Source: a virus
Length of the DNA: 54,670 nt
Direction: 5' to 3' (one strand)
Virus record (IMG/VR): IMGVR_UViG_3300046538_000300
Location: 1-54,670 of that record
Below the pieces are notes generated by a model, which was not told where the DNA came from, ran no database searches, and saw only the letters and a list, made by a program, of their open reading frames with translations. This document shows positions 1 to 54,670 of the stretch, piece after piece. A program made the position numbers and the translations under genes. The number at the start of each line of letters is the position of its first letter. Positions within the stretch are counted from its first letter, which is position 1.

Positions 1-309
1 TTAAATGCCATCCTCCAGGCACCTGCCTCCATCAAAAATGCCGATGAGTTCAGCCTCCTCCCATTCGAGCAATCCCCAGAGTCTGGCGGCATCGGAACGC
101 TCGAGCATTTCGTTCAGCTCTTCGGCGCTGACCTGGTTCCGGCGGCGCGCGAGCATGGCCAGTTCGACAAGCTTTCGCCGATGAGCCTCCGGATCGGTGA
201 CCAAATCATCGCGAGCCTTGATTGCGACCCGCCAATCAGCCAGAGGATTCTCAACCAAACCGACACCACCACGACTGGAAATAGAAAGCACCGTCGACTT
301 CCTCAACAC
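1..309 (-). CDS. Small hypothetical protein at window edge
   Basis: This frame encodes up to 102 residues, mostly charged and helical, with a KLVELAMLARRRNQVSAEEL segment in the middle. I do not recognise the family. The stop codon is the first triplet of the window, so the gene is complete. The longest start (GTG at 309) overlaps the preceding gene by 59 bases. A GTG at 291 has GAGGA about 8 bases upstream, and a TTG at 258 would overlap the upstream stop in the tight way common in this phage. The true start is therefore unsettled. It is co-directional with 251-544 and probably cotranscribed from the LexA-box promoter. Confidence 0.55.
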   Translation of the reverse strand: MLRKSTVLSISSRGGVGLVENPLADWRVAIKARDDLVTDPEAHRRKLVELAMLARRRNQVSAEELNEMLERSDAARLWGLLEWEEAELIGIFDGGRCLEDGI

Positions 310-544
310 CCGTGATGTTTAAGCCAGTCGTCCCCAGCCCGGTGACCTTCGCGTCGAGCAGTCGCGGAAGAATGTCAGGTCCTGCTCCTGTCCTCATGAT
401 GAATGCCTCGACCGTTCCGCGGCCCAGGGTGCTGTTGCCTGATTCATTCATCTGGACGTCACCCTTTATAGGTGTGGCGTCTCTGACCTCTTTGGCAGTC
501 AGCGCCACGCCAAGGCGTCGGCGAGGGGTTACAAGAAAATGCAT
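251..544 (-). CDS. Hypothetical protein preceded by a LexA-type box
   Basis: The frame encodes 97 residues beginning MHFLVTPRRRLG. It has no membrane segment or recognisable catalytic motif, and I do not recognise it. Its first codon is 16 bases from a perfect CTG-N10-CAG box (560-575), the closest regulatory signal in this part of the window. A DNA-damage-inducible gene at the prophage edge is therefore the simplest inference. It is followed by the overlapping minus-strand frame at 1-309. The coding assignment rests on codon texture, the intact frame and the adjacent promoter region. Confidence 0.6.
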   Translation of the reverse strand: MHFLVTPRRRLGVALTAKEVRDATPIKGDVQMNESGNSTLGRGTVEAFIMRTGAGPDILPRLLDAKVTGLGTTGLNITGVEEVDGAFYFQSWWCRFG

Positions 545-553
545 GGCGGTCGC

Positions 554-611
554 TCAATACTGTATATGCGTCCAGTTAATGAGAATCACAGGGCACGGGT
601 CAATACTGTAT
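554..611. repeat. Direct repeat TCAATACTGTAT (two copies)
   Basis: The 12-mer TCAATACTGTAT occurs at 554-565 and again at 600-611, offset by 46 bases. It sits just upstream of the minus-strand gene starting at 544. The first copy contributes the left half of the LexA-type box; the second has the same CTGTAT half but no paired CAG. Two copies suggest a weak second regulator site or a duplicated half-operator. Confidence 0.6.
560..575 (-). promoter_or_regulatory. LexA box (SOS operator)
   Basis: CTGTATATGCGTCCAG fits CTG-N10-CAG, and its left half matches the CTGTAT half-site typical of Pseudomonas SOS boxes. It ends 16 bases before the ATG at 544. On the minus strand a TTGACC hexamer with an ATTAAC 17 bases downstream lies just upstream, so LexA could block this promoter. 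Confidence 0.6.
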
Positions 612-633
612 GAGGTGATTTGCGACGGAGGGA

Positions 634-720
634 TCAGACGTAGATCCAGAACAGGCTCAGGACGATGCCTACCCAGGTGAGGGTCAGGAGAAAGGATAAC
701 CCAGCAAGTCGAAGGTCCAT
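634..720 (-). CDS. Possible 28-residue membrane peptide
   Basis: A short frame starting MDLRLAGLSFLL and ending LSLFWIYV is almost entirely one hydrophobic helix. It lies upstream of the LexA-box promoter of 251-544, in the same orientation. No convincing Shine-Dalgarno precedes the ATG, so it may not be expressed. Alternatives are a chance hydrophobic frame, or a small toxin- or holin-like peptide. Confidence 0.3.
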   Translation of the reverse strand: MDLRLAGLSFLLTLTWVGIVLSLFWIYV

Positions 721-889
721 GGTTTCGCCCAAATCCGTGTGGGCGGCATTTTATGTGTATGGATCGTGACGGCAATGCTGGCAATATGGGCGCGATAGCA
801 GAGTGCCCGATATGCCGAGTGGTAACCGCAAAGCGCTCCAAATAGCCTATACCCACAGTACAACTCGATTCCTTCAAACGGAGGCAGCG

Positions 890-1156
890 ATGATCCTAGA
901 TCAAGATGACCTGCCAGGTTCAGTGAAGGCTGAGTGTCTCCGGATTTTAAAGTTAATAAATGACGCCAGTGATAACAATACTGTCGTTCAGTCTGGCTTG
1001 CTCGCCGAAGGTGTCGTGCGGGGCTTTGAGGTTTTAAGCGGGTTGTATGATTTTGAGATTGAAGCGCTGTATGTGCTATTCGAAAACGCCGTGAATTTAC
1101 GATTAGGGGAGCTGAGTTGCACGGCATGCACTGAGCCGCAGAAGCTGATTTGGTGA
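890..1156 (+). CDS. Hypothetical 88-residue protein
   Basis: I chose the ATG at 890 because GGAGGC lies a few bases upstream; the frame is open further 5' without a ribosome site. The product is acidic and soluble, beginning MILDQDDLPGSVKAE, with a predicted helical middle and a CTAC pair near the end. I do not recognise it. It is transcribed away from the lysis genes and precedes the receiver-domain gene, so both look like prophage-edge cargo. Confidence 0.6.
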   Translation: MILDQDDLPGSVKAECLRILKLINDASDNNTVVQSGLLAEGVVRGFEVLSGLYDFEIEALYVLFENAVNLRLGELSCTACTEPQKLIW

Positions 1157-1274
1157 AAAGCCCTAACTAGCACAGATTATTTGTCGGCAACATCGGTAGC
1201 TGACCGTCTGAAAGGCTGCTATTTTTCTCCCTGCGAGCTTTGAATCAGCCTGGCACACATGTTTGGAGGACGTC

Positions 1275-1679
1275 GTGAAACCGGACCGAACGGAGACTTT
1301 TCCCCCGGCCAGGGAGATCGTGATTGTCGAAGACGACCCCCTTCTACGAACGCTGATGACTGAGCTCCTCGTGGACGTTGAGGCAGAAACTGTGACGTTT
1401 GTTACAGCGGACGATGCATTGATGCATGTCGTGGAATCCCGCGGAAAATGCTCACTGCTCATCACAGACCATGGCGTTCCGGGCCAGATTAAAGGTGCGG
1501 AGCTCGCGTCTATGGTTCGACATAAATGGCCTGACGTACCGGTCATTCTCACCAGCGGCTACGAACTTGATACGTCATCCATTCCGGAGGGCGTGACCTA
1601 CCTTCAGAAGCCATGGCCTATCAATACGCTGATAGAGGCTGTTCAATCTCTGTTACCCGCCACGATCGCCCGCTACTGA
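1275..1679 (+). CDS. Stand-alone response-regulator receiver protein
   Basis: This is a single REC domain of 134 residues with no output domain. The acidic pocket appears as IVEDDPLL near the N-terminus, the phospho-acceptor aspartate in SLLITDHG, the conserved T/S region in VILTSGYE, and the lysine in YLQKPWP. I chose GTG at 1275 because GGAGGA ends 4 bases before it; TTG at 1263 is the longer alternative. Such proteins relay phosphate or bind partner kinases. It runs convergently into Rz, and the two overlap by 27 bases at their 3' ends. A two-component receiver beside a lysis cassette is unusual and is probably lysogenic cargo. Confidence 0.85.
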   Translation: MKPDRTETFPPAREIVIVEDDPLLRTLMTELLVDVEAETVTFVTADDALMHVVESRGKCSLLITDHGVPGQIKGAELASMVRHKWPDVPVILTSGYELDTSSIPEGVTYLQKPWPINTLIEAVQSLLPATIARY

Positions 1680-2183
1680 CTTGTAAGATTGCTCGCAGGC
1701 CCATCCCGCTATTCGGGCGGCGTCATAAGCTTTTGCCAGTTCTCCCGCTCTTTTGTCAGCGCGCTGGAACAGGTCGGAGAGCACCATTGCGGCGCGAGTG
1801 GCTGTTTCGCTTCGCTGGGAAGCGCCGGGATCGCCGGTGGTGCAACTTGCGCTGGCAGCCAGTTTTCCTGCTTGGTCGCGCACCCGGTCGCCAGCAGCAT
1901 CAGCACTGACAGCGTCAGCAGTCGCAACAGCCTGTTGTTGTCTCGCATCATTTCCCACCTGGTTGACCGCCGTCTGGCGGCGCTGTTCTTCGGTTCGGTT
2001 TTCGGACGTAGCAGCGGCGAGGCCTTTGGCCTGAAGTGTCTGCTGATCGGCCCATTTCAGCTGCCAGCGCGCATCGGCCACCAATTCGCCGTGGTGATAG
2101 GCGCCGTAGAGAATCGCCGCGATGCTGAGGAGGACCGCCAGCGCGCCGCCGATCTTCAGATAAAGCGCAGCAGCTGGGCTCAT
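1653..2183 (-). CDS. Rz: Rz-type i-spanin
   Basis: The 176-residue product has an N-terminal signal-anchor (residues about 8-28, KIGGALAVLLSIAAILYGAY) followed by a long alanine/glutamine-rich helical periplasmic region, as expected of inner-membrane spanins of the DUF2514 type. Rz pairs with Rz1 to fuse the inner and outer membranes in the last step of lysis. Its ATG overlaps the endolysin stop by four bases (ATGA), and Rz1 is nested inside it in another frame. The 3' end overlaps the convergent receiver gene. Confidence 0.85.
   Translation of the reverse strand: MSPAAALYLKIGGALAVLLSIAAILYGAYHHGELVADARWQLKWADQQTLQAKGLAAATSENRTEEQRRQTAVNQVGNDARQQQAVATADAVSADAAGDRVRDQAGKLAASASCTTGDPGASQRSETATRAAMVLSDLFQRADKRAGELAKAYDAARIAGWACEQSYKSVAGDRGG
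1709..1951 (-). CDS. Rz1: Rz1-type outer-membrane lipoprotein, nested in Rz
   Basis: An 80-residue frame lies entirely inside Rz in a different frame. It has a positively charged start (MMRDNNRLLR), a hydrophobic stretch, and the lipobox LATGC at residues about 20-24. After the lipidated cysteine comes a proline-rich segment (APPAIPALP), the signature of o-spanins. The nested arrangement is classical for lambda Rz/Rz1. Confidence 0.85.
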   Translation of the reverse strand: MMRDNNRLLRLLTLSVLMLLATGCATKQENWLPAQVAPPAIPALPSEAKQPLAPQWCSPTCSSALTKERENWQKLMTPPE

Positions 2184-2605
2184 GGCACGTCCCTGAAAAA
2201 GATGTGGTGACCGATTTTCAGCGTCTGCTTCGCCTTGGCAGCCCAGGCCGGTGGCTTCGGCATGGTGGTCGCGTAGTAGTGAGTAGCGCCACCGGTGGGG
2301 TCAGGCTTCAGCCCGCCAATCACCTGCTCGGCTGCGAGGCGGCACATGGTAAACTCCGCCGCCGGGATCGGCTTCGCGCCACTCAGGTACGGATAGTTCG
2401 GGTCGTTCTTGTTCCAGCAGCTGAACTGGTATGGCTTCTGGCAGACGCCGGTATAGCCCTCGCCCCACCATGAATTGCCTTTTCCGTCATCCACCCGGTT
2501 GCGGATAGTCCACGCGACGGCGATCATTCCTGCCAGGCCTTCTCCGCGCGCTTCGCCAAATAGCGTGCGCGCGAGCACATCACGGTCTTTCTCGGTTGCG
2601 TCCAT
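2180..2605 (-). CDS. Endolysin, SleB-like cell-wall hydrolase
   Basis: The product resembles Hydrolase_2 (SleB) enzymes, which cleave peptidoglycan glycan strands. LARTLFGEARGEG carries the expected catalytic glutamate region near the N-terminus, followed by an IRNRVDD segment, aromatic motifs around YQFSCWN, and a GGATHYYA block toward the C-terminus. I chose the ATG at 2605 because GGAGA lies just upstream; a longer frame exists without a better site. There is no signal peptide, so release depends on a holin. The nearest holin candidates are 27 kb away beside the terminase genes. Confidence 0.88.
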   Translation of the reverse strand: MDATEKDRDVLARTLFGEARGEGLAGMIAVAWTIRNRVDDGKGNSWWGEGYTGVCQKPYQFSCWNKNDPNYPYLSGAKPIPAAEFTMCRLAAEQVIGGLKPDPTGGATHYYATTMPKPPAWAAKAKQTLKIGHHIFFRDVP

Positions 2606-2620
2606 ATTTTTCTCCAGGCG

Positions 2621-2645
2621 AAAAAAAGCCCGCATGCAGCGGGCT
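2621..2645 (-). terminator. Rho-independent terminator upstream of the endolysin
   Basis: AGCCCGC and GCGGGCT form a 7-bp stem with a 5-base loop. On the minus strand it is followed by seven T residues (A-tract at 2621-2627 on plus). It lies directly before the endolysin ribosome site, so late transcripts must read through it to express lysis genes. Confidence 0.75.
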
Positions 2646-2693
2646 CGTTCAAACAGCTATGATTGGTACCTCACCAAATATGGAGAAAGACCA

Positions 2694-3014
2694 ATGAGGA
2701 TATGGATCGTCTTGGGCCTCGTTGCAGCACTATCTGGCTGCGGCACGATGAAGACGCTAAACGACGAGAAAGGCGCGGCTGACGACCTCGCGAAGTGGCA
2801 ATCCAACTGCCACACAATCCCCCGGGCTTACAGCGGAATGAGTTATCAGTTTTGCAACCTGAACAGCCCACCCCGGTCTGGTCCTCACTGGGCCGTAACG
2901 CCAATTGCCCTCGATCTCGTTGCTTCCGCAATCGCGGACACGATCCTGATTCCTTACACCGGTTATCAGCAATACCAGCGTGGCGATATCCAAGTGCGGC
3001 GTAAGCAGTACTGA
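2694..3014 (+). CDS. YceK/YidQ-like lipoprotein (moron)
   Basis: A 106-residue lipoprotein: MRIWIVLGLVAALSGCGTMK is a short signal peptide with lipobox LSGC. The mature part has conserved-looking aromatic and cysteine positions (YSGMSYQFCN) and a second hydrophobic stretch near IALDLVASAIADTILIPY, which resembles the YceK/YidQ (DUF1375) family. GGAG precedes the ATG at 2694. It is transcribed against the late genes and lies between the tail-tip accessory genes and the lysis cassette, next to a terminator. That layout fits a moron expressed from the lysogen and altering the envelope. Function beyond membrane localisation is unknown. Confidence 0.8.
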   Translation: MRIWIVLGLVAALSGCGTMKTLNDEKGAADDLAKWQSNCHTIPRAYSGMSYQFCNLNSPPRSGPHWAVTPIALDLVASAIADTILIPYTGYQQYQRGDIQVRRKQY

Positions 3015-3075
3015 TTAGAATCCGTCCAACTATGACGGCCCAAAGCGCACTTGGCGCGCATTGGTGAGCGTTGTG

Positions 3076-3288
3076 TTACTCGGCCGGCTGATCCTGCTCA
3101 GGAACGTCTTCGGCCGTGATGGTCACCTGTGCGCGGTAAGTCTTGAGCAACTGCGCGGTCCGCATGTTGGACTGGGGGAACGCCTGCAGGATCTCGCGGG
3201 CCTTAGCGTCCGCTTCTGCCTCGGTGGCGTACTCGGTCTGGTTGCTTGGGTCGTAGCTGTTGCTGGTGTTAATTACGATGTAGGGCAT
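3076..3288 (-). CDS. Small protein downstream of tail-tip genes
   Basis: I chose the ATG at 3288, preceded by GGAG, giving 70 residues beginning MPYIVINTSNSYD. The sequence alternates a beta-rich N-terminus with a helical TEAEADAKAREILQAF segment. I do not recognise a named family. It follows the last tail-tip accessory gene in the late operon, so a structural or assembly role is possible. Confidence 0.65.
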   Translation of the reverse strand: MPYIVINTSNSYDPSNQTEYATEAEADAKAREILQAFPQSNMRTAQLLKTYRAQVTITAEDVPEQDQPAE

Positions 3289-3349
3289 GGTAACGCTCCA
3301 TTGGTTTGGAAGGTTCATTAGCAAAATGGTCATGTAGCTTACGAATTGT

Positions 3350-4030
3350 TCAGCCAGCAATCTTTGCGAACACGGCCGGAAGATGAAAATCAAAGGGGTT
3401 ACTAAACGCCTCCGTGATGGCGTACATGTTTCCTCCTGCGAAGTCCCACCAGGTGAACAGGTTTCTGCCCTCAGAACCTCCTGAAAGCAAAGTCATTCCG
3501 AACGAATTAATCATGAGATATTCGTTCTCAGGGAAATTGAAATCCACCCGATAATAGTTTCGATAAGAGGTGGTTGGCGTTTGCTCGGACTTAACGTACG
3601 TCCAGTTCGAGAATGATCGAGTGAACAAGGCTGCCTGTGTCCCGCTGTCGAACAGCAACTTGCCCGCCCCGTCCCATAACCTCAACCCATAGTTGGCCAC
3701 AGGTTGGGCCGCGAATGCCGCCACAAAGTAACGCCCGTTTGGCTGCGCCGTGGTAACTCCATAAGTCCTGACATAGAACCCGGTCCAATTCCCCGGGCCT
3801 CCCGTCAAATACATCTTCCCTGCTGCGGCGATGACGTTTGTGGTGTCTGGCCGGATGAATACCAACGGGGGCTCTTGCGAGGTCACAGGCCTGACGAACG
3901 TGGTCAGCGAGCCAAGACCACCTTCCTGATTAGCTGCGTACCGACCTTCGGAGATGACGCAAAGCCGGGCGAACTCAGCGTCAAGAATGACGGTATTCTG
4001 ATTGTTGGTGAAGCTGAGGCCGTAGGTCAT
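3350..4030 (-). CDS. Tail-tip accessory protein
   Basis: This 226-residue protein is rich in glycine, aromatic residues and short beta-strand-like segments, with no membrane helix. It starts in an ATGA overlap with the stop of 4027-4347, so the two are translationally coupled and follow gpJ directly. Small proteins in this position are usually virion components attached to or decorating the central tail fibre. I infer that role from location and composition, not from a recognised domain. Confidence 0.7.
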   Translation of the reverse strand: MTYGLSFTNNQNTVILDAEFARLCVISEGRYAANQEGGLGSLTTFVRPVTSQEPPLVFIRPDTTNVIAAAGKMYLTGGPGNWTGFYVRTYGVTTAQPNGRYFVAAFAAQPVANYGLRLWDGAGKLLFDSGTQAALFTRSFSNWTYVKSEQTPTTSYRNYYRVDFNFPENEYLMINSFGMTLLSGGSEGRNLFTWWDFAGGNMYAITEAFSNPFDFHLPAVFAKIAG

Positions 4031-4347
4031 TTGAACCTCATCACAATGAGTCGCATCGAGCCCGAAGCCGTGTTGAATATGGCAGGCGAATTTCTCATCC
4101 AGTTCGCTACCTCGACCACACCGTTTCCCACCAAGACTTCGAACTGTCGATCATTACTACCGTAGTTACCTATGGGTATAACAACGGCATTCGCATTGTC
4201 CGGCGTGCATCCTGGTACTGAAAAACTTTGCACTCCGCGTTCAATGCCGAAGCTGACTACCTGAGACAGCACTACTCGAATAGTGAAAGAGTTTTCGTCC
4301 AGTTGCAGGGCGCCATCGGCGCCCCACACTCTCATTCCATAAGCCAT
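4027..4347 (-). CDS. Small tail-fibre-associated protein
   Basis: The 106-residue product begins MAYGMRVWGADGALQLDENS, a pattern seen in small proteins after gpJ in many lambda-like phages (DUF6453-like, from memory). I chose ATG at 4347; the in-frame GTG at 4350 is one codon longer, and GGGGTGA precedes both. It starts just after the J stop and overlaps the next gene by ATGA. A virion accessory role is likely. Confidence 0.7.
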   Translation of the reverse strand: MAYGMRVWGADGALQLDENSFTIRVVLSQVVSFGIERGVQSFSVPGCTPDNANAVVIPIGNYGSNDRQFEVLVGNGVVEVANWMRNSPAIFNTASGSMRLIVMRFK

Positions 4348-4350
4348 CAC

Positions 4351-7300
4351 TCACCCCAAGTTGCCAAGCTGAACACGCAAGGTTCCGTTCTGGTCGTATA
4401 CCTTGACGCCGCTTCCGGTTATCACGATCCGCCCAGCCCCTGGCGTAGCGCCATTCATCTCGAAGTACCCCGTTTTCGATATGGCCCATCCCGTTTGCCC
4501 TTGAACCCAGTTGTTCGACTGGATTACCTCGCCAATCTTTGCATTGGTGATTGATCCATCCTGAATGAACGCATCGCTGATAAAGGTCTGCCCGTTGACC
4601 ACCGCAAACGGGGCAGTCAGAACATTGCCCGCTACGGTGTTGAGCACGGCAAACCGGTCGGCACTGACGACAAATGAGGACTGCAACGCGCCGGAACTGT
4701 TATCGAGCCCCAGGCCAAACCCAGCGGCGTAGTACTGACCGCCAGACGAGAGGGCCAGTCGGACGCTGTACGAAGCTGCAATCTGGTGAGCAGAATCCGC
4801 AATCGTCGTCGCCTGTTGCTGGAGTTGAGCGGTATTGCCGCCGACCGTGCTCTGCAGGCTGGTGATCTGCTGGGACTGCGACGTCTGCGTTGCGCCCTGC
4901 GTGGTGACAGTCGATGTCAGCGATTGCAGTGCCCGGCTTGATGCGGCAGGGCCCACGCGACCGACAACGATCCAGTCGATGTCGAACGAACCGCCTACAG
5001 TCGATCCAAGGTCGATTCGCAGGCTGGTGATAGTGTTGCTCAGCCAATCTGTTCCGCCGTTTGTGAGCGCGCTCATGTCCCACTCAACAACGGCGCTCGA
5101 CCCTACCGCTAGGTTTGGGTTGGCAGCCACTTTGCGATAACTGCCAGAAAATCCATGGCCAGACGTCACATAAAACAGCTGACCATCCCAATCTCCAACT
5201 GCACCAGCTCGCCGCGTGATCTTGGCTCGGATGATCGGATAGAGTGCGCCCTGAACCGAGATTGCCGAACGGGTGAGCTGAGGGTCTGCAGTGGTAGCAG
5301 TAACCGTTACATACCCAGCATTTGTTGTGATCGAGGCATTAGCTGCCGCCCATCCGTCTACAGTGCTGTCGAAGTTCCACGTCGCGTTCTCTGCCGGATC
5401 AAGGCCAGAGGCCCCAAGCGCGCCTTGGATCGTGCCCACTGAGGTTTGCAGATCGGTGATGCTTGACGCCTGAGCCGTGTTAACGCCTTCGGCGCTTGTT
5501 ACCCGGTTCGTCAACGTCTGCAATGCAGCCGCACTGGCCTTGGTTGCGAGTCCATCAGCGGTGCTGTTTACGGCGTTCTCAAGCGTCGTGGTGCGTGCAG
5601 CGACGCTAGTCAAGGTCGTGCCCAGCTGGGTCACGCTGGATGTAAGAGAATCGACAGCGGCAGAGGTTGCAGCAGTTTGCGTTGCGGTGGCCTGAACCGA
5701 TGCCGAATAAGCCGTGAGGGTTGAACCCTCTTGCAGTTGTACGTTGTCTAACTCCACCCACATGTCAGCAGTAGCGCCGGATCGATTGATGCAGCGAGCC
5801 GGGAAAACTTGCGCACGTACAGCACCTGCCGGCGCTGTAGCCGTAAAGCTTAACCGAGTAAAAGCGGTTCCTACTGCGGTCTCTGCCAACTGCGATGTTG
5901 AAATTACAGTGCCGGCATCATTGATCCATTGCACATACATCGCAAATCTTGCAGACGCGCTGGACAGGCGAGCATAAACGCTCATCGTATAGCTCTGCCC
6001 CGCAGTGACTTTTGGGCGATCTCCGTCAGCGATCTGGAACGTAAGCCCCATGTAGCCACCGTTCGCAAGTGTAGCCACAGCGCAGCGCACCGCCTTGGCG
6101 CTCAATGCTAACGGCGAGTCAACCTGCGTGACTACGTTTGTTCCTGCGGTGCTTGCATCGGAGCGCCACCAAGCTGGACGGGTGCCGTCTGCCGTCAGCT
6201 GATCAAACGAACTGTTCGGCAAGAGGTTGTCGCCACCCATGCTGCCGACACTGTTATTCAACTGGGTGAGCTGACCGCTAACGCTCGTCAAACCGGTTTC
6301 AGTCTGGGTTACGCGCGCGGTCAGCGCTGTGGTTGCCGCTGCCTGAGTACTGATATCAGCTGCCGATACCTGTCCGTTATCTTTCCATCCGGTAGCAACG
6401 GTAGAGATTTCAGCCTGAGCTCTATCCACTTCAACAAAACCTGCCGTCTGCGCACTGGCGCGCACTCGGAAATAGAGCTGTGCTTTTGTCGTTGCGGCTG
6501 GAAGCGCAGTCGAGGTCAGCGTCACTCTCTGCCACGAGCCAGTAAGAACCACTAGGTTTCCGGTAACAGTCGCGATGCCTGTATTCCCGGAGTTCCGGGC
6601 CTGAATCAGCAGAACCACGGCGAGCCCGGCAGTCCCTCTCACGTAAGCCGAATAGGTCATCACCTGACCTTCAGATACTGAGACCGCTTTTGTGGCGATC
6701 GGCGTTAAGTCGGTGTAGAGCGTGGCAGGACTGTTCGACAAGCCAGATATGTCGATTCGCTGGGCGAGACCAGCCGGGTCAAGCGCCGAAGCGACCAAGC
6801 TAGGCGTAGCGGTAACCCCTGCAGTGGAACTGATCAGCCAGCCATCCGCGGTGGTGGCTGGCGAGGTGACCCGATCAAAAGACGGGTTAAAGATCAGGTT
6901 CTCGCCGCCCACGCTCGACAGATTCGAGGTGATGTTGGTGATCGCATTCCCGGCCGCCGTCAGGTCAGTCCCCTGCTGAGTAACCGTGTTGCTCAGCGCC
7001 TGGACAGTTGCAGCCTCGGCTTTGGTCGCCACCTGCGCCAAAGCGCTTGCAGCCGCCGCAGCCGCATCCGACGCCGCCTTGTCTGTAACTGCCGCCCACG
7101 CGCTCCCTGTCCAGCGTTTCGGGGTATTCGCGTTGCCAGTGATGTCGATCCACAGGTTCTGCGCCAACTGATCGGCAGCGGCCGGCGCCGCCGACTGAAC
7201 GATGACCTTGCCCTTCCCGCCTGCCAGCGTGTTCGCCGCGTTCGCAGCGTTCTGTGCTGCCGTGACGTTCTGGTTTGTGGTTGTCAGGCTGCTGTTCAGA

Positions 7301-10300
7301 CCGGTGATCGCCGTGCCTTGGCTGCTGAGGGTTCCCTCCGCGGTCGTGACCCGGGTCGTCAGGCTCTGGACAGCAGTGGACGACGCTTTGCCATCCAGCG
7401 AGGTTTGCAGGCCGGTGATCTGGTTCGCCTGCGCGGTGTTCACGCCCTCGATGCTGGTGATCTTGGTTTCAGCGGTGGTGACGCGCGCGGCTAGGCCGTT
7501 CGCTGTCTGCACCGCCTGGCCAACGTTCAGCCAGTAGGTGGCGTTCGGCGGTGCCGTGTTTTTCGGTACGTTCTGGGTCGCCTGATAGATGATCCCGTCA
7601 GCGCCGAGCACGCCCTGCCCGGCCGTGTATGTCTGGTCGGCCTTGTAAGGCATCGAGTCAGCCAGATCCGCAATCTGATCGATCTGTGCTTGAAGCTCGT
7701 TCTGCACTTCGGTCACGGTGTTGCTGACGCCGGTGATCTGGTCGCCCAGGTCGGTCCTTACCTGGTCAAGGCGTTCATTAACCGAACCCGGGCCGTCACC
7801 GCCGATCTTGCCGATCTCCGACAGCAACTCCTGACCCAGTTGGCTTTCGGTGATCTCGCCGACCAGATAGTCGAGGATGTCATCAGCATCGGAGCTCGCC
7901 TGACCGTTTACGAAGCCGGGAGCGGTCGGGAACCATGGGCCGACGTTACCGGTGCGGTCGACGAGGCGCGCCCAGAAGAAAAACGATTGCCCTGCCTTCA
8001 GACCCTGCATGGTGTAGTCGGATTGCGGGTAGGCCAGATCCGCAAGCTTGGTCGCGCTATCCAGCTGAGGCGCTTCGCTGTACCAGAGTTCGGTCCGCTG
8101 AGTGTCCTCGGCTCCGGCTGGAAAAGTCCATTTCAGGCCGATGCCGAAGATCAGGCTTTCAGTGGTCAAGGAAGTGACCGCAGGCGGCAATCCTTCCTTG
8201 CCGTTCAGCTGTGTCAGGTTCGACGAGCGCCAGGTCGACGAAATGTCATAGGCGCTGACGGCGCGTACACGGGCCAAATAGCCGCCCGAGTAAATACCGG
8301 TGATGTCGACACTGGTGCTACCGGTGCGCTGTACCTTGATCCAGTTACCGTTGTCCTTGCGCCATTCGACGTCGTACCCGACAGCGCCGTTTACGGCAGG
8401 CCAGGTGATCGTCATCGTGGTGACGGCGATGCCCTGGTCAATCGCAGATGTTGCGGACAGCGTAACGCTGCCCGGGGCTGGAACGACAGTGATCGGGATA
8501 ACGCTGATCGGCCGCTCCTCCAGCTTCGCGCCGGTATCGATGAAAGCGAACTTGCCGGGCTCGAATTGCAGTGCCGCGAACTCGTAATCACCTTCGGTCG
8601 TCCGCTTTCTGCTCAGGACGCGGTACAGCGGTATTGCGAGGTCATCGGCGTCCAACGCCCATTGCAGCTGCGGCGCCGGCGTTTCGCTGTAAGCGGTGGT
8701 CAGCGTCACCGCGCGACCGGCAACAGACTGAACCGTGCGGCCTTCAGCCTTTCCGCTCGGCAGGTTGATGATGAGACGATCCCCAGCCTTGGCCAGGGTA
8801 TCTCGGTCCAGCGTCACGACGCGTCCGGCGGCGGCAGAAATACGCCCGCCAATTTCGCGACCTGCCAGCAGCGAGTCAGCGATCGGGATGATGTAGCCAG
8901 GCAGAGGGATTTCGCCCTCCATACCGGTCTTGAACGTAACGGTCCGGTCCTGGTTGTTGCTCATCACCGCCCATTTACCACGGCGCTGCGCTTCAGACGC
9001 ACGGGTGCAGCCGATCGCGCTGATCTCGACAGGCTTGTCACCAAAGCGACGTTGCAGCTCAGGATCGGCGAAAGCAGTGACGTCGGTGTCGTAGTTGTTC
9101 GCCGGGTTGTCGTAGCTAACGATAGCCCGGGTGTACCGGGTCTTCGTCGATGCACTGCCGTACGAGAACTTGCCATCGATCACGTTCGCGCGGGTGAAAA
9201 CGTAGTCGATGTCCTGCGCACGCGGCATGTCGGCTTGCATCACGATCTGGCCTTCGGCCCAGTACGTCATACCCCGATAAATGGCAGCGATATCCCGCAG
9301 CAGCGTCCATGCTTCGGCCTTGCCTTGAAGATTCATGTCGCAGAGGAATCGCGGCTCCTGTCCACCGACACCATCCGGCACCAACTGGTCGCAATACTGT
9401 GCGATCCGGTAAAGCTCCCACTTGTCGACCATAAACGGCTTGATGCGCTTGCCAAGGCCGAAACGATCTACCGTACAGATCCCGAATGTCGCCCACGCGG
9501 GATTGTTGGTCCACGCCGACTTGAAGGTGCCATCCCACACGCCTGAATAGCTGCGCGCGACAGGGTCATAGTTGCTCGGAACCTGCCATTTGCGCCCGTT
9601 GCAGTCCACCGTCACGGCCGGAATATTGGTGAACTGCTCGGCGTCGAACTCGATATAGAGCAGCGCGGTGTTCGGGTAGCGCAGTTTCGCGTCGATCACC
9701 TCTGTGTAACCGGCGACCAACATGGTGTCAGCGATCTTGTTGGTGTTCTGGTTGGGCGTGATGCGGCGAATGCGGATCTGCCAGCCTGATGTGGCCGCTG
9801 GCAAATCGATGCGGCGCGACCGCTCATAGCGAGTGGTGGTCTTGCCGTCCACGGCTTCATCGAGCACCTGCTGATATGAGCCGCCGTCGGTCGCGACATC
9901 TACCGCGTACTCGATGCGATAGCCACCGACGTTGCCGTTTTCATCCTGCTGCTGGAGGGCGGGCCAGGCGAAACGCAGGCGCACGGCAGAAAGCTGGGTA
10001 TTGGTCAGCGAGCGGACCCACGCTGTGTCACTGCGCAGCTCGACGTTTACGGTCGTTTCGTTTTCGACCGATGGGATGCCCGGGATGTAAGTCTGATCGA
10101 CCGCGCCGGTACGCCACTCCCACTTCACGTTGGGGAAATTGACGTTGCCGCTCGCATCGTTGATCGGCGTGTTGTCCAGATAGATGTTTGCAGCCGTCGG
10201 CACGCCGTCGAACTCGCCCTCACCCACCGCGATCAGGATCTTGGCCAGGTTTGTGGAGCGCAGGCTGTCAGCAGCCTCGATGGGAGTCTTGGGGCTGCTG

Positions 10301-10347
10301 CTGCCGCCCTTGGCGCCGGTGATGTCGATTCGTTCAGCTGCGCCCAT
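4351..10347 (-). CDS. J: Tail tip / central fibre protein J (host specificity)
   Basis: The largest gene here, 1,998 residues from ATG at 10347 (GGAG upstream). The N-terminal 600 residues match the gpJ-type tail-hub architecture, then fibronectin-like beta modules, then a long series of TTRVTTAEG-like coiled-coil heptads. Two similar beta-rich modules begin with NLIFNPSFD (about residue 1150) and NLLPNSSFD (about 1374). A third different one contains TWNFDSTVDGW (about 1654). These look like carbohydrate-binding jelly rolls. The C-terminus (QTGWAISKTGYFEMNGATPG) is the usual J tail. It should contact the receptor and trigger DNA ejection. A terminator-like hairpin sits between I and J. Confidence 0.92.
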   Translation of the reverse strand: MGAAERIDITGAKGGSSSPKTPIEAADSLRSTNLAKILIAVGEGEFDGVPTAANIYLDNTPINDASGNVNFPNVKWEWRTGAVDQTYIPGIPSVENETTVNVELRSDTAWVRSLTNTQLSAVRLRFAWPALQQQDENGNVGGYRIEYAVDVATDGGSYQQVLDEAVDGKTTTRYERSRRIDLPAATSGWQIRIRRITPNQNTNKIADTMLVAGYTEVIDAKLRYPNTALLYIEFDAEQFTNIPAVTVDCNGRKWQVPSNYDPVARSYSGVWDGTFKSAWTNNPAWATFGICTVDRFGLGKRIKPFMVDKWELYRIAQYCDQLVPDGVGGQEPRFLCDMNLQGKAEAWTLLRDIAAIYRGMTYWAEGQIVMQADMPRAQDIDYVFTRANVIDGKFSYGSASTKTRYTRAIVSYDNPANNYDTDVTAFADPELQRRFGDKPVEISAIGCTRASEAQRRGKWAVMSNNQDRTVTFKTGMEGEIPLPGYIIPIADSLLAGREIGGRISAAAGRVVTLDRDTLAKAGDRLIINLPSGKAEGRTVQSVAGRAVTLTTAYSETPAPQLQWALDADDLAIPLYRVLSRKRTTEGDYEFAALQFEPGKFAFIDTGAKLEERPISVIPITVVPAPGSVTLSATSAIDQGIAVTTMTITWPAVNGAVGYDVEWRKDNGNWIKVQRTGSTSVDITGIYSGGYLARVRAVSAYDISSTWRSSNLTQLNGKEGLPPAVTSLTTESLIFGIGLKWTFPAGAEDTQRTELWYSEAPQLDSATKLADLAYPQSDYTMQGLKAGQSFFFWARLVDRTGNVGPWFPTAPGFVNGQASSDADDILDYLVGEITESQLGQELLSEIGKIGGDGPGSVNERLDQVRTDLGDQITGVSNTVTEVQNELQAQIDQIADLADSMPYKADQTYTAGQGVLGADGIIYQATQNVPKNTAPPNATYWLNVGQAVQTANGLAARVTTAETKITSIEGVNTAQANQITGLQTSLDGKASSTAVQSLTTRVTTAEGTLSSQGTAITGLNSSLTTTNQNVTAAQNAANAANTLAGGKGKVIVQSAAPAAADQLAQNLWIDITGNANTPKRWTGSAWAAVTDKAASDAAAAAASALAQVATKAEAATVQALSNTVTQQGTDLTAAGNAITNITSNLSSVGGENLIFNPSFDRVTSPATTADGWLISSTAGVTATPSLVASALDPAGLAQRIDISGLSNSPATLYTDLTPIATKAVSVSEGQVMTYSAYVRGTAGLAVVLLIQARNSGNTGIATVTGNLVVLTGSWQRVTLTSTALPAATTKAQLYFRVRASAQTAGFVEVDRAQAEISTVATGWKDNGQVSAADISTQAAATTALTARVTQTETGLTSVSGQLTQLNNSVGSMGGDNLLPNSSFDQLTADGTRPAWWRSDASTAGTNVVTQVDSPLALSAKAVRCAVATLANGGYMGLTFQIADGDRPKVTAGQSYTMSVYARLSSASARFAMYVQWINDAGTVISTSQLAETAVGTAFTRLSFTATAPAGAVRAQVFPARCINRSGATADMWVELDNVQLQEGSTLTAYSASVQATATQTAATSAAVDSLTSSVTQLGTTLTSVAARTTTLENAVNSTADGLATKASAAALQTLTNRVTSAEGVNTAQASSITDLQTSVGTIQGALGASGLDPAENATWNFDSTVDGWAAANASITTNAGYVTVTATTADPQLTRSAISVQGALYPIIRAKITRRAGAVGDWDGQLFYVTSGHGFSGSYRKVAANPNLAVGSSAVVEWDMSALTNGGTDWLSNTITSLRIDLGSTVGGSFDIDWIVVGRVGPAASSRALQSLTSTVTTQGATQTSQSQQITSLQSTVGGNTAQLQQQATTIADSAHQIAASYSVRLALSSGGQYYAAGFGLGLDNSSGALQSSFVVSADRFAVLNTVAGNVLTAPFAVVNGQTFISDAFIQDGSITNAKIGEVIQSNNWVQGQTGWAISKTGYFEMNGATPGAGRIVITGSGVKVYDQNGTLRVQLGNLG

Positions 10348-10363
10348 GCTTTTCTCCAGGCAT

Positions 10364-10385
10364 AAAAAAACCGCCAATTGGCGGT
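10364..10385 (-). terminator. Terminator-like palindrome before J
   Basis: ACCGCCAATTGGCGGT is a perfect 16-bp palindrome. On the minus strand it is followed by seven T residues. It lies between I and J, immediately before the J ribosome site, in the same layout (hairpin, T7, CCTGGAGAAAA) as the endolysin leader. The loop would be very short, so termination may be inefficient. Confidence 0.6.
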
Positions 10386-10404
10386 CGGGTCTTCCTGTTC
10401 AGGA

Positions 10405-11001
10405 TCAGGTTTTGTCTTCGGCGTAGATCGAGGCGCTGATGATTGCCCCGCCCCAGCGCCGGCGGCCGATGCAGATAGGGACAGGGTTTCCGCTTGCAGT
10501 TGTGTTTCTGGCGCTGCCAAAGGCGTAACTGGGCATGTTTTCAGGTGCGGCGCTTTGTTTCAGGCCGGAGGCCTGTGGGCTGAGCATTTGGATGACGCCG
10601 CCGAGGACCAACGATGCGCCAAGCGACTGCCCCCAGCCCTGCATGCCTGGTACAAAGAAAGATGCCACAAAGATCACGGCGCCGATGATCGTCTGCAGGA
10701 TACCTGCTCGCTTACTGCCGGAGACTACGGGGACGATCCTGACCTCCCTTGTGCCCCCAAGATCAAAGCCGTCAGCTCTTTCATTCTTACGATTGCGGAA
10801 GATCGCAAAACGCATGCCGAGCCGGTCTAGCTTTTTGATCTCGTCGTCGAAGCCTTCCAAGGTTGCCTTCAGAGCCTTGAATACTTCCCAAACCTGACCC
10901 GAATCTATCTGTCGTCTGTGCGTCCGGCCAAACCGCTTTGCGAGAGAGCCAGACAACAGGATAGTCGTCAGGGGACTGTAACTTGCCGCACTCGCTGACA
11001 T
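10405..11001 (-). CDS. I: Tail assembly protein I
   Basis: This 198-residue protein matches lambda gpI in size, order and pattern: a polar N-terminal domain containing GSLAKRFGRTHRR, then a hydrophobic glycine-rich segment (about residues 100-145, containing IIGAVIFVASFFVPG), then a C-terminal part with PVPICIGRRRWGG. gpI acts with K, L and J in building the tail tip. It is separated from K by 1.7 kb of cargo, although K-I-J are contiguous in lambda. A GAGGGC ribosome site and a bidirectional terminator lie just upstream. Confidence 0.85.
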   Translation of the reverse strand: MSASAASYSPLTTILLSGSLAKRFGRTHRRQIDSGQVWEVFKALKATLEGFDDEIKKLDRLGMRFAIFRNRKNERADGFDLGGTREVRIVPVVSGSKRAGILQTIIGAVIFVASFFVPGMQGWGQSLGASLVLGGVIQMLSPQASGLKQSAAPENMPSYAFGSARNTTASGNPVPICIGRRRWGGAIISASIYAEDKT

Positions 11002-11015
11002 TTCTTGCCCTCAAT

Positions 11016-11044
11016 AAAAAGCCACCCGAAGGTGGCCCGTTTTT
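11016..11044. terminator. Bidirectional terminator closing the K-I cargo
   Basis: GCCACC and GGTGGC form a 6-bp stem around CGAA; on the minus strand the loop is the very stable TTCG. A5 on the left gives a T-tract for minus transcripts, and T5 at 11040-11044 gives one for plus transcripts. It lies 3 bases after the lipoprotein gene and just before gene I. Confidence 0.8.
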
Positions 11045-11046
11045 GG

Positions 11047-11391
11047 TCAGAGGCAGTCTTTCACAGCCGCCTCGATAGCTGATCGTCCGACGCCAGGCAT
11101 CCAAGCTAAACGTTGGTAGAACGTCACCTGGCTGCCAGAAGCGGTTTTCTTCACTTCCAGCAGCTCGTCCGTCAGTTGCATCGCGCCGATGACTAAACGA
11201 TATCCATCGGCGGTCTCGGACATTACGGCCTCAGATCGGGCATCCTGCCATCGTGGAAACACGCAGGTTGCATACTGCTTGGGAGTCTTCTTCGTGGTTG
11301 CGCTGGTTGTCGGTGTATTGCTTTTCAAATCACTTGGCGAAACACACCCAGCCAGCAGGGCAACAGCCAGCGCCCCGATAAAAATTCGCAT
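11047..11391 (-). CDS. Lipoprotein in the tail operon (cargo)
   Basis: A 114-residue lipoprotein: MRIFIGALAVALLAGCVSPS is a short signal peptide with lipobox LAGC, followed by a Ser/Thr-rich linker and a small soluble domain with two further cysteines (QYATCVFPRW and the terminal KDCL). It lies between the HEPN-like gene and gene I and ends at a bidirectional terminator. Small phage lipoproteins can alter the lysogen surface or block superinfecting phage; that role is inferred from location only. Confidence 0.75.
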   Translation of the reverse strand: MRIFIGALAVALLAGCVSPSDLKSNTPTTSATTKKTPKQYATCVFPRWQDARSEAVMSETADGYRLVIGAMQLTDELLEVKKTASGSQVTFYQRLAWMPGVGRSAIEAAVKDCL

Positions 11392-11454
11392 GATGATCCC
11401 TCAATGAGAAAGGGCCGAGGGTAGCACTGCTTATCCCAGCAACAAAACGCGCTG

Positions 11455-11847
11455 TTATCGTTCAGCGTTTGCCTCGGTAGAGGCTCCGATTCTATTCAAG
11501 TCTGCAATTAGTCGCGTGGCTTCCAGAAGGCTGAGCGCCGCCTCCCCGGGTAAAACTTGTTCGCTCAGCTGATAATCTGCCATTGCTCTCAACCTTTTAC
11601 GGTCTCTCAATCGGCGGGCGATCTTTCGAAGCCCTGGACCTAACCCCTCATATCTTGAGATCAAGCGCTCATGCACGCCAACATCTGTTCGCTTGGATTC
11701 GGGCAGCCGCAGACGCTGTGCAGTCTGGCTTGCAGAGTGATAAACACTGTAGTAGCCACGACTAATAGAGGACCGAAAATCAATTTCGTCTTGAGATTCG
11801 CACAGCCTCTTGCTCTGGGAAAGAAAGTCTTCACACGACACCGACAA
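11455..11847 (-). CDS. HEPN-like protein, cargo between K and I
   Basis: The 130-residue helical protein has the pattern of the HEPN/UPF0332 superfamily: SISRGYYSVYHSASQ in the first helices and RKRLRAMADYQLSE in the last, matching the family's R..ADY motif. Many HEPN proteins are RNases or toxins, but the canonical R-X4-6-H pair is not evident here. I chose TTG at 11847, 9 bases after GGAGG; GTG at 11841 is an alternative. Either start lies inside the upstream helical-repeat gene, so the two are coupled. The pair plus a lipoprotein interrupts the tail operon, suggesting a defence or toxin-antitoxin module. Confidence 0.75.
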   Translation of the reverse strand: MSVSCEDFLSQSKRLCESQDEIDFRSSISRGYYSVYHSASQTAQRLRLPESKRTDVGVHERLISRYEGLGPGLRKIARRLRDRKRLRAMADYQLSEQVLPGEAALSLLEATRLIADLNRIGASTEANAER

Positions 11848-12622
11848 GGTAGCCTTCCTCCGATATCTGAGTGTCAGATGGTGACCATGGAGTAACCAAG
11901 ATAGACAGCTCGTTATCAATCTCTTCGTCAAATCGCTCGATTAGCATATCCAAAACCATCTCGTTTAGATCGGCGAGTTTACTAGTACCAGCGTTGACCA
12001 AAAAACGGTAGAGAATCCCCTCAGTTTCGCTCGCGAAGAGCTTATAGGAGATTATTGGATGGTTGATATGAGATCGGATCAATGTACATGCTGCATCCAA
12101 TCTTCGGGTTATCTCGAAATCACTTATACCAAGTCGTCCGATAACTTTTTTTGCTTCAAGCGCCTCGCGCTGGAAGTCACTGTCCAAAGATTCTTCGGCC
12201 ATAAAATCCCCCAGCATCCCTACTTGAGCTTGATGAGCGCGTAATAGTGGAATGGTTTGAGGCAATACGCTGGAGCTAATATTCTCCACTAGCAGCCGGG
12301 CATCAATGATGCGCCCGTTTAGCAACGCAAGGTACGCGGTAGTGAAACTCACGGCGAATTTATCCATGCCAAGACCTCTTGAACTCTCCATGTACGAAAC
12401 AGCCTCAGTATAGCGTCCCTGAGTTCCAACTAAACATGCTAGCTCATGATAAACAGCAGCCTGCTGGGCCTGACTCAATGTTGGAGATTTCAACATCTTC
12501 CGGAAACGCCTCTTCAGACGCTCAATGGAGACTTCATCCAACGCGCAGGTTTGTGAAAGCCTATTTTTTATAGCCTGTCGCTGTGCGAACAGATCCGCTA
12601 TCTCTGATTTAGGCTGCTGCAT
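11831..12622 (-). CDS. TPR-like helical-repeat partner of the HEPN protein
   Basis: This 263-residue, all-helical protein shows TPR-like repeats in about residues 50-125 (for example AAVYHELACLVGTQGRYTEA and AYLALLNGRIIDARLLVENI). The C-terminal third is acidic. I do not recognise a named family. The 3' end overlaps the HEPN-like gene by up to 17 bases, so the two are expressed together. Base composition is visibly more AT-rich than K upstream. Possible roles are antitoxin, sensor or scaffold for the HEPN partner. The ribosome site at 12622 is weak, and an AT-rich segment just upstream (ATGATAAATT on minus) could hold its own promoter. Confidence 0.7.
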   Translation of the reverse strand: MQQPKSEIADLFAQRQAIKNRLSQTCALDEVSIERLKRRFRKMLKSPTLSQAQQAAVYHELACLVGTQGRYTEAVSYMESSRGLGMDKFAVSFTTAYLALLNGRIIDARLLVENISSSVLPQTIPLLRAHQAQVGMLGDFMAEESLDSDFQREALEAKKVIGRLGISDFEITRRLDAACTLIRSHINHPIISYKLFASETEGILYRFLVNAGTSKLADLNEMVLDMLIERFDEEIDNELSILVTPWSPSDTQISEEGYLVGVV

Positions 12623-12708
12623 CCCGGCTGTCCCGATCCCATTTCGCAGAAATTTATCATGAGGAGGTAAGGGATTGCACTAACGGATGGCCCTCAGACG
12701 CGCCGCCA

Positions 12709-13464
12709 TTATTTCGCGTCTTTGTGCCTGAGGATCAGGCGTGTTCTGTCATGCCAGGGGCCACCGAAAACGATGATCTCTGACGGTTTACCGTACATGT
12801 GGTGAAGCAAGAATGGCCCAGCGCCGTGAACTGCCGATGACTCGCCGGGCAGCGCCGGAGCGGCGCCGAGATAGATCCCCGCGTGGTTAGGATGTTTGGT
12901 GCGCCCCACTTCCATCACGATCATGTCGCCGCGCTGCGGTGTGCCAACACGCTGAAACCCGGCGGCCTCGTAGGCCTGCTCGTACAGGCTTGGGCCATCG
13001 GCCTGCTCCCACCAACCGTCCTCGCGCTTGAAGACCTCAAACTCCAGCCCCCATTCACGCTTGTACCAGTCTGCGCAGACCTGCCAGCAATCCCAGGCGC
13101 CGTGCACGAACGGTCGACCGAGCAGCGGCGTGTTGCCGGTAGGGACGATGGTGCGCAGATCGCCTTCAGGCCAGCTCAGGATGTGCCACGGCAGCTCAGT
13201 CGCCTCGCACATCGCGAGGTCGCGCGGCGAAGGTCGGCTGGTCGCGTCCGGATGCGAGTGAATTATGCCGATGACTTCGCCCTTGTCTTCAGCCGCTGCA
13301 TATTCCTCCGGCGCGATCCTGAACTCTTCGTTCGGCTCGCTCGCGGTGTTTGCGCAAGGGATGTACTGCTGCTTGCGACCAACGCTGATCAGCAGCCCGC
13401 AGCATTCGCGCGGATACTCGGCGGCAGCGTGCGTCTGCACGGCCTTGAAGATGTGTTTCAGCAT
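12709..13464 (-). CDS. K: Tail assembly protein K (JAMM + NlpC/P60)
   Basis: The 251-residue protein has two domains as in lambda gpK. The N-terminal JAMM/MPN metalloprotease-like domain shows GIIHSHPDATSRPSPRD, the JAMM metal ligands. The C-terminal NlpC/P60-like peptidase domain shows the nucleophile region GAWDCWQVCADWY and the histidine in NHAGIYLG. It assists tail-tip assembly and may cut peptidoglycan at entry. It follows L by two bases. In lambda gene I would follow, but here a cargo block intervenes. Confidence 0.9.
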   Translation of the reverse strand: MLKHIFKAVQTHAAAEYPRECCGLLISVGRKQQYIPCANTASEPNEEFRIAPEEYAAAEDKGEVIGIIHSHPDATSRPSPRDLAMCEATELPWHILSWPEGDLRTIVPTGNTPLLGRPFVHGAWDCWQVCADWYKREWGLEFEVFKREDGWWEQADGPSLYEQAYEAAGFQRVGTPQRGDMIVMEVGRTKHPNHAGIYLGAAPALPGESSAVHGAGPFLLHHMYGKPSEIIVFGGPWHDRTRLILRHKDAK

Positions 13465-13466
13465 GG

Positions 13467-14216
13467 TTAGCTCCGGGCAATCAGGGACACGGCCGGAAAG
13501 CCGCCGAAAGGCAACTCATTGTTGGCACCCCAACGCGGCTCGCAGCCGGTGGTAAGCAGCCCATTGCACTCGTCGAGTTCGGGATTATCGGTGGGATTAC
13601 CGTTCTTATCGAAGTACGGACCCGTGTAGCCGCAGTTCGGCCCGCGATACCCGCCGGTGAGGCACCAGTGGCACAGCGTGGTCATCTGTCTGCCGATTGA
13701 CTCGCCCCCAACATCGCCCGGGCTGGCTAGCTCCCACGAAACGGTTTCGCCGTCTTCGTTGGTCTTTTGATCCAGGTACCAGACCTCGATCGATTCCTGC
13801 GTCGGGTCGGCCTCGGGATTGCCTGCTGGGAAGTTCACAGCATCGATGTAGCGCACCAAGGTGTGCCTCATAGTCAGCTTGAACTCGAGCAGATCCTCGA
13901 AGGCGAGACACAGCGCCGTGATTCGTCCATTGACGTTGCCGACTGACAATGTTGGACGCACCGCTGTCCCGTCGCCATTTGCCTCGATGCCTTCGATCTG
14001 CATCGGCCAGGCGCCGTATTCCTCGCCCTGCCACCAGATCGATTTCGCCGGCAGTTGATCGGCATCATCGCCTGCCGCAATGATCTCGGCCTGGGTATGC
14101 GGGATTGAGTGACCATGGAATCGCAAGACGTCCGCCCCGTAATCGGAACCGTCCAACTCGAAAAGCAGCACCTCGCTGCCAGGCTCAAGAACCTGCAGGT
14201 CATTGATTAACGGCAT
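13467..14216 (-). CDS. L: Minor tail protein L
   Basis: The 249-residue product begins MPLINDLQVLEPGSEVLLFE, typical of gpL. The C-terminal half has clustered cysteines (CHWCLTGGYRGPNCGYTG and further C residues near CNGLLTTGC), consistent with the iron-sulfur cluster of lambda gpL. It lies between M and K in the conserved order and should form part of the tail tip complex. Confidence 0.88.
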   Translation of the reverse strand: MPLINDLQVLEPGSEVLLFELDGSDYGADVLRFHGHSIPHTQAEIIAAGDDADQLPAKSIWWQGEEYGAWPMQIEGIEANGDGTAVRPTLSVGNVNGRITALCLAFEDLLEFKLTMRHTLVRYIDAVNFPAGNPEADPTQESIEVWYLDQKTNEDGETVSWELASPGDVGGESIGRQMTTLCHWCLTGGYRGPNCGYTGPYFDKNGNPTDNPELDECNGLLTTGCEPRWGANNELPFGGFPAVSLIARS

Positions 14217-14225
14217 GGTGGATCC

Positions 14226-14564
14226 TTACGGTAGGAATGCTTGGTCGAACGTTGCGGTGAGCTTGAACTGTCCGCCACCAAGCGGCGTCGGCACTGCTTT
14301 CTCACAGGTGTAGAGGCCGACTTCGCCAAGAGGCGTTGTCCACTTGAACGCTTTGGCTCCGCCATGACGGTCAAGGAATGCCATGATCGCCAAGACTGTC
14401 GCCTTGCTGCCGGTGTAGGTGACGGGGAACGACTGACCCTTGTTATTGGGACCATCGCCAACCCTCTGCGTGTAGCCGTTGCCGAACTGTGATTTCCGGA
14501 CGCGCCAGCTGATATCCGGCGCGTCCCCGAACTGAGTCGGCCAGGTGAACGTTTCAATAGCCAT
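14226..14564 (-). CDS. M: Minor tail protein M
   Basis: A 112-residue protein starting MAIETFTWPTQFGDAPD, with WRVRKSQFGNGYTQRVGDG, a strong match in pattern to phage minor tail protein M (PF05939). It lies directly after the tape measure gene and before L, as in lambda. M helps link the tape measure to the tail tip. Confidence 0.88.
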   Translation of the reverse strand: MAIETFTWPTQFGDAPDISWRVRKSQFGNGYTQRVGDGPNNKGQSFPVTYTGSKATVLAIMAFLDRHGGAKAFKWTTPLGEVGLYTCEKAVPTPLGGGQFKLTATFDQAFLP

Positions 14565-14566
14565 GG

Positions 14567-17500
14567 TCAGGTCCTTGTCTGCCGGAAGCTGACGCCGCCC
14601 GGTCGCCAGGAATCAGCAACGGCTTTATCGGCCGCCTGCTTGATCTGGATTTGCAGGTTCTGGGCGAGTGCCGTCTGATCGAGCGTCAACCCCTCGGAGC
14701 TCCGGTCTTCGACCGAAATGCTTACGGGAGCACTGATCTGGACGTTGGACCCACCGCCACCGATTGCGCGGACGCCAAGAGCACCGCCAGACGTACGGGT
14801 CAGCGGCATGATCGCCTCAGGCCCTGCTTCACCCATCACGCCGGCTCCGCCACCCGACATTCCAAACGCTGTGGGCGAACTGACAATGCCGTTGGTGAAT
14901 GCGCCGCCGTTGGCGAACATCTGGACACCATCCAGCCACGCGCCGCCTTTAGCTTGGGGAAAGTAGGAGGATGAATACCCTGCCTGCGATGCGCCGAGGT
15001 TTGAGGACGTCGCGCCGGCGGAACCAGCAGCCAGCCCGTTACCACTTCCGCCGCCGAAGTAGCTCAGCCCAGCACCAAACAAAGCGCTCAGCAGCGAAGA
15101 CGAGGCCTGGCGTGTTGCGATCCGGGCCATGTCGGCAAGGATCGACTTCGCGAAGTCCGAGAAGGAAAGCTTCCCGGTCAGCGCGAAATTGACGATGGCG
15201 TCTTCCATGCTGCTGAAGGCGTTGGTGAAGAGCGTCTTCGTCTGCCCGGCGATGTCGCGCGCGCTGTCGAGGTAGTTTTCCCAAGCGGAGGTAGCTCCGT
15301 TGGTCCAATCACCCTGAGCGGTCTGCACATCGGCATAGTTCTGGCGGATCTGGTCGGTTGCCTTTTTGTTGGCATCAACCAGAGCCTGGGATTTCTTCGC
15401 AAACTCCTCCTCAGACATGTTGCGCGACGGATCAGACTTTTGATTCGCCAGATCCAGCGACTGCTGAGCAAACCGATCTTGCTGGCTGTTCAGTTCGGCG
15501 TTGAGTGCGTTCTGACGATCACCACGACCAACTCCCAGCACCGCGCGCTGCCCCGCAAGTTCGAGCGCCTTCTGCTGCTGATCCAGCGCCTGAATATACT
15601 GGGTGATCGAGCGGGTCTGTTTATCGATCCGACCCTTTTCGTTGTTGGCCAGCACCTCCAGTTGAGTGTCAGCATCCTTCTGCGCCTTGACCATGCTGGT
15701 CCGGGCATCCGCGATCTTTTCGTCCAGCTGAATGCGTTGCTGCGCTGTGGTGGAGGACTTGTCGCGAGCAGACTCAAGCGCCGAGATTTCGGCCTCATAT
15801 GCTGCGGTGAGGTCGCCCTTCTCCTGCTCAACAATCGCAACGCGCTGGCTGCTGTAGGACTCGGCGGAAACCAGACCAGCCTTCTGCGCCGAATCCAGTT
15901 CCTTTTCGAGGTTCTGGTAGTAGCCGGTGATCGACTTGAGGTTGTTCTGAGCGTCGTTAAACCCGGTCAGGTTCAGCTGGTTGGCCGGGCCTTTCGGGTC
16001 CTTGAACTTGTCGTTGATGTTGGCAAGGTTTTTGTCGACCGTCGCCTGTTTGAGCCGCGAATCATTCGGATCGGTCTTCCGGATGTCGTCCAGCCACTTC
16101 TTGTATTCCTTTACCGCGTCGGTGCGCTTCTGCTCATTGGTCCAGGAAGACTTGGTGAGCGCATCGATCTTGGCCATGGCCCCGATCGAATCCTGCTGCG
16201 CTTTCGCTTGCTCGGCATCATATTTGGCGATGTCAGCGTTGGCAGCCTTCGTGTCCTTGAGGAAGGTGAGCTTGTCGGTGTAGTACTCGATCATCTCCTG
16301 CTTGTTTTGAAACAGGCCGACGTCACCGTTCTGCGCTTGGTCGAGGTCGCGCTGCGCGTTGGCGATATCCGTATCGATATCGGAGCGCCCAAGGTTCTTC
16401 AAGCCGTCTGCGGCTTTCACCACCGCCAGATAACCGCGCTCCCAGAAGCTCAGGTTTTCGAGGATCTTCGGAGTTCGCTCGTTGATCGCGTCAGCGTATT
16501 GCTCGGTTGCGAGCTTTACCGCCCCTGCATGGTCCCCCTGCTCTTCCAGAGCGGCGATCTGCGAGTAAACCGAAGCTGTGAGGTAGTGATACTGCTCGTT
16601 CAGCGCCGCAGACGCCTTAACGGGGTCATCGGCCAGCTTCACGAACTCGGCAATGGTCGCGCTGACAGCAGTTCCGGTCGCCTCCTGCATGCCGATGGCA
16701 GCCTGGGTGATTGCACCAAAGCTGTCGCCTGCGATCTTGCCATTGGAGGCCAAGGTGGCAAGCACTTCGGCGGCCGCACCGGTTGTGCCAACGGTTGCGC
16801 TCACCTGGCGCGCCATTGCGCCAAGTTGACTGGCACTGACGCCTGCAGCGTTGCCGGTTGTGACCAGCGCCTTGTTGTAACTATCGGCTTCCTCGCTGCC
16901 CTTGTAATAAGCGATGCCGAGGGTGGCCACGACTGCGGCAACCGCAGCGATGGGCGCAAGAATCGCAACCAAACGCAACGCAGAAGCTCCCGCGCTGGTC
17001 CCGATCTCCAGGATATTGTGAGCAGCTACACGAAGGTTGCCTTCGGCAAGGGCGTTGCCCAACTGCAGGACGTTCTCGCGCGCACCTTTGGTGTTCAGGC
17101 TGAATTTCTGAGTTTCGTCACCCAGACCTTTGATTTTCTGGCGCGCGGTATCGATGTCCGCCGAGTAGGTTTTGAATTCATCCTCACCGATGGTCCCGGC
17201 CTTGCGGTGCTTGTTCAGCTCTTCCTGCTGGTCGTCCAGCTTTTGCAGCGCGGCCAATGCCGGGCTGATCTTCCCCAGAAGTGTCTGCAAGCCATCGGCC
17301 TGAACGCCAACCGCTGCGGCTGCATCTTTCGCAGCCTTTGCGCCCTGCTGATTTGTTCCTACGAGGGCGTCAGACTCAGCCTGCAGGCGTTTTTGTAATG
17401 CTGCCAGGCTTGCAGTTGAATCGCGGCTGGCGTCCATCGCGCTGGAAGTGGTGCTGACGCTTGTCGTCAGTCGCTGGTAATACTCGCTGTTTTGGAGCGA

Positions 17501-17737
17501 AGTTTTCGCTACCTCAATCAGCCGAGCCTTCGCCTCATCGGTCGCCTGAGCGGCACGCGCTTCCGCTTCGGCCAACTTGTCAGCAGCGTCAGCTGTCTTT
17601 TTGAAGCCTGCGGTGACATCGTCGGCTGCTTTCTCGGCCTTGACACCGGCCGCCGTCAGTTTGTCCAGATCGGTCGCGGCCTGGGCTGCATCGCCAGAAT
17701 CAACCTCTATCCCCAGTTGTGCGATTGTGCCAGACAT
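14567..17737 (-). CDS. H: Tail tape measure protein H
   Basis: At 1,056 residues this is the tape measure, setting tail length (roughly 0.15 nm per residue predicts about 160 nm). The N-terminal part is alanine-rich coiled coil (QAATDLDKLTAAG and repeats), followed by a hydrophobic stretch (LVAILAPIAAVAAVVATLGI, about residues 255-275), more coiled coil, and a glycine-rich C-terminal region with GEAGPEAIMPLTR, a typical tape-measure motif. It follows the G/GT chaperones, which coat it during assembly. A 652-codon antisense frame here is a codon-bias shadow. Confidence 0.93.
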   Translation of the reverse strand: MSGTIAQLGIEVDSGDAAQAATDLDKLTAAGVKAEKAADDVTAGFKKTADAADKLAEAEARAAQATDEAKARLIEVAKTSLQNSEYYQRLTTSVSTTSSAMDASRDSTASLAALQKRLQAESDALVGTNQQGAKAAKDAAAAVGVQADGLQTLLGKISPALAALQKLDDQQEELNKHRKAGTIGEDEFKTYSADIDTARQKIKGLGDETQKFSLNTKGARENVLQLGNALAEGNLRVAAHNILEIGTSAGASALRLVAILAPIAAVAAVVATLGIAYYKGSEEADSYNKALVTTGNAAGVSASQLGAMARQVSATVGTTGAAAEVLATLASNGKIAGDSFGAITQAAIGMQEATGTAVSATIAEFVKLADDPVKASAALNEQYHYLTASVYSQIAALEEQGDHAGAVKLATEQYADAINERTPKILENLSFWERGYLAVVKAADGLKNLGRSDIDTDIANAQRDLDQAQNGDVGLFQNKQEMIEYYTDKLTFLKDTKAANADIAKYDAEQAKAQQDSIGAMAKIDALTKSSWTNEQKRTDAVKEYKKWLDDIRKTDPNDSRLKQATVDKNLANINDKFKDPKGPANQLNLTGFNDAQNNLKSITGYYQNLEKELDSAQKAGLVSAESYSSQRVAIVEQEKGDLTAAYEAEISALESARDKSSTTAQQRIQLDEKIADARTSMVKAQKDADTQLEVLANNEKGRIDKQTRSITQYIQALDQQQKALELAGQRAVLGVGRGDRQNALNAELNSQQDRFAQQSLDLANQKSDPSRNMSEEEFAKKSQALVDANKKATDQIRQNYADVQTAQGDWTNGATSAWENYLDSARDIAGQTKTLFTNAFSSMEDAIVNFALTGKLSFSDFAKSILADMARIATRQASSSLLSALFGAGLSYFGGGSGNGLAAGSAGATSSNLGASQAGYSSSYFPQAKGGAWLDGVQMFANGGAFTNGIVSSPTAFGMSGGGAGVMGEAGPEAIMPLTRTSGGALGVRAIGGGGSNVQISAPVSISVEDRSSEGLTLDQTALAQNLQIQIKQAADKAVADSWRPGGVSFRQTRT

Positions 17738-17747
17738 GAGTGCTCCG

Positions 17748-18062
17748 CTATTTCGATTTGCTCATGACGAGCAAGGCCTCGGCTTCCATTACCCGAAGGT
17801 CCGGAAACAGCTTGGCTGTCTGTTTTTTGGTGAAACCGAGGAAGGCGGTCACGTCGCTGATAACGGCATAGTCCAAGCCGACTGCGCCACCGAATCCAGT
17901 CCGCCACTGCGTGGACATAGCGTTGAAGGCAAGGAAGGCAGGCCAGGCATCTGGGAAGACGTTGAATTCTTCATCCGGAATATCGGCACGCGACAACCCG
18001 AAGGCCGCCAGATCGGAATCCGACGGCCCCGCTTCGTACATCAGCCGCGCGACCGCTCTCAG
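17748..18062 (-). CDS. T: T extension of the GT tail chaperone (frameshift product)
   Basis: This frame encodes about 104 residues read only after a -1 slip at 18062-18068; the product joins 130 residues of G to T, giving about 234. The frame is open through the slip point and continues LRAVARLMYEAGPSDSD. Its sequence resembles DUF1799, the lambda gpT counterpart. An in-frame ATG at 18041 exists, but position and family precedent favour fusion. GT recruits the tape measure and major tail protein during assembly. Confidence 0.8.
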   Translation of the reverse strand: MRAVARLMYEAGPSDSDLAAFGLSRADIPDEEFNVFPDAWPAFLAFNAMSTQWRTGFGGAVGLDYAVISDVTAFLGFTKKQTAKLFPDLRVMEAEALLVMSKSK

Positions 18063-18451
18063 TTTCCCAGGCGGGCCACCGCGAAGGCGTTCTGGTATGC
18101 AGTGACAACCGCATCACCGGCCCCGGCTGAGGTTTCCACCAAAGCGCGGATGGCGTCAGGCGTGAACTTATCTTCAAAGCCCCACCCCACCACAAGCTCA
18201 CTCACCTGCTCGACCTGCCGCTCGATGTTCGCGTCGGTGATGTCGATCAGGGTGATGTCATCGCCCTTCTCCTTGAATCGTGCCTGGTCGTCCTTCGCCG
18301 CTTGTTGCCAGCCAGCGAACAACGCGGCCAGCTCCTTGCGGTTGCGATACTTGAACTCGAAGGTCACTTTCACCGTGGATCCGCCTACGCGCGGAATTTC
18401 CACGTCCGCCTTGAATGTGGCGGACTGAGCGATTTTGAATTTGGTCGCCAT
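18059..18451 (-). CDS. G: Tail assembly chaperone G
   Basis: The 130-residue chaperone begins MATKFKIAQSATFKADVEIP and ends ARLGN, with the last two sense codons forming the slippery heptamer. G binds the tape measure protein and, in a fixed ratio with GT, organises tail-tube assembly. It lies between the major tail protein and the tape measure gene, which is diagnostic. The ATG at 18451 follows the V stop by one base. Confidence 0.88.
   Translation of the reverse strand: MATKFKIAQSATFKADVEIPRVGGSTVKVTFEFKYRNRKELAALFAGWQQAAKDDQARFKEKGDDITLIDITDANIERQVEQVSELVVGWGFEDKFTPDAIRALVETSAGAGDAVVTAYQNAFAVARLGN
18062..18068 (-). promoter_or_regulatory. Programmed -1 frameshift heptamer G GGA AAC
   Basis: On the minus strand the last codons of G read ctG GGA AAC TGA. 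GGGAAAC fits X XXY YYZ in the correct frame, and a one-base backward slip enters the open T frame. Lambda uses the closely related G GGA AAG at the same place between its G and T. Confidence 0.88.
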
Positions 18452-18454
18452 TGA

Positions 18455-19105
18455 TTAGGCCGCCTTGTAGCGAGTTGGGCGGGACGCGAGAGACAGGGTG
18501 ATCACGCGGGCCATCACGTTGTTACGCGTCAGCGTCGGAGTTGGGGTGATCGAAACGTACGCGTTGTAGTAGATGGTCGCGCCGTTTGGCAGGGTCAGAC
18601 GGAGCACGCGCGGCTCGCGATCGTCGTCAGCCGCTTCCACCGCCGCCACGTATGGCAGGCTGTCGTCATCGGCCACGGTTAGCGACAAGGTGATCGGGTT
18701 CTTGGTGGTAGGCAGTTGACGGTCATCCGACTCCTCCAGGAAGCCGAATGTCGCGAACTGCTGCTCACCACCGGAGCTGCTGTTGTCGGTAATCTGGCTG
18801 ATCTGGGCCCAGCCGCTGACCGCACGCACAGAGCCGAGACCCGAACCGGCGGTGTAGACGGACGTTTTGGTGGTGTCGATCCCGTCCAGATCGAAACTGT
18901 CGGTATCGGAGCCGATCACACGCACGACCTTGTCGTTCAGGCGGGTCCAACCAGACGTTACGACCAAAACATCGTCGTCGTCGAACCCGTGGGCTGCAGA
19001 AGTGACTTCAGGAGGCTTGGCATTGGTGATAGCAGTGAAAGCCTTTGGCGCGCTGTAGGTGGCAGCAATTTCAAAGATCGAGCCGTTGGGAAGAATGGCA
19101 CTCAT
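18455..19105 (-). CDS. V: Major tail protein V
   Basis: I chose the ATG at 19105, which begins MSAILPNGSIFEIAATY; the frame extends further but with no better site. The 216-residue product is beta-rich with the DRQLPTTKNPITLSL and LRLTLPNGATIYYNAYVS segments expected in Phage_tail_3 tube proteins. It polymerises into the tail tube. A terminator-like hairpin lies upstream in its leader. Confidence 0.88.
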   Translation of the reverse strand: MSAILPNGSIFEIAATYSAPKAFTAITNAKPPEVTSAAHGFDDDDVLVVTSGWTRLNDKVVRVIGSDTDSFDLDGIDTTKTSVYTAGSGLGSVRAVSGWAQISQITDNSSSGGEQQFATFGFLEESDDRQLPTTKNPITLSLTVADDDSLPYVAAVEAADDDREPRVLRLTLPNGATIYYNAYVSITPTPTLTRNNVMARVITLSLASRPTRYKAA

Positions 19106-19128
19106 TGGGTTTTCCTCGTAAACAAATG

Positions 19129-19152
19129 AAAAACCCCGCACTCGGCGGGGTT
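19129..19152 (-). terminator. Terminator-like hairpin in the V leader
   Basis: AACCCCGC and GCGGGGTT form an 8-bp stem with a 5-base loop; on the minus strand it runs into five T residues. It lies between the tail terminator gene and V, so it could attenuate transcription or act as a processing or stability element for the abundant V mRNA. Confidence 0.65.
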
Positions 19153-19174
19153 CTGGGTTTGCCCAATGGGCGGG

Positions 19175-19585
19175 TTATGCTCTGTCGGCCCGGTACTGAA
19201 ACGAAGCCGATACGCTAAGCGTGGTGTCGTCGACAATGGCTGGCCCGGGTTCAACAGGCGTCAGCACCATCACTTCGAAGTCACCCTGCTGAAGTCGCAG
19301 GAACGTTGGGAACAGGTCGTCCAGGTCATCGACCAGCTCTTCTGCATCGCCGGTGCCGTTGCCAGCCGGTGACACTATGCTGATCTGAAACACGCCGGTG
19401 TAAACCCGGTCCGCGCCTTCCAGCGTCTGGGTGTCTGTGCCGGCGGGCAGCAAGAAGGCGCGCAGATAAGTCTCGTCGTCACCGGGCTCGAATACCACGC
19501 CCTGATAGGCGATCCGCAAGCCGCGCGGCGCCGCCCAAGCCGAAAGCCGCTGCTCGTATATGCGACGGATGATCTGATGGCTCAT
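19175..19585 (-). CDS. Tail terminator protein (DUF4128-like)
   Basis: The 136-residue protein begins MSHQIIRRIYEQRLSAWA and contains YQGVVFEPGDDETYLRAFLL, the pattern of DUF4128 tail terminators (lambda gpU-like). It caps the tail tube and docks to the head connector. Its start overlaps the preceding gene by four bases (ATGA). Confidence 0.85.
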   Translation of the reverse strand: MSHQIIRRIYEQRLSAWAAPRGLRIAYQGVVFEPGDDETYLRAFLLPAGTDTQTLEGADRVYTGVFQISIVSPAGNGTGDAEELVDDLDDLFPTFLRLQQGDFEVMVLTPVEPGPAIVDDTTLSVSASFQYRADRA

Positions 19586-20238
19586 AACTGGTTGTTCCTG
19601 ATGGCCTCCAGCACGATTTGCTGGAAGCGCGCGACGGTGATGCGGACCATACCGCCGGGGGCCTGCTGGGAGTGACCGAACTCAAGCGGTATCGCGTACG
19701 GCAGCGAGTTGGTGATGTAGGCCGTGTCGCCTGCCTTGAACTCGATCGCCCCGTCGACGATCCGCGCGGTGGACTTGCGCCCGCTCGGGTCGACCTCGTC
19801 TGTAGTGGTGTTGTCCGGCGATCCGATGCTGAACATCCAGTTGCCACGAAAGCGCCCGCCGACATAGTCCTTGCCGGAAACCAGACCGTTCACGTTGAAG
19901 TTCTGGACCCGTTCGGCTTTAGTCAACGGTTTGGCGTACTTGACGCCCTTCTTGAGCTTTCCGGACTTGGTGAAATTCGATTCGGTCAGGTTGATGACCG
20001 TGTTACGGGCTGCAACCTTGAAGTCGTAGCCGTCGGCTTCGCGGGTGTTCTTCTCGCGGTGCGCGACGTTGGCTGCCCAGATTTCTGGATTGCCCACGGG
20101 CGACATGCGGATCACGCTGCTGCCGAGTTCGATAACGATCTCGCGCAGGCTCGCGTCGATTGCTTCCTTGGCCTGCTCAGCGAACTGGGCCAGGCTCAGC
20201 GCGAAGCTGCCGGACTGGCCGGCACCCACCCGGCTCAT
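19582..20238 (-). CDS. HK97 gp10-like neck protein
   Basis: A 218-residue protein with N-terminal helix (FAEQAKEAIDASLREIVIEL), a MSPVGNPEIW segment near residue 45, and a C-terminal YAIPLEFGHSQQAPGGMVR block characteristic of HK97 gp10-type proteins. It sits at the head-tail joint. It is longer than typical members because of a lysine-rich middle insertion (FTKSGKLKKGVKYAKPLTK). It overlaps both neighbours by four bases. Confidence 0.82.
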   Translation of the reverse strand: MSRVGAGQSGSFALSLAQFAEQAKEAIDASLREIVIELGSSVIRMSPVGNPEIWAANVAHREKNTREADGYDFKVAARNTVINLTESNFTKSGKLKKGVKYAKPLTKAERVQNFNVNGLVSGKDYVGGRFRGNWMFSIGSPDNTTTDEVDPSGRKSTARIVDGAIEFKAGDTAYITNSLPYAIPLEFGHSQQAPGGMVRITVARFQQIVLEAIRNNQL

Positions 20239-20603
20239 GACCGCACCTGCAGCTCGTAGAGCAGCGGCGTACCGGCTGGGTTGATTTCTTTCAGCGGCGG
20301 GATGATTGACCAGGTCTTACCCTGGACGATCACCTTGCTGAGTAGGAGCGGAGGCGAACTGAGCCCGCTCGCGGCGATCTTCAATTTCTTGTCGCCGACC
20401 TTGATGAGGCTGTTGGTCTGGAATTCTTGGCCGGTGAAGTCGAGCAGGATGCCTTGCGCGGTCCGCTCTGTGATTGTGTCCGGGCTGGTGGTGCCAGTGG
20501 CTGGATTGTAGCCGCCCTTCACAGTGTCGCGAAGGGTTACGGGCTGACCAAACTCGGTGATCAGCTCAAGGGCCATCACGGCCATCTCGTCGTAGAAGGC
20601 CAT
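20235..20603 (-). CDS. Head closure / stopper protein
   Basis: I chose ATG at 20603 (GAGG just upstream), giving 122 residues beginning MAFYDEMAVMALELITEFGQ. The pattern of a start helix followed by beta strands with GILLDFTGQEF and GKTWSIIPPLKEINPAG fits small head-completion (stopper) proteins. It is placed between the adaptor and gp10-like genes. Function assigned by fold-like pattern and order. Confidence 0.75.
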   Translation of the reverse strand: MAFYDEMAVMALELITEFGQPVTLRDTVKGGYNPATGTTSPDTITERTAQGILLDFTGQEFQTNSLIKVGDKKLKIAASGLSSPPLLLSKVIVQGKTWSIIPPLKEINPAGTPLLYELQVRS

Positions 20604-20632
20604 GATGCTCCTCAAGCAAACTTTAAAGAAGA

Positions 20633-20815
20633 CTACCGAGTTCGGCGCTCCGCCAGCATCAAGTCAGCAAGCATCGCAGCCTTGTTGGCTAAGGCTTGAG
20701 GTGTTGAGTTGAGACTGTCCAGCGGTGACCCTGTATCTTTCTTTGGAGTAGATGCGACCGCGATAATCGCTGCCGCGTAATACTGATCCCATGCTGCTTT
20801 GTCGTCCTGATGCAT
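20633..20815 (-). CDS. 60-residue hypothetical in the connector region
   Basis: A small helical protein beginning MHQDDKAAWDQYYAAAIIAV and containing LANKAAMLADLMLAERR. A strong GGAGGT site precedes the ATG. It lies between the stopper and the adaptor genes. I do not recognise it; its place and good ribosome site support expression in the late operon. Confidence 0.7.
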   Translation of the reverse strand: MHQDDKAAWDQYYAAAIIAVASTPKKDTGSPLDSLNSTPQALANKAAMLADLMLAERRTR

Positions 20816-20850
20816 AACTACCTCCGGTGTATGGAGGTAAGAACACTAGT

Positions 20851-21354
20851 TCAGGCCCGCACAGCGAACAACCCGCGCTTCAGAAGATAGTCAGCAAACT
20901 GCGTCGCACTCGGTCGATCCGGCGCTGCTGGGAGAAGTCGCGAACTATTGCTCGGGATTACCGCATATTCCCGGGTAACAGCGCCTTCTACGCGATCCAG
21001 CGTGACCGCGCCCTTCCGCTGCTCGATTGGGTCGATGTCATCCGCGTGAATCTCGGCGGCCAAGGCCATCTGCCCGTACTCGATGCGCGCTGGCAGGTAG
21101 TTGTCGGGCTTGATCTCGCAATCCAGCTCGACACCACGTCGAGGCCAGGCCAGAGCCTGATCACTCGACGTCTTCCTGCCCTTCCACGTCATGCCGTCCA
21201 TCGCCAAGGCAGCCCGGCGCAGCAATGCTTCCTGCGCTGGCCCGTCTGCCGGGATCGTCACGCCGAACTTTCCGGCGTAGATGACCAAATCGGCAGCGCT
21301 GGCGTAGCTTTCGGCATCAGGCTTGCCGGTACCGTCCTCGGTGATGAGTGCCAT
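20851..21354 (-). CDS. Head-tail adaptor (DnaT-like/gp6-like)
   Basis: The 167-residue protein begins MALITEDGTGKPDAESYASA and contains a helical core (RRAALAMDGMTWKGRKTSSDQALAWPRRG). This is the pattern of phage connector proteins annotated DnaT-like ssDNA-binding or gp6-like adaptors. It should form the ring under the portal. It follows the HeH-domain gene by three bases. Confidence 0.82.
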   Translation of the reverse strand: MALITEDGTGKPDAESYASAADLVIYAGKFGVTIPADGPAQEALLRRAALAMDGMTWKGRKTSSDQALAWPRRGVELDCEIKPDNYLPARIEYGQMALAAEIHADDIDPIEQRKGAVTLDRVEGAVTREYAVIPSNSSRLLPAAPDRPSATQFADYLLKRGLFAVRA

Positions 21355-21357
21355 GGG

Positions 21358-21672
21358 TTATTCCGCTGGGATGAGGGCTTGAAGGTCCGGCTTCAGTGCA
21401 TTGGCATCATACTCGATGCCCTTTGCCGTCAGCCAAGCGCGCAGGTCTTCAACGTTCATTTTCTTCGGATCGTTTTCAGGACCGGTCTTTTCAGACTTGG
21501 CTGTCCATTCCTGCTTCAGCTTGGCAGTGGGCGTTTTTTCAGCAGCACCGTCACGACTGTCCGTCACGTTCGCGTCGACGATGATCAGACCGGCCTTCTT
21601 GGCCTGCGCCTTCACGTCGCCTTCGTAGCGGTGAAATGGACCCGGCAGATACCAGATGTTGTTGTCGCTCAT
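21358..21672 (-). CDS. HeH/LEM-domain head protein
   Basis: A 104-residue protein starting MSDNNIWYLPGPFHRYEGDV. A lysine-rich linker leads to a C-terminal helix-extension-helix module (MNVEDLRAWLTAKGIEYDAN), a small DNA- or protein-binding fold often found in phage head-completion or head-fibre proteins. It lies directly after the major capsid gene. Confidence 0.75.
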   Translation of the reverse strand: MSDNNIWYLPGPFHRYEGDVKAQAKKAGLIIVDANVTDSRDGAAEKTPTAKLKQEWTAKSEKTGPENDPKKMNVEDLRAWLTAKGIEYDANALKPDLQALIPAE

Positions 21673-21722
21673 GTTTGCATCTCCGCCAAGCCGGGCACAC
21701 GTCCCGGCTCGGACATCAGGGG

Positions 21723-22691
21723 TTACTTGGAGGCGTCACCGATCAGGGCAACACCGGCGGTGTCCTTGATGCTGGCTGCCGTCTTGTCCCAGTTGGTGCC
21801 GGTGGCCAGCGCCGCACTGGTAGGCGATTTGCCGCCGTTAGCGGTGTCCCAGGTGTAACCCTTCAGGCCCAGGCCGAAGGTGTAGTCGACCTGAATGGTG
21901 GTCTCGATGCGCGTCTGGCCGTTGCTGGTCTCGACGTTCGAGATGATGTCGCGGCTGTCATGAACCAGTGCCGCGCCGGAGGCCAGGCTGAGGATGATTT
22001 CCTTGTTCGGCGTGCCGGTCTGGGAAAGCGCAGGAGCATCGGTGACCACGGACGTCTTGCCGAGGATGTCGACAACACGAACGTTGCCAGCCAGGAACAA
22101 GTTCTGGGCGTTGGCCAGGTTCTGGCCGACCAGCTTGTGCCAGGTGCTGCCGGTCATGACCTGAGCAACCAGGTTCTGACTGGCGTCGCCGAACTTGGCG
22201 TGCGAGCTGTTCAGGCCCGCCTGGGTGATGCCAGCAGTTGCCGACACGTCGTTGACAGCTGCGGCCTGACCGGTGATCGCGGCTACCAGCGCGGCGATAG
22301 CGGTGTTCAACTGATCCTTCAGCAGGATTTCGGCAAACGCGCGCGATGCCACTTCGATGCCTTGAGCAGTCGGACGCTGCAGCCAGGTCATCTGAGATGG
22401 CTCGTAGCGAACCGGGCCGAAGCCACCAGCCACCTTCACGGTGGTGTTCTGCAGTTCTGTCAGGTCGACCGGAGTCACCGCAGCCTGAGCGGCGTAACGG
22501 TTCACGCGGCGCTGAGCGGCAGCAAGGTTCTGGAAGAACGATTCTTGCAGGAAGTCGCCGGTGAAGCCGTCCGGAGACAGCACGATCGCTCCGTTGCTGG
22601 CAGCGTTGAACGCCGCGAGCATTTGGTCCAGGGTCTCCAGAGTCGCCGGCATGACGTAATCGTTGAAGACCTGCATTTGAGACAGGGACAT
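21723..22691 (-). CDS. Major capsid protein
   Basis: The 322-residue protein begins MSLSQMQVFNDYVMPATLET and shows the features of HK97-fold capsids of the gp13-like group: a helical N-arm, TPVDLTELQNTTVKVAGGFG, and a conserved-looking C-terminal IQVDYTFGLGLKGYTWD. It follows the scaffold gene and precedes connector genes in the conserved order, and it should form the icosahedral shell. Confidence 0.85.
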   Translation of the reverse strand: MSLSQMQVFNDYVMPATLETLDQMLAAFNAASNGAIVLSPDGFTGDFLQESFFQNLAAAQRRVNRYAAQAAVTPVDLTELQNTTVKVAGGFGPVRYEPSQMTWLQRPTAQGIEVASRAFAEILLKDQLNTAIAALVAAITGQAAAVNDVSATAGITQAGLNSSHAKFGDASQNLVAQVMTGSTWHKLVGQNLANAQNLFLAGNVRVVDILGKTSVVTDAPALSQTGTPNKEIILSLASGAALVHDSRDIISNVETSNGQTRIETTIQVDYTFGLGLKGYTWDTANGGKSPTSAALATGTNWDKTAASIKDTAGVALIGDASK

Positions 22692-22701
22692 GGGTTATTC
22701 C

Positions 22702-23409
22702 TTAATTGAGAGGGAGGTCCGGGAACTTGCTGGCGATTGCCGCCGTGCGTTCCGTTTTAGTGCCGCCGATGTTGCCTTTTGCGGCCCCGCCGCCATTCCC
22801 GGCACCAGCAGCCCCGCCGCCCGATGCCTTACTGCCAGCGATCAGCGGCGCGAACGCCGTGTCGTTGGTGAATTCTGCTTTCAGCTCATCCAGCGTGGCC
22901 GCCGAGAGCTTGCCGGCTTGATCGAGAACCACGACGGTGGGTTTACCGTCACGCAGTTCAACGCTCAGGCGGCGTTCTATGTGAGGGAGCAACGCTTTGG
23001 CGCTGCCTGGGATTGCCAATGCTGCTGCGATGTCGGTCGCGGTGCGGCCCACGGTCAGATCCCGGATCTGACCCCCGAGGCTGCCACGCTCCTGCTCGAG
23101 CAAACCGTTCAGCTCAGCTTCGCGGCGGCTGTACTTTTCCGACCAGGACTTTTCGAGCTCTTCGACGTTGCCGGACTTGCGCGCGGCTTCTTCACGCTCC
23201 AGGCGTGCTGCCTCTTCGGCATCCTTGCGGGCCTTGTCTGCAGCTTTCTTCTCGCCGAGCAGCTCGTCGACCTTGGCTTTCAAGCCAGAAACGTCTTCCT
23301 GTTGCGGCAAGCCTTCGATGCTCAGCACGAATTTGCCGTCTTTTTCGGTGTACAGCGCGCGCACGGATTCGTCGACGCCATCAAGGGTGTCCAGTTGGAA
23401 CTTCAGCAT
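22702..23409 (-). CDS. Capsid scaffold protein
   Basis: I chose ATG at 23409 (GGGAGA upstream), giving 235 residues. A short beta N-terminus (MLKFQLDTLDGVDES) leads into a highly charged coiled coil of about residues 40-120 (EEAARLEREEAARKSG), a globular segment, and a Gly/Ala-rich stretch before a basic end. That composition is typical of scaffolds, which guide procapsid assembly and are then removed. The plus-strand moron 23505-24005 lies between it and the head morphogenesis gene. Confidence 0.82.
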   Translation of the reverse strand: MLKFQLDTLDGVDESVRALYTEKDGKFVLSIEGLPQQEDVSGLKAKVDELLGEKKAADKARKDAEEAARLEREEAARKSGNVEELEKSWSEKYSRREAELNGLLEQERGSLGGQIRDLTVGRTATDIAAALAIPGSAKALLPHIERRLSVELRDGKPTVVVLDQAGKLSAATLDELKAEFTNDTAFAPLIAGSKASGGGAAGAGNGGGAAKGNIGGTKTERTAAIASKFPDLPLN

Positions 23410-23504
23410 TGGTTGTCTCCCAGAGACGAGGATGCAGGCCCAGCCTGCGTTTAGGTGCTTTACTGTTTGCGAGCAGTAACTTCTCACTCAGAGCGAGCTG
23501 CGCG

Positions 23505-24005
23505 ATGACTACTAATAAGGATGGAAAAGAAAAGACTGATATCCGTGCGGTTAAATTCACTCTCCTCGGGATAGTCATAACTGCCGGGATAAGCTGGGTA
23601 TCAGCCACTCAGACGGCTTCGGTGAGCTTTAGGCAATCCTGTTTAGCCCGCGTTGATTCAAGAGAGGCAGTGATCCGTAGCAAGGTCGATAAATTTTTCG
23701 CGACGCAGGGAAACTTGATTTCGTTTGCGTCTCACAAGATAAAAGATGACGAAACTCTCGAAAAAAGAGTTGATGCTGTCTCCAGGGCTGCGTACGCCCT
23801 CACCTCGTATTTAGATGGTGCGATATCTAAAACTCCGAAGCTTATCGCCTTAGATTATATGGAGCTTTATTTACCCAATAAGACTGATGAGGAAAAAAAT
23901 CATGCCGCTAAGAACTCTGAAAATTTGGGCGACGAAATGGATAAATGGAATGATCAATATCAGGAATTGCTAGCGACATTTGAGGCCGATAGAAAAGAAT
24001 GCTAA
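23505..24005 (+). CDS. Single-pass membrane protein (moron) in the head region
   Basis: The 166-residue protein has a charged N-terminal tail (MTTNKDGKEKTDIR), one hydrophobic helix (residues about 16-36, FTLLGIVITAGISWVSATQT) and an acidic, lysine-rich helical domain. It has only two cysteines (QSCLARV and the terminal KEC). I do not recognise it. It is AT-rich, on the strand opposite the head genes, and its stop codon abuts that of the head morphogenesis gene. This layout is that of a moron. An envelope function such as superinfection exclusion is an inference. A perfect GCAGGC-CCA-GCCTGC hairpin at 23434-23448 lies upstream. Confidence 0.75.
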   Translation: MTTNKDGKEKTDIRAVKFTLLGIVITAGISWVSATQTASVSFRQSCLARVDSREAVIRSKVDKFFATQGNLISFASHKIKDDETLEKRVDAVSRAAYALTSYLDGAISKTPKLIALDYMELYLPNKTDEEKNHAAKNSENLGDEMDKWNDQYQELLATFEADRKEC

Positions 24006-25091
24006 TTACAAATCAGCCCGATCAAACGCCAGAGGCTCCAGCGCTTTCATCTGGTCGAGGGTCAGTGGTGCGAAATTGCGGTCGAGCTGCAGTTCGGAGA
24101 ACCGCTCGACGCTGAGGCCACCATCGCGAAGCAGCTTTGCTCGCACAGGACCAATGGCCTTGTCTTGGAACGCAGCGGGCTGCTGAGTGAGCCAGTCGTA
24201 ATAGCTGAGGTCTGCCCTCACCTGCTGCGGGCCACTATCACCGACCGATGCGCGGGTGCCGTCCTTCGAAAGCAGCGCGCTGAACCGGGTGATCGCCACC
24301 ACCGTCGAGCGGCAGTTGATGTGGATCGGCGGCCTTGGTCCCTCGATCAGCTTGAAGCGCCGGCCATCCAGCGTCCTGCATTGGGCGGTCGTCTTCGAAT
24401 CCAGCGTGCTGACCCACTCGACAGACTGAACGATGTCGCTGTTTTCCTTCAGCGTCTCCATCCGCGCCTGGGTGGCGACGTGCTGGACTGCTGTGCGAAC
24501 GACTGAGCCCGCATTGCGGTTGGTCGTGGCCAGGATGCCGTCGTTGTAGTTAAGCGCCTTGGTCCCGCGAATGTTCTTGATGATCTGGAAGTTGGTCTGG
24601 CCTTCGAAGAAGCCCTGCCGGATCGCGCCTGTGAGGCGTTGTCGCTCGGTCGAGGTGAAGCCCTCAATGAACGAGTCGAGCAGCTTGCCGCCGTCCGCAC
24701 CGCGCACACTGAGCGGGTTCGTAAGGATGGCGGCGCGGATTGCAGCAGATCCGGGCAGCGCCGCATCGAACGTGATGCTCGGCGGTGCGGCGCGCGTCAG
24801 GCTGGTCGCTTCGAACTGCGCCTCGTAGTTGGCGATGTCCACCAGGTCAAGATTCAGCTGGTCAGTGAACCGGTCGAAGATGCCCAGCAGCAGGCTGTCG
24901 ACTTCCTTCAGCAGGCGCTCAAGGCGCACCACCGTGTAGTCGGTCAGATCAGCCTTGGTCAGCCGGTCGCGGATGCTGCGGTCTATCTCCTTCAGGAACG
25001 GAGCGAACTTCTTCACCTCACCCGACTTCAGCTGCTCCAGAAAGACCGCGTGCCGGATGGTGGCGTCAAGGATTGCTTGGTTGGCCGCCAT
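24006..25091 (-). CDS. Phage head morphogenesis protein (Mu gpF/SPP1 gp7-like)
   Basis: The 361-residue protein begins MAANQAILDATIRHAVFLEQ and shows the C-terminal minor-head motif around TLDSKTTAQCRTLDGRRF and PPIHINCRSTVVAI, characteristic of SPP1 gp7/Mu gpF proteins. Such proteins bind the portal and enter the procapsid. The start overlaps the portal gene's 3' end by 26 bases. Confidence 0.88.
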   Translation of the reverse strand: MAANQAILDATIRHAVFLEQLKSGEVKKFAPFLKEIDRSIRDRLTKADLTDYTVVRLERLLKEVDSLLLGIFDRFTDQLNLDLVDIANYEAQFEATSLTRAAPPSITFDAALPGSAAIRAAILTNPLSVRGADGGKLLDSFIEGFTSTERQRLTGAIRQGFFEGQTNFQIIKNIRGTKALNYNDGILATTNRNAGSVVRTAVQHVATQARMETLKENSDIVQSVEWVSTLDSKTTAQCRTLDGRRFKLIEGPRPPIHINCRSTVVAITRFSALLSKDGTRASVGDSGPQQVRADLSYYDWLTQQPAAFQDKAIGPVRAKLLRDGGLSVERFSELQLDRNFAPLTLDQMKALEPLAFDRADL

Positions 25092-26532
25092 TCGGTTTCG
25101 CCCCTGTCTCGTCGTCCAGATTCAGGCTGGCCGCGTCCGTCTCAAGTTCGTCGCGGATCTGATCGTCATCCTTCTCGGGATTGATGATTCCGCGATCACG
25201 CAGGTACTGCCAGAAGTCGGTCACCGGCAGGCGACCACCCTGCACGGCATTGAACAGGCCGGCCATGATGTTCGCGTCCAGGCTGATCTGCGTGAAGTCC
25301 TGATTCAGCTTGTACTCGGCCTTTCCGGTAGCTGCAGTGAACTCAGCCATCCATGCCAGGCACTGGGTGTAGGCCTCGCTCACGTTGCTGACCACCAGCG
25401 AAAGCACGCTGTGTTCGGCGGCGCTGTCACTGTCGGCTTGGGTTGCGGTCTTCACCGCGCTGCCACGCTCGATCAGCCTGGCGCCCAATGCAACCAGCTG
25501 GGTCTCCTTGGCGTCCATGGCCTCTTTGATCATGGTATTGGCCTGGGCTTGCAGGATGCCCGCACTCCCGGCCGCCGGCAGGGGAAGAATCGCCCGTGAA
25601 CCGAAGTAGATGCCCTTGGCCTCCAGCATGGCGACCCACTGCTCATCGAGCCCGGCCATGTAGACCTGCGGCTGGCCCATCAGGAACGCCGCGTCTTCGT
25701 AGTCGGCGCTGTTCCGGTAATGCCCGATGTTGATCTCGGCCATGTCGTACAGCGGTGAGTCGTCGATACTGGTGTCGTTGTTCTCGCTGCCGAGGAACTG
25801 GAATGGGATAACCTTCCACTGCTGGCCCGAGCCATTAAGCGGCGTGAACGGCGGCACGATCATCTCGGTAACTGCCGATCCTTCCTGCCAGACCTCCTGC
25901 GTGTAGATGCCGGCGGCGTCGAGCCGAAGCACTCGGTACTGGATTTCCTGCTCGCTGCCGAAACCATCGTCCGTGTCTACGTCGACCGTCTCGCGGAGAA
26001 CCACCAGGCTCAGCAGGTGCTGACCGCCGACCTGCCGGGTTTTCCAATTGCGGATGGCCTCGGCCGGGTAGCTGCTGACGTTTGCCCGGGCGCGACCGGC
26101 GATCTCGTCGGCCTTGCTGACGCTGCCAGCCTCAACGGCGGCGTAGTCCACCAGCAGGCCGTGACGACCGACTTCGAGTAGATGCCCGATTACCGACTGT
26201 GACTGCTGGTAGATGCTGACGCCCTGCCCGTCGATGTCCTTTGACACATATTCGAGCGCGCCGGGGGTGGTGAGCGTCGGCCAGGTGCGGAACACGGCAC
26301 CGACAAGGCTGTGCTTCGTCCGCCCAGTGGCGTTGTAGAAAACGGCACGAGCCTTATAACCCTTGTACCGCTCTGCATTCTCTTTGCTCAGGTCATGAGC
26401 GTTGGGCTTTGGCAGATACAACTCGCCAGCAGCCTTGATGGTTTCTGAGCCTTTGCAGACGTCACGCACCAAGCGCCAGCGGTTCTTCGCCGCGTCATAC
26501 TCGCGGCGGGTGAATGTGACGTCGTTTGCCAT
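25066..26532 (-). CDS. Portal protein (DUF4055-like)
   Basis: A 488-residue protein fitting the DUF4055 portal family in size and place: FTRREYDAAKNRWRLVRDVC at the N-terminus, VGRHGLLVDYAAVEAG in the middle, and LVALGARLIERGSAVKTATQ in the stem region. Twelve copies should form the ring through which DNA is packaged. It begins in a TGATG overlap with the terL stop. Confidence 0.87.
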   Translation of the reverse strand: MANDVTFTRREYDAAKNRWRLVRDVCKGSETIKAAGELYLPKPNAHDLSKENAERYKGYKARAVFYNATGRTKHSLVGAVFRTWPTLTTPGALEYVSKDIDGQGVSIYQQSQSVIGHLLEVGRHGLLVDYAAVEAGSVSKADEIAGRARANVSSYPAEAIRNWKTRQVGGQHLLSLVVLRETVDVDTDDGFGSEQEIQYRVLRLDAAGIYTQEVWQEGSAVTEMIVPPFTPLNGSGQQWKVIPFQFLGSENNDTSIDDSPLYDMAEINIGHYRNSADYEDAAFLMGQPQVYMAGLDEQWVAMLEAKGIYFGSRAILPLPAAGSAGILQAQANTMIKEAMDAKETQLVALGARLIERGSAVKTATQADSDSAAEHSVLSLVVSNVSEAYTQCLAWMAEFTAATGKAEYKLNQDFTQISLDANIMAGLFNAVQGGRLPVTDFWQYLRDRGIINPEKDDDQIRDELETDAASLNLDDETGAKPNGGQPSNP

Positions 26533-28019
26533 CAGCGTGCGAATCCCATGTTGATTGAAGTGGCCGGCTTGCGACTGCTCTTCGTCACTGCGAAGTAACG
26601 GAAGGCGTCACCACCGTGAGACGTCCAGTCGTGAAGCGGTTTGTCTTTCCAGCAGCCGCGCTTGTCATCCCACTCCTTGCGGTAGTTCTCCAAGCAGGCG
26701 ATGCCTGACTCGCATTTGGCCTCGTCGAACACGCACAGAGGAAGGATCTCGCGCACCTGCTCAATGCCGTCATTGACACCAATCTTCGGCACCACCTGGA
26801 ACGTGAGCGTGTACTTCTGACCGTCGATCTCGTATCCCTCGCGGGCGATCTCCCGGCGTGTCTTGGCATCGCTGCCGAACTCGCGGTTGTCGATGTCGTG
26901 CGGTCCCCAGTGCTCGGAGTAGGTGTATCCCTTGTCCTTGAGCACCTTCATGTAATGCCGCAGGCCTTCGCCGCTGTTCTCGTAGTAGTCGATGACGTGG
27001 TACTGCTCGCCAACCTTGCGAACGAACCAGATAGCCGTGGAGTCGCCGACACCGATGTCCCAGAAGGTCATCACCGGAAGGTGGCTGTTGTTCGGTATCG
27101 CGCCGATGCGCTGTTCGGTGTAGAGCTTACGGAACTGCGCGGCGTAGTAAGCGCCCTCGATCGACTGCTGGAACGCCTCGGCCGGTATCGACGGGTATTC
27201 CCGCTTCATGTCATCGCCGAGGGTCTTTTCCTTGGCTGCGTACCAGGCGCGCTGACCCGGGTTCGTGACGATTCCATGCTTGGCGGCCAACTCATTGAAG
27301 TACTTGGTCAGCCGGTCGGGAATGATCGCCGTCGAAGGGTCAAGCCAGTAGCCCTTGTTCTTCCACCAACTGAAGAAAAAGAATTTCCAGTCCAGCAAGC
27401 CCAGCGGAACACCGGCAAGCTGCTGCTTCTCCGCGCTCTGAGAGTAATCGAAGAAGTAACCCGCCCTGCCCTCGGCCGTCGACTCGATGGTGACGAAACA
27501 GTCTGTCGCGACAGCCTCGAACGCACCTGTGACGATCTCTCTGGCCTTGTGCGGGAACTTGGCGCAGATCTTCCCGAACTCGGATACGTGCAGGTAACGC
27601 AGCGTGCCGCCCCGGAATGATGTGCTGACGTAGAGCGATCCGCCCTTACTGAACACCAGTTCGCCGGCGGCATCGTTGCTCGCCGGGTTCGCCGCCTTGA
27701 TCTCCTTGGGGAGGTTGTCATAGGCGTACTTGATCTTTTCCCGGAACAGGCGCTTTGCATCGTTCAGGGTGTGAGCAATCAGAGCGCACTTGGCCGACTC
27801 AAACAGCGCGGCGTCCAACTGGATGATGCACTGCTCAGTCGTGAAGCCCAGCTGTCGAGCCTTGAGGATGATGTTGCGAGTGTGCAGCCCTTCGTAATAC
27901 TCGACCTGCTCGTCTGTCATCTGGAAGCGGACTTTCTTGCCCTGCTTGTCGGTGATGAAGTACAGGTGATTCAGACGCCAGCGCTTGTCCCTGAGCAACT
28001 TCAGATGCTCGGGCTTCAT
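26532..28019 (-). CDS. terL: Terminase large subunit
   Basis: The 495-residue packaging motor has a Walker A-like motif KARQLGFTT at residues 53-61, an ATPase core with VTIESTAEGRAGYFFDY near residue 175, and a nuclease domain opening with MTFWDIGVGDSTAIW near residue 320. It should translocate DNA into the procapsid and cut the concatemer. It lies one base after terS. Confidence 0.92.
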   Translation of the reverse strand: MKPEHLKLLRDKRWRLNHLYFITDKQGKKVRFQMTDEQVEYYEGLHTRNIILKARQLGFTTEQCIIQLDAALFESAKCALIAHTLNDAKRLFREKIKYAYDNLPKEIKAANPASNDAAGELVFSKGGSLYVSTSFRGGTLRYLHVSEFGKICAKFPHKAREIVTGAFEAVATDCFVTIESTAEGRAGYFFDYSQSAEKQQLAGVPLGLLDWKFFFFSWWKNKGYWLDPSTAIIPDRLTKYFNELAAKHGIVTNPGQRAWYAAKEKTLGDDMKREYPSIPAEAFQQSIEGAYYAAQFRKLYTEQRIGAIPNNSHLPVMTFWDIGVGDSTAIWFVRKVGEQYHVIDYYENSGEGLRHYMKVLKDKGYTYSEHWGPHDIDNREFGSDAKTRREIAREGYEIDGQKYTLTFQVVPKIGVNDGIEQVREILPLCVFDEAKCESGIACLENYRKEWDDKRGCWKDKPLHDWTSHGGDAFRYFAVTKSSRKPATSINMGFAR

Positions 28020-28020
28020 C

Positions 28021-28542
28021 TCAGGCGTCCTTCGATAGTTCGTCCATCAGTGAGGCCAGGGTATCGACTGTCTTGTCGCCTTCCTCGGTGTCGAGGTTGT
28101 AGGCCTGGCGCTCGCCCTTGATGACCTTGAGCTGCGCGTCCACACCGGCGTTCAGTGAGCGGGCGAAGTCGCCGTGATTGTCTGCCGTGACATCAACGCT
28201 ACTGAGGAACTTGCTGAGCTTGTTTGAGATTGTGCGCCACTGAGCCAATCCAGCCCGGTGTGCTAACACAACAGCAGCAGCCTGGTCGGATGCTTCCTCA
28301 ATGATTTCGGCATCAGTAACCATTGGTGCGTGGTTACCGTCTGTGGTTACCGCCTTGGTTACTTTCTGTTTTGTGGCGGTACGCACCTGTTCGGTGAGGT
28401 CTCTCGACCAGCCTTCCTTCTTGGCGCGCTTGAGGATGGTTGCGTGGTTTACCCCTTGGGCGTCACCTATCGCACGAACCGAAAGCGAACCGGCCCGGTA
28501 GGCTCGTTCGATTGCCTCCCAGTCGGGTTGCTTGGTTGTCAT
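28021..28542 (-). CDS. terS: Terminase small subunit
   Basis: The 173-residue protein has an N-terminal helix-turn-helix (YRAGSLSVRAIGDAQGVNHA) and helical oligomerisation region, typical of DNA-recognition terminase subunits. It should bind the pac or cos site and load TerL. A cluster of GGTTAC motifs is embedded in its own coding sequence at 28316-28362, a plausible packaging site. Confidence 0.85.
   Translation of the reverse strand: MTTKQPDWEAIERAYRAGSLSVRAIGDAQGVNHATILKRAKKEGWSRDLTEQVRTATKQKVTKAVTTDGNHAPMVTDAEIIEEASDQAAAVVLAHRAGLAQWRTISNKLSKFLSSVDVTADNHGDFARSLNAGVDAQLKVIKGERQAYNLDTEEGDKTVDTLASLMDELSKDA
28316..28362. repeat. GGTTAC(C) cluster inside terS
   Basis: GTAACC at 28316-28321, then GGTTACC at 28332-28338 and 28345-28351, and GGTTAC at 28357-28362, spaced by 12-13 bases. 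More copies occur nearby at 28544-28549 and 28642-28648. Regular spacing inside terS is what would be expected of a TerS recognition (pac-like) array, though part may reflect Val-Thr codons. Confidence 0.45.
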
Positions 28543-28545
28543 TGG

Positions 28546-28749
28546 TTACTCCGTGTCTTGCTTATCCACCAGCGTGTATTGCTTCACCACCTTGACGATC
28601 TCATCAGCCTCAGACTCGACGACGGCACGCTCAATGGTCACGGTTACCGGTTGATTTGGGAGCATGCTGATGTTGATTGAGGTGATGCGCGACATGTCGA
28701 GCTCCAAAGCTCGGCAAAGGTCGGTGGCGAATTTCGCACTGGTGATCAT
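28546..28749 (-). CDS. Small protein upstream of terS
   Basis: I chose ATG at 28749 (GGAGA upstream), giving 67 residues beginning MITSAKFATDLCRALELD. The acidic C-terminal half (VVESEADEIVKVVKQY) is helical. I do not recognise it. It lies between the second holin-like gene and terS and is co-directional with both. Confidence 0.65.
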   Translation of the reverse strand: MITSAKFATDLCRALELDMSRITSINISMLPNQPVTVTIERAVVESEADEIVKVVKQYTLVDKQDTE

Positions 28750-28797
28750 GATCTTCTCCGCGCCACGAAACGGACGCATCTGAATTTGTGGCGCGGA

Positions 28798-29154
28798 TTA
28801 TCTCGGCTTGCGGCGCTCGACCTTGCCCGGCTCACTTCCGAACCGGTGATCACTCATGCAGCCCTCACAGCTCAGCCGTGCGCAGATCCAGCGCTTCACC
28901 CTTGGCCAGTAGGTGACCATGAACATGTGACGCAATCCGGCCAGAGCCAACGCAACGTGCATCGTTACCCCCGCTGAGTTCGGCGTGAAGAAGAAACGGT
29001 CAGACCGGGCGAGAATGGCGTAACCGCTGATGGCGATCACTGCATACAGAATCTTGCCGATGACACCGTCACGGACCTTCCCGCTCAGCGCGCACCAGGT
29101 TGCCCAGAATGCGATGAAGCCAGCGGCGTACGCGTTCAGGTATTCGAATGTCAT
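28798..29154 (-). CDS. Holin-like membrane protein 2
   Basis: A 118-residue protein with three likely membrane segments: LNAYAAGFIAFWATWCALSG, ILYAVIAISGYAILAR and VTMHVALALAGLRHMFMVTY. The tail is basic and cysteine-containing. Its ATG overlaps the stop of the preceding holin-like gene (ATGA), so the two are coupled as a holin/antiholin pair or as holin subunits. The longer frame upstream is an artefact of overlap with the first gene. Confidence 0.75.
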   Translation of the reverse strand: MTFEYLNAYAAGFIAFWATWCALSGKVRDGVIGKILYAVIAISGYAILARSDRFFFTPNSAGVTMHVALALAGLRHMFMVTYWPRVKRWICARLSCEGCMSDHRFGSEPGKVERRKPR

Positions 29155-29477
29155 GGGCTTGGTCCTCCGAATTTGCTCCGGATAAATGACCACAGGTCTG
29201 CGGCTTTGATCGCTCTGGTGATAGCGGCCATGAGCGATCCGCCGAACGTACCCAACAGGAAGCCCACCCCGGCGACACTGCGTGGCTCGATGATTCCAAA
29301 ATATGCGCTGACCATGCCGGTCAGGTAGTGGGCACAGGCCATGCCAGTGAAGAGAAACAGGAGCCATGACTTTCGGTCGGTCAGGTCGTCCTTGTGCCAG
29401 CGTGTGGCGACGAGAGCCCCAAAAAGGCCCGCGATCAGCCAGTCGAACTTGTCGAGCAGGCGGTGAAAGAATTCCAT
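29151..29477 (-). CDS. Putative phage holin 1
   Basis: The 108-residue protein begins MEFFHRLLDKFDWLIAGLFG and has three hydrophobic segments (about residues 12-26, 36-56 and 66-86), with charged ends. This resembles the HP1-type phage holin pattern. It should form pores that release the endolysin, encoded 27 kb away. It is first of a coupled pair and diverges from the plus-strand moron at 29585. Confidence 0.72.
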   Translation of the reverse strand: MEFFHRLLDKFDWLIAGLFGALVATRWHKDDLTDRKSWLLFLFTGMACAHYLTGMVSAYFGIIEPRSVAGVGFLLGTFGGSLMAAITRAIKAADLWSFIRSKFGGPSP

Positions 29478-29584
29478 GCGCTACTCCTGGGCTGGGCATG
29501 TTTGAAATTTTCAGAGCCAAGACAGCCCATGCCAGGCTCCGTGCTATCTTCAGGAGCCAGCGAGAGATCATTCATGAGGGAAGT

Positions 29585-30031
29585 ATGAGCCAGACCAACA
29601 TAGAGCGATTTAACGAAGTCACAGCAAAGATACTTGCCACTCTCTATGGCAGCTTCCCCGAGCCGCAGTATCTCGACCCCAACGCTCTCGGCTTGTCGTC
29701 CGAAATACCGTCGACAAACCAACTTGGTGAGCAGATTTACAGCGATGACTGGCGAGAAAAGAACAACTTCGTGCGCTGGACTGCGGTTTGGCTAGCCAAC
29801 GAAGGCTATCTTTCAGCTCGGACCGGATCATTCAATGACCGGTACACACTGTCTTCTGCTGGCTTTAAATCCATGAAACAAATCGACACGCCAGAAATAG
29901 GCAGCCCCACTCTTGGAGAAAAAATCAAGAAAGCATCTTCGGACGGAGCTACAGCTGTTACATCAAAGCTCGTGGATCAATTTCTCACCGTTGGGGCTAC
30001 CGTGCTGGCAAAGTCCTTCACGGGGATTTGA
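29585..30031 (+). CDS. Hypothetical protein with winged-helix-like segment (moron)
   Basis: ATG at 29585 follows GAGGGA; the product is 148 residues. It is soluble and mixed alpha/beta, with a WTAVWLANEGYLSARTGSFN...YTLSSAG region that reads like a winged helix. A hydrophobic C-terminal patch (QFLTVGATVLAKSF) ends it. Transcribed opposite to the holins and late genes and followed closely by a terminator, it fits a moron. I do not recognise the family. Confidence 0.7.
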   Translation: MSQTNIERFNEVTAKILATLYGSFPEPQYLDPNALGLSSEIPSTNQLGEQIYSDDWREKNNFVRWTAVWLANEGYLSARTGSFNDRYTLSSAGFKSMKQIDTPEIGSPTLGEKIKKASSDGATAVTSKLVDQFLTVGATVLAKSFTGI

Positions 30032-30034
30032 GGT

Positions 30035-30064
30035 AAAAAAAGCCCGACACAGTGGCCGGGCTTT
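30035..30064. terminator. Bidirectional terminator
   Basis: AAAGCCCG pairs with CGGGCTTT around a 10-base loop. It lies just after the stop of the plus-strand gene 29585-30031, with an A-tract upstream giving a T-tract on the minus strand. It insulates this moron from the convergent late transcript. Confidence 0.7.
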
Positions 30065-30143
30065 CGATGTCTATCCGCTACACACGCAGGAATGACAGGA
30101 TGGAGATAATTTCTCTCACTCTCTCACCGATGTCAATAGGCAA

Positions 30144-30830
30144 TCACGCGGCATTTTGAATTAAGAGCCCTTCCTCCTCAAGGATCTTCCTGACCTCGGC
30201 CAGAGCGTCGTTGATCATCCCGTTCAATTTCTCCTTGATCCCGTCACGCCACCGGTAACGCGTCGACTCCGGCGTACCGTCGAGGTCCCAAGTGTTCATG
30301 TCGTAGAAGCTGTCGGGCAGGATGATCAGATCTGTTTGCTGGGCTTCTGCTTTGGCGCGTGCCGAACGGCCTGCCGCCAATGCTGCGTTGACCATAGCCT
30401 CGCGCCGGCCCGCGGGAGTGTCGAGGGGAATTTGAACCGAGACGGATGCTGGACCTTTGCGGCGCTCGCCCTTGAGCTTTGGAATAGCCCAGGCCGTGAC
30501 GGCTTTGTGCACGAACAGTTCAGGCGCTGGACTGGCAATGAGCGGGATGATGCCGGTGATGGCCTGCAGCTTGCGTGCACGATTGGTGCTGTACTTCGCC
30601 CCCAGCGCATTCCAATGGCGAGGGATGAGCATGTGATGAAGGCGCGCCGACAGCCAATAGTCGACCTGAGTGCGGTCCAGCCCGCCCGAATGCCCGCCAA
30701 GGGATGCGAGACAGCCAGTGTCCTCCTCGTTCGAATTGTAGAGCTTCTGCCATGCCTGGCCCTTGGATGATCCCTTCTCTCCGGCTGCCAACGCAGCGAC
30801 TACGGCTCCTGATACGCTGGAATAGATCAT
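30144..30830 (-). CDS. Unidentified late-region protein in the Q position
   Basis: A 228-residue protein starting MIYSSVSGAVVAALAAGEKG. It has basic patches (PKLKGERRKGPASVSVQIPL) and an acidic helical C-terminus. I do not recognise a domain. Its place between ninG and the holin genes is where lambdoid phages keep the late antiterminator Q or its substitute, and this phage has terminators inside the late operon. That role is an inference from position. It overlaps the ninG stop by four bases. Confidence 0.7.
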   Translation of the reverse strand: MIYSSVSGAVVAALAAGEKGSSKGQAWQKLYNSNEEDTGCLASLGGHSGGLDRTQVDYWLSARLHHMLIPRHWNALGAKYSTNRARKLQAITGIIPLIASPAPELFVHKAVTAWAIPKLKGERRKGPASVSVQIPLDTPAGRREAMVNAALAAGRSARAKAEAQQTDLIILPDSFYDMNTWDLDGTPESTRYRWRDGIKEKLNGMINDALAEVRKILEEEGLLIQNAA

Positions 30831-31429
30831 GCTGCATCCCCCTTCTTCATCTCTTTTGTCTTTGCCCGATACAGCGCGGTCAGCGCCTTCAACTCATCAA
30901 TCGTGTATTTCTTCGGCTCATGCCTGCTCTCAAGCCACTCGACGGCTTCAAGCCCGATCTTCTGAATCAGGCGTGGCCGGTACCCAAGGAGGTTGCCGGA
31001 CTTGCCCATGTTGCAGTTGCGGTTGCATTGCAGATGGACGTTCAGCGGCTCGAAGCGGAGTTCCGGTGCGGCGGCTGTCGTCCGATAATGCCCTGCGCAG
31101 TACTGGACATCCGCCGTGGTGCCGCAACTGATGCAGGGCTGTCCGGCATCACGCTCACGAATCCAGGCGTTAAAAGCGCGCTGGGTGTCAGCGACGTGAT
31201 CCGCCCTGCTCTTCAGCTTCTCCTTGCGAACCTTGATCTCCTTGCGCTCGATCTGGTCCAGTGCCCTGCGCACCACGGCCTCGTTCACAGGAGCAATGGC
31301 GATGCCGCATCGAGGACTGCACACTTTCTGCCCGAGGCGTTGCGGCAGGAACTTGGTGGCACAGGCGGGATTCGTGCACGTCTTCTGCTTGCGCGCCGGC
31401 GGCGACTTCTTCGCTGCCTGGCCGATCAC
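30827..31429 (-). CDS. ninG: Recombination protein NinG (Rap)
   Basis: The 200-residue protein has two zinc-ligand clusters (CTNPACATKFLPQRL...CSPRC and CISCGTTADVQYCAGHY), an HLQCNRNCNMGKSGN segment, and a long basic helix between them, the pattern of NinG/Rap, a Holliday-junction endonuclease of lambda-like phages. GTG start at 31429 overlaps the upstream small gene (GTGA). Confidence 0.88.
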   Translation of the reverse strand: MIGQAAKKSPPARKQKTCTNPACATKFLPQRLGQKVCSPRCGIAIAPVNEAVVRRALDQIERKEIKVRKEKLKSRADHVADTQRAFNAWIRERDAGQPCISCGTTADVQYCAGHYRTTAAAPELRFEPLNVHLQCNRNCNMGKSGNLLGYRPRLIQKIGLEAVEWLESRHEPKKYTIDELKALTALYRAKTKEMKKGDAA

Positions 31430-31524
31430 AAGGCACCCCCGAACTGAACAGCATCAGGATTGGAGTGGTAGGCGTGCTCGAGCATGGTTGCCAGGGCACT
31501 CAATAGGGCCTTGATGTTTTTCAT
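31426..31524 (-). CDS. 32-residue coupled small protein
   Basis: A short frame beginning MKNIKALLSALATMLEHAYH fits exactly between ninB and ninG. Its ATG overlaps the ninB stop (ATGA), and its stop overlaps the ninG GTG (GTGA). This double overlap supports translation. I do not recognise it; it is predicted to be one amphipathic helix. Confidence 0.6.
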   Translation of the reverse strand: MKNIKALLSALATMLEHAYHSNPDAVQFGGAL

Positions 31525-31991
31525 GCGGCCTCCTCGCCAAGCAGATCGCCGAAATACACGCCCCTGCCACTGAAGTCCGCCACGATGCGATCGGTGTATG
31601 CGATGCCCTGGACGCGATTGAACAGACTGGTCACCGGGAAACCATCCGGCCCCAGGAGCTTGCAGTCGCCCATAAGGCCGAGCTTTTCCTCGTAGTTCAG
31701 ATGCTTGGTGGTGCGGTGCCAGGCTGCGCGGTAGTCCTCGTCCTCGTTGATCAGGATCTGCACGCCGTGGTGAAGCTTGCAGTACTTGCGCGCATCACTG
31801 GCGTCGCCGATCTGGGTCATCTCGGCGATGCGCTTGTAGAAGGCGAACCACAGTGCATTCTGATCAAGCGTGCGGTCCTTGCCGGGGCGCAGCGACACGA
31901 CGACGAACTTCTTGTCGCGGAACATGGTTGTCAGGCTGGTGATGGCCTCGGTTAGCTTGGCCTGGCAGTTGACGCTGATCTTGTCGGTCAT
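31521..31991 (-). CDS. ninB: Recombination protein NinB (Orf)
   Basis: The 156-residue protein shows VVSLRPGKDRTLDQNALWFA and ASDARKYCKLHHGVQILIN, the pattern of NinB/Orf, a recombination mediator that helps load recombinase on SSB-coated DNA. It is coupled on both sides by ATGA overlaps in the nin-like region. Confidence 0.88.
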   Translation of the reverse strand: MTDKISVNCQAKLTEAITSLTTMFRDKKFVVVSLRPGKDRTLDQNALWFAFYKRIAEMTQIGDASDARKYCKLHHGVQILINEDEDYRAAWHRTTKHLNYEEKLGLMGDCKLLGPDGFPVTSLFNRVQGIAYTDRIVADFSGRGVYFGDLLGEEAA

Positions 31992-32191
31992 GACTTCACC
32001 GCCAGAAAGAACTCAATCTCAAATGGCCCGGCGTAAACCCTGAAAGCAGGTCGGCAGCTAAGCTTGGTGTAATAGAAATGCCAGTTGCGTGGCCGGAAGC
32101 CGAAGAGCAGCCATCCGCGCTTTAAGCCGAAGCTGACCATGTAGCCGTTGCCTCGGTAGGCATCGCTGAATTTTCCGGAATTGATCTTCAT
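31988..32191 (-). CDS. 67-residue hypothetical
   Basis: Starts MKINSGKFSDAYRGNGYMVS and is rich in aromatic residues (WLLFGFRPRNWHFYYTKL), with a basic character. It is predicted to be beta-rich and soluble. No family recognised. It is linked to both neighbours by ATGA overlaps, supporting expression. Confidence 0.68.
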   Translation of the reverse strand: MKINSGKFSDAYRGNGYMVSFGLKRGWLLFGFRPRNWHFYYTKLSCRPAFRVYAGPFEIEFFLAVKS

Positions 32192-32655
32192 GGCTGCCCT
32201 CCGCTGCCCAGCGCTGCGTCGAGAATGGCGCGCGTATCGTCAAGGCCGGCATATTCATCCCAGTACTCACGCTGGACGGCATCTTTAACGTCAGCCAATG
32301 TCTTGCGCAGCGCCTCGTTCTCCTTGATCAGGCGATTGCGCACGTTGCATGCGGTGGCATATGCCTCCTCGAACGGAACCAGGCGCTCAATTTCCGCGAT
32401 CAGCTCCAGAACCCCAGTCCGAGCCGAACAAACGAACTCGGCGAATTCTTTCGTGCAAATGCTGACGTACTCTGTGCCGTCATACATCTCACCATCGATT
32501 TCAAACGGCTGGCCGTACACCGAGTAAAATCCGGTAGAACCTCCACCGAGAGATTCACCAGACGGCCCATTGAGAAATGGCTCAGTGTTGCAGTCCCAGT
32601 CCAGTCCGGATGGGAAAGCCTCAGCCAGCGCCTTCAGCTTGGAGATGTCAGCCAT
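32188..32655 (-). CDS. Hypothetical nin-region protein
   Basis: I chose ATG at 32655, where AGGAGGA precedes and the ATG sits within the upstream stop region; the longer frame lacks a site. The 155-residue product has a glycine-rich N-terminal half (NGPSGESLGGGSTGFYS) and a coiled-coil middle (IAEIERLVPFEEAYATACNV). Many phages carry such coiled-coil early proteins of unknown role. Confidence 0.68.
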   Translation of the reverse strand: MADISKLKALAEAFPSGLDWDCNTEPFLNGPSGESLGGGSTGFYSVYGQPFEIDGEMYDGTEYVSICTKEFAEFVCSARTGVLELIAEIERLVPFEEAYATACNVRNRLIKENEALRKTLADVKDAVQREYWDEYAGLDDTRAILDAALGSGGQP

Positions 32656-32887
32656 GGAAAGTGTCCTCCTGCTCAAAGTCAGCAAAGTGGGCAAGGAACT
32701 CTTCTTGTTCATGAGCTTGCTTTTCCAGCAGCGCAGCGCGGCCGGCTTGCCAGGCCCACCACGCGAAATGGAGAGTGCTGGTGCTGTAGGTATCGCCCCT
32801 GCGGCTTAGGTAAATTGCCAGTAGTGGCTCGCCGGCCTTTTCGGATATTGCAGCTTCGAACTCTGCCTGCATTTTCTCGATATTCAT
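32648..32887 (-). CDS. 79-residue hypothetical
   Basis: A small acidic helical protein starting MNIEKMQAEFEAAISEKAGE, with FAWWAWQAGRAALL in the middle. Proteins with a W-x-AWQAGR motif are common in phage early regions, but their function is not established to my knowledge. The start overlaps the preceding stop (ATGA), and the 3' end overlaps the next start. Confidence 0.7.
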   Translation of the reverse strand: MNIEKMQAEFEAAISEKAGEPLLAIYLSRRGDTYSTSTLHFAWWAWQAGRAALLEKQAHEQEEFLAHFADFEQEDTFHG

Positions 32888-33000
32888 TTGAACAACGCTC
32901 CCTGTTGAGCAGGCGCAGTGGCCCGCTCAACTTTGTGATGCAAGCCGTATCCGGCTACCAGGGTGATCAGGGCTATGGCGATCCAGATTCGGTTGGTCAT
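32884..33000 (-). CDS. 38-residue membrane peptide
   Basis: Begins MTNRIWIAIALITLVAGYGL, a signal-anchor-like helix, followed by a short polar tail. It is coupled at both ends (ATGA with gene P upstream and with 32648-32887 downstream), which argues that it is translated. Role unknown. Confidence 0.62.
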   Translation of the reverse strand: MTNRIWIAIALITLVAGYGLHHKVERATAPAQQGALFK

Positions 33001-33728
33001 TGCGCAGCCCTCTTCCCGAATTTCGCCAGCAGTAGTTCGCGCGCGGACTTTCCATCGACGGGAATACCTTGCTTGGCGATGCGATTTTGGTTTTGTTGTT
33101 CGGCCAGCTCGTCGGCCAGTTCCAGCGCGGTTTTTTGGCTGTCATGGCCGATGCCGGTCAGGATTTTTCCGTCAAGACGCTGCCCGGCCTGGGCCCTACG
33201 GATGACGATCGTGTAGTTGCGATCGAATCGCTCACGCAGGCCCTTGTTCTCCTGCTTGGAGGCGCGCAGGTCGAACAGGCCCGTGGCCTCTGCAGCGACC
33301 TTCACCCCGTCGTGGCTGTACGTGCCCATCAGAGCCTCAAGCCATGCGTCAGCAGCGACCGGCATGCCGAAGTCTTCTGGCCCCGGCGTGCACATCGCGA
33401 TGAACTCACCCACGCTTGGTGCGAATGGCTTCTTGAGCTTTCGGCACTTCTGGATGCCGAACTCGATCTGCTCCAGGGTGCGAATACCCTCGTCGGCAAA
33501 TTCCCTGATCCATTCCGCCTTGGCAGCGTCAAGCGCTTCGGTTGATGGCCACGCCTGGCGCCAAGCCGGGAAGATCCCGCGAAGCCTGCGGAACAGATCG
33601 TTCACGACCTCTGCAGTCTCCAGAGACACGACAACTGGCTGCGTAATGATCTCAGGCGGCAACTTGCCCATCGTCGCCATGATCTGCGCGACGGGTTTCA
33701 CTGGGGCACCATCAGGTTTCTTGCCCAT
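32997..33728 (-). CDS. P: Replication protein P (lambda P-like)
   Basis: The 243-residue protein has the arrangement of lambda P-like helicase loaders: a proline-rich N-terminus, FRRLRGIFPAWRQAWPSTEA, and FAPSVGEFIAMCTPGPEDFG. It should recruit host DnaB to the phage origin with O. It overlaps the 3' end of O by about 30 bases. Confidence 0.82.
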   Translation of the reverse strand: MGKKPDGAPVKPVAQIMATMGKLPPEIITQPVVVSLETAEVVNDLFRRLRGIFPAWRQAWPSTEALDAAKAEWIREFADEGIRTLEQIEFGIQKCRKLKKPFAPSVGEFIAMCTPGPEDFGMPVAADAWLEALMGTYSHDGVKVAAEATGLFDLRASKQENKGLRERFDRNYTIVIRRAQAGQRLDGKILTGIGHDSQKTALELADELAEQQNQNRIAKQGIPVDGKSARELLLAKFGKRAAQ

Positions 33729-34522
33729 TCGGTGCTGTCGAAATCAGGCTCGTTGCGCTGGGGTGCGGACAAGTTGGGCTTTGCCGCTCGGCGAGTAATC
33801 CACTCCACCTCGAAACCCTGCCAGCCGTTGTCGATGGCAATCGTGATGGCGTCAGCAGCGGTCACCCCAAACGCTGCACACTGCCCGAGCTTGGTGTTCA
33901 GGCTTGACCAGATCCGGGCTGATACCGGGGCACGCTTCAGCTTGCGAACGGCGAGGTAATCAGCGATCAGTGATTCATCCAGACCATGCGGATTGTCAGC
34001 CAGCATCGCAGCTTTGCCGAACGGGGCTTTTCGCTCCGGCTTGGGAGATTCGTTTTCAGCCTGGGGGGGCATACCTTCTTCCGAAGGAAGAGGTATAGGG
34101 GTTTGTTTCTTAGAATAAAGAAGGGAGTCGTCAGTTTTGGTCTGACTCGGGAAATTTACGACTCGGCTCATATCGTCCGAGTCAGACCGTATGGTCCGAG
34201 TCGGACATTCGAAATACACCCACTCTTTCGGGTCGCAAATGCTGATGTCGCCACGCGAACCACCTTCGCGGTGAATGACCCGGCGCTTCAGCAAATGACT
34301 GATGGCCTTGGAAGCGACGTCAGGATGAATGTTCGTGGCTTTGGCCACGTCGGTAGCCTTGATGCGTACTGCGCCTGCCTGGAAGTTGATGGTGGCCTTT
34401 GCAATAAACAGAGCCACCTTCAACTCACGCCCAGGCAGATCGATAGCCATCAGGCCATCCATAAGCTGATTGTCCATTCGGGTGAACCCTCGGGACTTGT
34501 GTATGTGGGTGATGTTTGTCAT
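33698..34522 (-). CDS. O: Replication initiator O
   Basis: The 274-residue protein has an N-terminal winged-helix DNA-binding domain (FTRMDNQLMDGLMAIDLPGR...VARAT-like IKATDVAKATNIHPDVASKA), a linker, and a C-terminal domain (GLDESLIADYLAVRKLKRAP), as in lambda O proteins. It should bind repeats that lie inside its own gene at 34125-34206, as in lambda. Confidence 0.85.
   Translation of the reverse strand: MTNITHIHKSRGFTRMDNQLMDGLMAIDLPGRELKVALFIAKATINFQAGAVRIKATDVAKATNIHPDVASKAISHLLKRRVIHREGGSRGDISICDPKEWVYFECPTRTIRSDSDDMSRVVNFPSQTKTDDSLLYSKKQTPIPLPSEEGMPPQAENESPKPERKAPFGKAAMLADNPHGLDESLIADYLAVRKLKRAPVSARIWSSLNTKLGQCAAFGVTAADAITIAIDNGWQGFEVEWITRRAAKPNLSAPQRNEPDFDSTEWARNLMVPQ
34125..34206. 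other. Probable replication origin: repeats within O
   Basis: The core GACTCGG recurs: GGTCTGACTCGG at 34139-34150, GACTCGG at 34160-34166, TCCGAGTCAGACC at 34176-34188 and GGTCCGAGTCGGAC at 34193-34206, with a further GAGTCG at 34125-34130. Copies alternate in orientation. An AT-rich tract lies alongside (TTTGTTTCTTAGAATAAAG). Lambda places its O-binding iterons in the same way. Confidence 0.7.
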
Positions 34523-34551
34523 GATTCGTCTCGTTGAATTGCTGTTGAAAG

Positions 34552-34577
34552 AACCGCCCCGCCAGGCGGTTTTTTTA
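34552..34577 (+). terminator. Hairpin with T-tract between cII and O
   Basis: AACCGCC and GGCGGTT form a 7-bp stem with a 6-base loop, followed by T residues on the plus strand. It would end plus-strand (antisense) transcripts. On the minus strand the T-tract is interrupted, so O/P transcription should pass. Confidence 0.6.
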
Positions 34578-34587
34578 TGCCCGGAAT

Positions 34588-35055
34588 TCAGGCGCTTGCC
34601 TTGTGCAGCTCGATAACTGCGCCAATCGCTTCCAAACTCGCCGACATGTACTTGGCATGCATGGCGCGAATCTTCTTGGCTTCCAAAGCATCGATCTCGC
34701 CGTCAGCCAGTGCGTGGGCGACCATCTGATCCAGTGCGCCACGTTGAGCCGATGCGTTCAGCGAACGCTGGTACAGATCGACGTTGTCCAGTTCAGCGGC
34801 GTCCGGGATCTTCACGAACACGCCGCCGTACATCGCGCTGACGTAATCCGGCAGAAGCTCAGAGCCTGTTTCGCTTTCCAGCACGAACAGCTCCGCGTCG
34901 CTCAATGGCTTGCAGCCTGCTGTCTCGTAAATCTGGTTTTCCAGACGCTTGGTCTTGATTCCGAGACGTGCCGCAGCGCAGTCCATGCCACCAGGGAAGC
35001 CATTGGCGATGGCGGCCATGACCTGCCTGCGGGTGTCTAGTACGGTGCTTTTCAT
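34588..35055 (-). CDS. CII-like regulator (YmfL/CP76-like)
   Basis: A 155-residue protein with MKSTVLDTRRQVMAAIANGF at its N-terminus and DCAAARLGIKTKRLENQIYE as a helix-turn-helix, the pattern of the YmfL/CP76 family of phage CII-like activators. It lies between cro and O, the CII position. It likely activates lysogeny promoters. A long C-terminal helix (DALEAKKIRAMHAKYM) may mediate oligomerisation. Confidence 0.82.
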   Translation of the reverse strand: MKSTVLDTRRQVMAAIANGFPGGMDCAAARLGIKTKRLENQIYETAGCKPLSDAELFVLESETGSELLPDYVSAMYGGVFVKIPDAAELDNVDLYQRSLNASAQRGALDQMVAHALADGEIDALEAKKIRAMHAKYMSASLEAIGAVIELHKASA

Positions 35056-35121
35056 GTCCTAGTTTTTCCTTTGTGCTGCTACGGCCAAAATGCCATCACC
35101 GAAATGATCAAGGACGCATCC

Positions 35122-35328
35122 ATGACCGACTCTTCCGAACTGCAAGGCGAGATAACCGCCCTCTGCTGCTTTGTGGGTGCCTTGACATCCACCCTGCCCC
35201 TCTCTTCTCAGATGAGGCTCTGGCCTGCGTTCGAGCAGAAGGCCAGTCAGTTACGTGATCAGTTGAGCCAAGAGGCTCTGCGCGGCTTCGAGCTGGCGAC
35301 GATCTCGCTCAGCTCCAAGCGCGGTTAA
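35122..35328 (+). CDS. Antisense small protein between cro and cII
   Basis: ATG at 35122 gives 68 residues, MTDSSELQGEITALCCFVGA..., helical, ending SLSSKRG. AAGGA lies upstream. It is encoded opposite to PR transcription in the leader between cro and cII and overlaps the cro stop by four bases. The sequence looks protein-like rather than random. I do not recognise it. Its transcript would be antisense to the cro-cII message. Confidence 0.55.
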   Translation: MTDSSELQGEITALCCFVGALTSTLPLSSQMRLWPAFEQKASQLRDQLSQEALRGFELATISLSSKRG

Positions 35329-35531
35329 GCGGCGGTCTTCTGTGGCGGGAGCTGGCAGGGAAATGGACGAATCTCCTCCGCCGTCAGCTTCCCATCCTCA
35401 TGCTCGATCACCAGGATTTCCCGGGATGTCTTTAGGGCCTTTGAAATGGCTGGAGCACTGACGCCAAGACCTTTGGCGACCGCTGATTGACCAATTCGCT
35501 CGACCAGCTCTGGCAATGGCGTCTTTTTCAT
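35325..35531 (-). CDS. cro: Cro-like repressor
   Basis: The 68-residue protein has a helix-turn-helix IGQSAVAKGLGVSAPAISKA near residues 13-32, matching Cro/YdaS-like repressors. It diverges from cI across the operator region and is the first gene of the rightward-equivalent (minus-strand) early operon. It should bind the same 15-bp operators as CI to favour lytic growth. Confidence 0.87.
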   Translation of the reverse strand: MKKTPLPELVERIGQSAVAKGLGVSAPAISKALKTSREILVIEHEDGKLTAEEIRPFPCQLPPQKTAA

Positions 35532-35563
35532 TTCTTTGCCTCAGCAAGCGATGTATGTCGAAG

Positions 35564-35592
35564 ATATTAACCGGCGGTTAGCTTTTGAGCAA
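35564..35592 (-). promoter_or_regulatory. PR promoter (cro)
   Basis: On the minus strand TTGCTC and TAATAT are separated by exactly 17 bases. The spacer and -10 element overlap operator 35567-35581, and the -35 touches 35591-35605. Binding of CI or Cro would block RNA polymerase. Confidence 0.75.
35567..35581. promoter_or_regulatory. Operator OR-a (over PR -10)
   Basis: TTAACCGGCGGTTAG is a 15-bp palindrome differing from TTAACC-GGC-GGTTAA by one base. It overlies the PR -10 region on the cro side. Confidence 0.8.
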
Positions 35593-35605
35593 CACCGGCG
35601 GTTAG
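35591..35605. promoter_or_regulatory. Operator OR-b (middle)
   Basis: AACACCGGCGGTTAG matches the consensus right half and centre but has a degenerate left half. It starts 24 bases from the first operator, between the diverging promoters, so cooperative pairwise binding is geometrically possible. Confidence 0.75.
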
Positions 35606-35615
35606 CGCAAATAAC

Positions 35616-35630
35616 TTAACCAACGGTTAA
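35616..35630. promoter_or_regulatory. Operator OR-c (next to cI)
   Basis: TTAACCAACGGTTAA has perfect 6-bp arms around an AAC centre. It ends 9 bases before the cI ATG and starts 25 bases from the middle site. TTAAAT at 35627-35632 could be the -10 of a cI promoter giving a nearly leaderless mRNA, as cI lacks a clear Shine-Dalgarno. Confidence 0.8.
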
Positions 35631-35639
35631 ATTTCACGG

Positions 35640-36512
35640 ATGACGAAAAAGAAAGAGCTGTCCCCCGAACTAAAAGCTGAATGCGACGCCGCCAAGGCGC
35701 TTTTCGTATCGAAGAAGAACGCACTTGGCCTGACCCAAGCGAGCCTTGCTGAAGCAGCAGACATCTCAGCGGCGGCGGTTGCCATGTACCTGAATGGTAC
35801 GAATCCGCTGAACGCGAAATTCGCGTCGGTGCTCTCGCGTGTGCTTAGCGTGCCAGTGGAGAAATTCAGCAAGCGTCTTGCGAAGGAGATCAGTGGCCTG
35901 ACGGCAGCTGCAGATCAGCCTACTGACGTCGCCGGGAACACGTCGGCGGCCGATCTGGTACGACAGATGTTGACCAAGCAAGGAAAAGGTCTTTCAGAAG
36001 ATGCTCGCCGACGCCTGCTCGCGGCTGCTGCGTCGGACGACGGCGGCGGAGTGATTGAGGTCGATTACTATCGGCCAGGCGCCGTTGGTGACGAGGTGTG
36101 GATCGCGCACTACGACGTTCGTGCGGCGATGGGTGGCGGGCAAATCCCGCACGATTATCCGGAAATGCTCCAGGACGTGCGCGTCAGCCCTCAGCACCTC
36201 CGCGAAATGGGCGTCGAGTTCAAGGAACACTTTCACCTGAAGATGGTGACTGGATGGGGCCAGTCAATGGCGCCCACGATCAAGCACCGCGACCCGCTGC
36301 TCGTCGATATCAGTGTTCGAGAATTCGCCGGTGACGGGATCTACATGTTTTCGTGGGAAGGTCACCTCTACATCAAGCGGCTCCAATGGATCGGAGAGGA
36401 GCAGTTCTCGATGATTTCAGACAACACCCGGCATCCTCCCCAAACCATCCGGGCGGACGAAACCTACATTCAGGCTCGTGTACTGCTGGTCTGGAATGCG
36501 CAGCTTTTGTAA
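35640..36512 (+). CDS. cI: CI repressor (XRE + S24 peptidase)
   Basis: The 290-residue repressor has an N-terminal XRE helix-turn-helix (LTQASLAEAADISAAAVAMY, about residues 31-50) and a C-terminal LexA/S24 domain with serine 209 in GWGQSMAPTI and lysine 246 in LYIKRLQW, correctly spaced. It maintains lysogeny by binding the 15-bp operators at 35567-35630 and 38744-38782. The segment expected to hold the Ala-Gly self-cleavage bond reads DVRAAMGGG, suggesting Met164-Gly165, an unusual dipeptide. The start codon abuts the operator region with no good ribosome site. Confidence 0.92.
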   Translation: MTKKKELSPELKAECDAAKALFVSKKNALGLTQASLAEAADISAAAVAMYLNGTNPLNAKFASVLSRVLSVPVEKFSKRLAKEISGLTAAADQPTDVAGNTSAADLVRQMLTKQGKGLSEDARRRLLAAAASDDGGGVIEVDYYRPGAVGDEVWIAHYDVRAAMGGGQIPHDYPEMLQDVRVSPQHLREMGVEFKEHFHLKMVTGWGQSMAPTIKHRDPLLVDISVREFAGDGIYMFSWEGHLYIKRLQWIGEEQFSMISDNTRHPPQTIRADETYIQARVLLVWNAQLL

Positions 36513-36579
36513 AAGAGACACATTCTGCGACCACCAAAAGTGTTTCGCATATTTAGATGGGGGGTTAACGTAAACTAAT

Positions 36580-36960
36580 CTATTGCCCTGGCTCAACAGC
36601 GGGGCTTGAGCCTTTTACGATTTTGTTTGCCGCAGCCACCATAAGGGACTGAACTATGGCTGGAGAACTAATCCCTATTTGAAAAGCAAGCATCGAACTA
36701 ATTTTGTCACCATTTATCAAATACACTAGCGTTACAAACAATCCAAGCAGGGGCAGTGCCAACGCCAAAAATAAAAAAAATCCTATATATCGCCACCAGA
36801 CAAGCTTATCCGAAGGACTGCGAGAAAAGTGCTCCACCAACTTAAATCCAAATAAGATGAAACCGCCAATGAACGAGATCAGCGCAAGGCTACTATTCGT
36901 CTTGACAGTTGAAGCTAGAGCTTGAAAATCAAATACCGATGCAATGACCCCATAATCCAT
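36580..36960 (-). CDS. Membrane protein of a two-gene module beside cI
   Basis: A 126-residue protein with three likely membrane helices: LALISFIGGFILFGFKLVEH, WWRYIGFFLFLALALPLLG, which runs on through a third LFVTLVYLI segment, and a weakly hydrophobic C-terminal stretch. It is AT-rich. The ATG overlaps the stop of the upstream wHTH-like gene by one base (TAATG). A soluble regulator plus small membrane effector downstream of cI recalls the lambda rexA/rexB position, but here on the opposite strand. Candidate superinfection-exclusion or abortive-infection module; the family is unrecognised. Confidence 0.72.
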   Translation of the reverse strand: MDYGVIASVFDFQALASTVKTNSSLALISFIGGFILFGFKLVEHFSRSPSDKLVWWRYIGFFLFLALALPLLGLFVTLVYLINGDKISSMLAFQIGISSPAIVQSLMVAAANKIVKGSSPAVEPGQ

Positions 36961-37442
36961 TAACGAGTTTCCCCTTTGCGGACGGTCTTTATAGACCTCG
37001 ACGCGTCATCATCATTATCATCTGATGAGGGCTCTCCACTTGCCGATAGCTCTGTGAGGTCGCTCATCCCTGCTCTTCGAGTGGCAAAAAAGTCTACAAA
37101 CCGATCTTTAAAAGATGAACCCTCTCTAAATCTTTCTTTTGTGGTTATCAGAACGACGCCTTCCTTGCTCTTGTATGGATATATTTTAATAGCATCCATG
37201 AGTGCCGGATTGGATTTGATGGCATCTACAACTACAGAGACCGGCAAATCAGTTTCCTTGGACAGCCCATAAACCGTTCTAGCTTTGTATCGTAAGTTGT
37301 TTAGTGCAAAAAATATTCTTTTTCCTACTTCAGAGTCATTTGGAGACATGGCTAAACCTGCTACCCGATCTCTTTTTTTTGGCCTCAGTTCAGAGCTGCT
37401 CATATGCGATACCATCATAAAATCTATTAGAAAAGTATCCAT
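36960..37442 (-). CDS. wHTH-like soluble partner of the membrane protein
   Basis: The 160-residue frame has a middle domain resembling a winged helix (RYKARTVYGLSKETDLPVSV...VVLITTKERFREG) and an acidic Ser/Asp-rich C-terminus (GEPSSDDNDDDASRS). Several starts are possible: ATG at 37442, 37418 and 37403; none has a strong ribosome site. The upstream palindrome GGATA-N6-TATCC is a candidate autoregulatory operator. Composition is AT-rich compared with cI. Function unknown; paired expression with the membrane gene is clear from their overlap. Confidence 0.68.
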   Translation of the reverse strand: MDTFLIDFMMVSHMSSSELRPKKRDRVAGLAMSPNDSEVGKRIFFALNNLRYKARTVYGLSKETDLPVSVVVDAIKSNPALMDAIKIYPYKSKEGVVLITTKERFREGSSFKDRFVDFFATRRAGMSDLTELSASGEPSSDDNDDDASRSIKTVRKGETR

Positions 37443-37446
37443 AATA

Positions 37447-37462
37447 GGATACTTAAATATCC
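37447..37462. promoter_or_regulatory. Inverted repeat upstream of the two-gene module
   Basis: GGATACTTAAATATCC has 5-bp inverted arms and lies 5 bases before the ATG at 37442. A further GGATAC half-site follows immediately inside the gene. Its place suggests an operator for the wHTH-like protein itself. Confidence 0.45.
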
Positions 37463-37514
37463 ATTAAGGACTCAAAGGACGCTCGACGTGGACCTGCAGC
37501 ACGTCACCCTCGAG

Positions 37515-37557
37515 CAATCCTCACCGCTCGCCAATCCTCACCGCTCGCCAATCCTCA
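37515..37557. repeat. Tandem 17-bp repeat (2.5 copies)
   Basis: CAATCCTCACCGCTCGC occurs at 37515-37531 and 37532-37548, followed by a 9-base partial copy. It lies in the roughly 300-base gene-free stretch between the two-gene module (37442) and the plus-strand gene at 37748. The stretch otherwise contains only a possible plus-strand promoter, TTTACA-N16-TACCAT, near 37651-37678. Confidence 0.7.
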
Positions 37558-37747
37558 TAAGCTTAGCCCATCAATGCGGTTGCGCTTCTCTACTCCCCAC
37601 AGCGGATAGCTTGGCGCTTCGCCATCCGGTCCTAGCCCTTCCTCTGTTTTACACTTTAGGATTACGGAATACCATAGCGTTCAAAATGCTTCACCTGATG
37701 CCACTGTCGTGTCTTAGGATCTGAATTCTTCAACGGAGTGATGCGCA

Positions 37748-38308
37748 GTGCGAAGATTCGGAATGGCAATAATGTTGGTCGGCTTGATTGCGGCTTACGC
37801 CGCCATGAACATGGACGTTTCGGTGAGCGCCGGGGTTGGCCGGGTGAACAATCTCGGGTTGATGGATCAGCGGCAGAATCTGGTGATGCTCAGCGGCATG
37901 TTCGCTCTGGGCGGCCTTCTGATGATCCTGTTCGCCGTCAGGCGGAATGAGGCTCGCCCGAAGTACGAGCCGGCTTACGAGTCCAGACCTTGCCCTTTCT
38001 GTGCTGAGACAATCAAGAAGTCGGCGATCAAGTGCAAACATTGCGGGTCTGAGATCAGCAGCACTCCACAGCCTACCGCCCTACGCTCTGATGACGGCTG
38101 GACCGTAAGGTTTGATTGTGAAGCCTGGGCATATGCCGAGATTGCAAAGAAGGCAAAAGCGATGGGTCTTTCGATTGTAAAAAGTCAGCCGACGACAGTG
38201 ATCACTGGACCTTTCCCGTCTGAGCTGGATGCCGAGGTAACGCTCGCAACTTTCAAACGGATACACGGATTGACTGGCTACACGCACTACGCACCGAAAT
38301 CCGACTGA
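37748..38308 (+). CDS. Membrane protein with zinc ribbon
   Basis: The 186-residue protein starts at GTG 37748 (GGAG upstream). Two membrane helices (about residues 7-20 and 45-64) bracket a periplasmic loop; then comes a cytoplasmic zinc ribbon, CPFCAETIKKSAIKCKHCG, and a C-terminal alpha/beta segment (WAYAEIAKKAKAMGLSIVKS). It is followed by a strong terminator, forming its own transcription unit within the immunity region. This layout suggests lysogenic expression. Function is unrecognised beyond membrane and metal-binding features. Confidence 0.78.
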   Translation: MRRFGMAIMLVGLIAAYAAMNMDVSVSAGVGRVNNLGLMDQRQNLVMLSGMFALGGLLMILFAVRRNEARPKYEPAYESRPCPFCAETIKKSAIKCKHCGSEISSTPQPTALRSDDGWTVRFDCEAWAYAEIAKKAKAMGLSIVKSQPTTVITGPFPSELDAEVTLATFKRIHGLTGYTHYAPKSD

Positions 38309-38324
38309 ATGTTTTGGATCAGAT

Positions 38325-38350
38325 AGCCCGCTTATAAAGCGGGCTTTTTT
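38325..38350 (+). terminator. Rho-independent terminator
   Basis: AGCCCGCTT and AAGCGGGCT form a perfect 9-bp stem with loop ATA, followed by a T-tract. It lies 16 bases after the stop of 37748-38308 and faces the convergent DUF1654 gene. Confidence 0.88.
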
Positions 38351-38357
38351 GTGCTCG

Positions 38358-38672
38358 TCAAAATGGTGCTGGCTGCTCCGATTCAAATACATCCACCGTC
38401 TCTCGCACCCGATCATCCTCCGGAGCCGCCTCCCACCTGAGCGTGATTGATCCATCATCGTTCGACGTCATCTCAATTTCGTCCACGTCAGACAAAACCC
38501 CCAGCACCTCCGCCCACTCCCTATCCCCGTCCGTATCCAATCGATGGATCGTCACCCAGCGCTGAAGCTGCGCTATCGGGTGATTGATCATGCTCGAAAC
38601 CCTGAGATTCAGCCTTTCAACCCCTGTCAGTTCCACTCGCTGCTGTTCTTTTTGTTTCTGCATTGCGCCCAT
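38358..38672 (-). CDS. DUF1654-family protein under LexA control
   Basis: I chose ATG at 38672 because AAGGAGGT precedes it; the longer frame would run through the LexA box and operators. The 104-residue product contains VERLNLRVSSMINHPIAQLQ and an acidic C-terminal half, matching my memory of the Pseudomonas DUF1654 family. A 16-bp LexA box lies 18 bases upstream, so damage induction is likely. It is transcribed divergently from PL. Role unknown. Confidence 0.8.
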   Translation of the reverse strand: MGAMQKQKEQQRVELTGVERLNLRVSSMINHPIAQLQRWVTIHRLDTDGDREWAEVLGVLSDVDEIEMTSNDDGSITLRWEAAPEDDRVRETVDVFESEQPAPF

Positions 38673-38689
38673 GTACACCTCCTTGAATG

Positions 38690-38705
38690 CTGTACATCCA
38701 TACAG
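38690..38705 (-). promoter_or_regulatory. LexA box (DUF1654 gene)
   Basis: CTGTACATCCATACAG is CTG-N10-CAG with near-palindromic CTGTA/TACAG arms, a good match to the Pseudomonas SOS operator. It sits between the start of the minus-strand DUF1654 gene and the OL operators. Confidence 0.82.
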
Positions 38706-38743
38706 TTGAAGGAAAAGCATACCGCACCCCCTAGAAAAATAAA

Positions 38744-38758
38744 TTAACCGCCGGTATT
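38744..38758. promoter_or_regulatory. Operator OL-a
   Basis: TTAACCGCCGGTATT shares the TTAACC arm and inverted centre (GCC) of the cI-region operators. It starts 24 bases before the second site, the same spacing as between cI-region operators. Confidence 0.75.
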
Positions 38759-38785
38759 GACGACGAAGAAACCGGCGGTTAATTT
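38757..38785 (+). promoter_or_regulatory. PL promoter
   Basis: TTGACG is followed after 17 bases by TAATTT on the plus strand. Operator 38768-38782 fills the spacer and touches the -10, the same geometry as PR. It should drive the plus-strand early operon toward int. Confidence 0.7.
38768..38782. promoter_or_regulatory. Operator OL-b (within PL)
   Basis: GAAACCGGCGGTTAA carries the conserved ACCGGCGGTTAA part of the operator consensus and lies between the PL -35 and -10 elements. CI binding here should silence the early operon in the lysogen. Confidence 0.78.
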
Positions 38786-39105
38786 GGTTCGCAAGCCAAG
38801 ACAACACGGGCCCAGCAGCGAAAGTTGCGCCGCTCTTTAACAACCAGCGCCATTAACGACTACCCGGCCAAACCGGTTAGGTCACTCCCGGCACCATCGG
38901 TGGGAGGCCAGTAAACCGAAGGAAACAGACCGCTGCGCTTGTGAGGCGACCGGCGCCAGATGAAAGCCATTGAGGGGCTCAGTCTGGCGAGGTGATGACC
39001 GAACTGTGCGAATGACCCTGACGGGCGCAGTGAGTGAAAAGACGAGAGATTCACTGAAGCACCTGGGAGACCGGGTGCTTTGGGAATCCACCGGAGGGAC
39101 TACCG
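38786..39105 (+). other. Structured untranslated leader downstream of PL
   Basis: About 320 bases without a convincing gene. It contains a boxA-like element (38831-38842), then several inverted repeats: CCGG-CCAAA-CCGG near 38864; CGCCAGA near 38951 pairing with TCTGGCG near 38982 around an inner AGCC/GGCT stem; and AGCACC pairing with GGGTGCT just before the first gene. It could be an antitermination leader (nut- or put-like). Confidence 0.55.
38831..38842 (+). promoter_or_regulatory. boxA-like antitermination element
   Basis: CGCTCTTTAACA differs by one base from the rrn boxA TGCTCTTTAACA and starts like the lambda boxA. It lies about 45 bases downstream of the PL -10, the place expected of a nut site. 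No N-like gene is obvious nearby. Confidence 0.65.
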
Positions 39106-39324
39106 ATGTTCAACATGGCAACCATGGCGGCCGATGAGTGCCGCACAGACTCACAAGAACGCACCTGGCGCCGCTGGGCTGACAAAACTGGCGAGAAACT
39201 GGGTCGCGACGTGGCTGACGGCTCCGATGACGAAGACTTGCTGCACGACCTGTATCTGGACGGCTGCACCCCGGAAGAGGCTGTGACTGAAATGGTGGCC
39301 CAGCAGGCGCTGGAGGCGGCATGA
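39106..39324 (+). CDS. First gene of the PL operon, hypothetical
   Basis: A 72-residue acidic protein starting MFNMATMAADECRTDSQERT, with WRRWADKTGEKLGRDVADGS and a helical C-terminus (CTPEEAVTEMVAQQALEA). GGAGGG precedes the ATG. First gene after the structured leader; N of lambda would be here, but it lacks an arginine-rich N-terminal motif. Unrecognised. Confidence 0.7.
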   Translation: MFNMATMAADECRTDSQERTWRRWADKTGEKLGRDVADGSDDEDLLHDLYLDGCTPEEAVTEMVAQQALEAA

Positions 39325-39506
39325 ACAAGGTAATTCACGTAACCCTGGCCGGCGAGCGCCAGGTATTCGCCGATGGTGATCTGAATGCCTGTATCCGCGA
39401 GGCGAACAGGATCAACGCTGAGCGCGGCTACGTAAGCGGCGTACACGTGGTCGAGCTGGAAGACGGGCAGCGTATGACTGCGGCCGACTGCAAGGCTGCA
39501 GACTGA
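39321..39506 (+). CDS. 61-residue hypothetical
   Basis: Begins MNKVIHVTLAGERQVFADGD in an ATGA overlap with the previous gene. Small alpha/beta protein with HVVELEDGQRMTAADCKAAD at its end. Unrecognised; coupling supports expression. Confidence 0.7.
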   Translation: MNKVIHVTLAGERQVFADGDLNACIREANRINAERGYVSGVHVVELEDGQRMTAADCKAAD

Positions 39507-39507
39507 A

Positions 39508-39546
39508 GCATCCTCCTGCGCTTTCACAGAGAGCGCAGCGGGATGC
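39508..39546. repeat. Intergenic stem-loop
   Basis: GCATCC pairs with GGATGC and CTGCGCT with AGCGCAG around a TTCACAGAG loop, separated by a small bulge. No T-tract follows, so it is more likely an RNA stability, processing or regulatory element than a terminator. Confidence 0.65.
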
Positions 39547-39639
39547 GGAAGACTTCTGCACCGCGCAATGCGGCCCCCTGCATCAATCATTCAACAGGTA
39601 GCCACTGCCTTCCCAGTGAGCGAGCAATAGGAGATTGCG

Positions 39640-39882
39640 ATGCAAGACTTCCGCAAAAAACCGGTCGTTATTCAGGCCGCTCAGTTCGACGGCACCTTTG
39701 CTTCCGTTGAAAAGATGCAAATCCCGAGCTGCTCGCAAGACCTCGGCAGCAACACGCTGGAGATTGAGACACTCGAAGGCGTGATGACTGCGCAGCCCGG
39801 CGACTGGATCATTCGCGGCGTGAAGGGTGAATTCTACCCCTGCAAACCTGACATCTTCGAAGCAACGTACGACCCCGCCTAA
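39640..39882 (+). CDS. Conserved phage protein of unknown role
   Basis: The 80-residue protein begins MQDFRKKPVVIQAAQFDGTF and ends in PGDWIIRGVKGEFYPCKPD-type sequence; this whole pattern recurs in many phages. It is small, beta-rich and likely cytoplasmic. AGGAG precedes the ATG. No activity is known to me. Confidence 0.8.
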   Translation: MQDFRKKPVVIQAAQFDGTFASVEKMQIPSCSQDLGSNTLEIETLEGVMTAQPGDWIIRGVKGEFYPCKPDIFEATYDPA

Positions 39883-39924
39883 TTCAGCAGCAGTGCCCGC
39901 ACATGCGGAACCCTACCCCATATC

Positions 39925-40001
39925 GACCGCATCAGCAGATGCCAGGCTGGCTTTTCACGCCCAGCTTGGTCACTGGTGCCTGGCATCTGACTAATGCGGT
40001 C
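39925..40001. repeat. Long imperfect inverted repeat in the early operon
   Basis: GACCGCAT (39925-39932) pairs with ATGCGGTC (39994-40001) and AGATGCCAGGC (39937-39947) with GCCTGGCATCT (39978-39988), separated by small internal loops. Inside, a CTGG/CCAG stem surrounds CTTTTCACG. The intergenic gap thus encodes one large RNA hairpin just upstream of the gene at 40025. Confidence 0.75.
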
Positions 40002-40024
40002 ACCAGCTCGCCACGGAGGCGACC

Positions 40025-40255
40025 ATGGACGAATTCCAACGCAGACGTTTCGAAAACCTGCTCGCTCGAGCGCAGAAACCAGAGTTCTCCCTGGTAGCGC
40101 GCGAACTCATTGCCCGCGCATTTGGCTGGATTGAAGGTTTGCTGGAGGGCGATGTTCTCAGCCCCTCCGATTACTCCGATCTGTTCAGAGAAATCGCCCA
40201 TGTTGAGGCTCAGGTCTACGCCAGAACAAATGGCCGCCTGAGCATCGCATCGTGA
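40025..40255 (+). CDS. 76-residue hypothetical
   Basis: A helical protein beginning MDEFQRRRFENLLARAQKPE with AFGWIEGLLEGDVLSPSDYS. GGAGG precedes the ATG, just after the long inverted repeat. Unrecognised early protein; the next gene overlaps its stop. Confidence 0.7.
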   Translation: MDEFQRRRFENLLARAQKPEFSLVARELIARAFGWIEGLLEGDVLSPSDYSDLFREIAHVEAQVYARTNGRLSIAS

Positions 40256-40479
40256 GCACCAGTTACGCGGATAGCGCCCAGGCTCGGCTGATGGATGAGC
40301 GAATGCTCGGTTCATCTGACGGCGGCGCCGGCGACAACTGGTTCGACGATGGCCCCGATCTGTTCAGCCAGCAATGCAACGAGCGCGATGCACAACGCCT
40401 CGCTGCCCTACCCGGCCGCCTGCGCATCGCCATGGGGCAGATGGAGGCGGCTCTCGCCAAGCAAGGAGATTCGGTATGA
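40252..40479 (+). CDS. 75-residue hypothetical
   Basis: GTG start in a GTGA overlap. The product has an acidic, glycine-rich N-terminal half (DGGAGDNWFDDGPDLF) and a helical C-terminus. Unrecognised. Coupled on both sides. Confidence 0.65.
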   Translation: MSTSYADSAQARLMDERMLGSSDGGAGDNWFDDGPDLFSQQCNERDAQRLAALPGRLRIAMGQMEAALAKQGDSV

Positions 40480-40676
40480 CGACTTCACCGGTCAAATCGC
40501 TGATCGACGAGGAGTTGGAAGAAATCAGCGCTCATAACCTGCGTGAGGCATACCGGCTCGCCGAACTCCGCGGCTATTACGGGCCGCCGTTTGAGCAGTA
40601 CGCGGAGCCAGGCTATCGAGGCCGTGTCCTGCAGGTCCTACGCTACCGCGTTCAGCAGCAACAAACCTCGCAGTAA
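40476..40676 (+). CDS. 66-residue hypothetical
   Basis: I chose ATG at 40476 (AGGAG upstream, overlapping the previous stop). The product MTTSPVKSLIDEELEEISAH... is helical with YYGPPFEQYAEPGYRGRV near its end. Unrecognised; followed shortly by recT. Confidence 0.68.
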   Translation: MTTSPVKSLIDEELEEISAHNLREAYRLAELRGYYGPPFEQYAEPGYRGRVLQVLRYRVQQQQTSQ

Positions 40677-40730
40677 CCCCACCCTTTTCAATCGCAGCGC
40701 CCCGGTAACGGCATGGCGCAAGGAGCTTCC

Positions 40731-41618
40731 GTGTCCGCACATAACCCCGCGCCTGTGGCGCACGAGCAACAGCTTCACATCATTCCACACACGGCGACCA
40801 GCACCAGTGCCCTCGTGCTGGACGGCGATAGTTTGGACAAGATGATGCGACTGGCTGACGTCATGGCCACCGGCCGCGCAACCTTGCCAAAGCACTTCAA
40901 CGGAAACTCCGCCGACTGCTTAGCCGTGATCATGCAGTCAATGCAATGGAAGATGAACCCCTTCGCCGTGGCGCAGAAAACGCACCTGGTGAACGGCGTC
41001 CTCGGCTACGAGGCCCAGCTCGTGAACGCCGTAATCACCACCTGCGCGCCAGTCATAGATCGCCTGCATTACGAGTGGTTTGGCGAATGGGAGAAAGTGA
41101 TCGGGAAGTTCACGATCAAGACTGGCGACAAAGGTGAGTACCGCGTTCCCGGCTGGAAGATGTCGGACGAGGAAGGCTTGGGCGTCAAAGTCTGGGCAAC
41201 CTTTCGCGGCGAGGACGAACCTCGTGTGCTGGAACTGCTACTTGCTCAAGCTCGCACCCGCAACAGCACGCTTTGGGCTGACGACCCACGCCAGCAACTG
41301 GCGTATCTCGCAACCAAGCGCTGGTCCCGCCTCTACTGTCCCGACGTCATTCTCGGGGTGTACAGCCCTGACGAGCTGGAGGAAAGCGCCCCGCGCGTTC
41401 GCGACGTCTCCCCGATTCGTGAAGCGGAGGCCGCCGGCCTGCAGCCCTACCCCGACGAAAAGCTCGCCGAAAACCTGCCGAAGTGGCGGAAGTCGGTCGA
41501 CGAGCGCAAGTCCTCGCCCGAGCACCTGATCGCAACTATCAGCAGCAAATACACCCTGAGCGAGCAGCAGATCGAGCAGATCAAGAACCTCGCGCCCATC
41601 GAAGGAGTATCCGAATGA
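40731..41618 (+). CDS. recT: RecT-family single-strand annealing protein
   Basis: I chose GTG at 40731 because AAGGAG lies just upstream; ATG at 40713 has no site. The 295-residue product shows LAVIMQSMQWKMNPFAVAQK and LVNGVLGYEAQLVNAVITTC, hallmark patterns of RecT annealases, plus WATFRGEDEPRVLELLLAQA. It anneals single strands produced by the partner exonuclease, whose ATG overlaps the recT stop. Confidence 0.9.
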   Translation: MSAHNPAPVAHEQQLHIIPHTATSTSALVLDGDSLDKMMRLADVMATGRATLPKHFNGNSADCLAVIMQSMQWKMNPFAVAQKTHLVNGVLGYEAQLVNAVITTCAPVIDRLHYEWFGEWEKVIGKFTIKTGDKGEYRVPGWKMSDEEGLGVKVWATFRGEDEPRVLELLLAQARTRNSTLWADDPRQQLAYLATKRWSRLYCPDVILGVYSPDELEESAPRVRDVSPIREAEAAGLQPYPDEKLAENLPKWRKSVDERKSSPEHLIATISSKYTLSEQQIEQIKNLAPIEGVSE

Positions 41619-43270
41619 AGATCCACAACGTAGCTCAGGGCAGCGCTGAATGGCACGCCCTCCGGGCCAAGTACTTCACCGCCTCCGAAGCCCCGGCAAT
41701 GATGGGCGCTTCGAAGTATCAAAGCCGCACCGATCTGCTGACCGCGAAGAAAACCGGCATCACGCCGGAGGTAACGCCGAATCAGCAGCGCATCTTCGAC
41801 AAAGGCCACGCCACCGAAGCATCGGCCCGCCCCTTGGTTGAGGTGAAGATCGGCGAGGAGCTCTACCCAATCGTCGGTACCAGCGGCAACCTGTTGGCCT
41901 CGATGGACGGTGCGACGATGCTCGGCGATACCCTGTTCGAGCACAAACTCTGGAATGAGTCTCTCGTCGCCCAGGTGCGCGCCGAAGAGCTCGACCCGCA
42001 TTACTACTGGCAGCTTGAGCAGCAGCTGCTGGTGAGCGGCGCAGAACGTGTGATCTTTGTCTGCTCCGACGGCACGGAGCAAAACTTCGTTTCGATGGAG
42101 TATCGCGCCGTCGCTGGGCGTGCTGAGCAACTAGTCGAAGGGTGGAAGCAGTTCGAGGCAGATCTGGCCGGGCACTCGCCGGCTGAGGTTGCAGCCGATG
42201 TGGTTGGCAGCTCACCGGATAGCCTTCCTGCACTGCGCATCGAAGTAACTGGCATGGTCACCGCCAGCAACCTTGAGCAGTTCAAGGCGCACTCGCTTGC
42301 GGTAATTGGCGCCATCAACACCGACCTGCAGACCGACCAGCATTTCGCGGACGCTGACAAAACGGTGAAGTGGTGCGGTGACGTCGAATCGAAACTCGCA
42401 GCGGCTAAACAGCACGCGCTGAGCCAAACAGAATCAATCGACCTGCTGTTCCGCACCATCGACCAGATCAGCGAGCAGACTCGGGCAAAGCGCCTAGAGC
42501 TCGAAAAGCTGGTCAAGGCTCGCAAGGTAGCCATTCGCGACGAGATCGTTATGACTGCGCAGTCTGCGCTGAGACTGCACATCGACCAAATCAATGCATC
42601 GCTGGGCGGCCGAGTTTTGCTGCCTCAGGTTGCAGCTGACTTTGCCGGTGCCATCAAGGGCAAGAAGTCCATCGCCAGCCTGCGTGATGCAGCCAGCAGC
42701 GAGCTGGCCCGCGCGAAGATCGACGCCAGCCAAAAGGCCGACGCGATCCGCCTCAACCTCGCCAGTCTGGCTGAATTGGCCGTCGACCATAACTTCCTGT
42801 TCAACGACATTCAGCAGTTGGTCATGAAGGCAAACGATGACCTGGTGACTTTGATCAAGGTCCGCATCGACGAGCACAAGAAAGCTGAGGAAGATCGGTT
42901 GGAGAAACAGCGCCAGCAGATCCGCGAGGAAGAAGCGAAGAAGCTCGCCGATGCTGAAGCCGCGAAGGTTGCTGAGCAAAATAAAGCCGCTGAGCAAGCG
43001 GCGCCCGCCCCATCGGCTTCGACGCCAACGCCCAAACCCCAACCTGCTGCACGGGTATCGACGGTCGCGCCATCAGCCAAAGTGCCGCCGAAGCCGACGA
43101 AGATGGAAGCCCATGTGCCAGACCTGTCAGTCCTGGTCAAAGCCGTCTACGAAGGCCGGGCGCCAATTTCGGTGCTCACCGTTAACTGGGGCGCGCTCGA
43201 CGACCTCGTTCACATCCACGGCGAAGCGTTCAGCATGGACGGAGTGGTCCTGCAGCAGGTGGCAGCATGA
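41615..43270 (+). CDS. YqaJ-type exonuclease fused to a coiled-coil region
   Basis: The 551-residue protein has an N-terminal YqaJ/lambda-exonuclease-like nuclease domain (about residues 1-190): GSAEWHALRAKYFTASEAPA, FDKGHATEASARP, SMDGATM and EHKLW carry the expected acidic and lysine metal-site residues. The remaining 350 residues are helical and coiled coil (EEAKKLADAEAAKVAEQNKA), with an Ala/Pro linker and a small C-terminal globular region. Typical phage YqaJ enzymes are 200-350 residues, so the extension is notable. It partners RecT in recombination. Confidence 0.87.
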   Translation: MKIHNVAQGSAEWHALRAKYFTASEAPAMMGASKYQSRTDLLTAKKTGITPEVTPNQQRIFDKGHATEASARPLVEVKIGEELYPIVGTSGNLLASMDGATMLGDTLFEHKLWNESLVAQVRAEELDPHYYWQLEQQLLVSGAERVIFVCSDGTEQNFVSMEYRAVAGRAEQLVEGWKQFEADLAGHSPAEVAADVVGSSPDSLPALRIEVTGMVTASNLEQFKAHSLAVIGAINTDLQTDQHFADADKTVKWCGDVESKLAAAKQHALSQTESIDLLFRTIDQISEQTRAKRLELEKLVKARKVAIRDEIVMTAQSALRLHIDQINASLGGRVLLPQVAADFAGAIKGKKSIASLRDAASSELARAKIDASQKADAIRLNLASLAELAVDHNFLFNDIQQLVMKANDDLVTLIKVRIDEHKKAEEDRLEKQRQQIREEEAKKLADAEAAKVAEQNKAAEQAAPAPSASTPTPKPQPAARVSTVAPSAKVPPKPTKMEAHVPDLSVLVKAVYEGRAPISVLTVNWGALDDLVHIHGEAFSMDGVVLQQVAA

Positions 43271-43881
43271 TCAGCCTCGAATTGAGCATGGTCCGCCACA
43301 ACCAGCCGAAGTCGGCAGAACTGGCCGCCGCGATGGATGAGTACCTTCGCCGCGGCGGCCAAGTGTCTGAGGTTGCAGGGCCTATTCCGGCTCCACGGCC
43401 ATACGGGTACCGCACGGCTCCCGCGCCGATCGCATCACCAGACCGTAAGCCGCTTCCGCCACGCCGAAGCAAGAAGGAAACGATGCAGCGCCTGCGCATT
43501 GTCCCGGACATCGAGGAGGCGCAGGCCAAGCCGGTGAAAACGAAAGCGCCGCCGGCTGACCTGGATCGGGTCCGCGGGCTGGCAAAGACTCTGTCGCAGG
43601 GCGAAGTCGCCGAACTCACCGGTATCAGCCGCAAGCAGCTCTACACCTTGGCGCGGGCTTACGGTTTCGAGTTCCAACTGGCTGCAGCTGGCGGCGCCGC
43701 GAACCTGGTGCACAACCAGAGCGACCCAGTCAAAGATGCCAAGAACGTGGAACGCATCAAAGCGCTTCGCGATATCGGTGCCAGCCAGCGCAAGGCCGCC
43801 CAGCACATGGGCATCAGCACCAAGTATTTCCGCAGGCTCGTTCGCGATCACAAGATCGAATACCCGGCGGCCAAACGGTGA
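43267..43881 (+). CDS. Protein with two helix-turn-helix motifs
   Basis: The 204-residue protein has a proline-rich N-terminal region (APRPYGYRTAPAPIASPDRK) and two HTH-like units in its C-terminal half: LSQGEVAELTGISRKQLYTL and GASQRKAAQHMGISTKYFRR. It likely binds DNA at paired sites. Starts in an ATGA overlap with the exonuclease. No named family recognised; a regulator of the early operon is one possibility. Confidence 0.78.
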   Translation: MISLELSMVRHNQPKSAELAAAMDEYLRRGGQVSEVAGPIPAPRPYGYRTAPAPIASPDRKPLPPRRSKKETMQRLRIVPDIEEAQAKPVKTKAPPADLDRVRGLAKTLSQGEVAELTGISRKQLYTLARAYGFEFQLAAAGGAANLVHNQSDPVKDAKNVERIKALRDIGASQRKAAQHMGISTKYFRRLVRDHKIEYPAAKR

Positions 43882-43980
43882 AGCGCATTTTCAAGGCGCC
43901 TCAGCAGCGCAAGCGCAATCCACAACACCACCTCCCACCGAGCGGGCTTTCTTATCCTGACTCTCGTTACCAGCTACCAG

Positions 43981-44181
43981 ATGACCATGGAAGACGCTCT
44001 GCTAGCCATGCTCCTGGCGTATCGAATCCACGGAACGGATGCAGCAATCAAAGCGACTGCGCATCGTGTCCGGGACAAGGTGCGGATCGGTTGCAGACCG
44101 GCCATCAACAACGTGATCCGCTGCCGGTCTCAGCTGGAGTGGGCGAAAAATCTCTATGAGGATGAAGAGTCATGGCGATGA
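43981..44181 (+). CDS. 66-residue hypothetical
   Basis: Begins MTMEDALLAMLLAYRIHGTD and is basic and helical, with VRDKVRIGCRPAINNVIRCR. An ATG two codons in (43987) is also possible; neither has a strong site. A competing frame from 43878 reads as low-complexity and is not listed. Its 3' end overlaps the next gene. Confidence 0.6.
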   Translation: MTMEDALLAMLLAYRIHGTDAAIKATAHRVRDKVRIGCRPAINNVIRCRSQLEWAKNLYEDEESWR

Positions 44182-44483
44182 CCCAGCAGCAGCGCGACGA
44201 GAAGACCGCGCTCAAGAGGAAGGCGTACGGCGAAGAGGAATTGCGGCTACGTGTACGGCCAGGCACGAAGCAGGCGCTCGCCGAACTGATGGCCTGGGCA
44301 GAGATCGAGGAGCAAGGTGAAGCGCTGACGCTGATGATTCATCATCTTCACGGTCTAGGGCCTGATCGGGCCCTGCGGCTGCTTGAGGTTCCGCGCCACG
44401 AAATTACCGTGTCGCCAGTTGTGGCGCGCAAATTGGAGATTGCCTATCAGCGGGAAGCGTTACGTATAGGTCGGGATGACTGA
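44172..44483 (+). CDS. 103-residue basic hypothetical
   Basis: The product, MAMTQQQRDEKTALKRKAYG..., has a short beta strand (EELRLRVRPGTKQALAELMA) followed by helices, reminiscent of ribbon-helix-helix proteins. It may be a small DNA-binding protein; not certain. It runs convergently into the minus-strand gene 44484-44726, with abutting stops. Confidence 0.68.
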   Translation: MAMTQQQRDEKTALKRKAYGEEELRLRVRPGTKQALAELMAWAEIEEQGEALTLMIHHLHGLGPDRALRLLEVPRHEITVSPVVARKLEIAYQREALRIGRDD

Positions 44484-44726
44484 CTATTCCGGTCCAAGTA
44501 TCCGGTCAATTTCATTTTCTGCGAGCTTTTTACCCTTGGCGACGGCTTCATCGAAGCTTCCATAAATCGCCTTTTCGCGAGAGAACAGGACTGGGTTGTC
44601 TTCATGCTTGACGCTGATCCTCAACCCCTTCGGCACCGGATCATCTGGCGACCCCCACTGAAAATCAATCTTTGCTGGAACGCCGCGATACTCGTGATCT
44701 ACAGGCCACGGTCTGTCGACAATCAT
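44484..44726 (-). CDS. 80-residue hypothetical on the opposite strand
   Basis: I chose ATG at 44726 (GGAGTG upstream) rather than the long frame that overlaps 44835-45362. The product, MIVDRPWPVDHEYRGVPAKI..., ends in a helix (SFDEAVAKGKKLAENEIDRI). It is transcribed against the early operon between two plus genes, so it may be a moron. Family unrecognised. Confidence 0.68.
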   Translation of the reverse strand: MIVDRPWPVDHEYRGVPAKIDFQWGSPDDPVPKGLRISVKHEDNPVLFSREKAIYGSFDEAVAKGKKLAENEIDRILGPE

Positions 44727-44834
44727 GATGATTTCACTCCTTGACCCGGCCCCATGCCGGTCACCACGTATAGCCCACCAACAACCTATTCGCCACCGAT
44801 CTTTCGGAGGCTTGATTCTGCATGGAGCATTGCC

Positions 44835-45362
44835 ATGAGTGAATTCCAAATCAGCGAGGCTCAGCTGGGCCTGCTGTGGCACACGCTGGGGATTCGGCCA
44901 GAGAGTCGCTATCACCGGGCGGTGTCTCGCAATTACTTCCTGACCAGCCCAGGTTGCAACGACGCCAATAACTTGGACGTGCTGGTCGCGCAAGGCCTGA
45001 TGAAATGCGGTAAGCCGCCGGCGTTCTGCGATCAGACCGAAGTTGTCTACCGCACAACTGATAAGGGCGAGATCTTGGCGCTGCGCAATATGCCGCCACT
45101 CCCCAAGCTTACGAAGTATCAACAGTATCTGGACGAAGATATCGATTGCTCTTTTGCGGTGTGGTTGGGTATCGAAAAGCCAAAGCTCGAGCATCGCGGA
45201 ACGAGTTGGTGGAGCAAGGATCGGCAGTTCAGGTTCAAGACCAGTCGGGCCGCGGGCGATTGGTGCACGACGCAAAAGGATGCGAAGGCCAGCTATAAAG
45301 CGGCGCTGAAGACCTCGCCCAAGCCTGGGCGGAGCGGGCAAGCCTGTTACAGCGAATTCTGA
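44835..45362 (+). CDS. 175-residue hypothetical
   Basis: ATG at 44835 follows GGAG. The N-terminal 80 residues (MSEFQISEAQLGLLWHTLGI..., VYRTTDKGEILALRN) resemble a winged-helix repeated in many phage early proteins; the C-terminal part has WWSKDRQFRFKTSRAAGDWC. No activity recognised. Confidence 0.75.
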   Translation: MSEFQISEAQLGLLWHTLGIRPESRYHRAVSRNYFLTSPGCNDANNLDVLVAQGLMKCGKPPAFCDQTEVVYRTTDKGEILALRNMPPLPKLTKYQQYLDEDIDCSFAVWLGIEKPKLEHRGTSWWSKDRQFRFKTSRAAGDWCTTQKDAKASYKAALKTSPKPGRSGQACYSEF

Positions 45363-45389
45363 TCACACCAGCGTATCAGCCGCCAGACC

Positions 45390-45668
45390 TCATCCTTCGC
45401 TCTCTCGGTGCTTGGAAATATTGCGATACCCTCCCTGCACCATGCGGCTTAGCTGGTATTCCTCCCGGATCTGCGCAATGAGGTCGGAAATAAACCTGAT
45501 AGACGTCAGGTCGGACACCGGGATACCTGGCACCGTCATGCCAATCTCATGGGTATCGGGATCGATCAATTGAATTGTCATGACTCTCGTCGGGGAAATG
45601 CTGCAAATGCATTTCACTGGCAAAAAACCTGACTCGACGATGTGTCGCAGCTCCAAATCGGAAATCAT
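45390..45668 (-). CDS. DUF1652-family protein
   Basis: I chose ATG at 45668 (MISDLELRHIVESGFLPVKC). The 92-residue sequence matches the small Pseudomonas DUF1652 family in memory, with two cysteines in VKCICSISP and a helical C-terminus. It is minus-strand within the plus-strand operon. Function unknown. Confidence 0.78.
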   Translation of the reverse strand: MISDLELRHIVESGFLPVKCICSISPTRVMTIQLIDPDTHEIGMTVPGIPVSDLTSIRFISDLIAQIREEYQLSRMVQGGYRNISKHRESEG

Positions 45669-45832
45669 CTCTGTGCCCTTAATGCGTGGGTGTATAGAGA
45701 CGACAAAACCCGCCACTTGGCATTCGCCCTAATGGACGAGTGGTCAGAAATTACCAGACGAGCCAACCATGCCGGCCTAATCACACCAGCGCATCAGCCG
45801 CCACTTCAATAGCAATTACAGCTTGAGCGACA

Positions 45833-46033
45833 TCATTTGCGCAATGCAAGGTGCTGAGACAGACCCTTCACGGTCCTGTAGGCCACGCCTCGATATTGCT
45901 CAACGTCTGGCAGCTCTGCAATAAGGTGCGCCGCTCCATCGCATAGCGCCTCAATATGAATACCCTGATCTTTCGCCGTCATTAGCACAGCGACCAGTGC
46001 AATCTCAAGCGCGCGTTCTTTGCTCTCCGCCAT
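45833..46033 (-). CDS. Small helical protein, paralogue of 46094-46303
   Basis: A 66-residue protein starting MAESKERALEIALVAVLMTA; AAAGGAGGA precedes the ATG. Its first 35 residues align with the adjacent gene 46094-46303 (ALEIALVAVL versus ALSIALEAVL), so the two are tandem paralogues. Predicted helical bundle; function unknown. Confidence 0.72.
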   Translation of the reverse strand: MAESKERALEIALVAVLMTAKDQGIHIEALCDGAAHLIAELPDVEQYRGVAYRTVKGLSQHLALRK

Positions 46034-46093
46034 CGCTCATCCTCCTTTGGCAAAGAAATGAGCGTAGGCGAACTGTCGGCTGAACACACTGAT

Positions 46094-46303
46094 TTACTCA
46101 TTTTCGCCAAAGTCGAGCGCATCAACGGCTACCTCGATTTCTCTGATAGCCGCAGCTTCAGACGGCGATACGCTCTTAGGCAGAAGCGTCAGCGACCCAA
46201 TTGCCTGCTCGCAAAGCTCATCGACATCAACGTGAAGCTCGCGCGCTGCGTTCAGTACGGCTTCAAGCGCGATAGATAGCGCCAATTCCCGGTTCTCGCT
46301 CAT
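46094..46303 (-). CDS. Small helical protein, paralogue of 45833-46033
   Basis: I chose ATG at 46303 (GGAAGGGAAAAGGTC upstream). The 69-residue product MSENRELALSIALEAVLNAA... matches its downstream neighbour in the N-terminal half and diverges afterward. It diverges from the methyltransferase gene at 46366. Function unknown. Confidence 0.72.
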   Translation of the reverse strand: MSENRELALSIALEAVLNAARELHVDVDELCEQAIGSLTLLPKSVSPSEAAAIREIEVAVDALDFGENE

Positions 46304-46365
46304 GACCTTTTCCCTTCCTGTGGAGAGGTAAGCGTAGGCCATTCCCAACCGCATGGAATCGAACC

Positions 46366-47466
46366 ATGAGCCAGCAGCACCAGATTCTGGTCGGCGACTG
46401 CATCGAGATGATGCGGACGCTGCCGGACAAGTCAGTTCATACCTGCGTGACAAGCCCGCCCTACTTCGGCTTGCGTGATTACGGCGTCGAGGGCCAGATC
46501 GGCTTGGAGGAAACTCCGGCCGAGTTCATCGCGCGGCTGGTTGACGTCTTCCGCGAAGTGCGTCGAGTACTGCGCGACGATGGTACGGCCTGGGTGAACA
46601 TGGGCGACAGCTACGCCGGCAGCTGGGGCGCGCACGGGCGGGATGACATGGGCGTTGGTGTCTCGACGATAAGCCAACGGCAGGTAATGGCGAGTCAGCG
46701 CAAGGCCAAAGCGACCACGCACGCCGAGTACAAGCCTAAGGACCTGATGGGCATGCCTTGGCGCTTGGCGTTCGCGCTGCAGGACGATGGCTGGTATCTA
46801 CGTCAGGACATCATCTGGCACAAGCCGAACCCAATGCCGGAGTCGACGCGCGACAGGTGCACGAAAGCCCATGAGTACCTGTTTCTGCTCAGCAAGTCGC
46901 GCCGGTACCATTGCGACATGCAGGCGATACGGGAGCCAGCCGCCGAGTCGAGTGCAATCCGCTGGGCGCAGGACGTCGACAACCAAGCCGGAAGCGAGCG
47001 CATCCTGGGCAAAACCAATGGCCCGATGAAGGCGGTGGGCGGCGCACGATCACGGCGCGACAGTTTCCAGCGTGATGACTCAAAGCGAGAGCAAGCCATT
47101 CCCGGCCAGAGCAAAGGCACGCACCGACCGGACCGAGCCGAGAGCGAGTGGGACATTGCGAGCCGGAATAAGCGCAGCGTCTGGACCGTCGCAACTCAAG
47201 GCTTCAAGGGCGCCCACTTCGCCACCTTCCCGCCCGACCTTATCCGGCCTTGCATTCTGGCCGGCGCGCCCCGTGGCGGGCTGGTGCTCGACCCGTTCGG
47301 CGGCGCCGGTACCTCTTCTCTGGTTTCAATGCAGGAAGGCCGCCGGTCGATCCTGTGTGAGCTGAACCCCGAATACGCAGCGCTGGCTCGGCAGCGACTC
47401 GACACAGCCTGGCTAGATGGTGCGGCGCAGATGGACGTCTTCCACGACGCCGAGCCTGCCGCTTAA
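46366..47466 (+). CDS. DNA N4/N6 methyltransferase
   Basis: The 366-residue enzyme has the TSPPYFGLRDYG catalytic motif near residues 29-40, a target/variable middle (STISQRQVMASQ...), and the SAM-binding motif LDPFGGAGTSSLV toward the C-terminus. Motif order (catalytic first) indicates a beta-class N6-adenine or N4-cytosine enzyme. It probably methylates phage DNA against host restriction. No cognate endonuclease is adjacent, so it is an orphan. Confidence 0.88.
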   Translation: MSQQHQILVGDCIEMMRTLPDKSVHTCVTSPPYFGLRDYGVEGQIGLEETPAEFIARLVDVFREVRRVLRDDGTAWVNMGDSYAGSWGAHGRDDMGVGVSTISQRQVMASQRKAKATTHAEYKPKDLMGMPWRLAFALQDDGWYLRQDIIWHKPNPMPESTRDRCTKAHEYLFLLSKSRRYHCDMQAIREPAAESSAIRWAQDVDNQAGSERILGKTNGPMKAVGGARSRRDSFQRDDSKREQAIPGQSKGTHRPDRAESEWDIASRNKRSVWTVATQGFKGAHFATFPPDLIRPCILAGAPRGGLVLDPFGGAGTSSLVSMQEGRRSILCELNPEYAALARQRLDTAWLDGAAQMDVFHDAEPAA

Positions 47467-47475
47467 ATCATGCTT

Positions 47476-47823
47476 TCAGAATCTGTTCGGGCATTTGAAT
47501 AGCTGAATACTTGAACTACTGAGTTTCGGATAAGAGCCAAGCACGTAGACAGTATTGATTTGGTTCTTCTGGGCAATGAATCCTTCGCAGCTGTAACCGC
47601 ACGACACTGATGCCGTGAAACAGATGTTCTGACTAGTCATCTCGTAAAGGTCGGCAGGCCAACTCAGGCAGTCGTATTTTCCCCCGATTGGGCATGTAAC
47701 CTGCTGAATATCACCGGTGGCAACCACCTGCGACCCCATTAGCGACTGCATCTCTCCATAGGCCATTACCTGTGTACTTACGGCAATAGCGCACAGCAAA
47801 ACAAGCTTCCCGAAGTATCTCAT
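47476..47823 (-). CDS. Secreted cysteine-rich small protein
   Basis: The 115-residue product has a clear signal peptide (MRYFGKLVLLCAIAVSTQVMA, cleavage near AYG) and six cysteines in the mature part (VTCPIGGKYDC, ICFTASVSCGYSCEG and KCPNRF), suggesting up to three disulfides in the periplasm or outside. AGGAG precedes the ATG. It is transcribed opposite to the two methyltransferase genes that flank it, typical moron placement. Function unknown. Confidence 0.75.
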   Translation of the reverse strand: MRYFGKLVLLCAIAVSTQVMAYGEMQSLMGSQVVATGDIQQVTCPIGGKYDCLSWPADLYEMTSQNICFTASVSCGYSCEGFIAQKNQINTVYVLGSYPKLSSSSIQLFKCPNRF

Positions 47824-47903
47824 TACCGCTCCTAACCGGCTTCATGCCGAAAGCACAAACAAATACCCCACTTCCACGAATCACGCCACTGGCGAGGATC
47901 AGC

Positions 47904-49544
47904 ATGTTCGAACCAATCGACTACGGCTCAGTGTGCTCAGGCATCGAGGCCGCGACAGCTGCCTGGCACCCGCTGGGCATGAACCCAGTCTGGTTCGCCG
48001 AGATTGAACCCTTCCCCTCCGCCGTGCTGGCTCATCATTACCCGAACGTGAAGAACCACGGCGACATGACCAAGCTCGCCGCCCTGGTGCTCGCCGGGAA
48101 GATCAAGGCGCCGCCAGTGCTTGTCGGCGGCACACCCTGCCAAGCGTTCAGCGTGGCCGGCATGCGCCAAGGTCTGCTGGACCCGCGCGGCGCCCTAACC
48201 ATCAAATATGTGGAGCTCGCAGATGCAGTTGACCATGTTCGAACAGCCCGCGGCGATGACGAGTGTGTCGTCGTCTGGGAAAACGTCCCCGGAGTCCTTT
48301 CCGATAAGCAAAACGCCTTCGGATGCTTTCTTGGTGCGCTTGCTGGGGAAGACTGCGAACTGCAGCCTTCAGGGAAGCGGTGGACAGACGCTGGTTGTGT
48401 GTATGGACCCAAAAGAACAGTCGCATGGCGGATCCTGGACGCCCAATATTTCGGCCTGGCCCAACGACGGCGCCGTGTGTTCGTTGTCGCAAGTGCTAGA
48501 AAAGGGTTCAATCCCCTTGAGGTACTTTTTGAGCGCGAAGGCGTGCGCAGGGATACTGCGCCGCGCCGAGGCGAGGGGCAGGACGTTACCGGAACAGCTC
48601 CTTTCGGCCCTGCGCTCCAGTGCGGATGCGGACACGTCTTTCCCGAAGAACTCGGTCACTACGGCTGCATGAACTGCGAGGGCGACGAAGGCCCAGCGGT
48701 AACGATGTTCGGCGGAATTCCAGCGTTCGGTGGGCACAGTCTTGGCGGATCGGTGGAGAGGTCAGCAACCCTGACCGCGAAGGACAGCCGTTTGGACATG
48801 GAAAGTGAAACCTTCTTCATGCCTCCGGTTTCGGCTCTAACTGCTTGCGGGGTTGGAACGTGCGGAGCAGATGATAATCAGGCGCAAGCCGGACACTTGC
48901 TTGCTGGAACACTTCAAGCAAGCGGTAAAGCCGCTGGCAGCGCCACTCAACAGGATGCCGAAGCCGGCCTGCTGGTGGTGCACGGCACTCAGGACCCCTA
49001 CGTTCTGCAGAACAAGGCCCACCCGCTCGGGCGCAACCACGGCCAAGAGAACGCCGTCCTCGCCTTCAGCTGCAAGGATCACGGCGCCGACGCTGGGTTG
49101 CTCTCGCCCACCCTGCGAGCAATGAACCACAGCGCCAGCCATGCCAACGCCGGGGGCCAGGTTGCTGTGTGCATTACTGGGGAGGTGACTCACACGCTCA
49201 AGGCTGAGGGGTTCGACGGAAGTGAGGATGGGACTGGGCGCGGACAGCCGATTGTTGCATGCCGCGAAGTGGCGCAAACCCTAACCAGCAATTACGGCAA
49301 GCAGGTCGATAACACAGATTCCGCCCTGGGCCCCAATGTTGTTTCTGCTGCCAGTTCGGTTCGCCGACTAACTCCTACCGAGTGCGAGCGACTTCAAGGG
49401 TTTCCGGACGGCTACACGCTGATCCCCTGGCGCGGCAAGCCTGCTGCCGAATGTCCGGACGGTCCCCGCTACAAAGCTATCGGCAACAGCAAGGCCGTAA
49501 CGGTCGTGCGCTGGCTCGGTCGCCGCCTCATGCAACAACTCTGA
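47904..49544 (+). CDS. DNA cytosine-5 methyltransferase
   Basis: I chose ATG at 47904 (GAGGA upstream), MFEPIDYGSVCSGIEAATAA, carrying motif I. Motif IV appears as GGTPCQAFSVAG with the catalytic cysteine, motif VI as ENVPG, motif VIII as QRRRRVFVVAS, and IX/X as TPTECERLQGFPDG and YKAIGNSKAV. A 300-residue insertion between VIII and IX, with GACGADDN-like and cysteine-rich segments, is the target recognition region. 546 residues. Region 48223-48672 is also open in another frame. Confidence 0.9.
   Translation: MFEPIDYGSVCSGIEAATAAWHPLGMNPVWFAEIEPFPSAVLAHHYPNVKNHGDMTKLAALVLAGKIKAPPVLVGGTPCQAFSVAGMRQGLLDPRGALTIKYVELADAVDHVRTARGDDECVVVWENVPGVLSDKQNAFGCFLGALAGEDCELQPSGKRWTDAGCVYGPKRTVAWRILDAQYFGLAQRRRRVFVVASARKGFNPLEVLFEREGVRRDTAPRRGEGQDVTGTAPFGPALQCGCGHVFPEELGHYGCMNCEGDEGPAVTMFGGIPAFGGHSLGGSVERSATLTAKDSRLDMESETFFMPPVSALTACGVGTCGADDNQAQAGHLLAGTLQASGKAAGSATQQDAEAGLLVVHGTQDPYVLQNKAHPLGRNHGQENAVLAFSCKDHGADAGLLSPTLRAMNHSASHANAGGQVAVCITGEVTHTLKAEGFDGSEDGTGRGQPIVACREVAQTLTSNYGKQVDNTDSALGPNVVSAASSVRRLTPTECERLQGFPDGYTLIPWRGKPAAECPDGPRYKAIGNSKAVTVVRWLGRRLMQQL
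48223..48672 (+). CDS. Overlapping protein encoded inside the C5-methyltransferase gene
   Basis: An alternative plus frame of 149 codons lies inside the methyltransferase gene: MQLTMFEQPAAMTSVSSSGK, later NDGAVCSLSQVLEKGSIPLR, YFLSAKACAGILRRAEARG, ending in a helical tail. These segments match, from memory, a stand-alone protein widely found in phages near cytosine methyltransferases. GGAG lies 7 bases before ATG 48223. Both frames carry conserved-looking blocks (the other frame has ENVPG and QRRRRVFVVAS). True dual coding is likely; translation is unproven. Confidence 0.6.
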   Translation: MQLTMFEQPAAMTSVSSSGKTSPESFPISKTPSDAFLVRLLGKTANCSLQGSGGQTLVVCMDPKEQSHGGSWTPNISAWPNDGAVCSLSQVLEKGSIPLRYFLSAKACAGILRRAEARGRTLPEQLLSALRSSADADTSFPKNSVTTAA

Positions 49545-49555
49545 CCAACCCCACA

Positions 49556-49601
49556 GTAACCTCCAGAGGTTACATCTCTAAAAGTAACCTGTATGGGTTA
49601 C
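49556..49601. promoter_or_regulatory. Two tandem GTAACC-N6-GGTTAC palindromes
   Basis: GTAACCTCCAGAGGTTAC at 49556-49573 and GTAACCTGTATGGGTTAC at 49584-49601 are 18-bp inverted repeats separated by 10 bases. They occupy the gap between the methyltransferase and the next gene. The arrangement suggests a dimeric regulator's operators; the same GGTTAC core clusters inside terS. Confidence 0.7.
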
Positions 49602-49613
49602 AGGGATATCGCC

Positions 49614-50294
49614 ATGCCTGAAGAAACGAAGAACGCCGCTGTCAGCGGTGAGTGGAAGCTTGTGCCCATGGCGCAGCTGAAGAAGTGGCATCGCGACTTG
49701 GATGCTTGCCAGAAGGTGATGTGGTTGCGGGGCGGATTTGATCCGGCCTACTGCTTGGATGCGCAGGACTGCCTGAAGGAAATGGAAGGTGTGCTGGCTA
49801 CCGCTTTGCCGCCTTATGGTCCAGCGCCAAAGGTACATCGCTACAGCGTCGTGAAAATGCTGTCCGAGGACGGAAACAAGATCGATTACAAGCCGCACGG
49901 TCCATCGGTGGTGATGGCTGATGTGCATGATGCTCACGTCACCCGCCTGCAGGCCGAGAACGCCGCACTCCAGCAGCGCTTGAACGTGGCGGATCAGCGG
50001 GTTGATGAGCTAGAGGATGCAGCAGTCGTTGCGAAGATGCGCATCCGCGAACTGGATCTGACATTCGGACGCTACCTGCTCGGCATGAAGTCTGCTGTGA
50101 TCGCGGACGAGTCAGGTGGCAACGGTATGGAATGGATTTTCAACGGGCTGGCTGGTCCGGGCGAGTTACCGCCCGAGGACGAGCACGATGCGCAAGCGTA
50201 CTTCGATCGCGAGGTAGAGGGGATCGACACCGGGCTCTCTGAGGTTTTTGCATTTCATGACGCACGCCGCAAGGCAAGTCAGGTGAAGCCATGA
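49614..50294 (+). CDS. Early-region hypothetical with coiled coil
   Basis: I chose ATG at 49614 because ATG 49593 lies within the second palindrome. The 226-residue product has a globular N-terminal region (AVSGEWKLVPMAQLKKWHRD), a coiled coil (VTRLQAENAALQQRLNVADQ) near the middle, and an acidic tail. Phages often carry such composite small proteins of unknown role. It overlaps the next gene by four bases. Confidence 0.72.
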   Translation: MPEETKNAAVSGEWKLVPMAQLKKWHRDLDACQKVMWLRGGFDPAYCLDAQDCLKEMEGVLATALPPYGPAPKVHRYSVVKMLSEDGNKIDYKPHGPSVVMADVHDAHVTRLQAENAALQQRLNVADQRVDELEDAAVVAKMRIRELDLTFGRYLLGMKSAVIADESGGNGMEWIFNGLAGPGELPPEDEHDAQAYFDREVEGIDTGLSEVFAFHDARRKASQVKP

Positions 50295-50710
50295 CAATTC
50301 TGTATCGGTATGAAGACGAGGTAGACGAAAAAGGCGTCCACATCTGCGAGCGCCGGTATTACGTGATCGGCGAAACCCCGCTCTGCTGGTACGTGGTCCC
50401 TGAGTTTTGCCACGAAATGTACGCAGGCTCGAAGCCGGGAAGCTACGGGCATACGGCCCTCATGAAGGCCCGCAAGCGCGTCTATCAGGTTCAGGGGCGA
50501 ATCAGTCATTGCTACCTGGATAAGAAGCGCGCCCTTTCGTCATTCATGGCTCGCAAAAAATGGCAGCTTCGTCATCTGGCGTTATCGCAGTCCCGCGCCA
50601 CGCTGTCTCTTCAGCGGCTGAAAGAGATCGACTTCAACGACATCCCGCCCGGAATTATCGATTGTGGCCACGACGAGTACACACAAGAGTTGAATTGGAG
50701 CGAATGCTGA
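50291..50710 (+). CDS. 139-residue hypothetical
   Basis: MTILYRYEDEVDEKGVHICE starts a protein with several aromatic and basic blocks (CERRYYVIGETPLCWYVVPE and MARKKWQLRHLALSQSRATL). A zinc-binding or nucleic-acid role is possible but no motif is decisive. ATGA overlap at the start. Confidence 0.72.
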   Translation: MTILYRYEDEVDEKGVHICERRYYVIGETPLCWYVVPEFCHEMYAGSKPGSYGHTALMKARKRVYQVQGRISHCYLDKKRALSSFMARKKWQLRHLALSQSRATLSLQRLKEIDFNDIPPGIIDCGHDEYTQELNWSEC

Positions 50711-50856
50711 TGACCATCACCCGGATCATCAAAGGCCCGTACCGCTTCGCCGGTTTCTTCTGGGTGGACGTTGAATGTGACGGCAAGGTCCAGCACCTGA
50801 TGCGCAGCACCGAGCAGCAGGCCCGCGCCATCGCTGTTGGGCAGGAGGCGGCATGA
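50710..50856 (+). CDS. 48-residue hypothetical
   Basis: MTITRIIKGPYRFAGFFWVD begins a small beta-rich protein. Its ATG at 50710 overlaps the previous stop (TGATG); ATG at 50704 would add two residues. Unrecognised. Confidence 0.62.
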   Translation: MTITRIIKGPYRFAGFFWVDVECDGKVQHLMRSTEQQARAIAVGQEAA

Positions 50857-51182
50857 CCGATCAGGCGCTGCTGGAGATGGCAGCCAGGGCGGCAGGTATC
50901 GGCCCCATTCTCTGCTATGAATCCAGGCGCAATTGCCTGCGGATTGGCAATCGCAAGACCTCAAGACTCTGGCGTCCGCTCAGCGAGGATGGCGACGCTT
51001 TCCGGCTCGCAGCCACCCTCGACATCAACGTTGAGTGGTTCCCGAAGCAGAAAAGCGTCTGTGCTGATCGGCTCGGTATTGGCGAGATCATCGGATGGAT
51101 TGATGAGGCTGGGCGCCTAGGCGCCCTTCGCCGAGCAATCACAGTTGCAGCCGCGAAAATCGGCGCAAAGGAGGCAGCATGA
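50853..51182 (+). CDS. 109-residue hypothetical
   Basis: MTDQALLEMAARAAGIGPIL begins a protein with a KTSRLWRPLSEDGDAFRLAA block, a common pattern in small phage proteins of unknown function. Coupled by ATGA at both ends. Confidence 0.75.
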   Translation: MTDQALLEMAARAAGIGPILCYESRRNCLRIGNRKTSRLWRPLSEDGDAFRLAATLDINVEWFPKQKSVCADRLGIGEIIGWIDEAGRLGALRRAITVAAAKIGAKEAA

Positions 51183-51322
51183 CCTACCTCGTTTACTTCC
51201 CACCCCAGTACGGCAACCCAGAGCGCTGGGCTGAATGCACTGTCGATGACTTCGGCGTGTGGCGATGCAATGGGATGTACATTCCCGCGCCCAGGCCGGA
51301 CCAAGTCAAGGAGGCGGCATGA
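51179..51322 (+). CDS. 47-residue hypothetical
   Basis: A short frame starting MTYLVYFPPQYGNPERWAEC fits exactly between its neighbours, with ATGA overlaps on both sides. Rich in aromatic residues. Unrecognised; its coupling supports translation. Confidence 0.62.
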   Translation: MTYLVYFPPQYGNPERWAECTVDDFGVWRCNGMYIPAPRPDQVKEAA

Positions 51323-51528
51323 CGTCTGATCTCGAACTACTTGAGCAGGCGGCAAAGGTCGCAGGAATCAACGGGGCTTCTGCCGCTATGGTGCCGCCTG
51401 TAAAACAAACCAATACCAGCGGCAAAGCCCACTGCCCTCACTGCGGCATATGCCACACCAGCGAGGAATCATGCGAAGAAGCAGTGGCTCGTGTGGATTC
51501 GCTCCGTAAACCAGGAGAGCGCCGATGA
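51319..51528 (+). CDS. Small zinc-finger-like protein
   Basis: The 69-residue product has HCPHCGICHTSEESC, a CxxCxxC-H-C cluster suited to binding zinc, after an N-terminal helix (DLELLEQAAKVAGI). ATG overlaps the previous stop. A nucleic-acid or protein-contact role is possible. Confidence 0.68.
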   Translation: MTSDLELLEQAAKVAGINGASAAMVPPVKQTNTSGKAHCPHCGICHTSEESCEEAVARVDSLRKPGERR

Positions 51529-51731
51529 GAAACGCAGCGAGTGTCGAACTGCCTCTTGCATGCGAAGTCGGCGGAAAGGTCTGGAAGCTCTTCACCTACG
51601 AGTTCCAGACGCCAGATGGGGTGTTCACCGGATACTTTCACGCCCTTTCCGCCGAACACGCCGCCTACATGCTGACCGAGCTTCGAGAAACAGCCGTGCT
51701 CAAAGGCGAAATGATCAGCGCCAACGAATAA
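51525..51731 (+). CDS. 68-residue hypothetical
   Basis: MRNAASVELPLACEVGGKVW begins a protein with a beta-strand core (LFTYEFQTPDGVFTGYFHAL) and helical end. Coupled by ATGA. Unrecognised. Confidence 0.7.
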   Translation: MRNAASVELPLACEVGGKVWKLFTYEFQTPDGVFTGYFHALSAEHAAYMLTELRETAVLKGEMISANE

Positions 51732-51784
51732 CCCCTTCCCCATCTATCCACATGCCTGCCGGTGTACGGCGGGCGGGAGCCATA

Positions 51785-52501
51785 ATGCTCGAAACAATTG
51801 AGGTGACGCGTGTGAAACGCTTCGCTGGGAACACTGCCGGACGTGACATCGCCGTCGGCGACATCCATGGACACTTCAGCCGGTTGCAAGCCGCGCTGGA
51901 TGCCATCGGCTTTGACCCTGCCGTAGACCGGCTCTTCAGTGTCGGCGACCTAGTCGACCGCGGCCCCGAATGCGAAGACGTGATCAAGTGGCTGAACAAG
52001 CCGTGGTTTCATCCGGTGCGCGGCAACCACGATGATTACGTGGCCCGCTTCGACACCTGCGATGTCGGAAACTGGATGCAGAACGGCGGCGTCTGGTTCG
52101 TTGGCCTGCCGCTGACCGAGCAGCAGAACTATCAGGTGATGTTCGAGGACCTGCCGATCGCCATCGAGGTCGAGACCGCCGGCGGCGTCGTCGGGATCGT
52201 GCATGCGGACTGCGTCTTCGATACCTGGGCGCAGATGAAAGACGAACTGGAGTCGCCGGAGAGCAACAAGCGGCTGCGCCTGACCCAAAACACATGCATG
52301 TGGTCGCGCTCCCGGTACGAACAGCAGGACTGCCGACCAATCCCGGACGTGCGCGCCGTAGTCGTCGGCCATACGCCAATCGAGCGCCCGGCAGTGCTGG
52401 GCAACGTTTATCACATCGACACCGGCGGATGGCTCAAGGACGGAAGCGGCCATTTCACGCTGCTGGATCTCGCCACCCTGCAACCACTCAACCCCGCATA
52501 G
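51785..52501 (+). CDS. Serine/threonine phosphatase (NinI/PP-lambda-like)
   Basis: The 238-residue metallophosphatase has the three signature motifs GDIHGHFSRL (about residues 25-34), GDLVDRGP (about 54-61) and GNHDDY (about 81-86). A C-terminal GHTPIERP block supplies the last histidine. This is the lambda phosphatase pattern. I chose ATG at 51785 with GGAG upstream. Lambda encodes its version in the nin region; here it lies near int. Confidence 0.88.
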   Translation: MLETIEVTRVKRFAGNTAGRDIAVGDIHGHFSRLQAALDAIGFDPAVDRLFSVGDLVDRGPECEDVIKWLNKPWFHPVRGNHDDYVARFDTCDVGNWMQNGGVWFVGLPLTEQQNYQVMFEDLPIAIEVETAGGVVGIVHADCVFDTWAQMKDELESPESNKRLRLTQNTCMWSRSRYEQQDCRPIPDVRAVVVGHTPIERPAVLGNVYHIDTGGWLKDGSGHFTLLDLATLQPLNPA

Positions 52502-52523
52502 ACCCCGGACGGAGGTAGCCAAC

Positions 52524-52739
52524 ATGGCCAAAGTATCGCTGGAGAAATGGGGCGAATCGAACTTCGACCCACCGCCGAAGCTCAGCACCCTGCGCAAGTG
52601 GGCGCGCGAGGGCTTTATCTTCCCTGCACCACTCAAGCACGGGCGCAGCTATTATGTTGAGCTTTCCGCCCAGTACCTGAAACCTGGCTCGCTTGCCAGA
52701 CGAATTGCGAGAGATCGACATGGCGCCAAGGCCGCGTAA
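52524..52739 (+). CDS. xis: Excisionase (Xis)
   Basis: The 71-residue protein, MAKVSLEKWGESNFDPPPKL..., with LRKWAREGFIFPAPLKHGRS, shows the lambda Xis-like winged-helix pattern. It should bend attR/attL DNA for excision. GGAGG precedes it and its 3' end overlaps int by 20 bases. Confidence 0.85.
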   Translation: MAKVSLEKWGESNFDPPPKLSTLRKWAREGFIFPAPLKHGRSYYVELSAQYLKPGSLARRIARDRHGAKAA

Positions 52740-53823
52740 AACAGGTTCGAAAGACCTTCCGCCGAACCTCTACCGCAAGACCGACTCCCGCAATGGCAAG
52801 ACCTACTTCACCTACCGCGACCCGGAAACGGGTCGTGTGTACGGCCTGGGCTCCGACAAGGACTCCGCAATACAGGAAGCGCACACTCAGAACCAGATCT
52901 TGCGCTCAACTCACCCCGCTCAGCTGTCTGACCGCGTAGCCTCTGGCCCGGCGCGCATATTCAGCGAGTGGGTCACTGAGTACCGCGTTGAGTACGGGAA
53001 GCGCGGACTGGCAGCATCGAGCGTGGCCACGATCGGCAGGCGACTGAATCAGCTGAACAAGCACTTTGGCCAGATGGACCTGAAGGACATCACCACCTTC
53101 GAAATATCTGGCTACGTGAAATCGATCGAGGCCGAAGGCAAGTCTCAGATGGCGAAAGCCATGAGGTCACTCCTGCAGGACCTTTTTAGAGAAGCCATGG
53201 CGATGGGCTGGGCAACCCACAACCCCGTCACCGTGACCCGCGCCGTTCGCACAAAAGTGCAGCGTCAGCGGCTCAGCCTGGAGCTATGGAAGCTCATCCA
53301 TGTCGAAGCACCTACTTGGCTGAAACGGGCGATGGAAATTGCGATACTGACCGGGCAGCGCCGCGAGGACATTCACAAGATGCAGTTCCGCGAGGTGTTT
53401 GATGGGGCGCTGCATGTCGTTCAGGCGAAGACACACGCGCGACTGAGGATCAGCGTTGACCTGACACTGGACTGCGTCGGATTGAGCCTAAAGGATCTCA
53501 TCAAGACTTGCCGCGACAGCGTGGTTTCGAAGAACTTTGTCCACCACGGCCGGAGATCCACCAGCGCGAGCGCGGGAAATCCGGTGTCGCTAAACGCAAT
53601 GACGATGGGATTTGCTGCTGCGAGGGACAAGGCAGCGGAAAAGGCAGGCATCGTGTTTGAAGGCACCCCGCCATCGTTTCACGAAATGCGTTCGCTCTCT
53701 GCCAGGCTGCACACAAAAGAGGGACGAGATCCGCAACGCCTGCTTGGACACAAAAACGCAGCAATGACTGATCTCTACAAGGACGGCCGCGGCACCGAGT
53801 GGATCGACGTTGCCTACGGGTAA
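52720..53823 (+). CDS. int: Tyrosine integrase (lambda type)
   Basis: I chose ATG at 52720 (GAGAGA upstream). The 367-residue protein has an N-terminal arm-binding segment (LYRKTDSRNGKTYFTYRDPE), a SAM-like core-binding domain, and a catalytic domain with the first arginine in TGQRREDIHKM (about residue 212), HEMRSLSARLH (about 320) and LLGHKNAAMTDLYKDGRG with the nucleophilic tyrosine (about 351). It performs site-specific recombination at the att sites. Confidence 0.9.
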   Translation: MAPRPRKTGSKDLPPNLYRKTDSRNGKTYFTYRDPETGRVYGLGSDKDSAIQEAHTQNQILRSTHPAQLSDRVASGPARIFSEWVTEYRVEYGKRGLAASSVATIGRRLNQLNKHFGQMDLKDITTFEISGYVKSIEAEGKSQMAKAMRSLLQDLFREAMAMGWATHNPVTVTRAVRTKVQRQRLSLELWKLIHVEAPTWLKRAMEIAILTGQRREDIHKMQFREVFDGALHVVQAKTHARLRISVDLTLDCVGLSLKDLIKTCRDSVVSKNFVHHGRRSTSASAGNPVSLNAMTMGFAAARDKAAEKAGIVFEGTPPSFHEMRSLSARLHTKEGRDPQRLLGHKNAAMTDLYKDGRGTEWIDVAYG

Positions 53824-53950
53824 TTTTGGGGGAGTATTGGGGAGGTTTTGGGGGATATCGCAAAGCCCCGTAAAACAAGGCCTCTCAGGAACCTAGCAAT
53901 AGTAGCGGTCTACTACGTGGTTATAAGCGGTCGATCGGGCGATGCGAGTC
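53824..53950. other. Probable right attachment region
   Basis: The 127 bases after int hold no gene and no tRNA. G-rich runs (TTTTGGGGGAGTATTGGGG) give way to GCAAAGCCCCGTAAAACAAG and a small GTAG-CGGTC-CTAC-like hairpin near 53904. I could not find the same core at the left of the window, so the exact crossover is undefined. Confidence 0.4.
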
Positions 53951-54043
53951 CTGTGGGAGCAGTCGCAGGCCACGACGACCGCGAACGCGTTCGGTCTGAC
54001 ACACCGCCATCGCTGCCGTCGTGACCTCCGAGGTCTCCCACAG
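53951..54043. repeat. Pseudomonas-type repetitive extragenic palindrome
   Basis: CTGTGGGAG at 53951-53959 and CTCCCACAG at 54035-54043 bound a 93-bp imperfect inverted repeat whose inner arms also pair (CACGACG/CGTCGTG). Such GTGGGAGC-ended palindromes are common between Pseudomonas genes, so host DNA begins at or before this point. Confidence 0.72.
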
Positions 54044-54142
54044 GGTTATTTGCGGCATCTGAGAGTTCGTAGTAATCGGGTATTACCCGCCCCGCTCCCG
54101 TGCTTCCTACACTGGTGGACCACCCACAACGAGCAGCCTGCC

Positions 54143-54670
54143 ATGTCCTTCGTCAGCGAAACTCAACCCGGTGTGTGCCTCGCGCCCGATGCCGTCACCC
54201 AGGATTACGTGTTCAACCACACGATGTTGCGGGTCAAGGATCCCGAGCGTTCGCTGGATTTCTACACGCGGGTGCTGGGCATGCGACTGTTGCGCAAGGT
54301 GGACTTTCCCGAGGCGAAGTTCTCGCTGCTGTTTCTGGCGATGACCCGGGGCAGCGAGGTGCCGGACGATGCATCGGCGCGCATGAGCCACACCTTCGGG
54401 CGCGAATCGGTATTGGAGCTGACCCACAACTGGGGCACCGAGAGCGATGATTCGCAATACCACAACGGCAACAAGGACCCTCGCGGTTTCGGCCATATCT
54501 GTTTTTCGGTGCCGGATATCGAAGCGGCCTGCCAGCGCTTCGAGTCGCTGGGCGTGCCGTTCGTCAAACGACTGGACAAGGGCATGAAGCACGTGGCGTT
54601 CATCAGTGACCCGGACGAATACTGGATCGAGATCGTGCAGGCTGATTTGTTGGGCAATCTGGGTCAATAA
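54143..54670 (+). CDS. gloA: Lactoylglutathione lyase (glyoxalase I), host gene
   Basis: The 175-residue glyoxalase I has the characteristic VFNHTMLRVKDPERSLDFYT opening with a metal-binding histidine, LELTHNWGTE with the following glutamate, GFGHICFSVPD, and the C-terminal DPDEYWIEIVQ. It detoxifies methylglyoxal with glutathione in the cytoplasm. Its ATG at 54143 begins MSFVSETQPG. It is complete and marks the bacterial chromosome to the right of the prophage. Confidence 0.92.
   Translation: MSFVSETQPGVCLAPDAVTQDYVFNHTMLRVKDPERSLDFYTRVLGMRLLRKVDFPEAKFSLLFLAMTRGSEVPDDASARMSHTFGRESVLELTHNWGTESDDSQYHNGNKDPRGFGHICFSVPDIEAACQRFESLGVPFVKRLDKGMKHVAFISDPDEYWIEIVQADLLGNLGQ

Follow-up and report, generated by a model that had tools for sequence, protein, structure and literature searches.

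HEPN domains serve as the toxic component of toxin-antitoxin and abortive-infection systems (PMC3710099), and several described groups come close to the locus reported here. HEPN-T proteins of the AF0298 type (PF05168/UPF0332; PDB 2hsb) keep the arginine of the canonical Rx4-6H motif and carry an aspartate for its histidine, and another conserved histidine has been suggested as an alternative active site (Anantharaman et al., PMC3710099). HepT-MntA or HEPN-MNT systems (type VII) place a small HEPN protein beside a dedicated partner, MNT nucleotidyltransferase, and are defined by a toxin that is neutralised when nucleotides are transferred to the HEPN protein. LA2681 HEPN proteins occur in operon with, or fused to, TPR proteins and are listed with Rx4-6H conserved (PMC3710099), so that HEPN-TPR pairing as such is already known. 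Among temperate phages, Tha (tail-activated HEPN) is a prophage-encoded HEPN defence of Staphylococcus aureus that consists of a single 301-aa protein with R-x4-H and is regulated by an antisense inhibitor gene (PMC11087260), and Tab of Pseudomonas prophage JBD26 is a late-operon moron with its own promoter, an 83-aa protein that is encoded between the terminase genes and targets the tape measure protein (PMC10884400).

Here we describe a TPR-HEPN gene pair between the tail genes K and I of a Pseudomonas phage that integrase-like and repressor-like ORFs, identified by eye, mark as temperate. The window, by which we mean the whole stretch of DNA analysed, is a virus record of 54.7 kb whose minus strand bears a lambda-like tail cluster. 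About 1.7 kb lie between the K stop and the I start and hold genes for a TPR-like protein, a HEPN protein and a lipoprotein, on the same strand as K and I throughout (Table 1). An earlier sequence-only reading of this DNA had described the block as an interruption of the conserved tail gene order, which is borne out; the bidirectional terminator and coupled, overlapping starts that it reported are likewise present. We place the HEPN start at a TTG (11847) because the ATG or GTG starts of relatives fall at the same aligned position, and from there the gene encodes 130 aa and shares 17 nt with the 3' end of the partner gene, giving the two adjacent genes the layout of a toxin-antitoxin pair. We propose, with a probability of roughly 0.6, that the pair is a prophage-carried two-component module of toxin-antitoxin-like or abortive-infection type in which a TPR protein controls a HEPN toxin, a function inferred from protein family, gene layout and genomic context.

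Table 1. Features of the K-I region of the window and the evidence behind each.
Feature	Position	Strand	Evidence or remark
Tail gene K (JAB + NlpC/P60)	12709-13464	-	PHROG minor tail protein 3.8e-118; upstream flank of cargo slot
TPR-like partner gene, 263 aa	11831-12622	-	AlphaFold, PDB fold matches, 12-sequence alignment
HEPN gene, 130 aa, AF0298-like, TTG start	11455-11847	-	phrog_5176, AlphaFold, Foldseek, PDB profile
Lipoprotein gene (phrog_914), resident neighbour	11047-11391	-	phrog_914 1.1e-33; in many K-I loci without the pair
Tail gene I	10405-11001	-	phrog_32 8e-62; downstream flank of cargo slot
Bidirectional intrinsic terminator, lipoprotein/I interval	11019-11038	.	GCCACC-TTCG-GGTGGC; both strands have T runs
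Promoter-like extended -10 TGATAAATT, upstream of partner gene	12651-12659	-	Sequence comparison; weak
Promoter-like extended -10 TGCTACCCT of lipoprotein	11418-11426	-	Recurs across K-I junctions
Swap block, approximate	11338-12764	.	Sliding identity against L007; dS comparison

By predicted fold and by profile, the 130-aa protein is a member of the HEPN superfamily. It matches phrog_5176 (3e-23), and an AlphaFold model built with 12 relatives reached a pLDDT of 91.9. Foldseek ranked AF0298 (2hsb) first for this model (probability 1.0, best E only 1e-3), with further HEPN structures and HepT in the next places, and the HEPN profile matched PDB entries 9xbd (5.2e-8) and 2hsb (0.011). The sequence-only reading, which had called the protein HEPN-like and staked that on profile searches, is thus upheld. 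General models recognise it poorly: the Pfam HEPN model (PF05168) gave no match for the window protein and matched 2 of the 12 relatives (best E 0.003), and PADLOC matched no system model to the pair, reaching only HEPN_IX at 0.0089 for the HEPN protein and nothing for the partner. The two closest PDB sequences differ from each other at the tyrosine of the R..xDY motif, DY in 9xbd and DF in 9xbc, which suggests that someone mutated this residue; a matching paper was not found in the open-licence literature.

Conservation was assessed over 32 HEPN domains scoring above 40 bits, phage and plasmid loci included. Conservation reaches 84% or more at eleven positions, most of them polar or charged (E21, R25, R30, Y32, Y33, H37, H59, R87, A90, D91 and Y92 in window numbering; Y92 at 97%), a pattern that would point to an active site. 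The canonical Rx4-6H motif, expected where helix 3 ends, is absent, the aligned site being D in 27 domains and E in four, with one gap; HEPN catalysis is therefore not assured. R87 is nevertheless kept, D91 takes the place of the histidine and H59 (together with H37) is conserved upstream, and in this arrangement of R..ADY and two histidines the sequence resembles the AF0298-type HEPN-T proteins.

As the sequence-only reading had supposed, the partner is predicted to be a TPR-type solenoid and not a nucleotidyltransferase. Its AlphaFold model (pLDDT 85.3) combines an alpha-solenoid over residues ~7-185, with helices to 185, and a C-terminal beta-beta-alpha-beta domain at 192-245. The PDB fold matches are TPR proteins, with a best E of only 0.012, and two siphophage proteins match the partner over its full length (TM 0.69-0.72 by query and 0.73-0.74 by target, E ~1e-5). 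Family searches gave no nucleotidyltransferase match above cut-off, and the TPR-type fold with its beta-beta-alpha-beta tail rules out a partner of the MNT kind.

Set beside the described systems, the HEPN protein shares with the AF0298 type its fold, the retained arginine with D for H, and a conserved histidine N-terminal to the motif; it differs in escaping the Pfam HEPN model and in having a TPR partner instead of an MNT nucleotidyltransferase. HepT-MntA is alike in pairing a small HEPN protein with a dedicated partner, and HepT is among the top fold matches, but the present pair has a TPR-type partner without a nucleotidyltransferase match and lacks the canonical R-x4-H. Coupling to a TPR protein is what it has in common with the LA2681 family, from which D or E in place of the conserved histidine sets it apart by description. 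Tha is likewise a HEPN protein encoded in a temperate phage, yet it differs in layout and host, and Tab, also a moron that sits in a late operon of a temperate Pseudomonas phage under a promoter of its own, is an unrelated protein. No model in Pfam, NCBIfam or PADLOC recognises the TPR-HEPN pair, and we found no description of it, anti-phage contexts included, in the open-licence literature; the earlier suggestion that the module might be an undescribed one is therefore consistent with the libraries searched.

The two genes recur together well beyond this phage. In 398 Pseudomonadaceae genomes the partner profile matched three and the HEPN profile seven; the four HEPN matches lacking a partner match each have an upstream protein of 263-269 aa, and these belong to the same family as the partner (hhalign probability 96%, E 4.7e-9, C-terminal domain included). 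HEPN matches at E up to 1e-4 were found in 29 of 398 Pseudomonadota genomes. A partner-like ORF of ~194-302 aa lies directly upstream at 30 of the 32 HEPN domains, 21 of them matching the partner profile, and in all 30 the genes abut or overlap in the same order; the exceptions are one locus without a convincing partner (L086) and one without an upstream ORF of at least 150 aa in the available stretch (L093). The class-wide search with the partner profile returned, outside G001, only weak repeat-region matches, and the HEPN profile did better. One chromosome carries the pair in tandem duplicate (L113 6526-8952), and at another locus the HEPN gene is split across frames beside an intact TPR partner (L072 ~6664-7133).

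The settings of these pairs are typical of accessory genes. Besides the K-I junction, the pair adjoins the tape-measure gene in Stutzerimonas phage PG1, lies upstream of the tape-measure region at two further loci (L046, L047) and follows a cI-like gene, as judged by eye, at a third (L048). P. aeruginosa phage YMC11/02/R656 has it close to the genome end, and a P. pseudonitroreducens genome has it near an integrase-like gene. It also occurs in Klebsiella and Vibrio phages, on a small mobilizable Acinetobacter plasmid and in chromosomes, where several pairs sit among housekeeping-type genes and not in obvious defence islands. In the complete genomes of E. coli, nothing close to the Klebsiella pair was found.

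Purifying selection acts on both genes (dN/dS 0.06-0.25 wherever dS is unsaturated), and they recur together elsewhere, so that chance does not account for the pair. The AT-richer composition noted from the sequence is evident: the pair has a GC content of 48.6%, K one of 62% and the window one of 58%. The pair ranks in the lowest 1.7% of segments of its size and lies below its surroundings in GC at all 12 other loci measured. Comparison with the related locus L007 indicates that the pair is mobile and moves as a unit: its proteins are 97-98% identical and its dS is 0.05-0.09, against 1.0 for the adjacent K. A sliding comparison delimits a swap block 93-100% identical to L007, with one limit close to the K stop and the other within the lipoprotein signal peptide, whereas K is 77-88% and the lipoprotein body and I are 33-75% identical. 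With L008, K dS is 0.79 and dS for the pair is saturated.

The K-I block is composite, made up of a resident lipoprotein and TPR-HEPN cargo. Of the mobile functional unit that the sequence-only reading had drawn around all three genes, the TPR-HEPN pair stands and the lipoprotein falls away: it occurs in K-I junctions free of the pair, it carries a promoter-like element of its own and L007 has a different lipoprotein body in its place beside an almost identical pair, which rules it out as a part of the same unit. A lipoprotein query against viral contigs returned 32 loci, and in 31 of these the phrog_914 lipoprotein, or a protein sharing its signal peptide, precedes I; at the remaining one (L020) neither K nor I is visible. 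Across the 31 IMG/VR loci with K, lipoprotein and I in view, L007 and L008 counted in, the K-lipoprotein gap runs from 35 bp (L014) to 5,283 bp (L033), with near-empty sites of 35-37 bp at five loci (L014, L022, L023, L028, L038). This gap is a cargo slot for unrelated genes, the TPR-HEPN pair being one such cargo; others encode an HSP20 protein, a Rha regulator, a Bro-N protein, an HsdR N-terminal-type protein and DUF2513, and phage Medea1 carries a helix-turn-helix/Arc/Rha set. Few K-I cargoes are named by Pfam and PADLOC. The HSP20, Bro-N, Rha and HsdR N-terminal-type cargoes were seen in the K-I gaps of L027, L031, L033 and L040 and upstream of the L003 lipoprotein, and phiAH14a has a repressor/Cro-like set.

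Comparison of junctions also brings out candidate signals. The extended -10 element of the partner gene has a counterpart, TGCTAAATT, at the equivalent place in L008, and that of the lipoprotein recurs with variants just upstream of the gene across K-I junctions. A sigma-70 consensus scan returned two sites against a chance expectation of 1.4, and neither of them coincides with a proposed promoter; the promoter calls therefore rest on these comparative elements. Between lipoprotein and I, a GC-rich hairpin with a T run is present in 22 of 22 junctions compared, with differing stem sequences. An extra unit between conserved genes, empty sites in relatives, terminators throughout and extended -10 elements, the last as sequence matches, together give the K-I junction a moron architecture. 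The lipoprotein is itself a moron resident in this phage lineage, served by a promoter-like element and a terminator of its own. The promoter-like element and signal peptide are joined to differing lipoprotein bodies in L007, L008, L039, L040, L041 and the window (11338-11426), and L008 has three such lipoproteins around K-I-J; the 5' end of the gene looks as if it served as a recombination anchor.

We envisage that in the lysogen the pair would be made from its own weak promoter, and that the TPR protein would bind a HEPN dimer and keep it inactive. Upon infection by a rival phage, the HEPN protein could be freed either because the TPR groove captures a phage product or because the TPR protein is lost; it might then cut or bind RNA, so that translation stops and the infection is aborted. 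Through coupled translation the amounts of partner and toxin would stay matched, which would shield the phage during its own lytic growth. This proposal draws on the HEPN fold and profile, the partner fold, the homology of distant pairs, the pairing at 30 of 32 domains, the accessory placements, horizontal movement and the temperate nature of the phage, with precedents in Tha, in HEPN toxins at large and in Tab; it is weakened by the missing Rx4-6H motif, by the PADLOC result and by the chromosomal pairs in housekeeping-type surroundings. A bolder version, in which the pair is a widespread, undescribed anti-phage system whose TPR sensor gates a HEPN RNase with a non-canonical active site of R..ADY and an upstream histidine, different phages having versions tuned to the structural proteins of their rivals, is possible though on balance doubtful; such tuning would account for the pair lying repeatedly next to tail genes.

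The same layout would also suit a plain addiction-type toxin-antitoxin unit that stabilises prophage or plasmid without specific phage defence, the TPR protein being the antitoxin and HEPN the toxin. The overlapping genes with the putative antitoxin first, the small mobilizable plasmid, the low GC and mobility, and the L072 locus with its split HEPN gene and intact partner all speak for it. For a simple antitoxin, however, a 263-aa TPR protein is large, and it has the look of a sensor or scaffold; the recurrence of the pair in accessory slots of phages is at least as compatible with defence, and we consider this reading unlikely. The D or E that replaces the motif histidine in all 31 domains aligned at the site raises another alternative, that the HEPN protein is non-catalytic and, with its TPR partner, binds RNA or protein to regulate genes of the host or prophage, a role already proposed for MtlR; certain HEPN families are regarded as non-catalytic (PMC3710099). 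Against this stand the strong conservation of eleven positions, suggestive of an active site, and the alternative histidine site proposed for the AF0298-type group (PMC3710099), and we judge it quite unlikely.

That these are tail assembly or virion genes particular to this phage group is highly improbable and already contradicted. Their position among tail genes on the same strand, often beside a tape-measure gene, would fit, but the pair is absent from most close relatives with K and J about 80-95% identical, near-empty sites included, and it occurs outside tails beside a cI-like gene and an integrase, on plasmids and in chromosomes. The empty sites and non-tail locations rule out a tail role, and the pair is neither universal in the lineage nor tied to tails, the opposite of the outcome on which the sequence-only reading had said its proposal would founder.

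If the TPR-HEPN module is defensive, it represents a two-gene HEPN system spread over phages, plasmids and chromosomes of Pseudomonadota and missed by Pfam, NCBIfam and PADLOC models. The pair offers a direct way to test RNase activity in HEPN proteins without the canonical histidine, and the K-I junction is a place to look for more prophage accessory genes. I and J are separated by a second variable slot, which reaches about 1.1 kb (L007, L016, L028, L026, L032, L041). In L007, L016 and L028 it holds related minus-strand proteins of 214-222 aa (GP.PELL.EIGQVMVNYSECERSIHDIF); the one scanned, from L016, had no Pfam or PADLOC match. Elsewhere in the window, the region of lowest GC (about 43%, 36580-37442) comprises two minus-strand ORFs beside the probable repressor (35640-36512) and is possibly another accessory unit.
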